49,445 nucleotides of DNA from an archaeon. GTDB taxonomy: Archaea > Nanobdellota > Nanobdellia > Woesearchaeales > GW2011-AR9. Positions 1-49,445 of this stretch are shown in pieces. The number at the start of each line of letters is the position of its first letter. The first letter of the stretch is position 1. The notes under the pieces were generated by a model that searched no databases, was not told where the DNA came from, and saw only the letters and a program-made list of their open reading frames with translations. Made by a program: the position numbers and the translations under genes. The DNA is taken from contig JAHFQW010000011.1 in assembly GCA_023259115.1 (NCBI GenBank), forward strand, positions 1 through 49,445, given 5' to 3'.

Positions 1-1
1 C

Positions 2-577
2 ATTTCAAAAAAAAAAGAAGTAGAGGAAGTACTCCAATCTTCTTGGATACACGACGAAGTCATTAAAGTTCAACCGCAAAAAAGTGATTTCCTCATTAAA
101 ACAAAATCAAAAAAATCATACCGTTGCAAAAACCTCATTCTTGCCACTCCTCCCCATATTTCCCAAAAAATAATCCATTTAAAACAACCAATTCGTGGCC
201 CTGTTAATGCCCATATGTTTCATATAAAAGGAGATTTACACGAAAAATTTTCTTCCGGTGAAGAGAATGTATTTTCAAATCATTCCTCTATTCTTGCCAT
301 TGCTCATCAAAATGATAATACCTCTCTTTTTTACTCTAAAATCAAAAATCCCTCATTGAGGGCTTATTTCAAAACACCTCGAATTCTTAAATACAAACAT
401 TGGAATCCTGCATTTAACATTGAAGGCAGCAATCTGTTAGAATTTCAACAAGCAACAAATCTCTATGTAATTGGCGATAACAATATCTGCGGTATTGAAG
501 ACGCATTTATTTATGGAGTCTATGCCGCCAACCATATTATAAAAAACAACTCATTTTCTCGTCGTCTCCCAACATAA
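2..577 (+). CDS. FAD-dependent amine-oxidase-like protein, C-terminal part
   Basis: The reading frame is open from base 2 to a stop at 575-577, so only the last 191 residues are present and the N-terminal dinucleotide-binding fold lies outside the window. The segment CKNLILATPPHISQKII matches the strand-turn of amine oxidase / protoporphyrinogen-oxidase-like flavoproteins (usually '..vIvAtPp..'). The end of the protein has YVIGDN, then GIEDAFIYGVYAANHI, the usual C-terminal FAD-contact motif (G-D ... G-x-x-E-A ... G ... A). Family knowledge suggests oxidation of an amine, a polyprenyl ring or a carotenoid-like substrate; the substrate cannot be told from this fragment. The next gene has its own promoter. 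Confidence 0.7.
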   Translation: MSKKKEVEEVLQSSWIHDEVIKVQPQKSDFLIKTKSKKSYRCKNLILATPPHISQKIIHLKQPIRGPVNAHMFHIKGDLHEKFSSGEENVFSNHSSILAIAHQNDNTSLFYSKIKNPSLRAYFKTPRILKYKHWNPAFNIEGSNLLEFQQATNLYVIGDNNICGIEDAFIYGVYAANHIIKNNSFSRRLPT

Positions 578-579
578 CC

Positions 580-587
580 TTTATAAA
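580..587 (+). promoter_or_regulatory. TATA box of the 609 gene
   Basis: TTTATAAA is centred 25 nt before the ATG at 609, the spacing that places the transcription start at the start codon. It supports a leaderless mRNA and the choice of this start. Confidence 0.6.
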
Positions 588-608
588 CCATCCAACTATC
601 CCACACCT

Positions 609-2729
609 ATGTACCAAAAGAGGTTGGATAGACGTATAAATAGACCTATTTCTGTTAGCTTCTTTGCTTTTGCCCGTATCTTTTTCCCTCTTTTTTCTCC
701 ACCCTTCCCTCAAAAAATCCATAAAAAAGCTCAAGTCACCATCTTCATCATTCTCGGCTTAGTCCTTCTCATCTCCGTTGCCTTAGTTCTTCTCCTGCAA
801 TCACAAATCATCTCATTTAAAACCGATGAAATCATTCCAACAGAAAAAGGCAAAGTCGAAGGCTACATCACTTCTTGCATTCAACAAGCCGGTGAAGACG
901 CGCTCTTCCAACTTGGCACCCAAGGGGGTTATATCCAACTTCCCACCCAGATCACAAATGATGCCCTGCAATATCTTCGTCTCTCTCCCAACAACGTCCT
1001 TCCGTATTGGGCGTATGGACCAACTACGAGAATTCCTCCCTTAACCGACATCAAAAAACAAATCGACCAATACATCGAAGCCCACACCAAATCCTGTCTG
1101 CTTGATTTACAGCCATTCCAACAAACCTATAATCTCGTTGAAAAAAGTCCTATCGCCTCCGACACCAACATAAACCAAGGCAACGTCCTCTTCAACGTCC
1201 ATTGGGACATCGAAGTGCAAACCAAAGCCGGCGAAAAAATTGCCGAAATCATTCAACACCAAGCCGAGTCTCCCATTAAACTCAAAAAAGCCTACGACAC
1301 CGCCGTACAAATAGTTCAAGCAGAAATGTCTTCATTGAAAATCGAAGACCTCACCCAAGATTTAATCGCGCTCGAACATCCCAAACTCCCCGTCAACGGA
1401 TTAGAATTAAGCTGCACAAAAAAAACATGGGATCCTCAAGTGGCAGAACAAACGCTCAAAGAACTCTTACATCTCAACTTGCGTGAACTGCGCATCAAAG
1501 GCACCGAATTCGTCGAATTTCCTGACACGCTGCCCTATTATCAAAACCACTATGTTTGGAATATTGGCGACACTTTTGAACAATCAAAAATCAATGTCGC
1601 ATTTAATTTTGATGATAGCTACCCTTTCAACTTTGCCATCACTCCTCTCGCAGGCGGAAAAATGCAAAGCTCCCAATTGGGTGGCAGCCAATATCTCTCT
1701 CTACTATGTATTCAGCAATGGAAATTCACCTACGACGTCGTCTATCCCGTATCCGTTCGTATAAAAGACGAAACCACCGGCTACAATTTCAACATCGCCT
1801 TCACCGTTCATCTCCTGCGTAACATTCCCAATCGCGGTGAAATCTCAACCACTCCTAGCCTTCATGTAGATACAATTACTGATGAAAATTACTGTAACAC
1901 CAGAACCATTCCTATGTCCATTAAAACATATGAACTCATCGACAACAACCAAGGGGTCTATGAACGTCAAGATCTTGACAACGTCAATATCACATTTACC
2001 TGTATTCGCTACAATTGTCACATCGGCAAAACATCCTATGACCCCGTTCTCAACTACGCCGGCTTCACCACAAACTATCCTTACTGTCCCGGCGGCATTT
2101 TGCGCGCCACCAAACCAGGGTATAAAGAATCCTGGCAGCGTACCGTCACAACCGCGGGAAAATCTGTTGAACTCAATCTCGCTCCTCTCTATGATTTTCC
2201 TCTGCAAAAAATCAAAATACTCAAACACGAATTAATCAACAATCAACTTGGTCCCGCCAAAGAACTATCCCCCAAAGACACTGCATTAATCAAACTAACT
2301 TACCGAACCACTCCTCTCAATACATCCATTGCACCCGCACTACCCCCCACGACCCCCTCCGTCTCTTCTACCTCCTCACCAACCAATTCTCAAAATTCTC
2401 TCCTCCCCTCCTCCGCAGACCAACCATTTCATGAAATCAACCTCGTGAAAACTGGTACTCCTGATGAACAACTAGAACAACAACAATCACTCCAGTTTCT
2501 CGCCAAAGCCGATTTCACCTATGACCTTGAAATCGATTTGTTCAATCAAGAAAACTTTATCGGTGGGTATAAAAAATCTTGGACCCCGTCATGGGATCAA
2601 CTCTCTTCCGCTAACCAAATCACTCTTCACCTCATCACCAAAGAAAAAGCCAGTGAGCAAGAATTATACGATCTGCTCCTCAATTTAGACAAAAATAGTC
2701 TCATTGTTCCGCAACCTGAGATAAAATAA
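609..2729 (+). CDS. Large exported protein with pilin-type (class III-like) leader
   Basis: This 706-residue protein has a basic stretch (K39-K40) followed by A41-QVTIFIILG and a hydrophobic helix to about residue 64. That resembles an archaeal class III (type IV prepilin-like) leader cut before Q42, with the helix holding the protein in the membrane or in a filament. An extra hydrophobic stretch at residues 15-32 is unusual. The long ectodomain matches no family I recognise. Near residues 575-605 there is a Pro/Ser/Thr-rich spacer typical of surface proteins. It is the first gene of a co-directional series of exported proteins reaching 12851. The start rests on the TATA box at 580-587. Function unknown; a structural or assembly role at the envelope is inference. 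Confidence 0.75.
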   Translation: MYQKRLDRRINRPISVSFFAFARIFFPLFSPPFPQKIHKKAQVTIFIILGLVLLISVALVLLLQSQIISFKTDEIIPTEKGKVEGYITSCIQQAGEDALFQLGTQGGYIQLPTQITNDALQYLRLSPNNVLPYWAYGPTTRIPPLTDIKKQIDQYIEAHTKSCLLDLQPFQQTYNLVEKSPIASDTNINQGNVLFNVHWDIEVQTKAGEKIAEIIQHQAESPIKLKKAYDTAVQIVQAEMSSLKIEDLTQDLIALEHPKLPVNGLELSCTKKTWDPQVAEQTLKELLHLNLRELRIKGTEFVEFPDTLPYYQNHYVWNIGDTFEQSKINVAFNFDDSYPFNFAITPLAGGKMQSSQLGGSQYLSLLCIQQWKFTYDVVYPVSVRIKDETTGYNFNIAFTVHLLRNIPNRGEISTTPSLHVDTITDENYCNTRTIPMSIKTYELIDNNQGVYERQDLDNVNITFTCIRYNCHIGKTSYDPVLNYAGFTTNYPYCPGGILRATKPGYKESWQRTVTTAGKSVELNLAPLYDFPLQKIKILKHELINNQLGPAKELSPKDTALIKLTYRTTPLNTSIAPALPPTTPSVSSTSSPTNSQNSLLPSSADQPFHEINLVKTGTPDEQLEQQQSLQFLAKADFTYDLEIDLFNQENFIGGYKKSWTPSWDQLSSANQITLHLITKEKASEQELYDLLLNLDKNSLIVPQPEIK

Positions 2730-2769
2730 ATAATCCTAAAGATAATAACTAAGAATAATAACTAAAAAA

Positions 2770-5700
2770 ATGATCAAACACAAACAAGAAACAAATACAC
2801 TCATCCATAAACTGTTCGCCCTTCTAGTCCTCGCTCTCTTCATAAATCTCCCTCTCGTCTCGGCGGTAGAAATCTCAAGCGTTCAAGCTATTGACATCAC
2901 AACTAATAGCGCCACCATCAAATGGGCCACAAGCGAACCCGCTGACTCTTTTGTTCATTATGGCAAAGATAAAATTACTCTGCAAACTCTCGGTGATGCC
3001 AACTCCCTAGTCAACCACACATTTCCTCTCACCAATCTCAACGAAAACACTCAATATTATTACAGCGTTGAGAGTAATAATCTCATAGATGACAACAAAG
3101 CATCACTGTATTCATTTCAAACTCTCCCCCCTGACCTCACCCCCCCTGCATTATCCATCACCGCACCTTCATTCATCGCCGGAACCAAACTGGATATAAC
3201 CGGTACAACTGAACCCGGTGCCAAACTCACTCTATTTGTAAACAATATTCTCATTGACACAAAACTCACTCTTGCTATTATCCCAAACGCTGCCTCTTCA
3301 TCCCCTGCAACAGTTCCCTTCACATTTACCAATATCCAACTGCAGCCAAACCAACCAAACAACCTCACAGTTGACGCCGTAGATAAAGCCGGCAATAAAG
3401 CAACCTGGGAAAACACCATTACCACCGACAACAAAAAACCAGAACTCTCTCTCCCTCCCATCCCTGCCACTCTTCCTTCAACCTCGTATCAACTCAATGG
3501 CACCATCTCCGAAAATAGCACCTATGAAATCATCATCAACAATAAATCAACCAACAAAGCTCAAGGCCAAATTATTTTCCAAACCCTCGAATTAAAAGAA
3601 GGTGATAATACCATTCTCATCACTGCCACCGATCAAGCCGGCTGGACCACCGAAAAAACTTTTTCTACCAACGTGTTAGGTCATGAACCAATTGTTAAAT
3701 TTTCCATTGAGAAAGGCAATAATTATTTTGAAGGCTCAGGCCGTACCACCTCTGATATCTCTGGTACAACTTCACCTAAAACTAAAGTATATCTCTTTAT
3801 CTACACGCCTCTTGGCTACGAATTCACGCCCAAATTTGATGAAGCATGGGAACAAACCACTTCCAATGAAAAAGGTGAATTTACATTTAAAGAGGTTGAT
3901 GTTGCCGGGAGTAAATTAAGTCTGGTCAAATTAACTCCCAAACAAACCCCTCCTGGCTTAGAAAAATTCGTCATCATGCCCATTGATCAAGCCGCTGCAT
4001 CTCAACAGATGCTAAAATACGTCTATGTTATCGCAGAAGATCCTTTGGGTAGAAGAAGCGATCCTCGTCAAGCCACTGCCACCCTCACCATCAACAAATG
4101 CTCGTCTGTGAGTAACGACTTCTCCATCTTCTCGCTGCCCCAATTCCAAGCGCCTCTACGCTTAAATCCCAATTTACTCGACCAAGGTCGCGAAGTCATC
4201 ACCGCTGTGTTCAATATAAGTTATCGTGGTCAAGGATTAGCTGCCCTCACCACCGGTTCAAATGCTCCGTATCAAATCAACAACGTGCAATTTGAAAAAG
4301 CCTGTACTCAAGGCATGCTCCAAGATCCCCAATTCAAATTAGCCTGTAACATGATACCCGCAAATACTCGGCAAAAAACACCTAACGGTGATAAAACCTC
4401 CTGGTACGTCGTCTACAATCTCAACAGCGCCGAAAAACTCAGCGAAAAAAAAGACAGTTACTGGAACGAATTCAAGAAACGTCAAATTGTCTTCCCCATG
4501 AAAATTCGTGTTGACTATCAGGACCGCACTCTCAATGGTCAACTCTCCGAACCTAAAACTCAAATATTCTGCACTGACCTAGGCTACTACGTTGACATTC
4601 CTATTGATAGTAAAGATATGATTCCCGACACTCTTGCCGATGCCACAATTGATTCCACAAATTTTGTCATGCGTCAGATCGATAACATCATGCCCTATCT
4701 CGAAACATCCATAAAGATTTTTGGTGTCAGCTGTATTGGCTCATTCCTAGGCCGAACCGCCATTCGCTGGGCAAGATTATTTACTTCAAAAAGTGAATTT
4801 GTTTTAGATAAAATAAATTCTAAGAGTAGTAATGGAGATGGCGATAATAAAAAAGATGAAGACAAATCCTGTCCTTCTCCTCTTGAACAGAATAAATTAC
4901 TTTTAGAAAGCACCATTGATGAATGGACAAAACTCTCAACCACTGAACAAAATACTATTGTAGAGAAATACGGTTCCGATTGGGCAAACAAAAAACTCTC
5001 CCTAGATCAACGATGTCCTAAAACCGCATCCTTATGGAGTGCCGAATCAAAATTAGACACACTCTACAAATGGAGTTGTGATCGTGTCTTTTGCCGTGGT
5101 GTTCCTGCTAGATGGACTGCATCTAAAGAAAAATTAGATGTAGATAAAGTGGTGCTCGCACAACAACAATGCGCCGCCTCAGGCAGTGGTGTGCCATTGC
5201 AATTAATGGAAAATTGCCAAGATCTCATTAAACAAGACGCTACCGGAAACACCATCGCCGCTGCCATGGTAAAAAAAGGCTCATTTAACTGTTATCGCGC
5301 CAATGATAAATTATATGTCATTGACACAACCACTCCTCCCAAAGAAAATATCGTTAAGTTACAATTAGTAAAAGAGTATGGTTTAACTGTGCAAGAATAT
5401 TTACAAAAATATGCCGGCGAAACCAATCTTTTTGCTTATCGTACACCTGGTTCCGAAAACTTTATTGTAGGCAAAGATCAAAGTTGTATAGATGTCTGTA
5501 AAAATCCGAAACGTACTGGTTACAAAGCAGATATCATCAATGGTGTTAGGAATAACTATCTCCCTGCTGGTTCAACTACTGCTCTCTCAGACCAAGCTCA
5601 CGGTTGCTACAAAGAAGCAATTGATCCTGCAACAGGCACCATTCAACTTCAAGATGGAAAAGACCAACTTCTCAAAGGCCAAGGTTACTCCGCCGGTTAT

Positions 5701-8700
5701 ACCACTGACTGTTTCATAGACGAAAATGCAAAAGGCGAACCAGTAGGTACCAATTCCGATAAACGCACAACCGGTCTACTTCAATGTGTCTGTATCCCAA
5801 CCAACCAACCAACTATTCCCACTTTTGGCGCTCGTAGTGCAGGTAAAGAAGATACCACAAATCCAGATAACGCTGAAGATTGGAATTATCAACAAAACCA
5901 ACTCTTCCGTGAATCTCATGGTGTGTTTGGAACGTATTATCCCGAATGGCGATATTATTCCAGTCGTGACTTTTCTCAAGCATTTGGTGCAAATTACCTC
6001 ACTGATTATCTGCGCTCCGGCAAAGAACAATTTCCTCAAGTCAATCCCAAAACACAATACCTTGGTGCCATTCAAACCGCTTGTCTGAGCACAACCAGAG
6101 CAAACCTCTTAATGCTGCGCAGCATTCTGCAAGGCCTCAACAACTGTATGGTTGAAGCAAAAAAAACCGGTTTGCGCGACGCAGGAGTCTGTAAAACCTA
6201 CTTCTCTCAGCACGTATGTGGCTTATTATACAAGAGCATTGCCGCATTAAATGACGGCTGTACAACATACAATTTTGATGACGTTGTCAAGGGTGACACC
6301 GTTGGTGGTATTAGCGAAGTCTTCTCCGCTGGATTCAAATCAATCCCTGAAGCCATGTCCTCATCCATTTCTGATATTAAATCAGATTACGGCAACGCCA
6401 AATTAAATGAATACTTTGCCACCGGAACACAAGGCTTTGCCCAATCATTATGTATGGCCGCGTTTGGCTTTGATTGGCCTATGGGCATGGATTTCATAAC
6501 CGATGCCGCCTACTCCGTCTCAACTAAAACAACTACTCTAGTCACTCCCGCCAGTCGTGAACTCTCCACCTACGATCCCACCACGGGCAACGCTGTTTAT
6601 AATTACGAAATTGGCGCATTAATTTTCCCTGGCTGTAAAGTGCGCACCGCCGATGTCTCACTCAAATGTGTAGGCGTTGAAGATCTCGGTAAACCCGGCG
6701 TTGATTGTGGCAGCCAAGGCTGTGACTGTGTCCAGGCAACCCAAACCACACCATTTGAAACAGAAAAAACAAAAGCACTTGATCAGGGACGTAAATTCAA
6801 TCTCCCTCGCGGGCAGATGGTGGATATGAAATTACCTTCACCTCAAAAAGTGACCTCCCATTATCGTTATGATCACGTTGTTGTGGATTTAACCGTTGAT
6901 CGTTTTGAAGACGCCGCCAATTGTTTTGATACAGAATACCTCCCCAAAAACGGTAACACCGTACGATTTTATTTTCCTATTCGTGATGTTTCACCCCCTG
7001 GCGAAATTGCCTGTCAAGTTGATCTACCCACGGGTCGTTATATCTGTCCTGAACTCTTCGCGTTATTTGGTGGCGGTGCCAATGCCTATCTGGAAGACCC
7101 CTACACCAGCTGCTTTGACAAAACAACAAGCACATGGGTATCTTGTGACACACCTAATCTCTTCCTCAAAGATGATACAATTAGAATTAAAAATCATCTT
7201 CTGTTAGATGGCGGAAAATATTGTTTGAAAACAACCGTCACAGGACTAAGCACAAATATTCAAGAATATCCCCTTCGTCCTCTCTCTGAAAAGATTACCG
7301 GTTCCATCACTCCTGAAATGAACTTAGGCACAGTTACCCCTCAATTATTTTCTGGCAGCACCAGCAATCTCGAACTTCAAACCGGCAGCGATCCCGGTTG
7401 TGCTCAGCCGCAAATAGATACATTTGGCAAAGCGATTAATGCCCAAAACTATCGTTTCCTCTACCAAATCAATTCCGCAGGAGAATATCATATAACCATA
7501 GATAACGGTGTCAATGTTCTTTTGCCATATAAAATAGAAAACAACATCTTAAAAGACCAAGCAGGCAAAGATTTCATCAAACCTGATGATCTCCTCAAAG
7601 TCAAATTTGATTTCAATGGCGTACAAGCACATAATTTAGTTGGTCCAGCCAAACCCACTATCGTAACTTCCACCCCTTCTGGTTCCTGCACATATCATGT
7701 CACGGCAGGAATTTCTGGAGCACAAGGTATAGACAAAAAAGCTATCAGTGTCACAACTGAACTAATGTATCCCGATAACACCGGCGGCTGTGACAACGCA
7801 TTCCAACTCGTCAAAGCTCCTTCCGCCTACGGGAAAAACAAACACACTCAAAATATTATCATTCAATTACAGCCCCAAGCCGCCCAAGCCATTAAAACCT
7901 TACACGACGAATTCATGGCGGGCAATTGTGGTTATGTCAAATCTGTCACACAATCCGTTATCGATCGTAAAAAAAGCGATCTCGAAGACGCTCAAGCATT
8001 ATATTATTCAATAGCCTGTAACATCATCCAACACCAACAGCAATGGAATCAACCTCCTGCAAAGGATAACACCTGTCAACTGCTCAAAATATTCTTTGAT
8101 AGAACATATTTTACAGGTGAGACTACTTCACCCTATTCTTCTCTCATCACAAATACTGCTGAATATCAAAAGATATACGTTTACTTAACCGAAGTCAAAA
8201 ATAAAGCAGGTTGTACTGGAATAAACGGTGGTGGCTCTACCACTCCAAACACCAACACTAATTGTGGCACAAATAACGTTCGAACTGATTTTGCTCAACC
8301 CTCAAACTGGAATCAATATACTTGTCGAGAACCACAAGGCTTTGAAACTTGTTATTCCAAAAATCAGTATGACAATGCAAACATCAATTTACCTACAGGC
8401 ATGCAGCATGGCTGTCCTGGAACACAAAAATGCTGCCATTCCACCTCTGGTTCTGGTGGTAGTGGTGGCGGCTCATCAGGAAGCGGAAAGTTATGTGGTG
8501 ATTCTAAAGCCCTCTTCAAATTTTCAATTAAACCTTTAAATAACGATGATACACCTGTAGCTGATACTTGGAAACCAACTTCTTGGTCTAGCTACATCTG
8601 TAAACCTTCCACCGGTCAACCACAATTAACGCAACCAGCACCTGGCGGCAAACTCTATGCTAGAGATTTAGAAAAAGTGTGCTGGGATTACTCTAAATAT

Positions 8701-8778
8701 TCCAATGCCCAAACAACTGACATTTGTCCTTCTGCAGATCCCACAACCTACCAACTCTGCTGTCCCCCTTCCTCATAA
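2770..8778 (+). CDS. Giant secreted protein with FN3, Ig-like and Cys-rich modules
   Basis: This 2002-residue protein has a signal peptide (hydrophobic core about 14-32, cut near A32/A33). A fibronectin-III-like domain follows (about 34-117, with TTNSATIKWAT and NTQYYYSVES), then two Ig-like domains (about 120-310; each ends in a 'D.AGn...' turn). Residues about 310-1800 are long unassigned segments with many cysteines. At the C-terminus two similar Cys modules (C1832 to C1888-C1889, and C1909 to C1997-C1998), each ending in adjacent cysteines, are joined by a Gly/Ser linker (about 1890-1907). No catalytic motif was recognised. The size, repeats and disulphide potential fit a surface adhesin or a scaffold for the enzymes encoded downstream; that role is inferred. 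It starts 40 nt after the 609 gene, probably in one transcript. Confidence 0.8.
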   Translation: MIKHKQETNTLIHKLFALLVLALFINLPLVSAVEISSVQAIDITTNSATIKWATSEPADSFVHYGKDKITLQTLGDANSLVNHTFPLTNLNENTQYYYSVESNNLIDDNKASLYSFQTLPPDLTPPALSITAPSFIAGTKLDITGTTEPGAKLTLFVNNILIDTKLTLAIIPNAASSSPATVPFTFTNIQLQPNQPNNLTVDAVDKAGNKATWENTITTDNKKPELSLPPIPATLPSTSYQLNGTISENSTYEIIINNKSTNKAQGQIIFQTLELKEGDNTILITATDQAGWTTEKTFSTNVLGHEPIVKFSIEKGNNYFEGSGRTTSDISGTTSPKTKVYLFIYTPLGYEFTPKFDEAWEQTTSNEKGEFTFKEVDVAGSKLSLVKLTPKQTPPGLEKFVIMPIDQAAASQQMLKYVYVIAEDPLGRRSDPRQATATLTINKCSSVSNDFSIFSLPQFQAPLRLNPNLLDQGREVITAVFNISYRGQGLAALTTGSNAPYQINNVQFEKACTQGMLQDPQFKLACNMIPANTRQKTPNGDKTSWYVVYNLNSAEKLSEKKDSYWNEFKKRQIVFPMKIRVDYQDRTLNGQLSEPKTQIFCTDLGYYVDIPIDSKDMIPDTLADATIDSTNFVMRQIDNIMPYLETSIKIFGVSCIGSFLGRTAIRWARLFTSKSEFVLDKINSKSSNGDGDNKKDEDKSCPSPLEQNKLLLESTIDEWTKLSTTEQNTIVEKYGSDWANKKLSLDQRCPKTASLWSAESKLDTLYKWSCDRVFCRGVPARWTASKEKLDVDKVVLAQQQCAASGSGVPLQLMENCQDLIKQDATGNTIAAAMVKKGSFNCYRANDKLYVIDTTTPPKENIVKLQLVKEYGLTVQEYLQKYAGETNLFAYRTPGSENFIVGKDQSCIDVCKNPKRTGYKADIINGVRNNYLPAGSTTALSDQAHGCYKEAIDPATGTIQLQDGKDQLLKGQGYSAGYTTDCFIDENAKGEPVGTNSDKRTTGLLQCVCIPTNQPTIPTFGARSAGKEDTTNPDNAEDWNYQQNQLFRESHGVFGTYYPEWRYYSSRDFSQAFGANYLTDYLRSGKEQFPQVNPKTQYLGAIQTACLSTTRANLLMLRSILQGLNNCMVEAKKTGLRDAGVCKTYFSQHVCGLLYKSIAALNDGCTTYNFDDVVKGDTVGGISEVFSAGFKSIPEAMSSSISDIKSDYGNAKLNEYFATGTQGFAQSLCMAAFGFDWPMGMDFITDAAYSVSTKTTTLVTPASRELSTYDPTTGNAVYNYEIGALIFPGCKVRTADVSLKCVGVEDLGKPGVDCGSQGCDCVQATQTTPFETEKTKALDQGRKFNLPRGQMVDMKLPSPQKVTSHYRYDHVVVDLTVDRFEDAANCFDTEYLPKNGNTVRFYFPIRDVSPPGEIACQVDLPTGRYICPELFALFGGGANAYLEDPYTSCFDKTTSTWVSCDTPNLFLKDDTIRIKNHLLLDGGKYCLKTTVTGLSTNIQEYPLRPLSEKITGSITPEMNLGTVTPQLFSGSTSNLELQTGSDPGCAQPQIDTFGKAINAQNYRFLYQINSAGEYHITIDNGVNVLLPYKIENNILKDQAGKDFIKPDDLLKVKFDFNGVQAHNLVGPAKPTIVTSTPSGSCTYHVTAGISGAQGIDKKAISVTTELMYPDNTGGCDNAFQLVKAPSAYGKNKHTQNIIIQLQPQAAQAIKTLHDEFMAGNCGYVKSVTQSVIDRKKSDLEDAQALYYSIACNIIQHQQQWNQPPAKDNTCQLLKIFFDRTYFTGETTSPYSSLITNTAEYQKIYVYLTEVKNKAGCTGINGGGSTTPNTNTNCGTNNVRTDFAQPSNWNQYTCREPQGFETCYSKNQYDNANINLPTGMQHGCPGTQKCCHSTSGSGGSGGGSSGSGKLCGDSKALFKFSIKPLNNDDTPVADTWKPTSWSSYICKPSTGQPQLTQPAPGGKLYARDLEKVCWDYSKYSNAQTTDICPSADPTTYQLCCPPSS

Positions 8779-8796
8779 TCAAAAAGTGCATTTAAC

Positions 8797-9348
8797 ATGA
8801 ACAAAAAAGCCTCCGCCATAGTGGAAATATTCATAATCCTCGTAGTTATAGTTCTCACAAGTGCCCTCGTTCTCTTCCTGGTCAAAACAGGCATTCTCAC
8901 CATTAAAAATCAAGCCAATCAACCGCCCATTCTCAACACCGAATTCATTCCCTATGCCCGAGAAGGAACTCTCACCATAAGTGAATTTGCCTTTTGTTCT
9001 TATGCCAACGAACAATACCAATGTCTTGATCCAAAGAATCATTTTACCATAGGTGAAGACGCCTATTTTCGTTACATCATTAAAACCACCCCTTACAATG
9101 GTGACATCCTTCTCATTGAAAATTATCGTATCCTCTCCTCTACTGGTAAAGTTATGCTCGACATCGATAAAAAAAACAACTATCATTATGATATAATCTC
9201 CCAAGAACCAACCGAATCCATTTCATTCAAAGACTATTTCACCATTGGCAAAGGTATTCCCTCTGGCACATACAGTATAGAACTCCTCATTGAAAATCCT
9301 CTCCTCAACAAAAAAACAACCCTAACCCAAACATTTGTGGTAGAATAA
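8797..9348 (+). CDS. Small type IV pilin-like protein
   Basis: This 183-residue protein begins MNKKASAIVEIFIILVV. That is a textbook prepilin leader: a short basic n-region, a cut after A5, and glutamate at position +5 of the mature chain (E10), followed by a hydrophobic helix to about residue 29. Family knowledge says such leaders are cut by a PibD/PilD-like peptidase and that the helix packs into a filament core. The ectodomain (residues 35-183) looks beta-rich and contains C67-type isolated cysteines, but I do not recognise it. It lies 18 nt after the giant protein gene and 6 nt before the SGNH/transglycosylase gene, so it is almost surely co-transcribed with both. A pilus or anchor subunit for the exported enzymes is the simplest inference. 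Confidence 0.75.
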   Translation: MNKKASAIVEIFIILVVIVLTSALVLFLVKTGILTIKNQANQPPILNTEFIPYAREGTLTISEFAFCSYANEQYQCLDPKNHFTIGEDAYFRYIIKTTPYNGDILLIENYRILSSTGKVMLDIDKKNNYHYDIISQEPTESISFKDYFTIGKGIPSGTYSIELLIENPLLNKKTTLTQTFVVE

Positions 9349-9354
9349 ACCCTC

Positions 9355-10866
9355 ATGAAATCCAAATTAAAATCTAAATTACTCTTGGTGGTATCTTGCC
9401 TCCTACTTCTCTCTTCTTTCGTTCTCGCTGACAACATCCTCATTTTGGGTGACTCTCACTACGCTGGAACATATGGTCATGAATTAGATACACTCCTCAA
9501 ACAAGCCGGCAACACCGTTGAGAGTTATGGCTGTGTTTCCGCATCTCCCATTTGGTACACCGAAGGGAAGAATCAATGTCAAAAATTAGTAGGTTCCACT
9601 ATTTCAGGTACAATTACAGAATACCCAACCCCCTCAATAAACACTCTGTTACAAAAAAAGTACAATCTAGTACTCATTTCATTGGGAGGAAATCTTGAAG
9701 CAAGTACCACATCCAAAGATGCTCGTGTTACACAAATCTCAAACTTAATTAAACCAATTGCCTCAAAAAACATCAAATGTATCTGGATTGGTCCGCCAGG
9801 GAAAAATGATCCTACAGAATCAATCTCTCGTGACACATTCTACACCCAACTCCAAGAAGCTCTCCAGAACCAATGTCAATTAATTGACTCCCGTCCCTAC
9901 GCAAAACTCAACAAAAATGAAATTCATTTCACTGACCAACAACGTCCCACGAATTGGGCCCACAGCGTCTACGATCAACTCCTTCCCCTCATCACTTTCA
10001 CAGGTCCACCCCTCTCCGCCATGGAAACCGATGACGAAACAAAAATTTATGCCCAATTTGAGAGTGAACCTCAAATTATAGAAGACACTTCTCTTCCCCA
10101 AGAAACCAATACCCTTGGATTCCAACCCGGAGTCACCCAAGCCTCTTCTCAAACAACTCAAAAAGCCTACTGTAATGATATCCCTCGCTGCCAACAACTC
10201 GATGAAGTCTGGACAAAACGTATTGGTAGTCTCATCAACCCTCAGCACGCCCAACAAATTTGGAATACCGCGCAGCAATCCTGGACCACATTTGAAGAAG
10301 TGTATAATCCCCTTCCTAACTCTTTTGCCCAATCATTTCCTACAACCACAACTCTTCCCATCCCAGAAGAACTTCTGACAAAGAAAGTCCAGCAGGATCT
10401 TGAAAATAATAAATATAATCAAGCATTTCTCACAAAAGTGAATACCATATCAAGCGAACTCAATATCAACCCTGCTCATCTCATCGCCGTCATGCGTTTT
10501 GAATCAGGATTTAAACCCTGTGCCAAAAATAAACTAAGCGGTGCCACTGGATTGATTCAATTTCTCGAATCCACTGCAAAAAAACTTAAAACAACCACTA
10601 AAGAATTATGCGATATGACTAGACTAAAACAGCTTGACTACGTTGAAAAATATTTCCTCATTTTCAAACATAAACTTCGTCCTAATAATTTTGGCGACGT
10701 TGCCATGGCTGTATTTTGGCCTCGAGCCATAGGAAAAGAGGATTCCTATGTCTTATTCAACCAAGGAACGAAAGCCTACACCGGCAATGCCGCATTAGAT
10801 CGTGACCATGACGGCTCCATCACTAGGGTCGAATACATCAATTTTGTAATTAAACGCAGTCAATAA
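9355..10866 (+). CDS. Secreted SGNH-hydrolase / lytic transglycosylase fusion with EF-hand
   Basis: This 503-residue exported enzyme has a signal peptide (1-25, cut after VLA). An SGNH-type hydrolase domain follows (about 27-215): block I GDSH with S34, block III G111-G112-N113, and H191 in EIHFT. The acid of block V is N188 rather than Asp. Residues about 273-321 hold a Cys-containing module (CxxxxxCxQLDEVW...) also present in the next gene. Residues about 360-470 form a lysozyme-like SLT domain with the catalytic glutamate E383 in MRFESGF and the GATGLIQF motif (396-403). The C-terminus carries a canonical EF-hand loop D482-x-D484-x-D486-G-x-I-x-x-x-E493, probably binding calcium. Family knowledge: SLT domains cleave the MurNAc-GlcNAc bond of peptidoglycan, and SGNH domains often remove acyl groups from sugars. 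The natural target is therefore bacterial murein. Confidence 0.85.
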   Translation: MKSKLKSKLLLVVSCLLLLSSFVLADNILILGDSHYAGTYGHELDTLLKQAGNTVESYGCVSASPIWYTEGKNQCQKLVGSTISGTITEYPTPSINTLLQKKYNLVLISLGGNLEASTTSKDARVTQISNLIKPIASKNIKCIWIGPPGKNDPTESISRDTFYTQLQEALQNQCQLIDSRPYAKLNKNEIHFTDQQRPTNWAHSVYDQLLPLITFTGPPLSAMETDDETKIYAQFESEPQIIEDTSLPQETNTLGFQPGVTQASSQTTQKAYCNDIPRCQQLDEVWTKRIGSLINPQHAQQIWNTAQQSWTTFEEVYNPLPNSFAQSFPTTTTLPIPEELLTKKVQQDLENNKYNQAFLTKVNTISSELNINPAHLIAVMRFESGFKPCAKNKLSGATGLIQFLESTAKKLKTTTKELCDMTRLKQLDYVEKYFLIFKHKLRPNNFGDVAMAVFWPRAIGKEDSYVLFNQGTKAYTGNAALDRDHDGSITRVEYINFVIKRSQ

Positions 10867-10898
10867 AAAATTATTTAAACCATATAATTCCCTAAACC

Positions 10899-12851
10899 AT
10901 GTCAAAATCAAAAATAATTACCTCTCTCTTTCTTTTAATGTTATGCACCTCTATTTTCTCACTCGCACAAGACTCTCCTTCTTCATCTGATAACCAAGAC
11001 TACGAAGAAGGTGATGAAGTGAGCACAACAACCGCTAACGGTTTTGGTCCCTCTCAACAAACATCCGCCACAACTAATCCTCTCTCATTCTTTTCCTGTC
11101 TTGACACTCAACAATGTAAACAACTCGATGAAGTCTGGGCGTTACGTATCAGTTCTTTTGTCAATCCAATTCATAATTCCCAGGCATGGGATGTCTTCAC
11201 CCAACCTCCTCAATGGAAATCATTTCAAGATCTCTACACTCCTCAACCATTCACTCCCTCTTCTCCTAACGCCCCTTCCACATCACCCTTCATTGAATAC
11301 CCTCAAAGTGGTAACTGTCTCACGCTTGCTTTTTCCAATTCACAAAGTGAAGACGCATCCAAACGTACCTCCATTAATTTTCAAGGACAATCTCTGAGCG
11401 TCAATAAAATCATTGCCCCTCTCTTCAAGCAAATTGATTTAGAAATCACTGCCGCTCATCTCTCCTACTCATTTAGTCGCCTCGCCACCGGAAAATGGCG
11501 CTGCGTCAATTCCCCTATTATCCACATCATCAACCCTACCACTTGCGAAACCAATAAAGGAAAAATAGCTCGCAGCAAACACAGCTTTGGCATTGCCATT
11601 GACATCAATCCTGCTCAAAATCCTTTTTGCACAAAAGCTGCAGATAACAAATATTACCAGAATAGCAATGAATGTCATCCCACGATTCCCCCTGAAGTTG
11701 TAGCCATCTTCAAATCTCATGATTTTCGTTGGGGTGGCGACTGGGATAACGCCAAAGATTACATGCACTTTGATTGGAAAGGTAACATCGGCGACTTCAA
11801 TGGAGATGGCACGATAGAATCCTGTGGTACCCAACCAACTCCAACATCACCATCTTCCCCTGCTCCCTCAACCTCTTCTCCAACCGCTCCCACCGGCAAA
11901 GCATGGGAACAATACACCACTCAACAAGCATGGTATGAAGCACTCACCTTGCGTAATATACAAGGAAAAACCGTCATCACCAAAATCCCCTCCAATGGCA
12001 AAGACGATGCATTCAACAGAATTGACACCGGCCGCGACACCATACTCTTTGCACCCGCAACAACAGACTTCACAAAACCCGTAGACATACTATATTTCTT
12101 TCATGGCCTTGGCGGTTTTGGTCTTGATATGTATGAACGTGTCATTCCCCAAGCAAAAATCCTCTCTGAGAAAAACAAAAATGTTGTAATTATTTTTCCT
12201 GAACTCCCCTGGTCACGTGGTACATTCTCAGAAGACAAACCCAATTCACAAAACCCTCGTATCCAAGGACGTGAATCACTCGCCTGGAACGGCCAAGATT
12301 CTAATTTCCTACAATTTCATCAAGATATCCTACAAATTCTCAATCAACAATTCGCTAATAATAATTTTCAAAAAGGTAAAATAATCCTAGTTGGTCACAG
12401 TAACGGCGGCTCCGCCCTTGGTCAAGCAGCAAAACAAGGCGCTCTCAATAGTATCAACCCTGATGTCATCACCTTCTCCGATGCAGATTACAAATGGCAA
12501 AGCCAATTAGCAGCACAGAACGTGTGGGATAATTATGTCAAAAATAACCCTCAAGTCGAATTAAACTTACTCGTCCAATCATCTCCCGATGCGGAAGGCC
12601 AAAAACCATTTAAATACGCCCAAGAATTCTTATCAGCAAATAATTTTGTGCTCAATTCTAATCAACAAACACAACATTTTCCTCCCAACCTCAATTATGT
12701 TCCTCTCACAAGATCAGAACTCCAAACACTTCCCGTAACCACCGATTCACCCCATCGCAAAACCCCTGATACCTCAAATCACGCATACATCGCTCGAATG
12801 TCTATTGTCTGGACCATGACCCATGACCAAACTCTGAGCGTAACAAGTTAA
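10899..12851 (+). CDS. Secreted M15-type peptidase / alpha-beta hydrolase fusion
   Basis: This 650-residue exported protein has a signal peptide (1-23) and then the Cys-containing 'CxQLDEVW' module at about 67-117, as in the preceding protein. An M15 (VanY/Ply-like) zinc peptidase domain covers about 160-295, with ligands H228 and D235 in SKHSFGIAIDIN and H290 in YMHFDW. An EF-hand-like loop follows (D299-x-N301-x-D303-G-x-I306), then a Pro/Ser/Thr linker. The last domain (about 335-640) is an alpha/beta hydrolase with the nucleophile elbow G499-H-S501-N-G-G and an oxyanion-type HGLGG motif. M15 enzymes cut D-Ala or L-Ala-D-Glu bonds of peptidoglycan stems; the hydrolase substrate is unknown. 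It lies 32 nt after the transglycosylase gene and is presumably in the same transcript. Both murein bond types (glycan and peptide) are thus covered by adjacent genes. Confidence 0.85.
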   Translation: MSKSKIITSLFLLMLCTSIFSLAQDSPSSSDNQDYEEGDEVSTTTANGFGPSQQTSATTNPLSFFSCLDTQQCKQLDEVWALRISSFVNPIHNSQAWDVFTQPPQWKSFQDLYTPQPFTPSSPNAPSTSPFIEYPQSGNCLTLAFSNSQSEDASKRTSINFQGQSLSVNKIIAPLFKQIDLEITAAHLSYSFSRLATGKWRCVNSPIIHIINPTTCETNKGKIARSKHSFGIAIDINPAQNPFCTKAADNKYYQNSNECHPTIPPEVVAIFKSHDFRWGGDWDNAKDYMHFDWKGNIGDFNGDGTIESCGTQPTPTSPSSPAPSTSSPTAPTGKAWEQYTTQQAWYEALTLRNIQGKTVITKIPSNGKDDAFNRIDTGRDTILFAPATTDFTKPVDILYFFHGLGGFGLDMYERVIPQAKILSEKNKNVVIIFPELPWSRGTFSEDKPNSQNPRIQGRESLAWNGQDSNFLQFHQDILQILNQQFANNNFQKGKIILVGHSNGGSALGQAAKQGALNSINPDVITFSDADYKWQSQLAAQNVWDNYVKNNPQVELNLLVQSSPDAEGQKPFKYAQEFLSANNFVLNSNQQTQHFPPNLNYVPLTRSELQTLPVTTDSPHRKTPDTSNHAYIARMSIVWTMTHDQTLSVTS

Positions 12852-12923
12852 TCTTAGAGCAATTCACAAGAACGTGAGAAATATAATAAACTGCCTAAGT
12901 TATAGAACCTTTATATCCCATAA

Positions 12924-13400
12924 TTAATTTTGTTTTCGATGATCTCCTCTATTTTGCTCAATCAATTGTTCTAACACATCCAAAATCTCTTGCGGCTGAT
13001 CAATACTCTCAAACTCAAATGCATTCTCCTTATCTGATCCTCGTAAATAAATAGTACCATAATTCAATAATCTTTGCAATCTATTCTGATGAATATTTAA
13101 ATCCGTTGCAAACCCCAAAGGTCTAAAATAAACATTCTTCGTTGACTGTTGTACAATCCCTCGAATAATAATGATCTTTGTTGAAGTAATCTTGTACTGT
13201 GTCACTAACCTAGATATCTCTGTATATATTATAATAAACAACACTAAAAGCAGTAAAAAATATTGTATATAATTTGCAAGAAAAATTCGCTTTAAATACA
13301 TTCCTCCTAAAAATAGCAATAACAAAAACCCGCAAAAATATTCTATAAAAAATACTTTGCGCGACTTACGCAATGTAAATAATACTTGATCTCCACCCAT
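12924..13400 (-). CDS. Membrane protein with bacterial PH (bPH2/DUF304-like) domain
   Basis: The 158-residue protein starts at MGGDQVLF. A longer frame exists upstream, but the TATA box at 13423-13430 sits 26-27 nt before this ATG, favouring the shorter, leaderless form. Two adjacent hydrophobic helices (about residues 20-62) precede a segment with YKITSTKIIIIRGI, the pattern of bPH2 (YdbS/YdbT-like) domains, which hold a PH fold on the inner face of the membrane. The role of these proteins is mostly unknown; envelope homeostasis is often suggested. The gene converges with the 10899 gene and diverges from the DNA glycosylase gene. Confidence 0.65.
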   Translation of the reverse strand: MGGDQVLFTLRKSRKVFFIEYFCGFLLLLFLGGMYLKRIFLANYIQYFLLLLVLFIIIYTEISRLVTQYKITSTKIIIIRGIVQQSTKNVYFRPLGFATDLNIHQNRLQRLLNYGTIYLRGSDKENAFEFESIDQPQEILDVLEQLIEQNRGDHRKQN

Positions 13401-13422
13401 TATTTCTCTAAACGTAAAAAAC

Positions 13423-13430
13423 TTTATATA
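13423..13430 (-). promoter_or_regulatory. TATA box of the PH-domain gene
   Basis: On the minus strand this reads TATATAAA, centred about 26.5 nt before the ATG at 13400. It decides the start of that gene. Confidence 0.55.
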
Positions 13431-13495
13431 TCTTGTGCTAGAATAACTTCTCAATCCACTTTTTGGAAATCATAAAAACCCTCTTTACATTCAAA

Positions 13496-14299
13496 ATGCC
13501 CGAACTCCCCGAAGTCGAAACCGTTGTAAGACAACTTCAACAAAAAATTCTCCTCAAAACAATATCTCACCTCAAAAGTTACGACTCTCTCGTCATTGAC
13601 CCCAAACTCACTAAACTCAAAAATATTCGCATAACCAATATCTCTCGCCGCGCTAAATATATCCTCCTAAGCCTGCAAAATACACAATCTATTCTCATTC
13701 ATCTACGCATGACCGGCCATTTTCACTTTGTTTCAAAAAATGACTCCTCCCAAGCCTATCGGAAATATTGTGTTGCCAAAATACACTTCACCGATGGTTC
13801 TCTGCTCAGCTACAATGCCATTCGTCGATTCGAACGCATGCAACTCCTCTCCTCAACACAGCTCCGCGAAAAACTCTCCTCTCTTGGTCCCGAACCTCTC
13901 GATCCATCCTACACAGCAGATATATTTACCAGACACATCCGTAAAAGTCCCAACGCTCTCATCAAAAATAAACTCCTAGACCAAACACTTATCGCTGGAA
14001 TTGGTAACATTTACGCTCAAGAAGCCCTCTATCATGCATCAATTCTTCCGCAATCACAAATCAAAACAGTCTCTACAAAATCCCTAAAACAACTCCATAC
14101 CCAACTTCGTCTAATCTTAACCAAATCCATTCAAAACGGTGGAACTACAGTTAATAACTATACCCACCTCGATGGCAAAGGCGACTTTCAAGATCTTTTA
14201 GCAGTATATCAAAAAGACTTTTGCCCAAAACAACATCCTATCACTCGTCTTGCCCTTGCCGGAAGGGGGACCTATTATTGTCCTATCTGTCAAAAGTAA
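13496..14299 (+). CDS. mutM: Formamidopyrimidine-DNA glycosylase (Fpg/MutM)
   Basis: This 267-residue base-excision repair enzyme removes oxidised purines and nicks at the abasic site. The start must be at 13496, because the mature chain needs Pro2 as catalytic nucleophile, and MPELPEVETV is exactly the family N-terminus (an upstream in-frame ATG at 13463 would bury it). Further marks are E3, the RRAKYILL segment with the catalytic lysine, HLRMTGHF, GGTTVNNY, and the C-terminal zinc finger with AGRGTYYCPICQ. In the finger the first pair reads C-P-K-Q-H instead of the usual C-x2-C, so one ligand is probably His or the finger is altered. Fpg is common in bacteria and sparse in archaea, so gene transfer is likely. 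Confidence 0.92.
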   Translation: MPELPEVETVVRQLQQKILLKTISHLKSYDSLVIDPKLTKLKNIRITNISRRAKYILLSLQNTQSILIHLRMTGHFHFVSKNDSSQAYRKYCVAKIHFTDGSLLSYNAIRRFERMQLLSSTQLREKLSSLGPEPLDPSYTADIFTRHIRKSPNALIKNKLLDQTLIAGIGNIYAQEALYHASILPQSQIKTVSTKSLKQLHTQLRLILTKSIQNGGTTVNNYTHLDGKGDFQDLLAVYQKDFCPKQHPITRLALAGRGTYYCPICQK

Positions 14300-14372
14300 A
14301 AGCAAAACTCTTTCTTGACATTTTCCACTCAAAAATAACATTTAAATACTTCCTAAATATCCTCCCTATACC

Positions 14373-14687
14373 ATGCTTCGCAATCTCTTAAAAAAACTCG
14401 TCTGGAAAAAATCAGAACAAATTAAAACTAAACCTCTCAAAAAACAATCTACGCCCAAAGAATCAGTAAAGAAGTTATCCTCATCAACCGCACCAAATCG
14501 TTTTCTCAAATTTTATCATCAAAACAAATCTCGCTTAAATGTTGAACGCCGTGGTTCATACAAAGACCGTAAAGCTCACGGCATCTGTGTCCGCTGTCAA
14601 AAAAAATCCCTTCCTTATATTGTCTTCTGTGAATACCATCAGCGTAAACAAAAAAGTTATAACTTAAAAGCGCGTATGGCACAATGA
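14373..14687 (+). CDS. Small basic zinc-finger-like protein
   Basis: This 104-residue, lysine/arginine-rich protein carries one metal-binding pattern in its second half: C-V-R-C at about residues 69-72 and C-E-Y-H at about 88-91. The preceding LNVERRGSYKDRKAHGIC and the KQKSYNLKARM tail are strongly basic. This suggests nucleic-acid or ribosome binding, but I know no named family. A TATA-like TTTAAATA at 14341-14348 lies about 28 nt before the ATG, supporting a leaderless start. It stands alone between Fpg and the convergent metallophosphoesterase. Confidence 0.7.
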   Translation: MLRNLLKKLVWKKSEQIKTKPLKKQSTPKESVKKLSSSTAPNRFLKFYHQNKSRLNVERRGSYKDRKAHGICVRCQKKSLPYIVFCEYHQRKQKSYNLKARMAQ

Positions 14688-14703
14688 ATTTAAAAATATT
14701 ATT

Positions 14704-15411
14704 TCACTTTCCCACATCTTTAACCTTCCCAAAATAAAAAACTTCTCCTCTGCTCACAACATACACTTCAAACCTAATCACATCTTCTAAAAATGGACTC
14801 AACACGTTCTCTTTGAGAACATCCGTTCCTTCCAGCAATGGATTAAAACTCGGAACAGCAATCACTTCCCTCCCCCTCCACTTTCCCCTCAAAAAACATT
14901 TATACTTTTCTCGCTTCCCCCCCTCACGTATCGTAATCGCTGGATGTTCATGCCCCACAATAATTCGTTTCACCTCTTTTGAAACATCAACAATCTTATC
15001 CCCGTGAACAACTAATATATCCCTCACACGATATTCTTTCACTATCTTCACCCCTCTCCTCTCAATAATTGGCGCTAGAATTGGATCATGATTTCCTCGC
15101 ACAATAATCACCTCCATCCCTGATTTCTGCAAAAAATCTATCACCTCCATAACCTCTCGCCACTCCTGTTTAAGCGCTTTGCCAAACTCATGCTTTACAT
15201 CCCCATTAAGAATAATTTTGATAGGTTTTACCTCGCCAACCATCTTCTCCAGGAGTTCCATTATCTCTTTTGTTTGAAATCGCGGGACAAGAATCCCTCG
15301 CTGTTGCAATGCTTCTTCATAGCCAATATGCAAATCATTAATAATTAAAATCCTCTCTTTTCGTAAAAACAACCCACAATTAACAATCTCTATATCCTTG
15401 CTAATTTCCAT
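14704..15411 (-). CDS. Archaeal calcineurin-like metallophosphoesterase
   Basis: This 235-residue protein shows the full set of metallophosphoesterase motifs in order: DLHIG, GDVKHE, GNHDP, VVHGDK and GHEHP, which bind two metal ions. The layout is that of the archaeal MJ0037-like group of phosphoesterases, related to SbcD/Mre11 nucleases but without their capping domains. The substrate is unknown (phosphodiesters or nucleotides). The start at 15411 is backed by the palindromic TATA box at 15435-15442, which also serves the tRNA-Asn gene in the other direction. The gene converges on the 14373 gene with 16 nt between stops. Confidence 0.85.
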   Translation of the reverse strand: MEISKDIEIVNCGLFLRKERILIINDLHIGYEEALQQRGILVPRFQTKEIMELLEKMVGEVKPIKIILNGDVKHEFGKALKQEWREVMEVIDFLQKSGMEVIIVRGNHDPILAPIIERRGVKIVKEYRVRDILVVHGDKIVDVSKEVKRIIVGHEHPAITIREGGKREKYKCFLRGKWRGREVIAVPSFNPLLEGTDVLKENVLSPFLEDVIRFEVYVVSRGEVFYFGKVKDVGK

Positions 15412-15434
15412 TTATCGCTTTACGCAAAGAAATC

Positions 15435-15442
15435 TTTATAAA
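15435..15442. promoter_or_regulatory. Shared palindromic TATA box (phosphoesterase and tRNA-Asn)
   Basis: TTTATAAA is its own reverse complement. Its centre lies about 27.5 nt from the minus-strand ATG at 15411 and about 30.5 nt from the tRNA-Asn 5' end at 15469. No other TATA-like element lies between the two genes, so one box probably serves both directions. Confidence 0.55.
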
Positions 15443-15468
15443 TGAATTGTCTGTTTTCCTAACCAGTT

Positions 15469-15597
15469 GCCCCCGTGGCTCAGCGGTTAGAGCGGATGGC
15501 TGTTATTCCTTATAACATAAGGGAAAGAGACCATCAGGTCACCAGCGGTTCTTAGAACTAATCTAAGATTCGGTGAATTCAAATCTGGTCGGGGGCG
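15469..15597 (+). tRNA. tRNA-Asn(GUU) with two introns (anticodon loop and T arm)
   Basis: Exons are 15469-15505, 15530-15545 and 15578-15597, giving a 73-nt mature tRNA without encoded CCA. Acceptor GCCCCCG pairs fully with CGGGGGC. The D stem is GCTC/GAGC. The anticodon stem is GATGG/CCATC with loop CTGTTAA after splicing (GUU at 15502-15504). T stem ACCAG/CTGGT pairs fully, with loop TTCAAAT and discriminator G. Intron 1 (15506-15529, 24 nt) is at the usual 37/38 site; its inner stem is 15507-15513 with 15517-15523. Intron 2 (15546-15577, 32 nt) lies between positions 53 and 54; a CACC/GGTG central helix (15540-15543 with 15572-15575) and 3-nt bulges place both cuts exactly at the exon ends. 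Confidence 0.9.
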
Positions 15598-15600
15598 CTC

Positions 15601-15609
15601 TTTTTTTTT
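15601..15609 (+). terminator. T-tract after tRNA-Asn
   Basis: Nine consecutive T residues begin 4 nt after the tRNA 3' end, as expected for archaeal T-rich termination. The following stretch to 15784 holds only a weak CCTCA/TGAGG hairpin near 15719-15738 and no recognisable gene. Confidence 0.6.
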
Positions 15610-15784
15610 CAAATAAAAAATTTGAGCATAAACTTCATCACAAAATTCAATTTCACTTCAAAGAAAAATTCTCAGACTACCCCGCAGAATTAAAAAATAA
15701 TATTATTAACGGTATAATCCTCAGCGGTTATCTTGAGGTTTTTCCATGAAAATAAATCTTCAGCCAGATTTCCAAAAATACACT

Positions 15785-16063
15785 CTACTTCCTCAATCCT
15801 TCCTCATACACTTCTGTGGCAATCCTCTCCATCAACGCCATATCTTCACATTTTTTAAACACCAACTCTCCATATTGATGAACAATAACCTCAATCCCCT
15901 CAACCAAAATAACTAACACGATCGGTGTCTCAAGCATCACTTCATATTTCTTCGCAATTTTCTTCAAATCAAGTACACCTTGCGTACGTAATTTAGCAGA
16001 ATACGCCGCTCGAGTCTTACATTTCCCGAGTGTGAAATCAACCATCTTCAGTTTCTCATCCAT
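15785..16063 (-). CDS. Hypothetical protein, 92 residues
   Basis: The frame is open further upstream, but that part would overlap the divergent membrane-protein gene. The ATG at 16063 (MDEKLKMVDF) follows a shared TATA-like element at 16101-16108, with a leader of about 15 nt. The protein has charged, probably helical ends and a hydrophobic beta-like centre (TPIVLVILVEGIEVIV). No family recognised and no catalytic motif seen. The start is uncertain; another in-frame ATG is at 16123. Confidence 0.5.
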   Translation of the reverse strand: MDEKLKMVDFTLGKCKTRAAYSAKLRTQGVLDLKKIAKKYEVMLETPIVLVILVEGIEVIVHQYGELVFKKCEDMALMERIATEVYEEGLRK

Positions 16064-16152
16064 TTTATTTATAAACTTATTCTCTGCAACAATCGAAGCA
16101 TTTATATACTCAAAACATTTCATTAAGTCATATAAAAGAGGTGAATCAGAGT

Positions 16153-16518
16153 ATGGTATCCAAACGTAGTTCCACAACATCTGTCGAAATACATCAACTA
16201 GCTCATTATGCTTTCTTCGCAGGTTTGATTGTTGCCCTTGGCGCAGCATTCTTACGAACCTATATCGAACCAGTTATTCTTGTAACCACGCTTGCTACGC
16301 TAGGTTTAATCGTTGGCTTATTTAATCTCACTGCCAAAGAAACCATTCCTTTTTTAACTGCCGCTATTGCGTTAATGCTTGCCGGTATCGTCAATTTAGG
16401 TCTAATTCCTTTTTTTGGTGGATGGCTTCGTTCCGCTCTTCAAAATATAGTCGTTTTCGTCGTTCCAGGCGCAATCTTATTAGGTATGAAAACAATTTGG
16501 AAACTAGCTCGGGATTAA
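16153..16518 (+). CDS. Small integral membrane protein
   Basis: This 121-residue protein has about four hydrophobic helices (residues about 16-36, 38-56, 62-82 and 92-114 from this ATG) separated by short charged turns and ends KLARD. I chose the ATG at 16153 over a GTG at 16141 because the sequence around 16137-16144 (GAGGTGA) makes a good ribosome-binding site for the later codon, and the GTG would lie inside that site. A TATA-like TTTATATA is at 16101-16108. No family function is recognised. Confidence 0.7.
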   Translation: MVSKRSSTTSVEIHQLAHYAFFAGLIVALGAAFLRTYIEPVILVTTLATLGLIVGLFNLTAKETIPFLTAAIALMLAGIVNLGLIPFFGGWLRSALQNIVVFVVPGAILLGMKTIWKLARD

Positions 16519-16647
16519 TCTTCTTATCTCTTATTTTTTCTCTTTTTCACTCATTTTAAGCCAAAATTTCCCTTCTTTCCAAAAATTCAAAAAACTTAAA
16601 AACCCCTCTCTCACTCCTCTCATAATTAATAATAAGTGGTGCATTTG

Positions 16648-16761
16648 ATGAACAAAAAAAACATGGATTGTCCTTCCTGCAAATATCGGTTCCTCTCAGT
16701 CTCTTTTACCGGCGTCAGCTCTATCTTCTGTCCGTATTGTAATAATAGAATAAAATCTTAA
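16648..16761 (+). CDS. 37-residue zinc-ribbon microprotein
   Basis: This very short gene reads MNKKNMDCPSC and ends FCPYCNNRIKS, with two C-x2-C knuckles (C8/C11 and C28/C31) 16 residues apart. That is the pattern of a minimal zinc ribbon, as in transcription or ribosome-associated factors. A GGTG ribosome-binding-like site lies 8 nt before the ATG. The stop abuts the stop of the convergent repressor gene. The regular CPxC spacing makes chance unlikely, but no expression evidence is available. Confidence 0.55.
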   Translation: MNKKNMDCPSCKYRFLSVSFTGVSSIFCPYCNNRIKS

Positions 16762-17157
16762 CTACCCCATTCTCTCATCAATCTCTTTGGCAACATCATC
16801 CAACTCTGACATCATCGCCTCCATATCTCGACGAATATCTTTAATTAAACCTTGCAGCGTTCCCTCTCGTAAAATATATCCTTCTTTCTCTCGCAGTACA
16901 ATTCCTGCCTCCATCAACTTTGTCAAATGGTGCACCACTGTTCCTCGACTCAAATTCAAATGTTCCGCAATATCATCAGAACTTAACAGTTCATTACGTC
17001 TTGCTTTTTTCACAAGTGTAATAAATACGCGAAAACAACTGCTATCTTTATCACGTAAGCCAAATAACCCTAAAGAATTACCAAACCACTGCAGCTCTTG
17101 ATTGACGTTCTCTGTCTTCACCCGCCGAATCTTCACAATAACAACGCGTTGGCTCAT
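16762..17157 (-). CDS. Winged-helix transcription regulator, probable heat-shock repressor
   Basis: This 131-residue protein has an ArsR/MarR-type winged helix at about residues 52-98 (SSDDIAEHLNLSRGTVVHHL is the helix-turn-helix; KEGYILREG the wing) and a charged C-terminal helix likely used for dimerisation. It is transcribed divergently from grpE-dnaK-dnaJ with 112 bp between the starts. Archaeal heat-shock repressors such as Phr sit in comparable families, so control of this operon and of itself is the natural inference. Its own promoter has TTTAAA at 17181-17188 about 28 nt before ATG, and an inverted repeat at 17168-17179 between box and start. Confidence 0.75.
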   Translation of the reverse strand: MSQRVVIVKIRRVKTENVNQELQWFGNSLGLFGLRDKDSSCFRVFITLVKKARRNELLSSDDIAEHLNLSRGTVVHHLTKLMEAGIVLREKEGYILREGTLQGLIKDIRRDMEAMMSELDDVAKEIDERMG

Positions 17158-17167
17158 GAATCTCTAA

Positions 17168-17179
17168 AAGAGGTCTCTT
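17168..17179. promoter_or_regulatory. Inverted repeat in regulator promoter
   Basis: AAGAG-GT-CTCTT lies between the TATA element (17181-17188) and the ATG at 17157, where a bound protein would block transcription start. It may be an autoregulatory operator. Its sequence differs from the grpE palindrome, so a shared regulator is not certain. Confidence 0.35.
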
Positions 17180-17211
17180 CTTTTAAACCTTTTCCTTCAT
17201 TTTCCACAAGA

Positions 17212-17219
17212 TTTATATA
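17212..17219 (+). promoter_or_regulatory. TATA box of the grpE-dnaK operon
   Basis: TTTATATA is centred at about 17216, predicting a transcription start near 17243, directly at the edge of the palindrome. Confidence 0.6.
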
Positions 17220-17243
17220 TAAGTTCGATTCTAAGCCTACTAT

Positions 17244-17260
17244 GTTGACTTAAAGTCAAC
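17244..17260. promoter_or_regulatory. 17-bp perfect palindrome, candidate heat-shock operator
   Basis: GTTGACTT-A-AAGTCAAC is a perfect 8+8 inverted repeat with a one-base centre. It begins at the predicted start of transcription and ends 9 nt before the grpE ATG. As DNA it would suit a dimeric repressor. As RNA a hairpin is possible but the loop would have to open by at least one pair. Confidence 0.6.
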
Positions 17261-17269
17261 GGAAAAAGC

Positions 17270-17854
17270 ATGGATATCAACAAAAAAACACCTCAATCTG
17301 CGAATCAACCCGCAAACCAACCAACCCCTCAGACCTCTGAGCCTTTAATCGAGCAACCAGAACTAGAACTCGCAGAGCAGCAACAAACCCCTCAAACAGT
17401 TCCCCTCGATCCCCTGCAAGAAATGACAGATTTACTCAAACGCACCCAAGCCAACTTCGAAAACTATCGCAAACAAACCGAAAAACGTGTTGAAGATATC
17501 AAGCTCACCGCAGCCAAAGATGTCATCTTACAACTCTTGCCCATATTAGACAATTTCCAACTCGCTATTGGAAGTGCAGAAAAAAACATTGAAAAAAATC
17601 CTCAAGCACAGGACCTCCTCAAAGGCATTGAATTAATCTATGCTCAATTCAACGAACTCTTAGAAAAAAATGATGTCCATCCTCTCCATACCCAACATCA
17701 ACTCTTTAGCCCCTATCACCATGAAGCACTCATGAAAGTCCCCTCTGAGTTGCCAGAGAACACCATTATCGAAGAATTCCAGCGCGGCTACACTCTTCAC
17801 GGCCAAGTCATCCGCCATGCCCGAGTAAAAATTAGTGCCGGGAAAAAAGCTTAA
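17270..17854 (+). CDS. grpE: GrpE nucleotide-exchange factor
   Basis: This 194-residue co-chaperone releases ADP from DnaK. The first 50 residues are a disordered Gln/Pro/Thr-rich tail. The family signature follows: a long coiled coil (about 55-110, with ANFENYRKQTEKR), DVILQLLPILDNFQLAI, and the C-terminal beta domain with HEALMKVP, GYTLHGQVIRHARVKIS. Length is normal for GrpE. It heads the chaperone operon. The GGAAAAAG before ATG is a weak ribosome-binding site. GrpE is bacterial in origin and found in those archaea that gained DnaK. Confidence 0.93.
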   Translation: MDINKKTPQSANQPANQPTPQTSEPLIEQPELELAEQQQTPQTVPLDPLQEMTDLLKRTQANFENYRKQTEKRVEDIKLTAAKDVILQLLPILDNFQLAIGSAEKNIEKNPQAQDLLKGIELIYAQFNELLEKNDVHPLHTQHQLFSPYHHEALMKVPSELPENTIIEEFQRGYTLHGQVIRHARVKISAGKKA

Positions 17855-17937
17855 GAAAAGAGAGAATCAGAAAAAAGAAACATCAAACAAAGAAAAACCT
17901 CAAAAGTAAAAATCAAAACCTAAATCGGAGAAAAAAA

Positions 17938-18162
17938 ATGGAAACCCCTACCCCCCATCCTATCAGTCAAAATCAAAATATCAGCTACGTCTTAACCCTC
18001 TCTGAAGCCCAAAAAATAAAATACCTCGTGTTCAAAGAAATCAAAAAATGTCAAGAAAAAATAATTCAATTAGAATTAGAAAATAAAATATTGAAAGAAA
18101 AATTAAGTCAATCACCAGAACCTGCTCAAACCACAATGGAAAAAAATCCCCTTGTTGGATAA
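17938..18162 (+). CDS. Small coiled-coil protein between grpE and dnaK
   Basis: This 74-residue protein has a CGGAG ribosome-binding site 8 nt before ATG. Its middle (about residues 22-58, EAQKIKYLVFKEIKKCQEKI, then LELENKILKEKL) is a leucine-rich coiled coil; the two ends are Pro/Gln-rich and probably flexible. I do not know the family. Its place inside the chaperone operon suggests a role with DnaK/GrpE or a small regulator, which is inference only. Confidence 0.6.
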   Translation: METPTPHPISQNQNISYVLTLSEAQKIKYLVFKEIKKCQEKIIQLELENKILKEKLSQSPEPAQTTMEKNPLVG

Positions 18163-18226
18163 ACAAAGAAAAAGACAAAAAAACAAAGAAAATAAAAAAT
18201 AATATTACAAACGGAGGAAAATAAAC

Positions 18227-20128
18227 ATGTCAACAAAAACAACCGGAGTAACCATTGGAATCGATTTAGGAACTACATTTTCAGCTATGGCTGTCATGGA
18301 GGGCGGTAAACCCACCATCATGAACAACGCCGAAGGCACAAGAACCACTCCGAGTGTCGTTCATCTCAAAGAGACAGAAGTCATCGTTGGTCAAGTCGCA
18401 CGAAACCAAGCAATAATTGATCCACTCCACACTATTCGTTCCATCAAACGTAAAATGGGCACCAATGAAAAAATTGAAATTGATGGCAAAGACTACACTC
18501 CTGAACAGATTTCTGCCATGATTTTACAAAAACTCAAAAAAGATGCAGAAAGCTACCTTGGCCAACCCGTCAAAAACGCCGTCATTACCGTTCCAGCCTA
18601 TTTTAATGACTCACAACGTCAAGCAACCAAAAACGCCGGAGAAATCGCTGGATTAAACGTCCTCAGAATCATTAACGAGCCAACCGCTGCCGCTTTAGCG
18701 TACGGTCTTGACAAACAACAACAAGCTCATACCATTTTAGTTTTCGATTTTGGTGGCGGAACATTTGACGTCTCCATTCTTGAACTCGGCGATGGCATCT
18801 TCGAAGTAAAATCAACTTCCGGAGACAACTTCTTAGGTGGAGACGACGTCGATGAGCTCATCATGAATCATCTTGTCAACAATTTCAAAAAATCTACGGG
18901 TATAAATCTAAACAACGACCCCACTGCCGTACAGCGCTTGAAAGAAGCAGCAGAAAAAGCAAAAATTGAACTCTCCAGTAAAACCAAAGTGGAAATCAAC
19001 ATTCCATTTATTACTGCAGACCAGAACGGTCCAAAGCACTTAAAAGAAGAATTAACCCGGGCAAAATTCGAAGAATTAATTGCCGACATCTTAAAACGTT
19101 TAGAAACACCCGTCAAAAACGCGCTCAAAGATGCCAATCTCAACACAAATAACCTTGACAAAGTAATCTTCGTTGGCGGTTCAACCCGAATTCCTGCCGT
19201 GCAAGAATTAGTCAAGCGCTTAACCGGAAAAGAGGGTGACAAATCTGTCAATCCAGATGAAGCAGTTGCCGTAGGCGCTGCCATTCAAGCAGGGGTATTG
19301 GCCGGAGAAATTAAAGACGTTCTCCTCCTCGACGTAACACCCCTCAGTCTTGGTATTGAAACGCTTGGCGGTGTCTTCACCAAATTAATTGAGCGTAACA
19401 CCACCGTGCCAACAAAACGCTCACAAATTTTCAGTACTGCTGCAGACAATCAAACTGCCGTTACCATTCGTGTCGGTCAAGGTGAACGTCCCATGTTTCA
19501 TGACAACAAATTGCTTGGTCAATTTGACTTAATGGGCATCCCTCCTGCGCCAAGAGGTATTCCGCAAGTCGAAGTCACATTTGATATTGACGCCAATGGC
19601 ATTGTTCATGTATCTGCCAAAGATCTTGGAACGGGAAAAGAACAAAAAATTCAAATCACTGGTTCGAGTTCATTGAATAAAGAAGAAATTGAACGCATGA
19701 AAGAAGAAGCCAAAAAGCACGAAGCGGAAGACGCCAAAATCAAAGATAAAATCGACGCCGAAAACAACGCCGATGCCGTAGTCTACCAAACAAAAAAAGT
19801 CTTAGAAGAGTTCAAAGACAAAGTAGACGCTCAAACCAAAGAAAAAATCGAGCAGAAAATCAAAGACGTCGAAGAAGCCCGAACCTCAGGCAATCCTGAA
19901 ACTATCAACCCAAAAATAGAAGAGTTAAATAAACTCGTTCAGGAAATTGGCACAAAAATCTACCAAGACGCCGCATCAAAACAACAAGCACCCGGTGCAG
20001 ATCAAGCAGAACATCCAGGCCATCCTGGACATTCCGGCGAGCAGAGTGGCAAGAAATCAAAGAAAAACCATTCCGCCAAAGATGGTGATGAAAACGTTGT
20101 TGATGCTGAATTCAAAGAGAAGAAATAG
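18227..20128 (+). CDS. dnaK: Hsp70 chaperone DnaK
   Basis: This 633-residue ATP-driven chaperone has a strong GGAGG ribosome-binding site. The nucleotide-binding domain (about 1-385) shows [54 protein letters not shown] and [13 protein letters not shown]. The linker [16 protein letters not shown] is followed by the substrate-binding domain, a helical lid rich in Lys/Glu, and a His/Gly-rich tail ending [10 protein letters not shown], like the bacterial DnaK terminus. All catalytic motifs are intact. Most archaea lack DnaK unless they obtained it from bacteria, so this operon is an old acquisition. Confidence 0.97.
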
Positions 20129-20129
20129 A

Positions 20130-20150
20130 TTTTTTTTTAATTTTTTAATT
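20130..20150 (+). terminator. T-rich tract after dnaK
   Basis: Two runs of eight and six T residues follow the dnaK stop within 25 nt. Transcription may end or be reduced here before the HD gene. Confidence 0.4.
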
Positions 20151-20175
20151 TCACCTCTCTCTGACTCTAATTCAT

Positions 20176-20805
20176 ATGAAAACTCCAACAATTGAAGAAT
20201 GTCATGAACTCTTCCACCAGTACCACGTTCCTGGCACCGTTAGATCACACTGTATAACTGTTTTCCAAGTTGCTTCATTTCTCTCTCAAGAATTGAAAAA
20301 AAAGAACTACCCTCTCAATCCCGACATCATCAAACCATTTGCCTATTTACACGACTTCATGAAAGCCGTTGTCCTAGAACGCTTAACCGACCCTCCATAC
20401 AATTATAACCCCACAGAAGAAGAAATCAAAATGCACCAACACCTCCGTAAACAATATCCTCAAATGTCTGAAACAAAAGTCGCCTACTTGATTCTCAAAG
20501 ATCAATATCCCGAATTCGCCAAACTTTTCCTCGAACTCGACGAACTCACTCAAAATCCTCACGCGCAAGTATCGCAAGAAGCAAAATTCATTCATTATGT
20601 TGACTGGCGTGTACTCGGAAACAAAGTAGTTCCCATGCAAGAACGTCTGGATTACATTCACAAGCGCTACGGTCATTGGATTCAAAAGCGTAATATTGAC
20701 TGGGAAGCAACCAAAAAAGAGCAATTTGACTACGAAGCGAACATTTTTAAGCATCTTCCATTTAAAGCAGATGAACTCGCTCAACATATAAATATAAAAT
20801 TATAA
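20176..20805 (+). CDS. HD-domain phosphohydrolase-like protein
   Basis: This 209-residue protein has the HD superfamily pattern: a histidine in VRSHCITVFQVA (about residue 15-27), then the H-D pair in YLHDFMKAV (about 57-65), and a later aspartate in HYVDWRVLGNKV. HD proteins use metal ions to hydrolyse phosphate esters of nucleotides or related molecules. The exact substrate is unknown. It sits between dnaK and dnaJ, an unusual place, with a leader of unclear promoter. It may be independent of the chaperones. Confidence 0.7.
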   Translation: MKTPTIEECHELFHQYHVPGTVRSHCITVFQVASFLSQELKKKNYPLNPDIIKPFAYLHDFMKAVVLERLTDPPYNYNPTEEEIKMHQHLRKQYPQMSETKVAYLILKDQYPEFAKLFLELDELTQNPHAQVSQEAKFIHYVDWRVLGNKVVPMQERLDYIHKRYGHWIQKRNIDWEATKKEQFDYEANIFKHLPFKADELAQHINIKL

Positions 20806-20869
20806 AATGATTAAAAGTGCTCTACAAATAACCTAACTCTCCATCAAAATAAAAAATAAAAAAAATACC

Positions 20870-22003
20870 ATGGCCGACAACAAAGACTTTTACAAAATGC
20901 TTGGCGTTGATAAAAACGCCAAAAAAGAGGACATCAAAAAAGCATATAAAAAGCTCGCAATGCAATATCATCCCGATCGCGCACCAGAAGATAAAAAGAT
21001 CGCCTACGAAGAAAAATTTAAAGAAATCTCTGAAGCCGCATCAATTCTAGGTGATGACAAAAAACGCCAGCAGTATGATCAATTTGGTTCACAAGCTTTT
21101 AGCGGTGGCGCCGGCCCAGGTGCATCAGGCTTTGAAGGCTATGACTTCTCTGATGTCATGTCGCAATTCCGTTCCGGTTCTTTTGGTGATTTCGATGATA
21201 TCTTTGATCATCTCTTTGGCGGCTCTGGCTCTCGTTCACAAAGCTCACGCGGTCGTCGAGGTTCTGACCTCCTCTACAAACTCGAAATAACTCTTGAAGA
21301 TGCTGCCAAGGGCACAAAAAAGAACATCGAATTAAACAAACTCGAACGCTGCCCCGACTGCCATGGCAAAGGTGCAACGCAATTTGAAAATTGCCATCAC
21401 TGTCAAGGTTCCGGTTATATGAAACGCACCCAACGTACCCCTTTTGGTATATTTCAACAAACTGGTCCCTGTCCCTACTGTCATGGCCATGGTGAACTAC
21501 CACAAGATTCTTGTAAAGCCTGTGGCGGCGAAAGCGTTATTCGTAAAAAGAAAAAAATCGAAGTCAACATCCCTGCCGGAATTGATGAAAACACCCGTCT
21601 GAGAATATCTGGCGAAGGGGAAATCGGTGACAATAACGGTCCTTCTGGCGATCTCTACATCCAAGTCCATATCTCAGAACATGAATACTTCACAAGAAAA
21701 GACAACGATCTTCATATTAGCATCCCTATTTCTTTCACACAAGCAGTTTTAGGTGACGAAATCGAAGTCCCAACTATTGATGGCAAAGCCAAACTCAAAA
21801 TTCCTCCCTATACTCAAACCGAAACCATCTTTCGCATGAAACACAAAGGCATACCCTCCATTCATGGTCATGACCAAGGCGATCAGATGGTCAAAGTACA
21901 CATCGAAGTGCCTAAAAAACTCAGCAAAAAACAGCTTGACTTAATCAAACAAATAGACGAAGAGAAACCAAGCAAAAGTTTCATTGAGAAAATATTTGGG
22001 TAA
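20870..22003 (+). CDS. dnaJ: Co-chaperone DnaJ (Hsp40)
   Basis: This 377-residue protein stimulates the DnaK ATPase. The J domain (1-70) has HPD at 34-36. A Gly/Phe-rich region follows (about 75-125), then a zinc domain with four CxxCxGxG-type repeats (CPDCHGKG, CHHCQGSG, CPYCHGHG, CKACGGES), the last deviating in its final residue. C-terminal substrate-binding beta domains end the chain. Length and order are those of bacterial type I DnaJ. It completes the KJE set. Confidence 0.96.
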   Translation: MADNKDFYKMLGVDKNAKKEDIKKAYKKLAMQYHPDRAPEDKKIAYEEKFKEISEAASILGDDKKRQQYDQFGSQAFSGGAGPGASGFEGYDFSDVMSQFRSGSFGDFDDIFDHLFGGSGSRSQSSRGRRGSDLLYKLEITLEDAAKGTKKNIELNKLERCPDCHGKGATQFENCHHCQGSGYMKRTQRTPFGIFQQTGPCPYCHGHGELPQDSCKACGGESVIRKKKKIEVNIPAGIDENTRLRISGEGEIGDNNGPSGDLYIQVHISEHEYFTRKDNDLHISIPISFTQAVLGDEIEVPTIDGKAKLKIPPYTQTETIFRMKHKGIPSIHGHDQGDQMVKVHIEVPKKLSKKQLDLIKQIDEEKPSKSFIEKIFG

Positions 22004-22069
22004 TTCTAAGTCATCTCAAAACTGGTTGGGTATTAGAACAATAGATACAAACATCAATTCATTTTCCTA

Positions 22070-23410
22070 TTACCTTGCCAACATCCTATCAATTTTCACT
22101 CTACTCACCATATAAGAATATCTATCAGGTAGATTTCCATATCCATATATATCTACGGGAATGCTATCATATCCTGAAACAATCTTTCCAGATTCCCAGC
22201 GTAATAACAACGGTACGGATGTGATCTGTATACCCAATTCCCGTTCTAAGCGTGCCGTATCTGGCGCATTTTTGACTTTTCCCTCTTCAAAATCATTCTT
22301 AAACACATACACCGGAACTGTTTTCTTTTTCTCCTCTAAGCGTTCTGCTAAAAAAGAAGAAAGATTCTCACACGCTCCACATCCATCGGCTTGCACATAG
22401 AATACAGCATTTGGTTCTGCCAGTGCTCTACTATGCATTGCCTCATCTTGTACTAAAAACACTTTTCCTTCTCGAGCTAATTGATCAATAGTCGGTTCTC
22501 TAAAGGATTGCACCGGACTATTGGGCATAAATACAGAAAATAACATAGAACTTGGTTTTACTTCTGGCACTAATATCGGATTATAACTTCCTCTCATCGT
22601 AATATGTGCTTTCGCACCGCCCTTATCTAATGCTTTTGTCGTATACTCCAGCGCATCTGTAAGTGTTACATTTCTCTTGTCATCTAATCCCCAATTAAAC
22701 GGCGTATGAAAAAACTCATTTGCAAAATAAACACAACTATCCGTTTGTCCTTTCGCTGATTTAGTAATCGCGGTAATATTCTCCCCTCCCACCACTTCTG
22801 CAAATCCCTCTCCGTTACACCCATCAAAGACTACCACTCCTTTATACGATTTTTTTCCTTTTTGTAGTAATTCACTCAAATGTTGATCCGTCAATTTATC
22901 ATAACGACCTCTCGCAAATGGTTCATTTAATTGTGCATAACTATTCTTTTTCTTCTCATCCACGCCGCCATGTCCTGTAATATATACAAACAGTTCCTGA
23001 TCCGTTGCCAGTTCTCCTACCAATCTCTCCAGCGTCACTTCCGTGTTTCGTAACGTTGCCAACCCTTCAATGTGAGGCAAATAAAATCCTCCCTCTGTAG
23101 CATCATTTTGCAAATATCCTACTTTCTGTTTAGGAAATGCCTCATACGGTGCGGATAAGATGGTAATATCTTCACTTCCATATCCAATGCCTAACAGAAA
23201 TCTTTCTGCTCGCACAATATTCTCCATATGATAAAAATCCCATTGATCACCATTAAGAATCAGTGCTTTTCCACGTTTGGTTCGTTGTGGATATTGCGGA
23301 TGAAATTCTTCTGTTCGCTGTGATAATCTACTCGCACCACATGCGTTTAATCCAATTCCTGCCGCAGTTAGCCCTATTCGTTGTAAAAAATCCCTTCGTG
23401 CTATATCCAT
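22070..23410 (-). CDS. Tat-exported lipoprotein: caspase-like (C13/CD clan) plus thioredoxin-like domain
   Basis: This 446-residue protein starts with a twin-arginine signal (R5-R6-D-F-L) and a lipobox ending C24 (LNAC), so it should be exported folded and lipid-anchored. Residues about 45-290 look like a CD-clan cysteine peptidase of the legumain/caspase kind: His147 in YITGHGG and Cys198 in VFDGCNGEG, each after a hydrophobic strand. Residues about 320-430 resemble thioredoxin, with C344-G-A-C347 and a cis-proline-like TSVPLLLRW segment. The fusion is not one I know. The TATA box at 23433-23440 supports a leaderless start. Possible role: redox-linked processing of surface proteins (inference). 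Confidence 0.7.
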   Translation of the reverse strand: MDIARRDFLQRIGLTAAGIGLNACGASRLSQRTEEFHPQYPQRTKRGKALILNGDQWDFYHMENIVRAERFLLGIGYGSEDITILSAPYEAFPKQKVGYLQNDATEGGFYLPHIEGLATLRNTEVTLERLVGELATDQELFVYITGHGGVDEKKKNSYAQLNEPFARGRYDKLTDQHLSELLQKGKKSYKGVVVFDGCNGEGFAEVVGGENITAITKSAKGQTDSCVYFANEFFHTPFNWGLDDKRNVTLTDALEYTTKALDKGGAKAHITMRGSYNPILVPEVKPSSMLFSVFMPNSPVQSFREPTIDQLAREGKVFLVQDEAMHSRALAEPNAVFYVQADGCGACENLSSFLAERLEEKKKTVPVYVFKNDFEEGKVKNAPDTARLERELGIQITSVPLLLRWESGKIVSGYDSIPVDIYGYGNLPDRYSYMVSRVKIDRMLAR

Positions 23411-23432
23411 TCCCTACTAGAATCAACACCTA

Positions 23433-23440
23433 TTTATAAA
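23433..23440 (-). promoter_or_regulatory. TATA box of the Tat lipoprotein gene
   Basis: TTTATAAA is centred 26.5 nt before the ATG at 23410, giving this gene its own leaderless promoter. Confidence 0.6.
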
Positions 23441-23471
23441 CTTTTTGCAAAATAATCACTAAAAAGTAGTA

Positions 23472-24557
23472 CTAAAAATCAATCCCCACCTTCCTCACAA
23501 TCCCTTCATGCGCATCCACTTCCACCATCTCTCCTTCTCGAAACACATGAGTCCCATGTACCGTTCCCACAATACACGGAATCCCTAACTCTCGTGACAC
23601 AATCGCTGCATGAGATAACATCCCTCCTTGATCGGTCACAATTGCTCCCGCTTTATGGCACGCCTGTAATAGGTCTGGTGACGTTGTCTCAGAAAATAAT
23701 ATCTCTCCTCTCTTCATCTCCTCAATAATCGCATGCAGCTGATCATAATTATCATACCCTGCTTTAATTACTCTCACTCGACCACGAACTTTACCCGCAT
23801 TTGCAACAACTCCTGTAATCTCTCCCGACATCTCAATTCGCGTGTCAAACTGTCGTGCAATTTTCTCTGCATTCAAACCTCTATCCACAATAACTCCCTC
23901 ACCAGCTCCCAAAAACACAAAACAATTTCGTTCTCGCACAATTTCTTCTGCCACTCTCTGTTCTTGAAATAAGGTATAAATCTCCTCTCTGCTATAGTTT
24001 TCTAAATCTTCCATAGTCACGCCAAACTGCTCATAGAGCGTTCTCAAAACTCTATTCAAATACCCTTGCGCACCAAAAAATAATGTATTAAGTACTCCTC
24101 GTGCAAAATTCTTCAACTCTCCCTGTGTTTCTAAATTACCTCTCAAAACAGTATTCTCTTTAGACAAATGATATGCCCTATCCATATAAAAAAATTCCGT
24201 TTTGCTATAATATCTAAAAAAATCACTCAATATCGTTAAAAATTCTCTACAATCCTGCACACTCAACTTATTTTTATGAGCTATTTCTCCTGTTACTCTC
24301 TGAGCAGATGAAATATATTCTAGAAATTCTCTGCGATATGATTGAAATTTCTGCGTATTCGTAAAGAGCTCAACTCCTTCTTGCAATGTCTGCTCCACGA
24401 CCTCTTTTGGCAGATAACTCGTATAATATCCTTCCTCCAAAATCACCAGCGCTTTTTTTGTCTTATAATACTCCATCCATATATCCGTAATTAAATAACG
24501 CAGTCCTTGCACTCGAAACAAACGCTGATAGTCCTCTGGATTTATGTCTGACATCAT
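23472..24557 (-). CDS. PEP-utilising-enzyme mobile-domain protein without ATP-grasp domain
   Basis: This 361-residue protein ends with the swivelling phosphohistidine domain of PEP synthase and pyruvate phosphate dikinase: SPDLLQACHKAGAIVTDQGG, then the phospho-acceptor His316 in MLSHAAIVSRELGIPC and IVGT. The first ~240 residues are helical and unlike ATP-grasp or the PEP-binding barrel, so it cannot make PEP alone. Similar two-part proteins occur in DPANN archaea and may transfer phosphate to an unknown partner. The TATA box at 24579-24586, overlapping the stop of the upstream phosphatase gene, suggests a separate leaderless start at 24557. Confidence 0.75.
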   Translation of the reverse strand: MMSDINPEDYQRLFRVQGLRYLITDIWMEYYKTKKALVILEEGYYTSYLPKEVVEQTLQEGVELFTNTQKFQSYRREFLEYISSAQRVTGEIAHKNKLSVQDCREFLTILSDFFRYYSKTEFFYMDRAYHLSKENTVLRGNLETQGELKNFARGVLNTLFFGAQGYLNRVLRTLYEQFGVTMEDLENYSREEIYTLFQEQRVAEEIVRERNCFVFLGAGEGVIVDRGLNAEKIARQFDTRIEMSGEITGVVANAGKVRGRVRVIKAGYDNYDQLHAIIEEMKRGEILFSETTSPDLLQACHKAGAIVTDQGGMLSHAAIVSRELGIPCIVGTVHGTHVFREGEMVEVDAHEGIVRKVGIDF

Positions 24558-24578
24558 TTTAAAATAATTACCTAAAAC

Positions 24579-24586
24579 TTATAAAT
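24579..24586 (-). promoter_or_regulatory. TATA box of the PEP-mobile-domain gene
   Basis: ATTTATAA on the minus strand overlaps the stop codon of the phosphatase gene and is centred about 26 nt before the ATG at 24557. Confidence 0.5.
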
Positions 24587-25220
24587 ACTCTTGCACCGCT
24601 TTATCCACACTCATCGGCACTGCTTTAAGTAAATCCGCTCGTGTTGCTTGGTACACCGGCAATAGTTGGCAAAATGGATTTGTAATATCTCCTTCTAATC
24701 CGACATATTGGTTGAGAGGAACAATTTGAGGCATGGGAAGATCACCTTGCGCATAAATCGTCTCTACTTGTTTAGTGTTACTTCCTGCCATCGGTAAAAT
24801 AACTCTCCTTCCAGCTTGCGTAGTAGTGGGTTTATGATATTTCCCTCCTGCGACTAAACCTATCTCAAATAAGGCCATATTTCGAAACATCGCTTCCACA
24901 TTTACCGCGTAAAACACACATTGATCTAACGCCATATCATCTACATCCATCCCTGTATCAATGACACGCCGTGCCTCTTCTTGTCTCCATGATTCTTGAT
25001 AAATGCCATTCTTCAGAGCCAATTCTATAATCCCTATCCATTGTTTCTTTCCTTTCTCTCCACTCGGCTTGGTTAACTCATGCAGCCCACTGCCACTAGA
25101 CGTAACCAATACTCTATCTTCTAACCCTTTAGAGTGCACATAATCTTGCGCAATCGCTTCCGCCATCGGACTGCGTCCATTATTTCCCGTACAAACGTAT
25201 TCAATATTTAATTTTTCCAT
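24579..25220 (-). CDS. Low-molecular-weight phosphotyrosine-phosphatase-like protein
   Basis: This 213-residue protein starts with YVCTGNNGRSPMAEA, the C-x5-R phosphate-binding loop (C10 to R16) at the N-terminus, which is diagnostic for LMW-PTP and arsenate reductases. At 213 residues it is longer than the usual ~150, and the general-acid DP motif near the end is not obvious. Substrate specificity may thus differ. The ribosome-binding site is CGGAG. It lies next to the PEP-mobile-domain gene, which suggests a phosphate-relay partnership (inference). Confidence 0.8.
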   Translation of the reverse strand: MEKLNIEYVCTGNNGRSPMAEAIAQDYVHSKGLEDRVLVTSSGSGLHELTKPSGEKGKKQWIGIIELALKNGIYQESWRQEEARRVIDTGMDVDDMALDQCVFYAVNVEAMFRNMALFEIGLVAGGKYHKPTTTQAGRRVILPMAGSNTKQVETIYAQGDLPMPQIVPLNQYVGLEGDITNPFCQLLPVYQATRADLLKAVPMSVDKAVQEYL

Positions 25221-25432
25221 AGTTTTATTCTCCGTAGTATTTTTAATTTATTCAATGTCCCTTTCCTGTTAACGCAGCGACCACCACTAGGTTATATCAC
25301 TATCAAGTAACATTATTTTAGTAACAAAATCAACCGTAATATTTAAATAGGAGGGTTCCCCTACGTAACCCCTATCGGGAAAAGTCCCAAAATAACCCTT
25401 TAAACTAGCCTCAAACCCAAATTCAAATCCTC

Positions 25433-26185
25433 ATGTACGAAACCACCCTCAAAGAAATCGGCCTCACCGATTCCGAGATCAAAACCTATCTCTTTCTCCT
25501 GCGTAATGGCACCTCCACCAAAACACCTCTTGTCAAAGCAACCGGTATTTCCGGCTCCAAAGTCTATGAAGTCTTACATCGCCTCAGCCAAAAAGGTCTT
25601 GTCAGCATCACTCTCACTAACAATATCCAACACTTCTCTGCCTCTTCTCCCCATAAGCTCAAAGAATATCTCAAACGCAAAAAAGATGAACTCACTCGAG
25701 CAGATGAAGAAATCAACCAAATCCTGCCCTCATTATTTTCATTAGGAAAATCATCTCCTCAAACACCAGAAATCTCTCTCTTCACCGGCTGGGAAGGCCT
25801 TGCCACTGTCTATGAAGAAGCATTTGCCAACATCAAGAAAACTGAAAAAATGTACGTTATTGGTGCCAGTTCCGGTCAAAACACCGCACAGACTGAACGC
25901 TTCTTCAAAAAATATGGAAAATTAGCCGTTGAAAAAACAGACCTACACATAATCTTTAACACCTCTGCGCGTGCCTACGTTACCCGCATCGAAAAAAGCA
26001 TGGGTCATACCTACAACAAACGCTTTCTCTTTCATAAAACACCAACTGAACTCACCGTCATCGGCAACACCGCCTTCATCGTTCTCCTTCATCAAGAACC
26101 CATGATCATCCGCATCAAAAACAAAGAAACCGCAGACTCATTTAAACAATACTTCAACTTCCTCTGGTCGTATGCAGAAGAATAA
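25433..26185 (+). CDS. TrmB-family transcription regulator
   Basis: This 250-residue protein begins with a TrmB winged helix (about 1-75: LTDSEIKTYLFLLRNG, GISGSKVYEVLHRLSQKGLV) followed by a coiled coil and a C-terminal effector domain (about 110-250) with a PLD-like beta fold. TrmB proteins commonly bind sugars or other small molecules and control transport or metabolism; no transporter is adjacent here. A TTTAAA element at 25400-25405 is about 30 nt before ATG, and a second one at 25340-25347. The truncated gene at 49030-49445 is a relative. Confidence 0.88.
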   Translation: MYETTLKEIGLTDSEIKTYLFLLRNGTSTKTPLVKATGISGSKVYEVLHRLSQKGLVSITLTNNIQHFSASSPHKLKEYLKRKKDELTRADEEINQILPSLFSLGKSSPQTPEISLFTGWEGLATVYEEAFANIKKTEKMYVIGASSGQNTAQTERFFKKYGKLAVEKTDLHIIFNTSARAYVTRIEKSMGHTYNKRFLFHKTPTELTVIGNTAFIVLLHQEPMIIRIKNKETADSFKQYFNFLWSYAEE

Positions 26186-26244
26186 TATTAACTACAATCT
26201 TTAATAAACTCATCAATAATTAATTCAAAAGAAACAATTCTCTT

Positions 26245-26955
26245 TCACGGACAAACCCCTGTCGCAAAATTAAAAAACACCTTCTGTCCCGCTTCTAAAC
26301 GTACCTTATGCTCCACTGGATATTCCACCCCGCACACAATCCCTCTATTTTCTGCAGAAACTTCTACAAATGTGCGTGTTATCTCTTCATCAGCACCATA
26401 TGCTCGTCGAATCACATTTCCCGTAATCGGACATCCTTGTTGTGTGGCATATTTCACAAGCGTCGCCAATGGAGGAATAGATGCTTCGTACGCCAAAGCC
26501 GTTCCAATAAGCAAATACGTTCCTTGTGGTAGCTTCGATAAAGAATAATTCTGTTTATCCTCACGTTCAATTACCACATTCGCCCCCAACAACTCCGGCG
26601 TCACATCTAACTCCATTCTCTCACTCAACACTCTGCAATCATACTCCGAAACCGCAAACACATGCCGATGTTGTCGAATCATCTCTCCTTTGGGATACAC
26701 ATTTTTCTCCCTAGCCGTAGAACCACGAACTGCTCGTTGATGTCTATCCCCAACAATACCTAAATAATCTAACTCCAGATATGGCACCTCATGCGTCACA
26801 GAAAACGCATCTCGATTCGTCTTCTTATCTTGCATTTTACTGGGGCATAACACTCTTGAAATTACTCCTCTCTCTGGAATATTTGCCTCATGCAATCGTG
26901 ATAATCGTTCTAATTCTCCTTGAACATATGTTCCCAATGTAGTATAAAATTCCAT
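26245..26955 (-). CDS. MOSC-domain protein
   Basis: The 236-residue protein starts at MEFYTTLG; the TATA box near 26975-26985 lies about 25 nt before this ATG and favours it over the upstream ATG at 26997. The segment ELDYLGIVGDRHQ and the later LGANVVIE are the two typical MOSC motifs (G-GD-H and 'lGeNi'). MOSC proteins bind or transfer sulfur, often linked to molybdenum cofactor. The substrate here is unknown, and no cofactor genes are nearby. A Cys in GCPITGNVIRR may be the sulfur carrier. Confidence 0.7.
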   Translation of the reverse strand: MEFYTTLGTYVQGELERLSRLHEANIPERGVISRVLCPSKMQDKKTNRDAFSVTHEVPYLELDYLGIVGDRHQRAVRGSTAREKNVYPKGEMIRQHRHVFAVSEYDCRVLSERMELDVTPELLGANVVIEREDKQNYSLSKLPQGTYLLIGTALAYEASIPPLATLVKYATQQGCPITGNVIRRAYGADEEITRTFVEVSAENRGIVCGVEYPVEHKVRLEAGQKVFFNFATGVCP

Positions 26956-27030
26956 GTTCCCTCTTAATCTTTCTCTTTTATAAAACCTCATACCCAAACT
27001 TTAATAAACCACACTCCTTCATATCTTTCT

Positions 27031-27342
27031 ATGGCCACCCCTAAATTCAAACAACGCTGCGGTCTATGTAAAAAAAACATGGTTCTCATGTATTCTCGTA
27101 AACAATACCCCGTCTGCAACGAATGTGAATTAAAACAAATCAGCCACCCCATTGAGAATCCTGAATATAAAAAATTCTTTGACATTCCCGAAAAATTCTA
27201 TCAAGAATCATATTTTCTGCGAAATATTAAAGCATCTTATCTGCGTTTTGATTCTATTACAGATAGACAAAAAGAGGCGTTTCTTAAAACAGTGGAAGAT
27301 ATGAAAGTAGGTAAGAAAAAAGAAGAAAAGAAAGAAGAATAA
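27031..27342 (+). CDS. Small zinc-ribbon protein
   Basis: This 103-residue protein has C-G-L-C at about 10-13 and C-N-E-C at about 29-32, a four-cysteine zinc ribbon followed by a helical part and a Lys/Glu tail. No family name is known to me. It is divergent from the MOSC gene. A TTAATAAA-like TATA element at 27000-27007 lies about 27 nt before the ATG. Confidence 0.7.
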   Translation: MATPKFKQRCGLCKKNMVLMYSRKQYPVCNECELKQISHPIENPEYKKFFDIPEKFYQESYFLRNIKASYLRFDSITDRQKEAFLKTVEDMKVGKKKEEKKEE

Positions 27343-27371
27343 AATATTGAAATGATTAGCTGCTCTTTTTC

Positions 27372-27839
27372 TCAATCCTTCTCTTTATGCAGTGGATCCA
27401 ATTTCTTCCCAAAATTAGGAATTCGTGGCACTAACGCTGCATACACAATAGCAATTAATGCAATAAAGTCCCAGCCAACGCCAATCGCCATACCAATTGC
27501 TGCGGAAAACCAAATACTCGCCGCCGTCGTAAGATTAGTCACTTTCCCTTCATCATTCTTCAGAATAATGCCTGCACCTAAAAAACCCACTCCCGTCACC
27601 ACTTGCGCAGCAATTCTCGCCGGATCATTTGGTGCAAGATAAATAGAAATAAGCGTAAATAACATAGATCCACCGATAACTAGCGAATGTGTACTAATTC
27701 CTGCATTTTTCCCTTTAGCCTCCCGTTCTATGCCAATTACTAAACCACCTAGTAAACAAAAAAGTAATCTCACTACAAATTCTCCCTCATGTCCGCTCAG
27801 AAAAGTATTAAACATAAAAAAAAGAAAAGAAATACTCAT
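27372..27839 (-). CDS. MgtC/SapB-family membrane protein
   Basis: This 155-residue protein shows the MgtC N-domain pattern: VRLLFCLLGGLVIGIEREAK, then THSLVIGGSMLFTL, VTGVGFLGAGIILK and a final pair of helices, about four to five transmembrane segments. The conserved Arg/Glu of GIERE and the GxGFLGAGxI motif are intact. MgtC proteins affect magnesium stress and ATP synthase activity in bacteria. The C-terminal ACT-like domain is absent, as in many short members. Confidence 0.88.
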   Translation of the reverse strand: MSISFLFFMFNTFLSGHEGEFVVRLLFCLLGGLVIGIEREAKGKNAGISTHSLVIGGSMLFTLISIYLAPNDPARIAAQVVTGVGFLGAGIILKNDEGKVTNLTTAASIWFSAAIGMAIGVGWDFIALIAIVYAALVPRIPNFGKKLDPLHKEKD

Positions 27840-27862
27840 TTAAATAATTTCCGACACAAAAT

Positions 27863-28147
27863 TCATTTTTTAAGTGTATAACAAGTTGTAAATGAATAGC
27901 CTTCTGGAAGTTGAACTGCGGTGCAAACAAATTCTTTTTCAGCTTTATCTTTGCAGTACAATACAGGATAGTCTACATATTTTCCTGCGACTTGCAAATG
28001 AACCTCACCAACACAAAATGAGGGCGTAGGTATCTCTACTATACTCGGCGTTTGCACTCTTTGTTCCGTTTTAGTATCTTTATTACATCCTTCTGTAATT
28101 GGGCTGAGTACAATAATTCCTGCAATTATTTTTTCTAATAGTTTCAT
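27863..28147 (-). CDS. Small Cys-rich lipoprotein (paralogue A)
   Basis: This 94-residue protein has a short hydrophobic leader and a lipobox-like end at C21 (ITEGC), so it is probably lipid-anchored outside. The mature part has several cysteines and the segment YCKDKAEKEFVC. A strong GGAGG ribosome-binding site precedes it. It resembles the 28717 lipoprotein in overall layout: a lipobox 'GCN', a central 'C-x', 'CKDK', then Cys, so the two look like distant duplicates. Function unknown. Confidence 0.65.
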   Translation of the reverse strand: MKLLEKIIAGIIVLSPITEGCNKDTKTEQRVQTPSIVEIPTPSFCVGEVHLQVAGKYVDYPVLYCKDKAEKEFVCTAVQLPEGYSFTTCYTLKK

Positions 28148-28196
28148 GTTTTTTTCCTCCTGTAATCACAAAATCCTCTTGCCACCCTCTTTCTCT

Positions 28197-28715
28197 TCAA
28201 ATATACAACTCTCCTGCACGTTCATACTTTCTGCCTTGTAATGCTTCAGCGGCAATTCGATCTAGCGCTGCAACCTCTTGCTCACAATCCGTCCAAGTAA
28301 TTGGTAAGAATCGTTTTGCGGCAAATTCTTTTTTAAAATCATCATCATGTACACATGCTACTAATCCAACATCGTATTGTCCTTGTTGCTGCATTCTTTG
28401 TCGAATATATTCAAATCCCGGACTTGCTCCTTCTGAGCCAAGATATCCCACCATACAATCGATTTGAGGTAGATATCTATCAATAATCTCAGGTGTGTTC
28501 TCCACACGAAACTGCGATCCGGTTGCGGTATATCGACTTGCAACAACGAGTATATCTCTACTTATTCCCTCATATAATCCTGCAGTAAAAGATCGTAGAG
28601 GCAGATGACTTACAATCGCTGTGATTGGTTTTATTGGTCGTTCTGGTTCACATTTCAATTCTAGTCCTCCTTCAAACTGTCGTACTTGTTTTAATTCTAG
28701 TGTATATTCTCTCAT
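28197..28715 (-). CDS. Hypothetical protein, 172 residues
   Basis: The gene starts two bases after the stop of the upstream lipoprotein gene, with a GAGGGA ribosome-binding site, so the two are co-translated. The protein mixes beta segments (ILVVASRYTATGS, MVGYLGSEGASPG) and helices. No signal peptide, membrane helix or known motif was seen. It may be a cytoplasmic partner of the lipoprotein. Confidence 0.6.
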   Translation of the reverse strand: MREYTLELKQVRQFEGGLELKCEPERPIKPITAIVSHLPLRSFTAGLYEGISRDILVVASRYTATGSQFRVENTPEIIDRYLPQIDCMVGYLGSEGASPGFEYIRQRMQQQGQYDVGLVACVHDDDFKKEFAAKRFLPITWTDCEQEVAALDRIAAEALQGRKYERAGELYI

Positions 28716-28716
28716 T

Positions 28717-28998
28717 TTAATCCCTCTTCTCCATTAATCGAAAGCAATATCCCGTATCATTACAACTGAGTTGATAGCCTACTTTATCTTTACAATCAAT
28801 AATAGCATGACCCGTCCCGTTCGAAGTAAATCTGGTAACTTCTGCGCATTCCAATGGCACATAGACCTCTTCCATTATTCGTGCAGGTTTTTGATATGTA
28901 ACAGGAATATATTTTGTTACTTCAGGTTCACTGTTACATCCAAGTAATCCCACTAATCCTACCGCGATAATCATACTTTTTATTTTTGTATTAATCAT
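28717..28998 (-). CDS. Small Cys-rich lipoprotein (paralogue B)
   Basis: This 93-residue protein has a leader (IKSMIIAVGLVGLLGC) with a lipobox ending at C21 and an AAGGTGA ribosome-binding site. The mature part has cysteines around residues 50, 69, 79 and 84, with the CKDK block shared with the 27863 protein. It appears to be an exported, lipid-anchored protein of unknown role. Confidence 0.65.
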   Translation of the reverse strand: MINTKIKSMIIAVGLVGLLGCNSEPEVTKYIPVTYQKPARIMEEVYVPLECAEVTRFTSNGTGHAIIDCKDKVGYQLSCNDTGYCFRLMEKRD

Positions 28999-29036
28999 TT
29001 TTAATTCACCTTTAGTTTCATTTTATTCTTATTCTT

Positions 29037-29094
29037 TCATTGGAACAATTTTCCAATACTCTCAAACCATATCTTCTAATGTGTTTTTCGTCAT
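29037..29094 (-). pseudogene. Decayed copy of the 29663 membrane-protein gene
   Basis: On the minus strand, an AGGAGATGATTACG leader is followed by ATG and codons for MTKNTLEDMV, then a stop. This matches the start MMKNTLENMV of the 30043 gene. Immediately after comes a stretch ending ATTGGAAAATTGTTCCAATGA, matching the end (GIGKLFQ, stop) of the same gene. The central ~110 codons are missing, so this is an internally deleted duplicate. Confidence 0.6.
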
Positions 29095-29106
29095 CGTAAT
29101 CATCTC

Positions 29107-29499
29107 CTATTTTATTCGAAGATCAATGCCAAACTGAATCATCTGGTCTCGATGATGAGGCTTGGGCGTTGTTTCCGGTCTTGGTGTGAATGTACTGTTA
29201 TAAAGCGACAATGCAGCTGGCGTAAAATACTGGTCTTGTCCTTCAATACAAACTGCATACCTCGTTTCATCCTGCCGCTGCATCCGGCCAACAATTTCAA
29301 CTTGTTTACTCTTCACCATCCCATCACACGCAACCATGGCATATCCTTGGGAGTGCAGTCTCTCATCATTATCTCGCATATCCCGGTTGTATCCTAATCC
29401 AATAAGCGTTGTTGCTCCAATGAACCCTGCCAGAGCTAATCCCACTAATGCCCCTTCCGCACTCGTACAAAATTTGTCTACTCTTTCTATTAAATTCAT
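29107..29499 (-). CDS. Small single-membrane-span protein
   Basis: The ATG at 29499 (MNLIERVDKF) is chosen because AAGGTGA lies 6 nt before it; a longer frame begins at 29529. The 130-residue protein has one hydrophobic helix (about 17-37, ALVGLALAGFIGATTLIGLG) and a polar C-terminal part with two cysteines. No family recognised. Its promoter region is a near copy of that of the 30043 gene. Confidence 0.6.
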   Translation of the reverse strand: MNLIERVDKFCTSAEGALVGLALAGFIGATTLIGLGYNRDMRDNDERLHSQGYAMVACDGMVKSKQVEIVGRMQRQDETRYAVCIEGQDQYFTPAALSLYNSTFTPRPETTPKPHHRDQMIQFGIDLRIK

Positions 29500-29535
29500 G
29501 TCAATCACCTTTTTGTTAATTGTTATCACTCAATA

Positions 29536-29600
29536 ATACTATCTAATGGCTAAGTGATATATTAAATGTCCGCTCATTTTTTCATCCAAAATAAGAAAAT
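29536..29600 (-). repeat. Duplicated promoter block, copy 1
   Basis: Three exact blocks (12 nt at 29536-29547, 10 nt at 29557-29566, 20 nt at 29581-29600) recur with identical gaps of 9 and 14 nt at 30079-30143. The middle block is the TATA box (TTTAATATAT on the minus strand) of the 29499 gene; the outer ones are likely regulator or initiator sites. Confidence 0.65.
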
Positions 29601-29662
29601 AATACCCATGAGAGAGATAATGGAAAAATTTATAAGATTTTTACCTTGTCCTCTTTAGGGGG

Positions 29663-30043
29663 TCATTGGAATAATTTTCCAATACCATAGCCTATTCCAT
29701 AAAGTCCAACTCCGACCATAGGTGGAAAAAAAACTATCATTCTAGCATCTACAAATCCTTCTTCATCAATCAATCCAATTTGTTGGATAAGCGTAGGAGT
29801 ACTTTTATTTTTTTGAGGTGTTAATCCTGCTAATATTAGTGCAGTGTATCCCATGGCTGGTGCTACTATTTGTATTGAATTTCCTTCACCAAATATTTTC
29901 TGTCCACTACATCCTTCATAAATACCTGCACCAAATGCTCCAATTGTTGCGATAGCACTTGTTGTTATTACCGCAGTTGTCATTGTTACTTGGGCTGTTG
30001 TGCGAATTCCCTCAACCATATTTTCTAAAGTATTTTTCATCAT
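29663..30043 (-). CDS. Small membrane protein with two hydrophobic segments
   Basis: The ATG at 30043 (MMKNTLENMV) follows AGGGGTGA; a longer frame to 30073 is unlikely. The 126-residue protein has hydrophobic segments at about 17-40 (VTMTTAVITTSAIATIGAFG) and about 58-73, and a third near the C-terminus. An intact homologue of the decayed copy at 29037-29094. Function unknown. It is divergent from the double Lrp regulator, with a shared upstream motif. Confidence 0.6.
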   Translation of the reverse strand: MMKNTLENMVEGIRTTAQVTMTTAVITTSAIATIGAFGAGIYEGCSGQKIFGEGNSIQIVAPAMGYTALILAGLTPQKNKSTPTLIQQIGLIDEEGFVDARMIVFFPPMVGVGLYGIGYGIGKLFQ

Positions 30044-30078
30044 AGTAATCACCCCTCTAATAGTTATTGTCACTAATG

Positions 30079-30143
30079 ATACTATCTAATTATCAAGAAA
30101 TATATTAAACAGAGTATTAAAATTTCATCCAAAATAAGAAAAT
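30079..30143 (-). repeat. Duplicated promoter block, copy 2
   Basis: Second copy of the 65-bp block: 12 nt at 30079-30090, 10 nt at 30100-30109 (TATA box of the 30043 gene), 20 nt at 30124-30143. The last block abuts the plus-strand TATA box (30143-30150) of the Lrp-type gene, as expected for an operator shared by divergent promoters. Confidence 0.65.
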
Positions 30144-30150
30144 TTATAAA
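30143..30150 (+). promoter_or_regulatory. TATA box of the Lrp-type regulator
   Basis: TTTATAAA is centred about 28.5 nt before the ATG at 30175, giving a leaderless mRNA. It touches the 20-nt conserved block, so a protein bound there would occlude it. Confidence 0.6.
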
Positions 30151-30174
30151 TAAAGACCTATTTAATCATAAAAT

Positions 30175-31128
30175 ATGATACAATTAGACCTCAAAGACAA
30201 AAAGATCCTCGCTGCATTAGATCAAAACGCCCGAGAAAGCAACTCCCTCATTGCCAAACAACTCAAACTCAGCAAAAACATCATCAACTATCGCATCAAC
30301 CAATTAGAACAAGCCGGTATCATCAAAAGCTATCGCGCCATCATCGACTTCTCCAAAACCAACACCACGTATATCCGCGTCTATCTTGACTTATATGAAT
30401 TCCACCCCGAAAAAGAGCCAGAATTAATTCAACATCTCCTCAAAGAGTCTACTACTTCTTTCATCGCCAAAACCGTGGGCAGTTGGGATCTCGTCATCTA
30501 CTTCAGCGTCACTCATCTTACCCAATTCTCAAATCAGTGGTCCAAATTCCTCGAAAAATTCCGCTATCTCATCAAAGAATACAACACCAGTATTATCATT
30601 AAAGACCTCCTCTTCCCCAAAAGCTACCTTCTTGAAAACAAACAAGACACCACTCCTATGATTCTAGAACGTGGCACTTCCGAACCGGTCGAAATAGACG
30701 CCATTGATCGCCAAATACTCTCACTTCTGGGGCAAAACGCCCGTCTGCCGTTAACCGATATTGCCCAAAGCGTCAACCTCGGCAGCATGGCCATCATTTA
30801 TCGAATAAAACAACTACAAAAAAATAAAATAATTCTTGGGTATCGTGTCGAACTCGATTTCACTAAATTAGGGTACGAATATTACAAAGTTGATTTAGAA
30901 CTCCAAGACACCAAAATAATCTCTCAATTATTTCACCACTGCAAAGCTCATCCCAATGTCACCTCTGTCACCAAAGCCATTAGCGATAACATTGATTTCG
31001 AATTCGACATCGAAGTGCAAAACTTTGACACCTTCCTCCAATTCATGGGTCAATTAAAATCACTCTTTCCCCAAGCTATACGTGATTACAAATATCTAAA
31101 ATATGTGGATATACTCAAGAATCACTAA
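30175..31128 (+). CDS. Tandem Lrp/AsnC-family regulator
   Basis: This 317-residue protein contains two Lrp/AsnC units in one chain. The first has a helix-turn-helix at about 6-50 (LDLKDKKILAALDQNARES, LSKNIINYRINQLEQAGII) and an alpha/beta effector domain to about 150. The second starts near 170 (IDAIDRQILSLLGQNARLP, then NLGSMAIIYRIKQL). Lrp proteins are usually single units that dimerise; the fusion makes an internal pseudo-dimer. It is divergent from the 30043 gene. Family members respond to amino acids or other small molecules. Confidence 0.88.
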   Translation: MIQLDLKDKKILAALDQNARESNSLIAKQLKLSKNIINYRINQLEQAGIIKSYRAIIDFSKTNTTYIRVYLDLYEFHPEKEPELIQHLLKESTTSFIAKTVGSWDLVIYFSVTHLTQFSNQWSKFLEKFRYLIKEYNTSIIIKDLLFPKSYLLENKQDTTPMILERGTSEPVEIDAIDRQILSLLGQNARLPLTDIAQSVNLGSMAIIYRIKQLQKNKIILGYRVELDFTKLGYEYYKVDLELQDTKIISQLFHHCKAHPNVTSVTKAISDNIDFEFDIEVQNFDTFLQFMGQLKSLFPQAIRDYKYLKYVDILKNH

Positions 31129-31796
31129 CAACCTAATTGTACTCTTCTTTCTTCTTGAGGAGGTATAGAACGCTCTCCATCATATGCTCGTACCCTAAAC
31201 CCTCTACCTTCTGCCTCATTCATTGTCTCTTGCACTCTTTGACAAATAAGTTCATATTTTTCAATATCAATACCTATGTTTGGAATACGAACCAAAGAAT
31301 TGATATGTTCAATCAACGGCCGTTTCATTCGTTGCATCTCCTCACTAATCTCATTGATCCAATGTTGCTTCTGAACAGAATTTCTCGTTGCAATCATGCG
31401 AATTTCTGGGAAACTGTGTTTCCCTCCTTGATATGGCCTATTTTCCAATAGAGAACACACCGCATCAACTGCTCCCAACCCTAACGCATCATCCGTAGCT
31501 TGTCCTTCATGAAAATTCCATTGCAGGTGGTGATACTGCTGGCGATGTATTGCCAACGCCGCATCAATTTCCGTTTTATATATTTTTTCTCCTCTTGGTA
31601 AGTATTGTAACGCCAATCCTCTCACGACATCCCATTCAAATTTATTACCAACCCCTATTATATCATGTGGTCGCTCTGGATCATCGCTACCTATCTGTAA
31701 TCGCTCTAGAAAATACTCTATATGCATAACATGTCTTGTTGTATCCAATAGCCATTGATGCACTTCTCGTACGGTTAAACGCTCATATGCTTCCAT
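31125..31796 (-). CDS. Hypothetical protein, 223 residues
   Basis: The stop overlaps the stop of the Lrp gene by 4 nt (tail to tail). The protein is mainly helical with a His-rich part (AIHRQQYHHLQWNFHEGQ) that could bind metal; the spacing is loosely like DUF5662-type proteins, but I cannot confirm this. It has a GGGGGGA ribosome-binding site and a TTAATATA element about 30 nt upstream near 31821-31831. Function unknown. Confidence 0.55.
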   Translation of the reverse strand: MEAYERLTVREVHQWLLDTTRHVMHIEYFLERLQIGSDDPERPHDIIGVGNKFEWDVVRGLALQYLPRGEKIYKTEIDAALAIHRQQYHHLQWNFHEGQATDDALGLGAVDAVCSLLENRPYQGGKHSFPEIRMIATRNSVQKQHWINEISEEMQRMKRPLIEHINSLVRIPNIGIDIEKYELICQRVQETMNEAEGRGFRVRAYDGERSIPPQEERRVQLGC

Positions 31797-31909
31797 TCCC
31801 CCCTAAATAGCGAGCTACTATATTAACTTTTAGAGCTATTTCTTAACTATTAATTGGGCGTGTAGAAAAGGGAAATGTTTATTAATGTTTAAATTCAACT
31901 TTAATATAA

Positions 31910-32257
31910 ATGCTACAAACATATTATTTCACCGGTTATTACTTTCAAAACAATCAACGAGGTAATCTTGAAGGCACAATTATTTTCGACTCTTCTGATA
32001 ATATAGCCGGTACAATTATAGATAAAATAAATCCCTCAAGTAATAGAATGATTACGGGAAAAAGATACACTAAAAATGATGAAATAAATTTAGATTTTCT
32101 AGTAAAAGTACCTGAAGAAAATTTATTAAATTTACATTATTCCTTAACAAAACAACAGATTAATAATCTTGAAGGTGCTTACTTAGGTTCATATCAACCA
32201 GTCAAAAAATTGATTAGTTTTACAGTTACAGACAGATCATTCACCCCCTTCTGGTGA
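31910..32257 (+). CDS. Hypothetical beta-rich protein, possibly frameshifted at its 3' end
   Basis: This 115-residue protein is rich in alternating hydrophobic residues (LEGTIIFDSSDNIAGTII) typical of a small beta barrel or sandwich. It ends TPFW just after a run of five C (32242-32246). Shifting the frame there continues without a stop through PSGDDMFYGKYEHLVPLP to a stop at 32361-32363, adding about 40 residues. This may be an indel in the run or a true shorter gene. No known family. A TTTATTA element at 31878-31884 is about 29 nt upstream. Confidence 0.55.
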   Translation: MLQTYYFTGYYFQNNQRGNLEGTIIFDSSDNIAGTIIDKINPSSNRMITGKRYTKNDEINLDFLVKVPEENLLNLHYSLTKQQINNLEGAYLGSYQPVKKLISFTVTDRSFTPFW

Positions 32258-32363
32258 TGACATGTTTTATGGTAAATATGAGCATCTAGTTCCTCTTCCA
32301 GAAGATAGTCATTCACAACTCGCTGAAATAGTTTTAACCAAAGTAAATTCTTCTAGAGAATAA
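32258..32363 (+). pseudogene. Out-of-frame continuation of the 31910 gene
   Basis: An ATG at 32262 opens a 33-codon frame (MFYGKYEHLV...SSRE) that is in a different frame from, and contiguous with, the 31910 gene. It has no ribosome-binding site of its own. It is best read as the 3' part of that gene after a one-base shift. Confidence 0.4.
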
Positions 32364-32502
32364 GGTATGCACAAAATAAGTTTTATACTTCTACTTAAAA
32401 TATCCACAAACGATAGATTTAAAGAGGTAAACTACACTGTATAGTGATGGTGAATATTCTTCCAATTTCCAAATTAAACACCAAATTTTAAGAACAGAAA
32501 CA

Positions 32503-32510
32503 TTTATAAA
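32503..32510 (+). promoter_or_regulatory. TATA box of the ribosomal L1-L10-L12 operon
   Basis: TTTATAAA predicts a start of transcription near 32533 and a leader of about 53 nt before the L1 ATG, unlike the leaderless neighbours. The stretch 32364-32500 before it holds no gene that I can see. Confidence 0.6.
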
Positions 32511-32549
32511 TAACCCCCTATCCCCACATACAAACCGTTAATACTACAC

Positions 32550-32564
32550 CTGTATTATATACAG
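32550..32564 (+). promoter_or_regulatory. Leader hairpin before rpl1
   Basis: CTGTAT-TAT-ATACAG forms a 6-bp hairpin in the predicted mRNA leader, 7 nt before the GGAGG ribosome-binding site. L1 often represses its own mRNA by binding a structure that mimics its rRNA site, so this could be part of such a control site; the full L1 consensus is not evident. Confidence 0.4.
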
Positions 32565-32585
32565 CCCCGTAGGAGGTCAAGTTAC

Positions 32586-33227
32586 ATGGATAAACCACAA
32601 ATTCAAAAAGCCCTAGAAGAACTCAAAAAGAATCCCAAACGCAACTTCTCACAATCCTATGAAGTCATATTCAATCTCAAAAACTTAGTTATAAAACAAA
32701 CACCTATTGATTTCTTTGTAACCCTGCATTTCTCTAAAGGCAAAAAAGCTAAAATTGCCGCTTTCGTAGACAACCAATTAGCCGACCAAGCCGCTAAATT
32801 TTGCGACCTCACTATTCGTGAAACTGATTTTCCCAAATATGTTGCTGACAAGAAACTAACAAAAAAACTCGCCGAAGACTACGATTATTTCCTTGCCCAA
32901 TCAAATCTAATGCCTAAAGTCGCTGCCGCATTTGGTAAAATTTTAGGCACCAAAGGAAAAATGCCTAATCCCAAAATTGGCTGTGTTGTACCACCAAACG
33001 CCGCGCTTGAACCTTTAATCAAAAAACTCAACATGTCCGTTCACCTTGTTGCCAAAAAAGGACTCAATCTTCAATGTTTAATCGGTAAAGAATCTCAGCC
33101 TGAAGAAGAAGTCATTGACAACATCTTAACATTATATCAAACGGCGGTAAAACAACTTCCTAGTGAAGCTCAAAACGTTAAAAATGTCATGCTCAAAACA
33201 ACCATGAGTAAACCGGTGAGGATCTAA
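32586..33227 (+). CDS. rpl1: Ribosomal protein L1 (uL1)
   Basis: This 213-residue large-subunit protein forms the L1 stalk. It shows the archaeal/eukaryotic pattern, including KKNPKRNFSQSYEVIFNLK at the N-terminus and the conserved GKILGTKGKMPNPKIG segment (about 118-133) that contacts rRNA, and ends in a TTMSKPVRI tail. The ribosome-binding site is GGAGG. It is the first gene of the stalk operon, only 2 nt from the L10 gene. Confidence 0.95.
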   Translation: MDKPQIQKALEELKKNPKRNFSQSYEVIFNLKNLVIKQTPIDFFVTLHFSKGKKAKIAAFVDNQLADQAAKFCDLTIRETDFPKYVADKKLTKKLAEDYDYFLAQSNLMPKVAAAFGKILGTKGKMPNPKIGCVVPPNAALEPLIKKLNMSVHLVAKKGLNLQCLIGKESQPEEEVIDNILTLYQTAVKQLPSEAQNVKNVMLKTTMSKPVRI

Positions 33228-33229
33228 CA

Positions 33230-34069
33230 ATGGTAAGCCTTGTAAAAAAACAACTCGTACAAAAGCTCACCGCCGAAATCAAAGATTATCCTATTGTGGG
33301 TATCGTTAACTTACAAAATTTACCTGCGCAGCAATACCAAAACATGCGTAAGACCCTTGCAAAAAAAGGCGTTGTTATTCGCATGGCCAGAAAACGTCTA
33401 TTACAACGCGCCCTAGACGAATCCAAAAAAGCAAATATCGAACAATTAAAAGCCAAAATCAAAGGCGTTCCTGCGGTTATTCTAAGTAAAGACAACCCTT
33501 TTACGTTATACGCAACTATTCAAAAAAACAAATCCATCGCGCCCGCCAAAGCCGGCCAGATCGCTCCACGTGATATTGTTGTCAAAGCCGGTGCTACCAG
33601 TTTCGCTCCCGGACCTATCATTTCCGAATTAGCCGCTGTTGGAATTAAAACTAAAGTAGAAGCAGGAAAATTAGCCATCATGGCGGATACAACTGTCGCC
33701 AAAGAAGGCCAATCAATCACCTCAAAACTCGCCGAAGTATTAAAACGTCTCGATATCAAACCCATGGAAATTGGCTTAGATCTCGTCTCCGTTTGGGAAA
33801 ACGGCCTAGTCTTTGACGCCAAAGAATTACACATTGACGAAGCAGAATTTGCCGCAAACATTACCCAAGCTGCCACATGGGCAATGAATTTAGCCGTGGA
33901 AACTTGTTACTTAAGCAAAGACACCACCGACACGATTTTACAAAAAGCTTATCGTGATGCCAAGGCCGTAGCCATGGAAGCAGCATACCTCACAGAAGAA
34001 ACTAAAGATGAATTACTCGCACGCTCTGAACAACAAGCTCTCTCTGTAAAAGAAGAAGCAAACTTGTAA
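33230..34069 (+). CDS. rplP0: Ribosomal protein L10 / P0 (uL10)
   Basis: This 279-residue stalk base protein has the N-terminal L10 domain (about 1-110, YPIVGIVNLQNLPAQQYQNM, RMARKRLLQRAL) and the archaeal insertion domain (about 110-190, AGATSFAPGPIISELAAVGI). The C-terminal helices (about 210-270) bind P1/L12 dimers. It is shorter than most P0 proteins (~330) and lacks the usual acidic LFG-type tail, which here remains only on the L12 protein. Confidence 0.95.
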   Translation: MVSLVKKQLVQKLTAEIKDYPIVGIVNLQNLPAQQYQNMRKTLAKKGVVIRMARKRLLQRALDESKKANIEQLKAKIKGVPAVILSKDNPFTLYATIQKNKSIAPAKAGQIAPRDIVVKAGATSFAPGPIISELAAVGIKTKVEAGKLAIMADTTVAKEGQSITSKLAEVLKRLDIKPMEIGLDLVSVWENGLVFDAKELHIDEAEFAANITQAATWAMNLAVETCYLSKDTTDTILQKAYRDAKAVAMEAAYLTEETKDELLARSEQQALSVKEEANL

Positions 34070-34150
34070 ACAGAATTGTTTAAAGAAGAAACAAAAAATA
34101 GAAGAAAATAAAAAACAAAAAAAATAACATTAACTAAGGAGGAAACTACC

Positions 34151-34462
34151 ATGGAATACATTTACGCCGCCATGCTGCTTCACAAAGCAGGAAAAGAAAT
34201 TACGGAAGCACACGTTAAAGCTGTGCTAACCGCTGCGGGTGTTCACGCTGATGACGCTCGTGTAAAAGCTCTCGTTGCCGCTCTACAAGGAGTAGACATC
34301 GCTGAAGCAATTAAAAAAGCTGCAATGGCCGCTCCCGTCGCCGTAGCTGCTGCACCTGCCGCCAGTAGTGCTGCACCTAAGAAAGACGAAGGAAAAGCAA
34401 AAGAAGAAGCAAAGAAATCTGAAGAAGCAGCTGCTGCAGGTCTTGGCGCCCTCTTTGGGTAA
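34151..34462 (+). CDS. rpl12: Ribosomal protein P1/L12 (archaeal type)
   Basis: This 103-residue acidic stalk protein has the helical dimerisation domain ([19 protein letters not shown]), the Ala-rich hinge and the conserved tail AAGLGALFG that recruits translation GTPases. A strong GGAGG ribosome-binding site precedes ATG. Length is normal. Confidence 0.96.
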
Positions 34463-34471
34463 GACCAGTAG

Positions 34472-34500
34472 TTTATTTTTTTCTTCTTTTTTTAAATTTT
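34472..34500 (+). terminator. T-rich terminator after the stalk operon
   Basis: A tract of mostly T residues (two runs of seven) begins about 10 nt after the L12 stop. Confidence 0.55.
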
Positions 34501-34596
34501 AATCTTATAATCCATTCAAAACAAACAAACATTATAAACAAGCATTAGATAGTAAAAAAATAGTAGAAACGTAACACACCAAAAGAGTGACCAGAA

Positions 34597-35478
34597 ATGG
34601 AGGAAAATTCCCAACAATCGCCTGAACTTCGGCAAGAATTCGTGCAAAAGAAAAAAGAACTCTTAACTCTGCGTTCACAACTCAACGAAATTCACACTCA
34701 AAAAGAATCCATTTTTCATCAACTTCGTGCCACAAGAGATAAAATTCGCGCTCGTTCTTCTCAAATATCCAAACTCAAACAAGAGCGTGACAGCCTAACC
34801 GGCGAAGTCAAACAGCTCAAGAATGAACGTGAAAAATTACACGTTCAAGTGCAAGAGAAGTCTTTTGTAAAAAAAGAAGTCGACGAAAAACAAAAACAAT
34901 TTCAAGGTCCATCTACCTATCAAGAATCTCCCGGTCAATTGAAACGTCAAATCGATGCGCTTGAGCGCAAGATAGAAACCGAAGTCATGGCGTTCACCAA
35001 AGAACAGCAATTGACCAAGACTCTCAAAGAAATGCGGGCGCGATATAAAGAAATTCAGCAAAAACAACAAGCCAAAACCGCCGTGTTAAAAGAAGCCAAC
35101 ACCATTAACGCCGATTTCTCTCAAGTGCGCCGTGAAGCGCATGAAACTCATAAACTCGTGCAAGATAAAGCCCAACAATCCCAACAGCGTCATGAACAAT
35201 TAACCACCTTAGTTGAAGAAATCAAAGCACTGCGCGTAGAAGAAAAACCACTTGAAGCCAAAATCAAAGAATATCGCACCAAAATGGATGAGTTAAAAAA
35301 AACTCTTGACGAAAATTCTAAACGTGTCGATGAGTTAGCCAAATTATTTCAAGAAGAAGAACAAAAAAGCTTCAAAGATCGTGCCAAAGAAAAAACCGTT
35401 GAAGTACAGGAAAAACTCAAAAAAGGCAAGAAATTAACCACCGAAGACATCTTAGCATTTCAAGCATTAAAAGATTAA
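34597..35478 (+). CDS. Archaeal coiled-coil protein (COG1340-like)
   Basis: This 293-residue protein is almost wholly charged coiled coil (heptad Leu, Lys/Glu-rich from about 15 to 255) and ends VQEKLKKGKKLTTEDILAFQ, the conserved tail of archaeal COG1340-type proteins often placed near ribosomal genes. Members are thought to associate with ribosomes or RNA, but the role is not established. A TTATAAA element is at 34532-34538; the leader is about 40 nt. Confidence 0.78.
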   Translation: MEENSQQSPELRQEFVQKKKELLTLRSQLNEIHTQKESIFHQLRATRDKIRARSSQISKLKQERDSLTGEVKQLKNEREKLHVQVQEKSFVKKEVDEKQKQFQGPSTYQESPGQLKRQIDALERKIETEVMAFTKEQQLTKTLKEMRARYKEIQQKQQAKTAVLKEANTINADFSQVRREAHETHKLVQDKAQQSQQRHEQLTTLVEEIKALRVEEKPLEAKIKEYRTKMDELKKTLDENSKRVDELAKLFQEEEQKSFKDRAKEKTVEVQEKLKKGKKLTTEDILAFQALKD

Positions 35479-35591
35479 ACAGATAAAGTATTCAACACTA
35501 GTTTCTCAAAAAATTAGTGCAAGAAGGTCGTTTAGAGAAAAGAGATAGTAATTATTATTTGACTTGTTAATCCCTTTTATACCATTCTTCC

Positions 35592-36146
35592 TCATTCCAT
35601 CTTCCCCAGTAGATCTGCTTTCGAAATAATCCCTCGCACTTCTCCTCTCTCCATCACTAAGATTGCTGGATTATCTTTCAATAACACAGATAACGTGCGA
35701 AACCCCGTATTCATCGCAACCATCGGAGGAATTTCTTCCATCACCTCACTCACCCTCAATTTCCCCAATCGTTCCGGATGCTCCGCCATCGTATCTAAGA
35801 TTGCTCTCTCGGAGATCATCCCGCATACATGCTTGCCCGAATCCATCACCGGCATTTGCGAAATACCTTTCTGTCTCAATATTTTAATCACCTCTTTCAC
35901 CGCATCATTCAAAGAAGCAAAAGCCACTCTCTGATGCATCACATCTTTCGCTTTCAACTCTTTTTGTTCTTCCACATTCTCAAGGGCTCCAAAAATCTGC
36001 TCCGCACGTGTATACGTTGGATCAAGTAAGCCCGCCTCAATTTTTGCAATCAAACTCTGCGACACTCCCGCACGCTTTGCTAATTCTTGCTGGGTGAGAT
36101 GATACTTTTTACGTAATCGTTTGATTTCATCCAAAGTCTTAGTCAT
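35592..36146 (-). CDS. HTH-Xre plus CBS-pair regulator
   Basis: This 184-residue protein joins an N-terminal Xre helix-turn-helix (about 8-55: LTQQELAKRAGVSQSLIAKIEAG) with two CBS domains (about 66-182: KDVMHQRVAFA, GKHVCGMISERAIL, then VSEVMEEIPPMVA and GEVRGIISKADLL). CBS pairs bind adenosyl nucleotides, so it probably senses energy or SAM/AMP levels. Next to metK this is suggestive. A TATA-like element near 36176-36183 lies about 33 nt before ATG. Confidence 0.88.
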   Translation of the reverse strand: MTKTLDEIKRLRKKYHLTQQELAKRAGVSQSLIAKIEAGLLDPTYTRAEQIFGALENVEEQKELKAKDVMHQRVAFASLNDAVKEVIKILRQKGISQMPVMDSGKHVCGMISERAILDTMAEHPERLGKLRVSEVMEEIPPMVAMNTGFRTLSVLLKDNPAILVMERGEVRGIISKADLLGKME

Positions 36147-36265
36147 ATAATTATAACTTCCGCTAGCTCTAGAATATAAAACTTATGCAATTATTCCAAT
36201 ACGAATATTTCTCTCAAGATTCTTTATATATCTCTCCCCCGAAAACATCATTGGAGGAATAGAAA

Positions 36266-36625
36266 ATGGATTTACTTCAACGAATACAACAATACGATAA
36301 TACGCAAACCCGTAATTTACCCCGAGATCAACGTCAAGTATCTGCCCGTGCACTTAGCGGTATATTAGAAATCGCCTTGCAGCAAGATAGTGTACCTCAA
36401 TTATCCTCATTCACCTACGGTGTACATCTTGCCGCCGAATTGCGAGGCAATACCGCCTATGCTCGAGAGCAAGCTCTCCTTCTTGCTCAGCAATATAACC
36501 AAAAAACACGCGATGATGCCTCTCAGATTAAAGAACTCACTTTCTTTGAGGAGGGCCATCGCATTGGTGTTTATAATCTCAAAGCCGGCCTGTATCAGTC
36601 AGCCCCTGCTACACCACCACAGTAA
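36266..36625 (+). CDS. Hypothetical protein, 119 residues
   Basis: A GGAGG ribosome-binding site (36252-36256) and a TATA box at 36223-36230 support this gene. The protein is helical, Gln/Ala-rich, without signal, membrane helix or cysteines. No family recognised. It precedes metK by 85 nt and may be co-transcribed. Confidence 0.6.
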   Translation: MDLLQRIQQYDNTQTRNLPRDQRQVSARALSGILEIALQQDSVPQLSSFTYGVHLAAELRGNTAYAREQALLLAQQYNQKTRDDASQIKELTFFEEGHRIGVYNLKAGLYQSAPATPPQ

Positions 36626-36710
36626 TAAGAACCATATATAATAACTATTAAAAAAAATAAAATAAGTAATATAAAAAGATAATAAAATAAAAATTAAAGA
36701 GGAAAACCAC

Positions 36711-37874
36711 ATGACACAAAATTATTTATTTACCAGCGAATCCGTAACCGAGGGGCACCCTGATAAAATTTGTGACCAAATCTCGGACGCCGTTCTCGAT
36801 GCCATCTACAAAGATGACCCCCAAGCTCGTGTCGCTGTCGAATGCCTCACCAAAACCGGCTTCGTTGTTGTCGCCGGAGAAGTCACAACCAAAACCTACG
36901 TTGATGTGCAAAAAATTGTCCGCGAGACCATTCTTGAAATCGGTTATGACAAACCAGACTACGGCTTTGAAGGTTCCACCTGTGGTGTACTTGTTGCTCT
37001 CTCCGAACAATCTCCTGACATTTCCCAAGGAGTAACCGAAGGAGAAGGTTTGCATCAAGAACAAGGTGCCGGCGACCAGGGTTTAATGTTTGGCTTTGCT
37101 TGTAACGAAACACCTGAACTCATGCCCCTTCCTATTATGCTCGCCCATAAATTAACCCAGCGTCTAGCATCTGCCCGAAAACGTGGCGAATTATGGTATC
37201 TGCGTCCCGATGGGAAATCACAAGTAACCATAGAATACGAAAATAATAAACCCAAACGCGTTGATGCCGTGGTTATCTCCACCCAACATCATCCTGATAT
37301 CGATTTAGAAACCATTCGCCGTGATTTGGTTGAAAAAATCATCAAACCAATTTGCCATGAATGGGTTGACACAAATACAAAATACTTCATCAACCCCACC
37401 GGTAGATTCGTTATTGGCGGCCCCGTGGGTGACGCAGGTGTCACTGGAAGAAAAATCATCGTGGACACCTATGGCGGGTATGGACGACATGGCGGTGGCG
37501 CGTTGAGTGGAAAAGATCCCACCAAAGTAGATCGCTCTGCGTGTTATATGGGCCGCTACATTGCCAAAAACATCGTTGCCGCAAACCTAGCCGACAAATG
37601 CGAAGTGCAATTAGCCTACGCCATTGGTGTTGCTCAACCCGTATCAATTTACGTTCAAACATTTGGCACTAATAAAATCCCTGAAGAAAAAATATCTGAA
37701 ATTGTCAAAAAGAACTTCAACTGCACCCCCAAAGGCATCATTGACACATTAAATCTTCGCAGGCCTATCTACAAAAAAACCGCAAGTTATGGACATTTTG
37801 GCCGAAACGATCCTGATTTCACATGGGAGAAGACAGATAAAGCTGACCTATTGCGCAAAGAAGCAGGTTTATAA
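36711..37874 (+). CDS. metK: S-adenosylmethionine synthase, bacterial type
   Basis: This 387-residue enzyme makes SAM from methionine and ATP. It carries the bacterial/eukaryotic signatures [32 protein letters not shown] and [20 protein letters not shown]. Most archaea use a quite different MAT (about 400 residues, without these motifs). The gene is intact with all catalytic His/Asp/Lys positions visible, so it is a working bacterial-type enzyme gained by transfer. A GAGGAA ribosome-binding site precedes ATG. Confidence 0.96.
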
Positions 37875-38018
37875 CCATTTTCTTTGACTCATTAATAAAG
37901 CTTGGCCTGTTAAATGCACTTTTTATCTTTCTTCTAACTTTTATTCATTCTATCTCTCTACTTCAAGCCCCTAATTACGCAAAGCTTATAAATCTCAATC
38001 TCCTACTTCACTAAAAAC

Positions 38019-38042
38019 AGACTAACCGTAAAATGGTAGTCT
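38019..38042 (+). promoter_or_regulatory. 5'-leader hairpin of the beta-helix lipoprotein gene
   Basis: AGACTA...TAGTCT with inner CC/GG pairs forms a hairpin with one bulged A at the very start of the predicted mRNA (TATA element at 37985-37993, start near 38016). A nine-A stretch and the AAGGTGA ribosome-binding site follow. It may protect or regulate the mRNA. The rest of 37875-38064 shows no gene. Confidence 0.4.
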
Positions 38043-38064
38043 AAAAAAAAAGAAAGGTGAAAAC

Positions 38065-39309
38065 ATGAAAAAAAGAACAATTCTCGCAAGCATCTTAGCT
38101 ATTATTTTAATAATCGTTGCTGGATGTAATGTAAAACCCGGTCAAGGCCTCTCCAGTAGCAATGCTGAACAAACCAACTTAGCTGGACAAGCAACGGCAA
38201 CTGAAGTAACCAATTGTAACGCCGATTCCGCTTGTAGTACCGTATACAAAAAATGTCTCAATGAACAATGCACTGGCTTAAAATCAAGATATGATTATTA
38301 CACATTAAAAATAAAGAAAAGACCTGTTTCTAAATCAGACTTTAGTTCATATACTAAATTTAAAAACGACTTCAAACAATGTGATAATGATTGTTATGAC
38401 TCCGCTCTGGCTGCAACTATCTACTATATCGCTCCCGGACCTGCACCTATAACATTAAAATGTGGTGATACCATTACCAGTGATACAATTCTTGCAAGTG
38501 ATATCACCTGTGGAAAATTAGGTCCTGGGTTATCCTTTGCTGCGGATAACGTTGTACTCGACTGTAATGGTCATGGCATTGCCGGTCCTCAAAATCTACA
38601 ATATACTCCAGGGTTAAGCGATGATGCCGCAAAAGCAGAAGCAAAAGCTATTGCCGGCACAGTTGGAATTAATATCGATAGCCATAAAGGAGTTACTCTT
38701 AAAAATTGTAACATCGAAGGCTTTTACAGTGGTATTTCCCTTCAATATGCCGACAACGCTAAAATCTTAAATAATGTGGTTAACCAAGCACAAGTAAGTG
38801 GCTTACGCATTTGGGTTACCAATACCGCAGAAGTCTCAGGGAACACATTTATGGGTGCATCAGGTAAAGAGTACCTTCAAGGAAATGGCGTCTGGATTGG
38901 CAACTCCGTTGATATTGCTTTAAAAAACAACATTATCAAAGATAACCCTCACGTAGGTATTATAATTGGGACTATAAGCGGTTCTGTAACCGGAAATACC
39001 ATTCAAAACAATGGTGGAAAAGGTCTTCAACTCGCTGGCACAAGTACTTTAGCAATAAACAACAACAACCTATGTAATAACAAAGAAGGAGATCTTTACT
39101 TTGCTCCCGGCAGTTATCCTCTTAGCAAAGGGGTTTTAAGTGGGACAGGGAACAAGCTTCAAAACATTGTAGCTTCCCCTACCGCATTATATGGTGTTGG
39201 TGTCCAAAAAGATTTTAAAACGATTCAAGAACTCTTGAATATCGTAGGCTGGCCAATGAAAGGAAAAGATTACACTCTGTGTAATCCAAGTGCAATCTCC
39301 ACCCCTTAA
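38065..39309 (+). CDS. Lipoprotein with right-handed beta-helix (NosD-like) domain
   Basis: This 414-residue protein has a leader (ILASILAIILIIVAGC) with a lipobox ending in C21. After a Cys-rich stretch (about 50-115) it has a parallel beta-helix (about 135-370) with the repeating PbH1 pattern ('..N.i...g.GI.l..s....i.gN.i..n'), seen at VVLDCNGHGIAG, VTLKNCNIEGFYSGI, AKILNNVVNQAQVSGL and GSVTGNTIQNNGGKG. Such surface proteins usually bind or cleave polysaccharide. The catalytic residues cannot be assigned. Confidence 0.85.
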   Translation: MKKRTILASILAIILIIVAGCNVKPGQGLSSSNAEQTNLAGQATATEVTNCNADSACSTVYKKCLNEQCTGLKSRYDYYTLKIKKRPVSKSDFSSYTKFKNDFKQCDNDCYDSALAATIYYIAPGPAPITLKCGDTITSDTILASDITCGKLGPGLSFAADNVVLDCNGHGIAGPQNLQYTPGLSDDAAKAEAKAIAGTVGINIDSHKGVTLKNCNIEGFYSGISLQYADNAKILNNVVNQAQVSGLRIWVTNTAEVSGNTFMGASGKEYLQGNGVWIGNSVDIALKNNIIKDNPHVGIIIGTISGSVTGNTIQNNGGKGLQLAGTSTLAINNNNLCNNKEGDLYFAPGSYPLSKGVLSGTGNKLQNIVASPTALYGVGVQKDFKTIQELLNIVGWPMKGKDYTLCNPSAISTP

Positions 39310-39342
39310 TTTTTTCTTTTTCTTTTTTTTTAATCTTTTTCT
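39310..39342 (+). terminator. T-rich terminator after the lipoprotein gene
   Basis: Repeated runs of four to nine T residues start one base after the stop. Confidence 0.6.
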
Positions 39343-39451
39343 ACAATAAACTTCTAACCTCTACCTAAAAATCCCTCTCCGCGAAAAATCATTCTTCCAA
39401 CAAATCAACAAGAATAATAACTCTCTATAACATTCCCCAATAACTCAAAAA

Positions 39452-39841
39452 TTACTTCTTCTCCATCTCTCGCAGCCACATCAATCCAATTCTCATCATC
39501 ATCTTATTAAACTTATCAGACAGACGATACATCTTCTTATACAAATCATAATCAATCAAACCCATACCTCGCATCGGTGTAAGAATTCGATCATAAAACT
39601 GCCTCTTATTATAAGACAATTTCTCCTCTTTGCCAAACGGCCCTCTCGCTTGTTCTCTCACCACCATCTCTCCATCATGCAACTTCTGCGCAAATACCCC
39701 CATCTCCGTTTTGCCAATCTGTCCTCCCTGTTGCTGCATATAGCGAATCAACAACTTCCCTACTACCTCTTGCTGTTCCGTTGCAAAAATCACTTTAAAA
39801 ATATCTTCAGGCAGATTGTCTTGATCAAAGAGGATAACCAT
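39452..39841 (-). CDS. Winged-helix-like regulator, 129 residues
   Basis: The protein has a helical core with the order expected of a winged helix (EVVGKLLIRYMQQQGG, KTEMGVFAQKL, then QFYDRILTPMRGMGLIDYD as recognition and wing) and a basic Met/Arg-rich C-terminal helix. The exact family is not clear. A TATA box at 39864-39871, 26.5 nt before ATG, supports the start. Confidence 0.55.
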   Translation of the reverse strand: MVILFDQDNLPEDIFKVIFATEQQEVVGKLLIRYMQQQGGQIGKTEMGVFAQKLHDGEMVVREQARGPFGKEEKLSYNKRQFYDRILTPMRGMGLIDYDLYKKMYRLSDKFNKMMMRIGLMWLREMEKK

Positions 39842-39863
39842 ACCTACTTATAGACGAAAACAC

Positions 39864-39871
39864 TTTATAAA
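39864..39871 (-). promoter_or_regulatory. TATA box of the 39841 gene
   Basis: TTTATAAA is centred 26.5 nt before the minus-strand ATG at 39841; leaderless. Confidence 0.6.
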
Positions 39872-39945
39872 TGTTACGTAAAAGGTATACTAGGATAGGA
39901 TTTTGAAAAACTATGCCCTGGCCTCAAAAATTAACCACCGCAACC

Positions 39946-39953
39946 TTTATAAA
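39946..39953 (+). promoter_or_regulatory. TATA box of rps17e
   Basis: TTTATAAA is centred 28.5 nt before the ATG at 39978; leaderless. Confidence 0.6.
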
Positions 39954-39977
39954 TAAACACTCTCCCAAATACAAAAC

Positions 39978-40166
39978 ATGGGAAGAATTAAAACCACTTA
40001 CTTAAAACGTAAAACCAAAGAGCTCTTCAAGCTTCATGGTGACAAATTTGCCACCGAGTTCACGCAGAATAAAACCATAACCAACGCCTATACTGATATT
40101 AAAAGTAAGAAATTACGCAACATCATCGCCGGTTATATGACACGTTTGAAACAAAAAGAACAATAA
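39978..40166 (+). CDS. rps17e: Ribosomal protein S17e (eS17)
   Basis: This 62-residue protein shows the S17e pattern: MGRIKTTYLKRKTKELF, the conserved FATEFTQNK, then KKLRNIIAGYMTRLK. It is a small-subunit protein found in archaea and eukaryotes and absent from bacteria, so it is one of the clearest lineage markers here. Length is normal for archaeal members. It stands alone with its own leaderless promoter. Confidence 0.94.
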   Translation: MGRIKTTYLKRKTKELFKLHGDKFATEFTQNKTITNAYTDIKSKKLRNIIAGYMTRLKQKEQ

Positions 40167-40223
40167 AGCATTTTCTTGTCACATAATCTCTTTCTCCCTT
40201 ACTCCTCACTTCTCGTAACGAAC

Positions 40224-40231
40224 CTATAAAT
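40224..40231 (+). promoter_or_regulatory. TATA box of the CrtC/AttH-like gene
   Basis: CTATAAAT is centred 26.5 nt before the ATG at 40254; leaderless. Confidence 0.55.
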
Positions 40232-40253
40232 ACCTCTCTCTAATAACTTCGTT

Positions 40254-41342
40254 ATGCATCCCACTCTCCTCAAACACTCCGCCTGGCTGCAACCCTATTC
40301 TACTCACAAACTGGACCCTATTCAAAAAAAATCCCTCTCCAGCCCCCAAGTTCTCTACCCCCTCGAAAATGCGCCAATTGAGTGGTGGTACTTCTCAGGT
40401 CATCTTCACACAAAAGATTCCACACAAGAATTTGGCTACGAATTCTGTATCTTTAAATTCCATCCTGTCGCCCTAGCCCATCACGCCCTTCCTCAATTCA
40501 TCGCACGGCCAATTCTTGTTTTACACCTCGCGCTCACCGACACCAAAAACAAAACCTTCTGGTTCACCCAAACCATCCCTTTAACCTACCAAATAAAAAA
40601 ATCAAAACTCAACATCTCCTTTGACCACACCTCCTTAACCTTAAATAAAACATTTCATCTCAAAACAAATCATGAAATCTCATTTGATTTGCAGCTCAAA
40701 CCCCTCAAAAAGCTCATCAAACAATACAATCATGGTTTTGAAATCATGTATAACAAACCCCAACATCGCACCTACTATGTAACTTATCCTCGTCTAGCCA
40801 CCCGTGGCACAATCAAAAAAGACAATCACACCTATCGCGTTCATGGCCAGAGCTGGTTCGATCATCAAAAAATGAATCTGCCAAAAAATTCCCCTCTGCA
40901 TGGCTGGGATTGGTTCAGTATTATGTTTGATGACTTCACAGAACTTATGCTCTTTGTCCTCAAATCAAAACGTGGCGTATTACATCAACACATGGGTGGA
41001 ACATACATCACCAAAAGTGGTCGCACCATCTCATTAAAACCAAAAGACATCCAAATAAAACCACTAACATATTGGCAGAGTCCTAAAACCAACATCACCT
41101 ATCCCTCAACCTGGCACTGCACCATTCCCTCCCTCTCCCTCACCTTCACCATAACTCCTCTTATTTTGAATCAAGAACTCTATAACAAAAAATTCAACCC
41201 TCTCACCTATTGGGAAGGTGCCTGTATCGTTAAAGGCACAAAATCTCATAAACCCCTTCATGGCAAATCTTATGTTGAATTAGTAGGCTATGACCAGCGT
41301 TGGCATACCACTCTACTGCATAAAGTATTCTCCTCTATCTAA
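40254..41342 (+). CDS. CrtC/AttH lipocalin-like hydrolase/hydratase
   Basis: This 362-residue protein has the paired lipocalin-like folds of the CrtC/AttH family: IEWWYFSGHL (about 42-51), GYEFCIFKFHP, then GQSWFDHQKM, HGWDWFSIMFDDFTELMLF and YWEGACIVKG plus YVELVGY near the end. The paired Trp/Asp motifs are the family core. Bacterial members include carotenoid 1,2-hydratase and secreted 'AttH' proteins. The archaeal copy has no signal peptide. The substrate is probably a hydrophobic isoprenoid, such as a carotenoid or lipid (inference). Confidence 0.85.
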   Translation: MHPTLLKHSAWLQPYSTHKLDPIQKKSLSSPQVLYPLENAPIEWWYFSGHLHTKDSTQEFGYEFCIFKFHPVALAHHALPQFIARPILVLHLALTDTKNKTFWFTQTIPLTYQIKKSKLNISFDHTSLTLNKTFHLKTNHEISFDLQLKPLKKLIKQYNHGFEIMYNKPQHRTYYVTYPRLATRGTIKKDNHTYRVHGQSWFDHQKMNLPKNSPLHGWDWFSIMFDDFTELMLFVLKSKRGVLHQHMGGTYITKSGRTISLKPKDIQIKPLTYWQSPKTNITYPSTWHCTIPSLSLTFTITPLILNQELYNKKFNPLTYWEGACIVKGTKSHKPLHGKSYVELVGYDQRWHTTLLHKVFSSI

Positions 41343-41425
41343 TATCCCCTAAAAGCTTCTTTTATGAAAACAAATACAACACAAATATTTCTCCCCCTAT
41401 TCCTCTCATTTTAATCTCCTAAACC

Positions 41426-41433
41426 TTTATAAA
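41426..41433 (+). promoter_or_regulatory. TATA box of the aIF2 gamma gene
   Basis: TTTATAAA is centred 27.5 nt before the ATG at 41457 but only 15.5 nt before the ATG at 41445, so it favours the later start. Confidence 0.6.
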
Positions 41434-41456
41434 TAAACCATTCTATGACCCTCTCA

Positions 41457-42827
41457 ATGACCGAAAAAAAGAAATCCGAACCAAAATCCCACGAATCTAA
41501 ACACTCCTCCGAACCAAATCATGTAGAATCAGACCACAAACAATCCCACCCAAAAAATTCTCCTCCTCAGTCCCATTCTCCCGAATCTCATCCCTCAAAA
41601 TCCGAAAAAATTGCCACCCAGCCCGAAATCAATCTTGCCCTAGTTGGCCACGTCGATCACGGCAAAACCACATTAACCGAACGCCTCTCTGGCAAATGGA
41701 CAGACACCCATTCCGAAGAGATGAAAAAAGGTATCACCATCCGCTTGGGCTACGCCGACTTCACCATCTCCAAATGTACCAACTGCAACTTCTACACCAG
41801 TAAAGACAAATGTCTCAAATGTAATTCTCCCACAACTGCGCTACGTAAAATCTCTCTTGTTGATGCGCCCGGTCACGAATCATTAATGGCCACCATGTTA
41901 TCTGGCGCCGCCATAGTTGATGGCGCTCTTCTCTTAGTTGCCGCCAATGAACCCTGTCCCCAGCCTCAAACCAAAGAACATCTCATGGCGCTGCAGATCA
42001 CCGGCATTAAAAACGTCATTATTCTTCAAAATAAAATCGATCTCGTCTCACATGAAGAAGCACTTGAAAATTACAACCAAATCAAAGCATTTCTCGCTGA
42101 CACCGAATTCAAAAACGCACCCATTTTACCTATTTCCGCAAGAGCAAACGCCAATATCGACATTTTACTTAAAACCATCAATGAACATATTCCCACTCCC
42201 ACTCGTGACATCAATAAAGACCCAATCATGCTCGTCGCACGCTCATTTGATATAAATAAACCCGGCACAAAACCACAGCAATTACTTGGTGGCGTTCTGG
42301 GTGGCACAGTCAAACAAGGCAAATTCAAAATCGGCGATGACATTGAAATCCTTCCCGGCTACATGGTCGAAGAAAAAAACAAAAAAATTTGGAGATCTCT
42401 CAAAACAAAAATCACTCAAATTTTCTCAGGCGGTGTTGCCGTTCCTCAAATCACTCCAGGTGGCAGCATGGCACTCGGAACATCATTAGATCCAACCATT
42501 GTTAAATCCGATTCTTTAACCGGCTCATTAGTAGGCATCGCTGGCAAATTGCCTCCCGTACATAACCAAATAACCATTGACACCTTCTTGCTCGAACGCG
42601 TAGTTGGAACCAAAGAAGAAACCGAAGTAAAACCTCTCGCCAAAAGCGAAGTATTAATGTTAAACGTCAACTCCGCCGCAACCGTTGGCGTCGTCATCGA
42701 TCCTTCTAAAAAGAACACCACCTGCATCCTCAAAAAACCCATTTGCGCCTATCCTGGTGAGCGCATTACCATTTCTCGCAGAGTCGGCGATCGATTTCGA
42801 TTGATTGGGTACGGGATTTTAAAATAA
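41457..42827 (+). CDS. eif2g: Translation initiation factor aIF2 gamma subunit
   Basis: This GTPase carries initiator tRNA to the ribosome. Motifs: GHVDHGKTTL (G1), KKGITIRLGYAD (switch I), DAPGHES (G3), NKIDLV (G4), and a zinc knuckle with two C-x2-C pairs (CTNC, CLKC) between switch I and G3. Domains 2 and 3 are beta barrels. From the ATG at 41457 it has 456 residues, and the first ~50 are a Ser/His/Glu/Lys-rich low-complexity tail not found in most archaeal orthologues (~410). An in-frame ATG at 41445 would add four residues; the promoter spacing favours 41457. Confidence 0.95.
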   Translation: MTEKKKSEPKSHESKHSSEPNHVESDHKQSHPKNSPPQSHSPESHPSKSEKIATQPEINLALVGHVDHGKTTLTERLSGKWTDTHSEEMKKGITIRLGYADFTISKCTNCNFYTSKDKCLKCNSPTTALRKISLVDAPGHESLMATMLSGAAIVDGALLLVAANEPCPQPQTKEHLMALQITGIKNVIILQNKIDLVSHEEALENYNQIKAFLADTEFKNAPILPISARANANIDILLKTINEHIPTPTRDINKDPIMLVARSFDINKPGTKPQQLLGGVLGGTVKQGKFKIGDDIEILPGYMVEEKNKKIWRSLKTKITQIFSGGVAVPQITPGGSMALGTSLDPTIVKSDSLTGSLVGIAGKLPPVHNQITIDTFLLERVVGTKEETEVKPLAKSEVLMLNVNSAATVGVVIDPSKKNTTCILKKPICAYPGERITISRRVGDRFRLIGYGILK

Positions 42828-42835
42828 TTTCAAAA

Positions 42836-43108
42836 TTATTCTTTTTCGTCAGAAAATAAGAGTTTGAGATGCCCATACTCATTCATCTTCAACCGAGCTT
42901 GTCCTTGTTCTATTGCCGCTTTCGCGTGAGTATAATAATCTCTTGCGTCTCGTTCTATTGCTGAAGTATATATAGGATGTATTCCTAAAGAGATCGAATA
43001 ATATTGCTCAAACAGGTCTAAACGTAAAGGCAACGTCTTTGGTAATTCCATCACAAGATTTTCTAATCTAACAACAACTTCTTCTGAGTTTGTTCCTACG
43101 AGTATCAT
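42836..43108 (-). CDS. Hypothetical protein, 90 residues
   Basis: The TATA box at 43131-43138 sits 26.5 nt before ATG. The protein begins MILVGTNSEEVVVRL and is mixed alpha/beta (ISLGIHPIYTSAIERDARDYYTHAKAAIEQG), without cysteines or membrane helices. No family recognised. It converges on the aIF2 gamma gene, 8 nt apart. Confidence 0.6.
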   Translation of the reverse strand: MILVGTNSEEVVVRLENLVMELPKTLPLRLDLFEQYYSISLGIHPIYTSAIERDARDYYTHAKAAIEQGQARLKMNEYGHLKLLFSDEKE

Positions 43109-43130
43109 CTTTTCTAAAAGAGAAATACTC

Positions 43131-43138
43131 TATTTAAA
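43131..43138 (-). promoter_or_regulatory. TATA box of the 43108 gene
   Basis: TATTTAAA (read on the plus strand) is centred 26.5 nt before the minus-strand ATG at 43108. Confidence 0.5.
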
Positions 43139-43208
43139 TGTTATCAAAAAGCAATCTTTTTATACTCGAAAAATAACCTTCTATCAATCCTATCAAAAGA
43201 GGTGTCTC

Positions 43209-44183
43209 ATGTCCCAAGTCTATTTCAAAGATGTCAATCAAATAAAAGGCCCCATTCTCTCTCTGCTAAAAAAAGAAGGCTACCAAGCAGTAGACATGCA
43301 TTATCACTCCCGCTTTAGCGTAGATGGCCTCTCTCCCATTTTACCCATTATAAAAAAATGTAAACAAGACAGTATTGGTACTTCTTTTACCGACCACAAC
43401 CATATTGGCGGCACTCTGCAAGCCCTCACGCTCGCCAAAAAAGATGTATTTATTCTCCCTGGTATCGAACTCACCTGCCACAACGGCGTTCATGTACTAC
43501 TTCACTTTGCCAATATCCCCGAGTACAAAGAATTCTTTCAAAAAGCCATCCAACCTCGTCTCAAACAAAATCCCTGGTTTCTTGACATCAATCACGAAGA
43601 AGCCATAGACCTTGCCAGCAACTGGAACTGTCTTATTACAACTCCCCATCCCTACGGTCCTGGTTTTTGCGGCATTAAAAAATTCTCCGTCTCAAACAAC
43701 ACATTAAAAAAAGTCCACGCCATCGAAGTCCTCAACGGCTGTGGCCAAGGTCAAATGAACCCTCTCGCTATTGCCTGGGCCAAATCGCTCAACAAAAGCT
43801 TTACCGGCGGCTCCGATGGCCATTGTCTCAAAGAACACGGCACCGCATTAACCATTTGTCAAGCCCAAACACGAGAACAATTCATTGAACAAATGCGCAA
43901 ACGTCAATCACTCGTCATAGGAAAAGAAGAAAGACTGCTCGAAGACGGCGTCAACGCCATAGAAAAATTCATGCGCGAAGAAAAAAAAGCCCCCTCCTCG
44001 CAGCTCGAACACATGTGGAAAGATCGCGGTTTACTTGAATGGAATTACCTCAAACAAAAAATGCTAGGCAAACATTTCTTCTCCCATTTTCATAGTCATC
44101 ATCAAGAACCACAACCAAAGCACTTATCAAGACATGAAAATACTATTCACTTACTAAAATATCAAAAACAACTCAAACCATGA
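43209..44183 (+). CDS. PHP-domain phosphoesterase-like protein
   Basis: This 324-residue protein has the PHP metal motifs: DMHYHS (H31, H33), TDHNHIGG (D62, H63) and LPGIELTC (E87), then HPYGPG (around residue 152) and GSDGH near 200. PHP enzymes hydrolyse phosphoesters such as histidinol phosphate, 3',5'-diphosphates or DNA ends; the type here is not clear. The C-terminal ~80 residues are helical and basic. A GAGGTG ribosome-binding site precedes ATG. The stop overlaps the start of the next gene (ATGA). Confidence 0.85.
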   Translation: MSQVYFKDVNQIKGPILSLLKKEGYQAVDMHYHSRFSVDGLSPILPIIKKCKQDSIGTSFTDHNHIGGTLQALTLAKKDVFILPGIELTCHNGVHVLLHFANIPEYKEFFQKAIQPRLKQNPWFLDINHEEAIDLASNWNCLITTPHPYGPGFCGIKKFSVSNNTLKKVHAIEVLNGCGQGQMNPLAIAWAKSLNKSFTGGSDGHCLKEHGTALTICQAQTREQFIEQMRKRQSLVIGKEERLLEDGVNAIEKFMREEKKAPSSQLEHMWKDRGLLEWNYLKQKMLGKHFFSHFHSHHQEPQPKHLSRHENTIHLLKYQKQLKP

Positions 44184-44635
44184 ATTCACCAAAAAATTGG
44201 AAAACATTTACAAAATTTGAACTTCATCACCAAGTTATATTCTTTATATCTCTCATGGTATTAACTATCTTTTTTACAAGAATCTTTGTCTTCTTTTATA
44301 ACCCCAATCCCACCATTGCCCATTTCGAGCTTCATCATTTTGATTACGGTTTACTCTTATTGATGATTACCATTTTATCGATGTTATTTGGCAAATTAAA
44401 AACTACGTATTCATTAATATTGTCCTCTCTTTCATTTGGCCTCATCATTGACGATCTTTGGTTTATACGTAGCAACATCATTGACCCCGCCACCAATGAA
44501 GTTGAAATATATTCCCACACATTTTCTTCAGTAGTTATTCTAATAGTATTTGTCTTACTCTGCATTTTTATAATTAAATCTGTTGCAGCTAACGCAAACC
44601 AAAAAAAAGTATTTCTCAACAAAAATAAAAAATAA
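44180..44635 (+). CDS. Four-helix membrane protein coupled to the PHP gene
   Basis: The 151-residue protein has four hydrophobic segments (about 17-38, 54-70, 75-90, 115-135). Its start overlaps the PHP stop by 4 nt, so it is translationally coupled to the phosphoesterase. It has no known motif. A membrane partner that brings the PHP enzyme to a lipid-linked substrate is a possibility, not shown. Confidence 0.7.
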   Translation: MNSPKNWKTFTKFELHHQVIFFISLMVLTIFFTRIFVFFYNPNPTIAHFELHHFDYGLLLLMITILSMLFGKLKTTYSLILSSLSFGLIIDDLWFIRSNIIDPATNEVEIYSHTFSSVVILIVFVLLCIFIIKSVAANANQKKVFLNKNKK

Positions 44636-44641
44636 AATAAA

Positions 44642-44790
44642 TGGCCCTGCCGGGACTCTCCTGAAAATAGTAGGGTCTAATCCACCCCCTACTTCCCATT
44701 TGAACCCGGGAACCTCTGCTTAACTTCTGATGCATTGTGTAAAACACACCCCTATAAGAGCAGCGCTCTACCAGACTAAGCTACAGGGCC
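44642..44790 (-). tRNA. tRNA-Ile(UAU) with two introns (anticodon loop and T arm)
   Basis: Exons (minus strand) are 44753-44790, 44699-44721 and 44642-44655, giving a 75-nt tRNA without encoded CCA. Acceptor GGCCCTG pairs with CAGGGCC. D stem GCTT/GAGC has one G-T pair. Anticodon stem CTGCT/AGCAG, loop CTTATAA after splicing: anticodon UAU at 44754-44756, so isoleucine (AUA). The T stem CCGGG/CCCGG pairs fully; the loop is TTCAAAT, and the discriminator is A. Intron 1 (44722-44752, 31 nt) is at 37/38. Intron 2 (44656-44698, 43 nt) lies in the T loop; its exact cut may shift, since neighbouring bases allow several valid loops. The inner hairpin of intron 2 pairs AGTAGGG with CCCTACT. The variable loop (6 nt) is slightly long. 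Confidence 0.82.
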
Positions 44791-45028
44791 ACAATACCAC
44801 AGAATATGCCCACTTTAAAATATTTCCGCTTTCCCAACCTAAAACCCCTCCCTCTCATTTTCTGTTTATCCTTTTTGTACTTTTTGTCTTTATAAATCCC
44901 CTCACCTTTTTTCATTAGATTTATAAATAAAACCCTAAAATATCAATTTCCCACTCAAAAATTACTACAAAGATATATAAAACCAAAAAAAGACCCTCTC
45001 CCCTAGGTCAAAGTAAAAAAGAGGCAGC
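44791..45028. other. Gene-free region with several TATA-like boxes
   Basis: A 238-nt stretch between the tRNA-Ile gene and the dehydratase gene. It holds TATA-like sequences near 44811-44823 (for the tRNA, minus strand), 44889-44896, 44930-44937 and 44973-44982 (for the dehydratase). I see no gene in it. Confidence 0.5.
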
Positions 45029-45892
45029 ATGAATCTAAACTACGTCAAAAAGTTAATGGATCGTAAGAAAACTTCTCACAAAGGTGAAAACGGCTACGCA
45101 CTCGTCATTGGTGGCTCTGAAGAATACGTTGGTGCACTAACCCTTGCTGGTCTCTCTGCTCTGCGTGCTGGTTGCGACGCCGTAACCATTGCCTCTTCTG
45201 AAAAAGTTGCGTGGGCCGTTAATCGCTATTCTCCCGATTTGATGACCTACAAATTGCGCGGTGAAACATTCAGCGTAAAAAACGCCAAAGAGATGGTCAA
45301 ATACGCCGAACGCTTTGACGCCGTTCTCATTGGCAACGGCATGGGCAAACGCGTAGATAAATTCGTCCACTACTTTCTGCGCAAATATCAAAAACCCAAA
45401 GTCATTGACGCCGATGCCCTCAAAACCCTCTCATTCAAAGACTTTAGTAACTCCATTCTCACCCCTCATGAAAAAGAGTTAGAGATTATGCTAATCAACA
45501 GCAACAAAGAATTCCTGCTTCCCAAGCTTCGCGAAAGCAATATCAAAGAGAAAGCTGAAATCCTCCAAGGGAACTTACGCTACTTCCTGCAAAACGATAA
45601 CGTGCTTCTCGTCAAAGGTGCCACCGACATCATCATCTCCAAAAACAAAATTGCTTATAACCGCACAGGCAACCAAGGCATGACCAAAGCCGGCACCGGT
45701 GACGTTCTAGCAGGTCTGTGTACTGGCTTCTTAGCCAAATCCGGCGATCTCTTTAAAAGCGCTGTCGCCGCTGCCTATATTAACGGTTTCATAGGAGATA
45801 ATTTATTGCGGCAAAAGAAGAGCTACTGCTTTATTGCCTCTGACATTGTGAAAGATTTAGTAGACATTCAAAAAATTGAGAAAAAGAAATAA
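45029..45892 (+). CDS. nnrD: ADP/ATP-dependent NAD(P)H-hydrate dehydratase
   Basis: This 287-residue ribokinase-fold enzyme repairs hydrated NADH/NADPH. Motifs: HKGENGYALVIGGS (nucleotide loop), LSALRAGCDAVTIAS, DADALKTL, LTPHEKEL, LVKGATDII and the catalytic TGNQGMTKAGTGDVLAG. The usual fused N-terminal epimerase domain (NnrE) is absent, which matches single-domain archaeal forms. A GAGGCAG ribosome-binding site and a TATA element at 44973-44982 support the start. Confidence 0.92.
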   Translation: MNLNYVKKLMDRKKTSHKGENGYALVIGGSEEYVGALTLAGLSALRAGCDAVTIASSEKVAWAVNRYSPDLMTYKLRGETFSVKNAKEMVKYAERFDAVLIGNGMGKRVDKFVHYFLRKYQKPKVIDADALKTLSFKDFSNSILTPHEKELEIMLINSNKEFLLPKLRESNIKEKAEILQGNLRYFLQNDNVLLVKGATDIIISKNKIAYNRTGNQGMTKAGTGDVLAGLCTGFLAKSGDLFKSAVAAAYINGFIGDNLLRQKKSYCFIASDIVKDLVDIQKIEKKK

Positions 45893-45947
45893 ATTAATTC
45901 TTTCTCTTTTAGTCTTTCTCATTCTATAACCTCAAGTATCCAAAAAC

Positions 45948-45955
45948 TTAAAAAC
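45948..45955 (+). promoter_or_regulatory. TATA-like box of the cupin gene
   Basis: CTTAAAAA-type element centred 26.5 nt before ATG 45978; weaker than the others but at the leaderless spacing. Confidence 0.4.
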
Positions 45956-45977
45956 CCCTGCTTATTTCCAACACCTC

Positions 45978-46280
45978 ATGAAACCAATCAATCTTGTTCA
46001 ATATCGCGGCGTTCCTAAAAGTATTCGTAAAACCCAATTCTCTGATGTCAGTGTCATGACCCTAAAATCCGGTGCCGAAACCTCACTAGACGAAGCCCCT
46101 CGTGGCGACTTAATTCTCTACGTCATCGAAGGCAAAGCCCGTGTTGAAATTGGTATGGAACAATCACTCCTCAGTGCTGGTATGATTCTCTTCATCTCCG
46201 AACGCTCTCGTCCCCGAATCATCAACAGCGGCACATCTGATCTATTTTATATGACCATTTACACGCCACCCATTTACTAA
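45978..46280 (+). CDS. Small cupin-fold protein
   Basis: This 100-residue protein is a single cupin: VMTLKSGAETSLDEAPRGDLILYVIEGKARVEIG, then AGMILFISERSRPRIINSG. The first cupin motif keeps the G...G pattern but lacks the usual His pair, so metal binding is doubtful. It may be a sugar or small-ligand binding protein. Confidence 0.75.
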   Translation: MKPINLVQYRGVPKSIRKTQFSDVSVMTLKSGAETSLDEAPRGDLILYVIEGKARVEIGMEQSLLSAGMILFISERSRPRIINSGTSDLFYMTIYTPPIY

Positions 46281-46325
46281 TTTTGAGCATATGATCTCAC
46301 GTTAAATCAACATTCTAGCAATTAT

Positions 46326-46437
46326 AGTAAACTGCGTTACTTATAGTACATTAATATTTACAGAAAATATTCCTTTATAAACGCAGTTTACTTATTAGAT
46401 TACTGCGCCAAATAGTGATATAACTTGCGCAGTTATC
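46326..46437. repeat. Cluster of four ACTGCG-type inverted repeats
   Basis: AGTAAACTGCGTT at 46326-46338 and its exact reverse complement at 46380-46392 flank a 41-nt spacer. A second, shorter pair (ACTGCGC at 46411-46417 and GCGCAGT near 46427-46433) follows. A TTTATAAA is inside the second arm's flank (46374-46381). The region lies between convergent gene ends, so it is not an obvious promoter for either neighbour. Confidence 0.55.
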
Positions 46438-46510
46438 TATATCTTAACAGCTATAAAGAAAAAAAACTTCTCCAGAAATGGTTTGATAGAATTAAGAATT
46501 AAATCTCAAT

Positions 46511-48082
46511 TTAACGTACACATCCTATATACGTAATCGCCTCAGTACCACTCAGAATCTTACCCTCATACGGCGTCCATTGTTCAATTTGTCCTGAACT
46601 AAGAAGTTGGTCGTATTCTAATTTGATTTTTTCATCCGACACTTTATTTTTGTTATAACTTCGCACAATCGGTATAAACGAGAGTAATGCTAATCCGCAA
46701 ATCGTTCCTGTCACAGGATATTTCATCATACGTTCCAGAAGAGAGAGGTCATTCATTTTTGGAGATAGAATTGATAGAATTGAATCTAATATAATATACC
46801 CCCCCGTTAAAAAACTTATCGCTCCTGATAACATAGACTTTATAAATCGAGCGTCATTATTTTCATAATTCGCAGAGGCATATTTTGTAAGCAATGCGTG
46901 ATGTTCTGGAGTTTTATCAACCGCATTTTTCCACACATTCCCTAACTCTTGAGGTTGACTACTATGTTCAATTCGACTGGTACCCACATGGCCTAAATAC
47001 ATTTCACTATGTTCACATAACTTCTCAAATAAATCTTTCCGTTTTAATTTCAATGCCCATAATTTATTTTCTTTTTTATTTCGAATGACCACATCTATCG
47101 CTGCATTCTCCCCTTTATCTTTTCCTCGTACATAGAATGATTTATTATCTTTTTCTCGAATAAATTCATATCCTCTTTTGCTCAATAGTTCATTTAAATT
47201 TGCTTCTAATCCTTGCGCATCATAAAACCCACTTTCTGCTTCTTCCCACTGACGTAACGTTGTGGCAAACAATTCATCCAACGAACCAAAGATTGGAAGC
47301 ACAGTTGAACTCTCCAGAGAGACAGGAGTCGTACTCACCAAATCCCCCTCTAATATCTCCTTCAACTCCGCCGCAGATTGATAACGTTTTCTTGGGTTCA
47401 CATCCACCATCCGCTGGAGAATCTCTTTCAACCGTGGCGCAATTAATAATGACGAAAGATCAAACCCCTCGGCAATATTATCATTAATCAAATAATGCTC
47501 CAACGTTTTCCCTGTCAGAATCTCCACTAAAGTAGATCCCAATCCAAAAATATCACTCGAAAAATACGCTTTGCCATAATATTGTTCTGGCACCGTATGA
47601 GAAAATGTCCCTCCGCTATTCGAAGAAGTTGAACCCGCAAACGCATATAATTTTGCCAATCCAAAATCAACCACACAAACAGCTCTCTTCTCCGATTCAT
47701 AAATAAGATTACTTGGTTTCATATCCCTATGAATAATACCTCTGCCATGCACATACGCTAACGCATCCAGAACTTGAATGGCAATATCTTTTGCCTCCTC
47801 CTGAGAAAATAAACGTCCCTCTTTCACATAATCGCTCAACGACTTCCCCTCTCGATATTCCCTTCGTAACGAAAAATTACCCTCTATCGTCACATCCACT
47901 CTAGGAATAGCTGGATGATCTAGATTTTGTAATGCTCTTGCTTCTGTTTCAAGTGCTTCCATATCCTCAGATGTAAAAGGCGGTACCAGCACTTTTTTAA
48001 TATATCTCGTACCTTCATCATCTACAAGATACGTTTGAATACCCCCGCGCTGTTGTAGTAATGTCTGACTCCTATGATTCAT
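46511..48082 (-). CDS. Hanks-type Ser/Thr protein kinase with membrane-anchored C-terminal region
   Basis: This 523-residue protein has an N-terminal kinase domain (about 10-255): K29/K30 in RYIKKVL, an alpha-C Glu near 45-47, IIHRDMKPSN (catalytic D120), VVDFGLAK (D139) and TVPEQYYG. All catalytic residues are present. A second part (about 270-420) is unknown; residues about 430-480 have two hydrophobic segments that may anchor it. No PASTA or forkhead domain is seen. Substrate unknown. The TATA box near 48106-48113 supports the start. Confidence 0.88.
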   Translation of the reverse strand: MNHRSQTLLQQRGGIQTYLVDDEGTRYIKKVLVPPFTSEDMEALETEARALQNLDHPAIPRVDVTIEGNFSLRREYREGKSLSDYVKEGRLFSQEEAKDIAIQVLDALAYVHGRGIIHRDMKPSNLIYESEKRAVCVVDFGLAKLYAFAGSTSSNSGGTFSHTVPEQYYGKAYFSSDIFGLGSTLVEILTGKTLEHYLINDNIAEGFDLSSLLIAPRLKEILQRMVDVNPRKRYQSAAELKEILEGDLVSTTPVSLESSTVLPIFGSLDELFATTLRQWEEAESGFYDAQGLEANLNELLSKRGYEFIREKDNKSFYVRGKDKGENAAIDVVIRNKKENKLWALKLKRKDLFEKLCEHSEMYLGHVGTSRIEHSSQPQELGNVWKNAVDKTPEHHALLTKYASANYENNDARFIKSMLSGAISFLTGGYIILDSILSILSPKMNDLSLLERMMKYPVTGTICGLALLSFIPIVRSYNKNKVSDEKIKLEYDQLLSSGQIEQWTPYEGKILSGTEAITYIGCVR

Positions 48083-48105
48083 ATCCCCTCAAAAAGGCAG
48101 CCTAG

Positions 48106-48113
48106 TTATAAAC
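48106..48113 (-). promoter_or_regulatory. TATA box of the kinase gene
   Basis: GTTTATAA on the minus strand, about 27 nt before ATG at 48082; leaderless. Confidence 0.55.
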
Positions 48114-48133
48114 GTTCCCCTAAAATGACTACT

Positions 48134-48781
48134 TTAAAGTAACGTGCCAATCCCCAATAAAAAGAACACCCCCACTGCCACCATCGCAAGCCATATTGGC
48201 ACACTCCAATCAAAAATCTTCTTACCATCAAACACAAAAAAAGGAATCAGATTAAATAAACCCAGCCACGCATTAATCGAAAAACCTATCATACACATCC
48301 AACTAATCACTGGAAAAAGATATCCCGCACCTAAAAACAACAACGCCAACACATAATTTGTCAATGGACCCGCAACACTAATAATCCCATTCTCACGTCG
48401 TGTCACCATTCCTGAAATCATCACCGCTCCTGGTGCAATAAATGTAAACCCGAGCAAAATTGCTAATACCAACGCCAACCCCAACATCTGATTATCCGCC
48501 CGAAACTCCGCCTCACAGCCATAATGCTGCGCCACCACTTTATGCGCCATCTCATGTAATAAAAAGCCAATTCCTACTGTACACAACGCTACCACAAAAT
48601 AGAGCCAAAACTGCGGTGTAATAACTTTTGTCAACGACGAACTATAAAACGCACTCACCCCTAAATGTAAAAACGTAAAAATCAGCGCAATCGCCAGCCA
48701 CGACTTGGTAATCTCTTTCAACTCAATGGTAGAAGTGCGCAGCTTTCCTAACTTAATCTCCTTGTATATCATCATTCTCAT
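48134..48781 (-). CDS. Site-2-protease-like (M50) membrane metalloprotease
   Basis: From the ATG at 48781 (MRMMIYKEIK), about 215 residues. HEMAH (catalytic zinc site) lies inside the second hydrophobic helix and NLIPFFVFDGKK in the last third, as in family M50. About five to six membrane helices. The start is chosen because GGTGA lies 5 nt before this codon, inside the end of the upstream zinc-finger gene, which it overlaps; an ATG at 48793 is an alternative. M50 enzymes cut membrane proteins during signalling. Confidence 0.85.
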   Translation of the reverse strand: MRMMIYKEIKLGKLRTSTIELKEITKSWLAIALIFTFLHLGVSAFYSSSLTKVITPQFWLYFVVALCTVGIGFLLHEMAHKVVAQHYGCEAEFRADNQMLGLALVLAILLGFTFIAPGAVMISGMVTRRENGIISVAGPLTNYVLALLFLGAGYLFPVISWMCMIGFSINAWLGLFNLIPFFVFDGKKIFDWSVPIWLAMVAVGVFFLLGIGTLL

Positions 48782-48968
48782 CCACTTCACCATTCATTTT
48801 CTTCTTCTCTAAATACTCCTTGAGTCGTTGCGCTTCCTCTTCCACTTTCACAAGAATTGTTAAATCCGCAAAATTCTCCTCCGCACACTCCACACAATAA
48901 TAATCAAACGTATCTTTAATCTTATACACCGCTTCCTGCTCATTACAAATAATACATTTCTTAGCCAT
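48753..48968 (-). CDS. Small zinc-finger protein upstream of the M50 protease
   Basis: This 71-residue protein has C-I-I-C (about 5-8) and C-V-E-C (about 25-28), a compact four-cysteine zinc finger, and an acidic helical tail. It overlaps the protease gene, so both are co-translated. The TATA box at 48991-48998 is 26.5 nt before ATG. It could be a regulator or substrate adaptor of the protease; this is inference. Confidence 0.75.
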   Translation of the reverse strand: MAKKCIICNEQEAVYKIKDTFDYYCVECAEENFADLTILVKVEEEAQRLKEYLEKKKMNGEVDENDDIQGD

Positions 48969-48990
48969 TCTACACTAAAAGACGACTTGC

Positions 48991-48998
48991 TTTAAAAA
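48991..48998 (-). promoter_or_regulatory. TATA box of the zinc-finger/M50 operon
   Basis: TTTTTAAA on the minus strand, centred 26.5 nt before ATG at 48968; leaderless. Confidence 0.55.
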
Positions 48999-49029
48999 GA
49001 TTTCTTCTCTGTACCACTTTCTAAAACAT

Positions 49030-49445
49030 TCACTTCACTTCTTTCGTCTTATTTTCTTTCATCTTATTTCTTTTCGTCTTATTCCAAAACCATTCAAAAT
49101 AATTCTTAAATGAATCCGCCACCTCTTGATTTACAATTTCAAACGCCAAAGACTTCTCAGTCACCGGCAGACCTATTACCGTCACATCTTTATATCCTAA
49201 AATCCACGCCGGCGTATCAATATCAATAGGCATACGTCTGGCATCACAGAGTTTGAAACTATTTCGATTTTGTAGAACCGCGGTATCAACTTTAGAATTA
49301 TAAAGCATTCGGCATTTTATCCCTAATTTTTCCCTTTTTTGATGGTCTCTACGCCAATACGCATGATAATACTCCGGTTGCGTTGCCGGCAAGCCAAAAA
49401 AGAAGTATTCCTCTCCTCTCCTGAGTTTTTCAAAACGCTTATCAT
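49030..49445 (-). CDS. TrmB-like regulator, C-terminal part (cut by window edge)
   Basis: The frame is open to the end of the window on the minus strand, so the N-terminal winged helix lies outside. The seen part (about 137 residues) has RGEEYFFFGLPATQP, GIKCRMLYNS, DVTVIGLP and ADSFKNYFEWFWNKTK, which match the C-terminal effector domain of the TrmB-like protein at 25433-26185 (compare its TELTVIGNT and ADSFKQYFNFLW). An internal TTG at 49392 is not a convincing start, as similarity continues before it. Confidence 0.78.
   Translation of the reverse strand, partial: DKRFEKLRRGEEYFFFGLPATQPEYYHAYWRRDHQKREKLGIKCRMLYNSKVDTAVLQNRNSFKLCDARRMPIDIDTPAWILGYKDVTVIGLPVTEKSLAFEIVNQEVADSFKNYFEWFWNKTKRNKMKENKTKEVK

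Follow-up and report, generated by a model that had tools for sequence, protein, structure and literature searches.

A putative surface scaffold with an exchangeable slot for predicted murein hydrolases in a family of Woesearchaeota

Large proteins of Pacearchaeota and Woesearchaeota (up to 3000 aa) with a murein-transglycosylase domain have been reported as fam00969 (Castelle et al. 2021, PMC8204110), and GH23 transglycosylases of 'vampiristic' Woesearchaeota have been read as signs of predation (Vigneron et al. 2022, PMC9723730), according to the parts of the two papers available to us. Moreover, archaeal peptidoglycan hydrolases are known to kill bacteria; they were acquired piecemeal and are prominent in Nanoarchaeota (Strock et al. 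2025, PMC12352652). In view of these published DPANN murein enzymes, the word 'undescribed', which a sequence-only reading had applied to the locus presented here, was too strong. The locus shares with fam00969 the archaeal groups, the murein-transglycosylase domain and the proposed contact with bacterial walls, and fam00969 may include the giant protein family treated below; a swap slot, a tag, the partner proteins O1 and O3 and a range of hydrolase classes are, however, not described in the available part of PMC8204110. Likewise, it has in common with the 'vampiristic' organisms the GH23 transglycosylases in Woesearchaeota, whereas the available part of PMC9723730 describes neither a gene neighbourhood nor a scaffold system. 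The slot proteins resemble the enzymes of Strock et al. (PMC12352652) as predicted secreted murein hydrolases of archaea without murein, but that survey demanded a known wall-binding domain, and a Pfam search of the slot proteins yielded no LysM, PG_binding or SH3 match; they carry a lineage-specific tag instead and adjoin a surface scaffold. The organisation into scaffold, tag and slot appears to be unpublished, and the swap slot, the common tag, the fusions and the giant as a class-wide core protein go beyond what the sequence-only reading contained.

Two further systems offer a comparison. Polymorphic toxin systems of bacteria combine a constant carrier with an exchangeable effector domain in one locus, as was found here, but the slot enzymes are predicted to target murein and to be exported by Sec, with no known secretion machine. 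The producer seems to be without murein, and no immunity gene was noticed beside the slot: in the neighbour lists inspected, it is followed by fpg, S14, an enolase-like gene or an oppositely oriented PH-domain gene, with no obvious immunity gene among them. The cellulosome, with its scaffoldin and dockerin-tagged enzymes, is similar in its Ig-type scaffold and in enzymes bearing a common short tag, but no cohesin or dockerin was matched here by Pfam, the slot tag is unrelated to them, and only one or two slot enzymes are present per genome.

The window, i.e. the whole stretch of DNA that was analysed, comprises 49,445 nt of contig JAHFQW010000011.1 (assembly GCA_023259115.1, Candidatus Woesearchaeota) on the forward strand. 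Five genes encoding exported proteins are located at positions 609-12851, all on the + strand, with intergenic gaps of 6-40 bases and deduced products of 706, 2002, 183, 503 and 650 aa. The ORF coordinates along with Pfam and PHROGs searches confirmed the five co-directional exported genes recognised earlier from the sequence, including two pilin-type leaders, a giant, an SGNH plus SLT protein and an M15 plus alpha/beta-hydrolase protein. A bacterial contaminant contig was ruled out by the eIF2-gamma gene that is also present in the window and by the identical gene order in dozens of archaeal MAGs; the titles of the relatives' records name Ca. Woesearchaeota. Because the O1-O2-O3-slot order recurs across the GTDB family, the comparative data indicate that the five-gene locus is not a chance arrangement.

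The first gene (O1; 609..2729, +) specifies a membrane-anchored, exported protein of 706 aa with a pilin-type leader (KKA/QVTIF; predicted cleavage after A41, TM ~37-63) and a multi-beta-domain ectodomain, whose AF2 model (pLDDT 79.8) gave no convincing match, and no pilin, in a Foldseek search against the PDB. The giant O2 (2770..8778, +; 2002 aa) contains a Sec signal peptide, N-terminal FN3/purple-acid-phosphatase-N and Ig-type domains (Pfam) and a Cys-rich centre, with 34 invariant Cys columns in an alignment of 22 homologues. Foldseek retrieved no matching fold from the PDB for the giant's residues 430-1500, and sequence profiles yielded no known fold for its core or for O1. The gene for O3 (8797..9348, +; 183 aa), which lies immediately 5' of the slot gene in most relatives, encodes two invariant Cys and a prepilin-like leader (KKA/SAIVE, with Glu at +5) that is kept in most homologues. 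O1-O2 are conserved across the order, and in the GTDB family O3 joins them as part of the conserved core; the helical core domain of the giant (6040..7092, +; aa ~1091-1441), matched in other families and orders, occurs throughout the class and is the most widely conserved part of the protein. Most giants outside the family are without a recognised hydrolase, and the scaffold therefore has another, older role. In relatives, a gene of ~268 aa is located upstream; we take its product, from the sequence, to be a PAC2-type protein, and the gene, which looks like a housekeeping gene, was left out of the system.

The first slot protein, ORF4 (9355..10866, +; 503 aa), comprises a signal peptide, an SGNH esterase-like domain (weak Pfam match), the slot tag (10171..10305, +; aa 273-317; pattern CxxxxxCxxIDxxW ... 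W) and an SLT lytic transglycosylase domain (10411..10833, +; aa 353-493). The latter passed the Pfam cut-off (E=3.5e-8), matched a phage baseplate-hub family of PHROGs (4e-41) and has 9udh as its best solved relative (E=5e-31); its catalytic Glu383 precedes a GLIQ motif, and the SLT fold occurs together with the ES and GLxQ motifs of GH23. The second slot protein, ORF5 (10899..12851, +; 650 aa), consists of a signal peptide, the tag (11097..11237, +; aa 67-113), an M15 peptidase with an M15_4 core (11568..11777, +; Pfam 6e-21) and an alpha/beta-hydrolase part (11931..12848, +). In the peptidase, the Zn ligands (H-x6-D and H) and the catalytic pair (D-x2-H) are represented by H228-x6-D235 and D287-x2-H290, which align with 2vo9, the closest solved L-alanyl-D-glutamate peptidase. 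The alpha/beta-hydrolase part is weak in Pfam, has a GHSNGG nucleophile elbow at aa 499 and is homologous to the domain fused with M74 on the L197 giant (E=9e-54). The closest relatives of both enzymes are phage-type lysins. A loss of catalytic residues, named beforehand as grounds for rejection, was not seen, since the SLT and M15 motifs are intact in the ORF4 and ORF5 sequences.

The own genome, which is 96% complete, contained neither a Mur_ligase_M match indicative of Mur ligases nor a Transpeptidase match indicative of PBPs, with positive controls in both searches. The proposed check for mur genes thus found none of the Mur ligase or PBP transpeptidase type, by which murein metabolism or self remodelling of the archaeon was ruled out. 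Together with the intact motifs, this result upholds the earlier claim of exported murein hydrolases in an archaeon, here one without Mur ligases or penicillin-binding transpeptidases.

A search of relatives for the same five-gene order had been proposed; the O1-O2-O3-slot order proved to be conserved, whereas the enzyme content of the slot varies. A recognisable murein hydrolase is encoded in the slot of 30 of the 33 family genomes (seven of these being weak matches), and the slot protein of the other three carries no recognised murein domain. The hydrolases are drawn from about 11 unrelated families, catalytic motifs were found in many copies, and many slot proteins additionally contain esterase, phosphatase, nuclease or deacetylase domains; SLT proteins are present elsewhere in these genomes, too. 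The hydrolase class is unclustered on the scaffold tree, with 20 changes versus a shuffled mean of 20.0. In the sister pair L042/L144, O1, the giant and O3 are 67-84% alike and the tag is 67% alike, and the catalytic parts after the tag are non-homologous; the tag has stayed in this slot and the enzyme parts have been replaced.

The tag common to the slot proteins comprises ~45 residues with the IDxxW motif and is short and weakly conserved; among 288 genomes searched, it occurred in slot genes only. Its similarity tracks that of O3 given the similarity of the giant (partial r 0.44; 0 of 2000 permutations), a correlation that could be explained by shared recombination because O3 and the slot gene adjoin. 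The tag could instead be a wall-binding or spacer element. In other families, murein domains (M15, M74 or amidase_2) are fused to the giant itself, in the combinations M15+ABH, M74+ABH and amidase_2. The tail of the L100 giant resembles SLT (4e-5), with Gly at the Glu position in a pairwise alignment; as the catalytic Glu is seemingly absent, it was counted as degenerate and not as an active SLT. Judged from sequence comparison, the murein hydrolases are co-linear with the giant scaffold and evolutionarily tied to it, fusions included.

The reading that we favour, with a probability of roughly 0.6, is a membrane-anchored surface scaffold of this Woesearchaeota family that carries exchangeable enzymes directed against bacterial walls. 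The pilin-type helices of O1 and O3 would anchor both proteins in the archaeal membrane, and the two would hold or align the giant of ~2000 residues outside the cell. The slot enzymes would be exported by Sec and attach to the scaffold via the IDxxW tag, with O3 or the giant as the likeliest partner, and the scaffold-borne murein-cutting domains would face neighbouring bacterial walls. There, ORF4 would strip esters from glycan strands and cleave the strands, and ORF5 would act on peptide stems as well as on an ester or amide. From lineage to lineage the enzyme part changes fast, which would be expected if the bacteria that serve as prey, hosts or competitors are not the same. In this scheme, we infer the physical docking, the display, the bacterial target, the murein-hydrolase activity and the benefit. 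Points that speak against it are the short, weakly conserved tag, the adjacency of O3 and the slot gene, the slot proteins with weak or no murein matches, the giants of other families that carry no recognised hydrolase, and the SLT proteins encoded elsewhere in these genomes.

A variant of this explanation with another benefit is attachment to a bacterial host, the murein enzymes locally opening or gripping the wall of a host on which the archaeon lives as an episymbiont rather than a killer. We regard it as a real possibility, though not as the expected one. The small genome and DPANN lifestyle, the adhesin-like FN3/Ig domains of the giant, the wall binding proposed for large Pace/Woesearchaeota proteins in the available part of Castelle et al. 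2021 (PMC8204110) and the SLT-like L100 tail, whose apparent lack of the catalytic Glu is compatible with a binding role, speak for it. However, the catalytic motifs in many copies and the fast exchange of classes agree better with a target that changes than with a single stable host, although hosts may change as well. It is unlikely that the slot proteins are released freely to digest walls and scavenge dead bacteria, with O1-O2-O3 as an unrelated surface protein encoded upstream: they look Sec-exported and the accessory domains of many would suit digestion, but the enzymes turn over at a slot whose position and tag persist, and giants of other families carry fusions to three different murein domains.

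Very improbable is a non-murein target, for instance surface glycans of the archaeon itself or, if methanogens are the hosts, their pseudomurein. Most slot families cut MurNAc or D-amino-acid bonds, both of which are absent from pseudomurein, and one slot holds about eleven unrelated families sharing murein as substrate. Nevertheless, single SLT or M15 domains may be repurposed, and a link between Woesearchaeota and methanogens is mentioned in the available part of PMC9723730. As regards a pilus, the own genome and most of 12 other family genomes tested contain a prepilin peptidase, yet the own genome provided no strong match to a pilus ATPase (PilB/FlaI type) and none to the T2SSF platform (controls positive), the one weaker ATPase match (8e-16) being a 774-aa open frame of a kind common to all family genomes. 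A strong pilus ATPase match and the T2SSF platform are also missing in 10 of the 12 others; G009 and G012 possess an additional ~500-aa ATPase at 1e-32 or better, and G012 and G036 have pilin-like gene clusters that encode fusions of a pilin-like N-terminus to a following SLT domain. The pilus-linked device of the sequence-only reading was accordingly abandoned and a pilus device ruled out for the own genome; despite these fusions, the prepilin peptidase and the pilin-type leaders of O1 and O3, a pilus or pseudopilus bearing murein hydrolases at its tip is the least credible alternative in view of the missing machinery and the O1 fold search that returned no pilin.

Tentatively, and at slightly less than even odds, the surface scaffold may represent a new class of anti-bacterial surface machine in archaea: a class-wide DPANN giant, anchored by pilin-type proteins that form no pilus, would have become a plug-in platform in one Woesearchaeota family, where hydrolases of many origins, including captured phage-type lysins, are docked by a lineage-specific tag and replaced fast as prey or hosts change. 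The system offers a testable molecule, tag and scaffold, and the slot represents a naturally assembled set of wall-cutting enzymes that have a carrier tag in common. Archaea would have evolved a logic of exchangeable effectors that has until now been described chiefly for toxins of bacteria. Woesearchaeota are one of the most diverse groups of DPANN archaea, and, to our knowledge, hardly anything is known of their partners and lifestyle. The gene set points to an inbuilt means of attacking bacteria, of feeding on them or of attaching to them, and a conserved slot reserved for enzymes against bacterial walls would mean that bacteria, and not archaea alone, are targets or hosts of Woesearchaeota.

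The five genes of the exported block (609-12851) lie on the plus strand with short gaps, as the sequence-only reading had described them, and its domain assignments were reproduced by Pfam and PHROGs for the FN3/Ig domains of the giant protein (2002 residues) encoded by the second gene, for the SLT domain of ORF4, whose closest PHROGs family is a phage baseplate-hub family, and for the ORF5 peptidase, classified as M15_4. The best solved relatives are the lytic transglycosidase 9udh (5e-31) for ORF4 and the L-Ala-D-Glu peptidase 2vo9, which we take to be a phage endolysin, for ORF5. Both sequences retain intact catalytic motifs and carry predicted Sec-type signal peptides. The genome containing the window (1.57 Mb, 96% complete; the window is contig 23) has relatives titled Candidatus Woesearchaeota, of which a groundwater MAG is the closest. 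Neither a Mur ligase nor a penicillin-binding transpeptidase was detected in this genome, and the controls matched as expected. Another genome of the order (G041) contains three Mur-ligase-type matches on contigs C2 and C7, two of them strong (5e-52 and 7e-46), which possibly represent a pathway for a murein-like polymer. Elsewhere in the window, positions 15469-15597 encode an interrupted archaeal tRNA that carries additional sequence in its anticodon arm and was recognized by Rfam but missed by ARAGORN; 22070-23410 is a 446-aa ORF with a weak match to peptidase C13 (legumain/caspase-like), and 38065-39309 encodes a NosD/beta-helix protein.

By pairwise search, the giant is present in 35 of 37 genomes from its GTDB family, counting the one studied here. 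Outside the family, such searches detected it in 15 of 23 genomes from the same order; certain weaker matches reach no further than the FN3 part. With a profile, 139 of the 288 order genomes searched were positive, and the helical core domain of the giant was traced into other orders of the class. A homolog of O1, the first gene product, almost always precedes the giant, and O3 follows it in the family. Neither O1 nor residues 430-1500 of the giant, modelled with AF2, had a convincing match in the PDB. The two family genomes without a detected giant, one of them 0.7 Mb in size and 95% complete, represent a natural loss useful for comparison.

The slot gene or genes following O3 in the family encode exported mosaic proteins. 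Among the 33 genomes with a slot gene, counted by hand from domain-match tables, 23 have a murein-hydrolase domain that passes the curated cut-off or matches strongly in PHROGs, seven have weak matches only, including L069 with DUF2272 alone, and three (L039, L047 and L048) have none in Pfam or PHROGs. The classes comprise SLT, lambda-R-like endolysin, Phage_lysozyme2, glucosaminidase and SleB-type Hydrolase_2 domains as well as Amidase_2, M15_4, VanY, M23, M74 and DUF2272, the last being only probably wall-active. They are accompanied by SGNH, alpha/beta-hydrolase, calcineurin-like phosphoesterase, endonuclease/phosphatase, polysaccharide deacetylase or FGE-sulfatase domains.

Mapped onto a tree built from 30 giants, wall-enzyme class required 20 changes, equal to the mean of 20.0 for shuffled labels. 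Nearly every slot protein contains a tag of about 45 residues (C-C-IDxxW in the N-terminal half, then a second W), usually with the wall enzyme close behind it. In the sister pair L042/L144, with 67-84% identity for O1, giant and O3, the tag is 67% identical, the enzyme parts behind it are non-homologous and only 30 residues match ahead of it; in L073/L146, both flanks differ around a tag with 49% identity. Tag similarity tracks O3 similarity after correction for the giant (partial r 0.44, 0 of 2000 permutations), a correlation that is only suggestive, given that the slot gene lies next to O3. A profile search of the 288 genomes of the order located the tag in 16 family genomes, at slot genes and one truncated contig-end ORF, with one weak match in another family.

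Pilin-type leaders were confirmed on O1 and O3, that of O3 with the classical +5 Glu. The suggested link to a pilus was not supported: a prepilin peptidase is encoded in the genome of the window, no T2SSF platform was found there, and its sole T2SSE match (8e-16) lies within a 774-aa open frame, unlike the ATPases of about 500 aa with strong T2SSE matches in G009 and G012, the only two of 13 family genomes tested that have both platform and pilus ATPase. A role as membrane anchors is therefore the better reading for O1 and O3. SLT domains fused behind a pilin-like N-terminus occur at L031:15235-16782 (genome G036) and L032:5609-6544 (G012, which has pilus ATPase and platform), as part of gene clusters that encode several small proteins resembling pilins; judged by eye, the L031 protein also appears to carry a von Willebrand A-like domain at its end.

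In other families, giants terminate in M15 plus alpha/beta hydrolase (L099), M74 plus alpha/beta hydrolase (L197) or amidase_2 (L228), all without the tag motif. These fusions provide independent evidence of a joint action of giant and wall enzymes. No hydrolase was found in most other giants outside the family, and the original role of the giant must therefore be something else. At L100:9947-12277, a giant bears an SLT-like C-terminal stretch with Gly at the position of the catalytic Glu in a pairwise alignment, possibly a conversion to a binding domain. C-terminal regions exceeding 1000 residues are present in six giants of 3073-3695 aa (L195, L196, L198, L205, L225 and L226), and Pfam found no family in them where scanned.

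SLT proteins occur in 162 of the 288 genomes of the order. Earlier papers report large murein-like transglycosylase proteins in Pace- and Woesearchaeota (Castelle et al. 2021, PMC8204110) and GH23 in Woesearchaeota (Vigneron et al. 2022, PMC9723730); bacteria-killing archaeal hydrolases were described by Strock et al. 2025 (PMC12352652), who counted only proteins with known wall-binding domains. No description of slot, tag or fusions was found in literature searchable without subscription. A second conserved murein-enzyme locus is present in two genera (L034 and L035), where a membrane-anchored protein carrying an SLT domain is encoded close to a GatE-like amidotransferase gene.

We favour, with a probability of about 0.6, a surface-anchored scaffold to which exchangeable murein hydrolases directed against bacteria are putatively docked. 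Judged from known families, the SGNH domain ahead of SLT could strip O-acetyl groups that block transglycosylases, and the M15 enzyme would cut the stem peptide. The genes listed after the slot include no obvious immunity gene, which fits a producer without murein, and the benefit to the archaeon may be feeding, killing or attachment.
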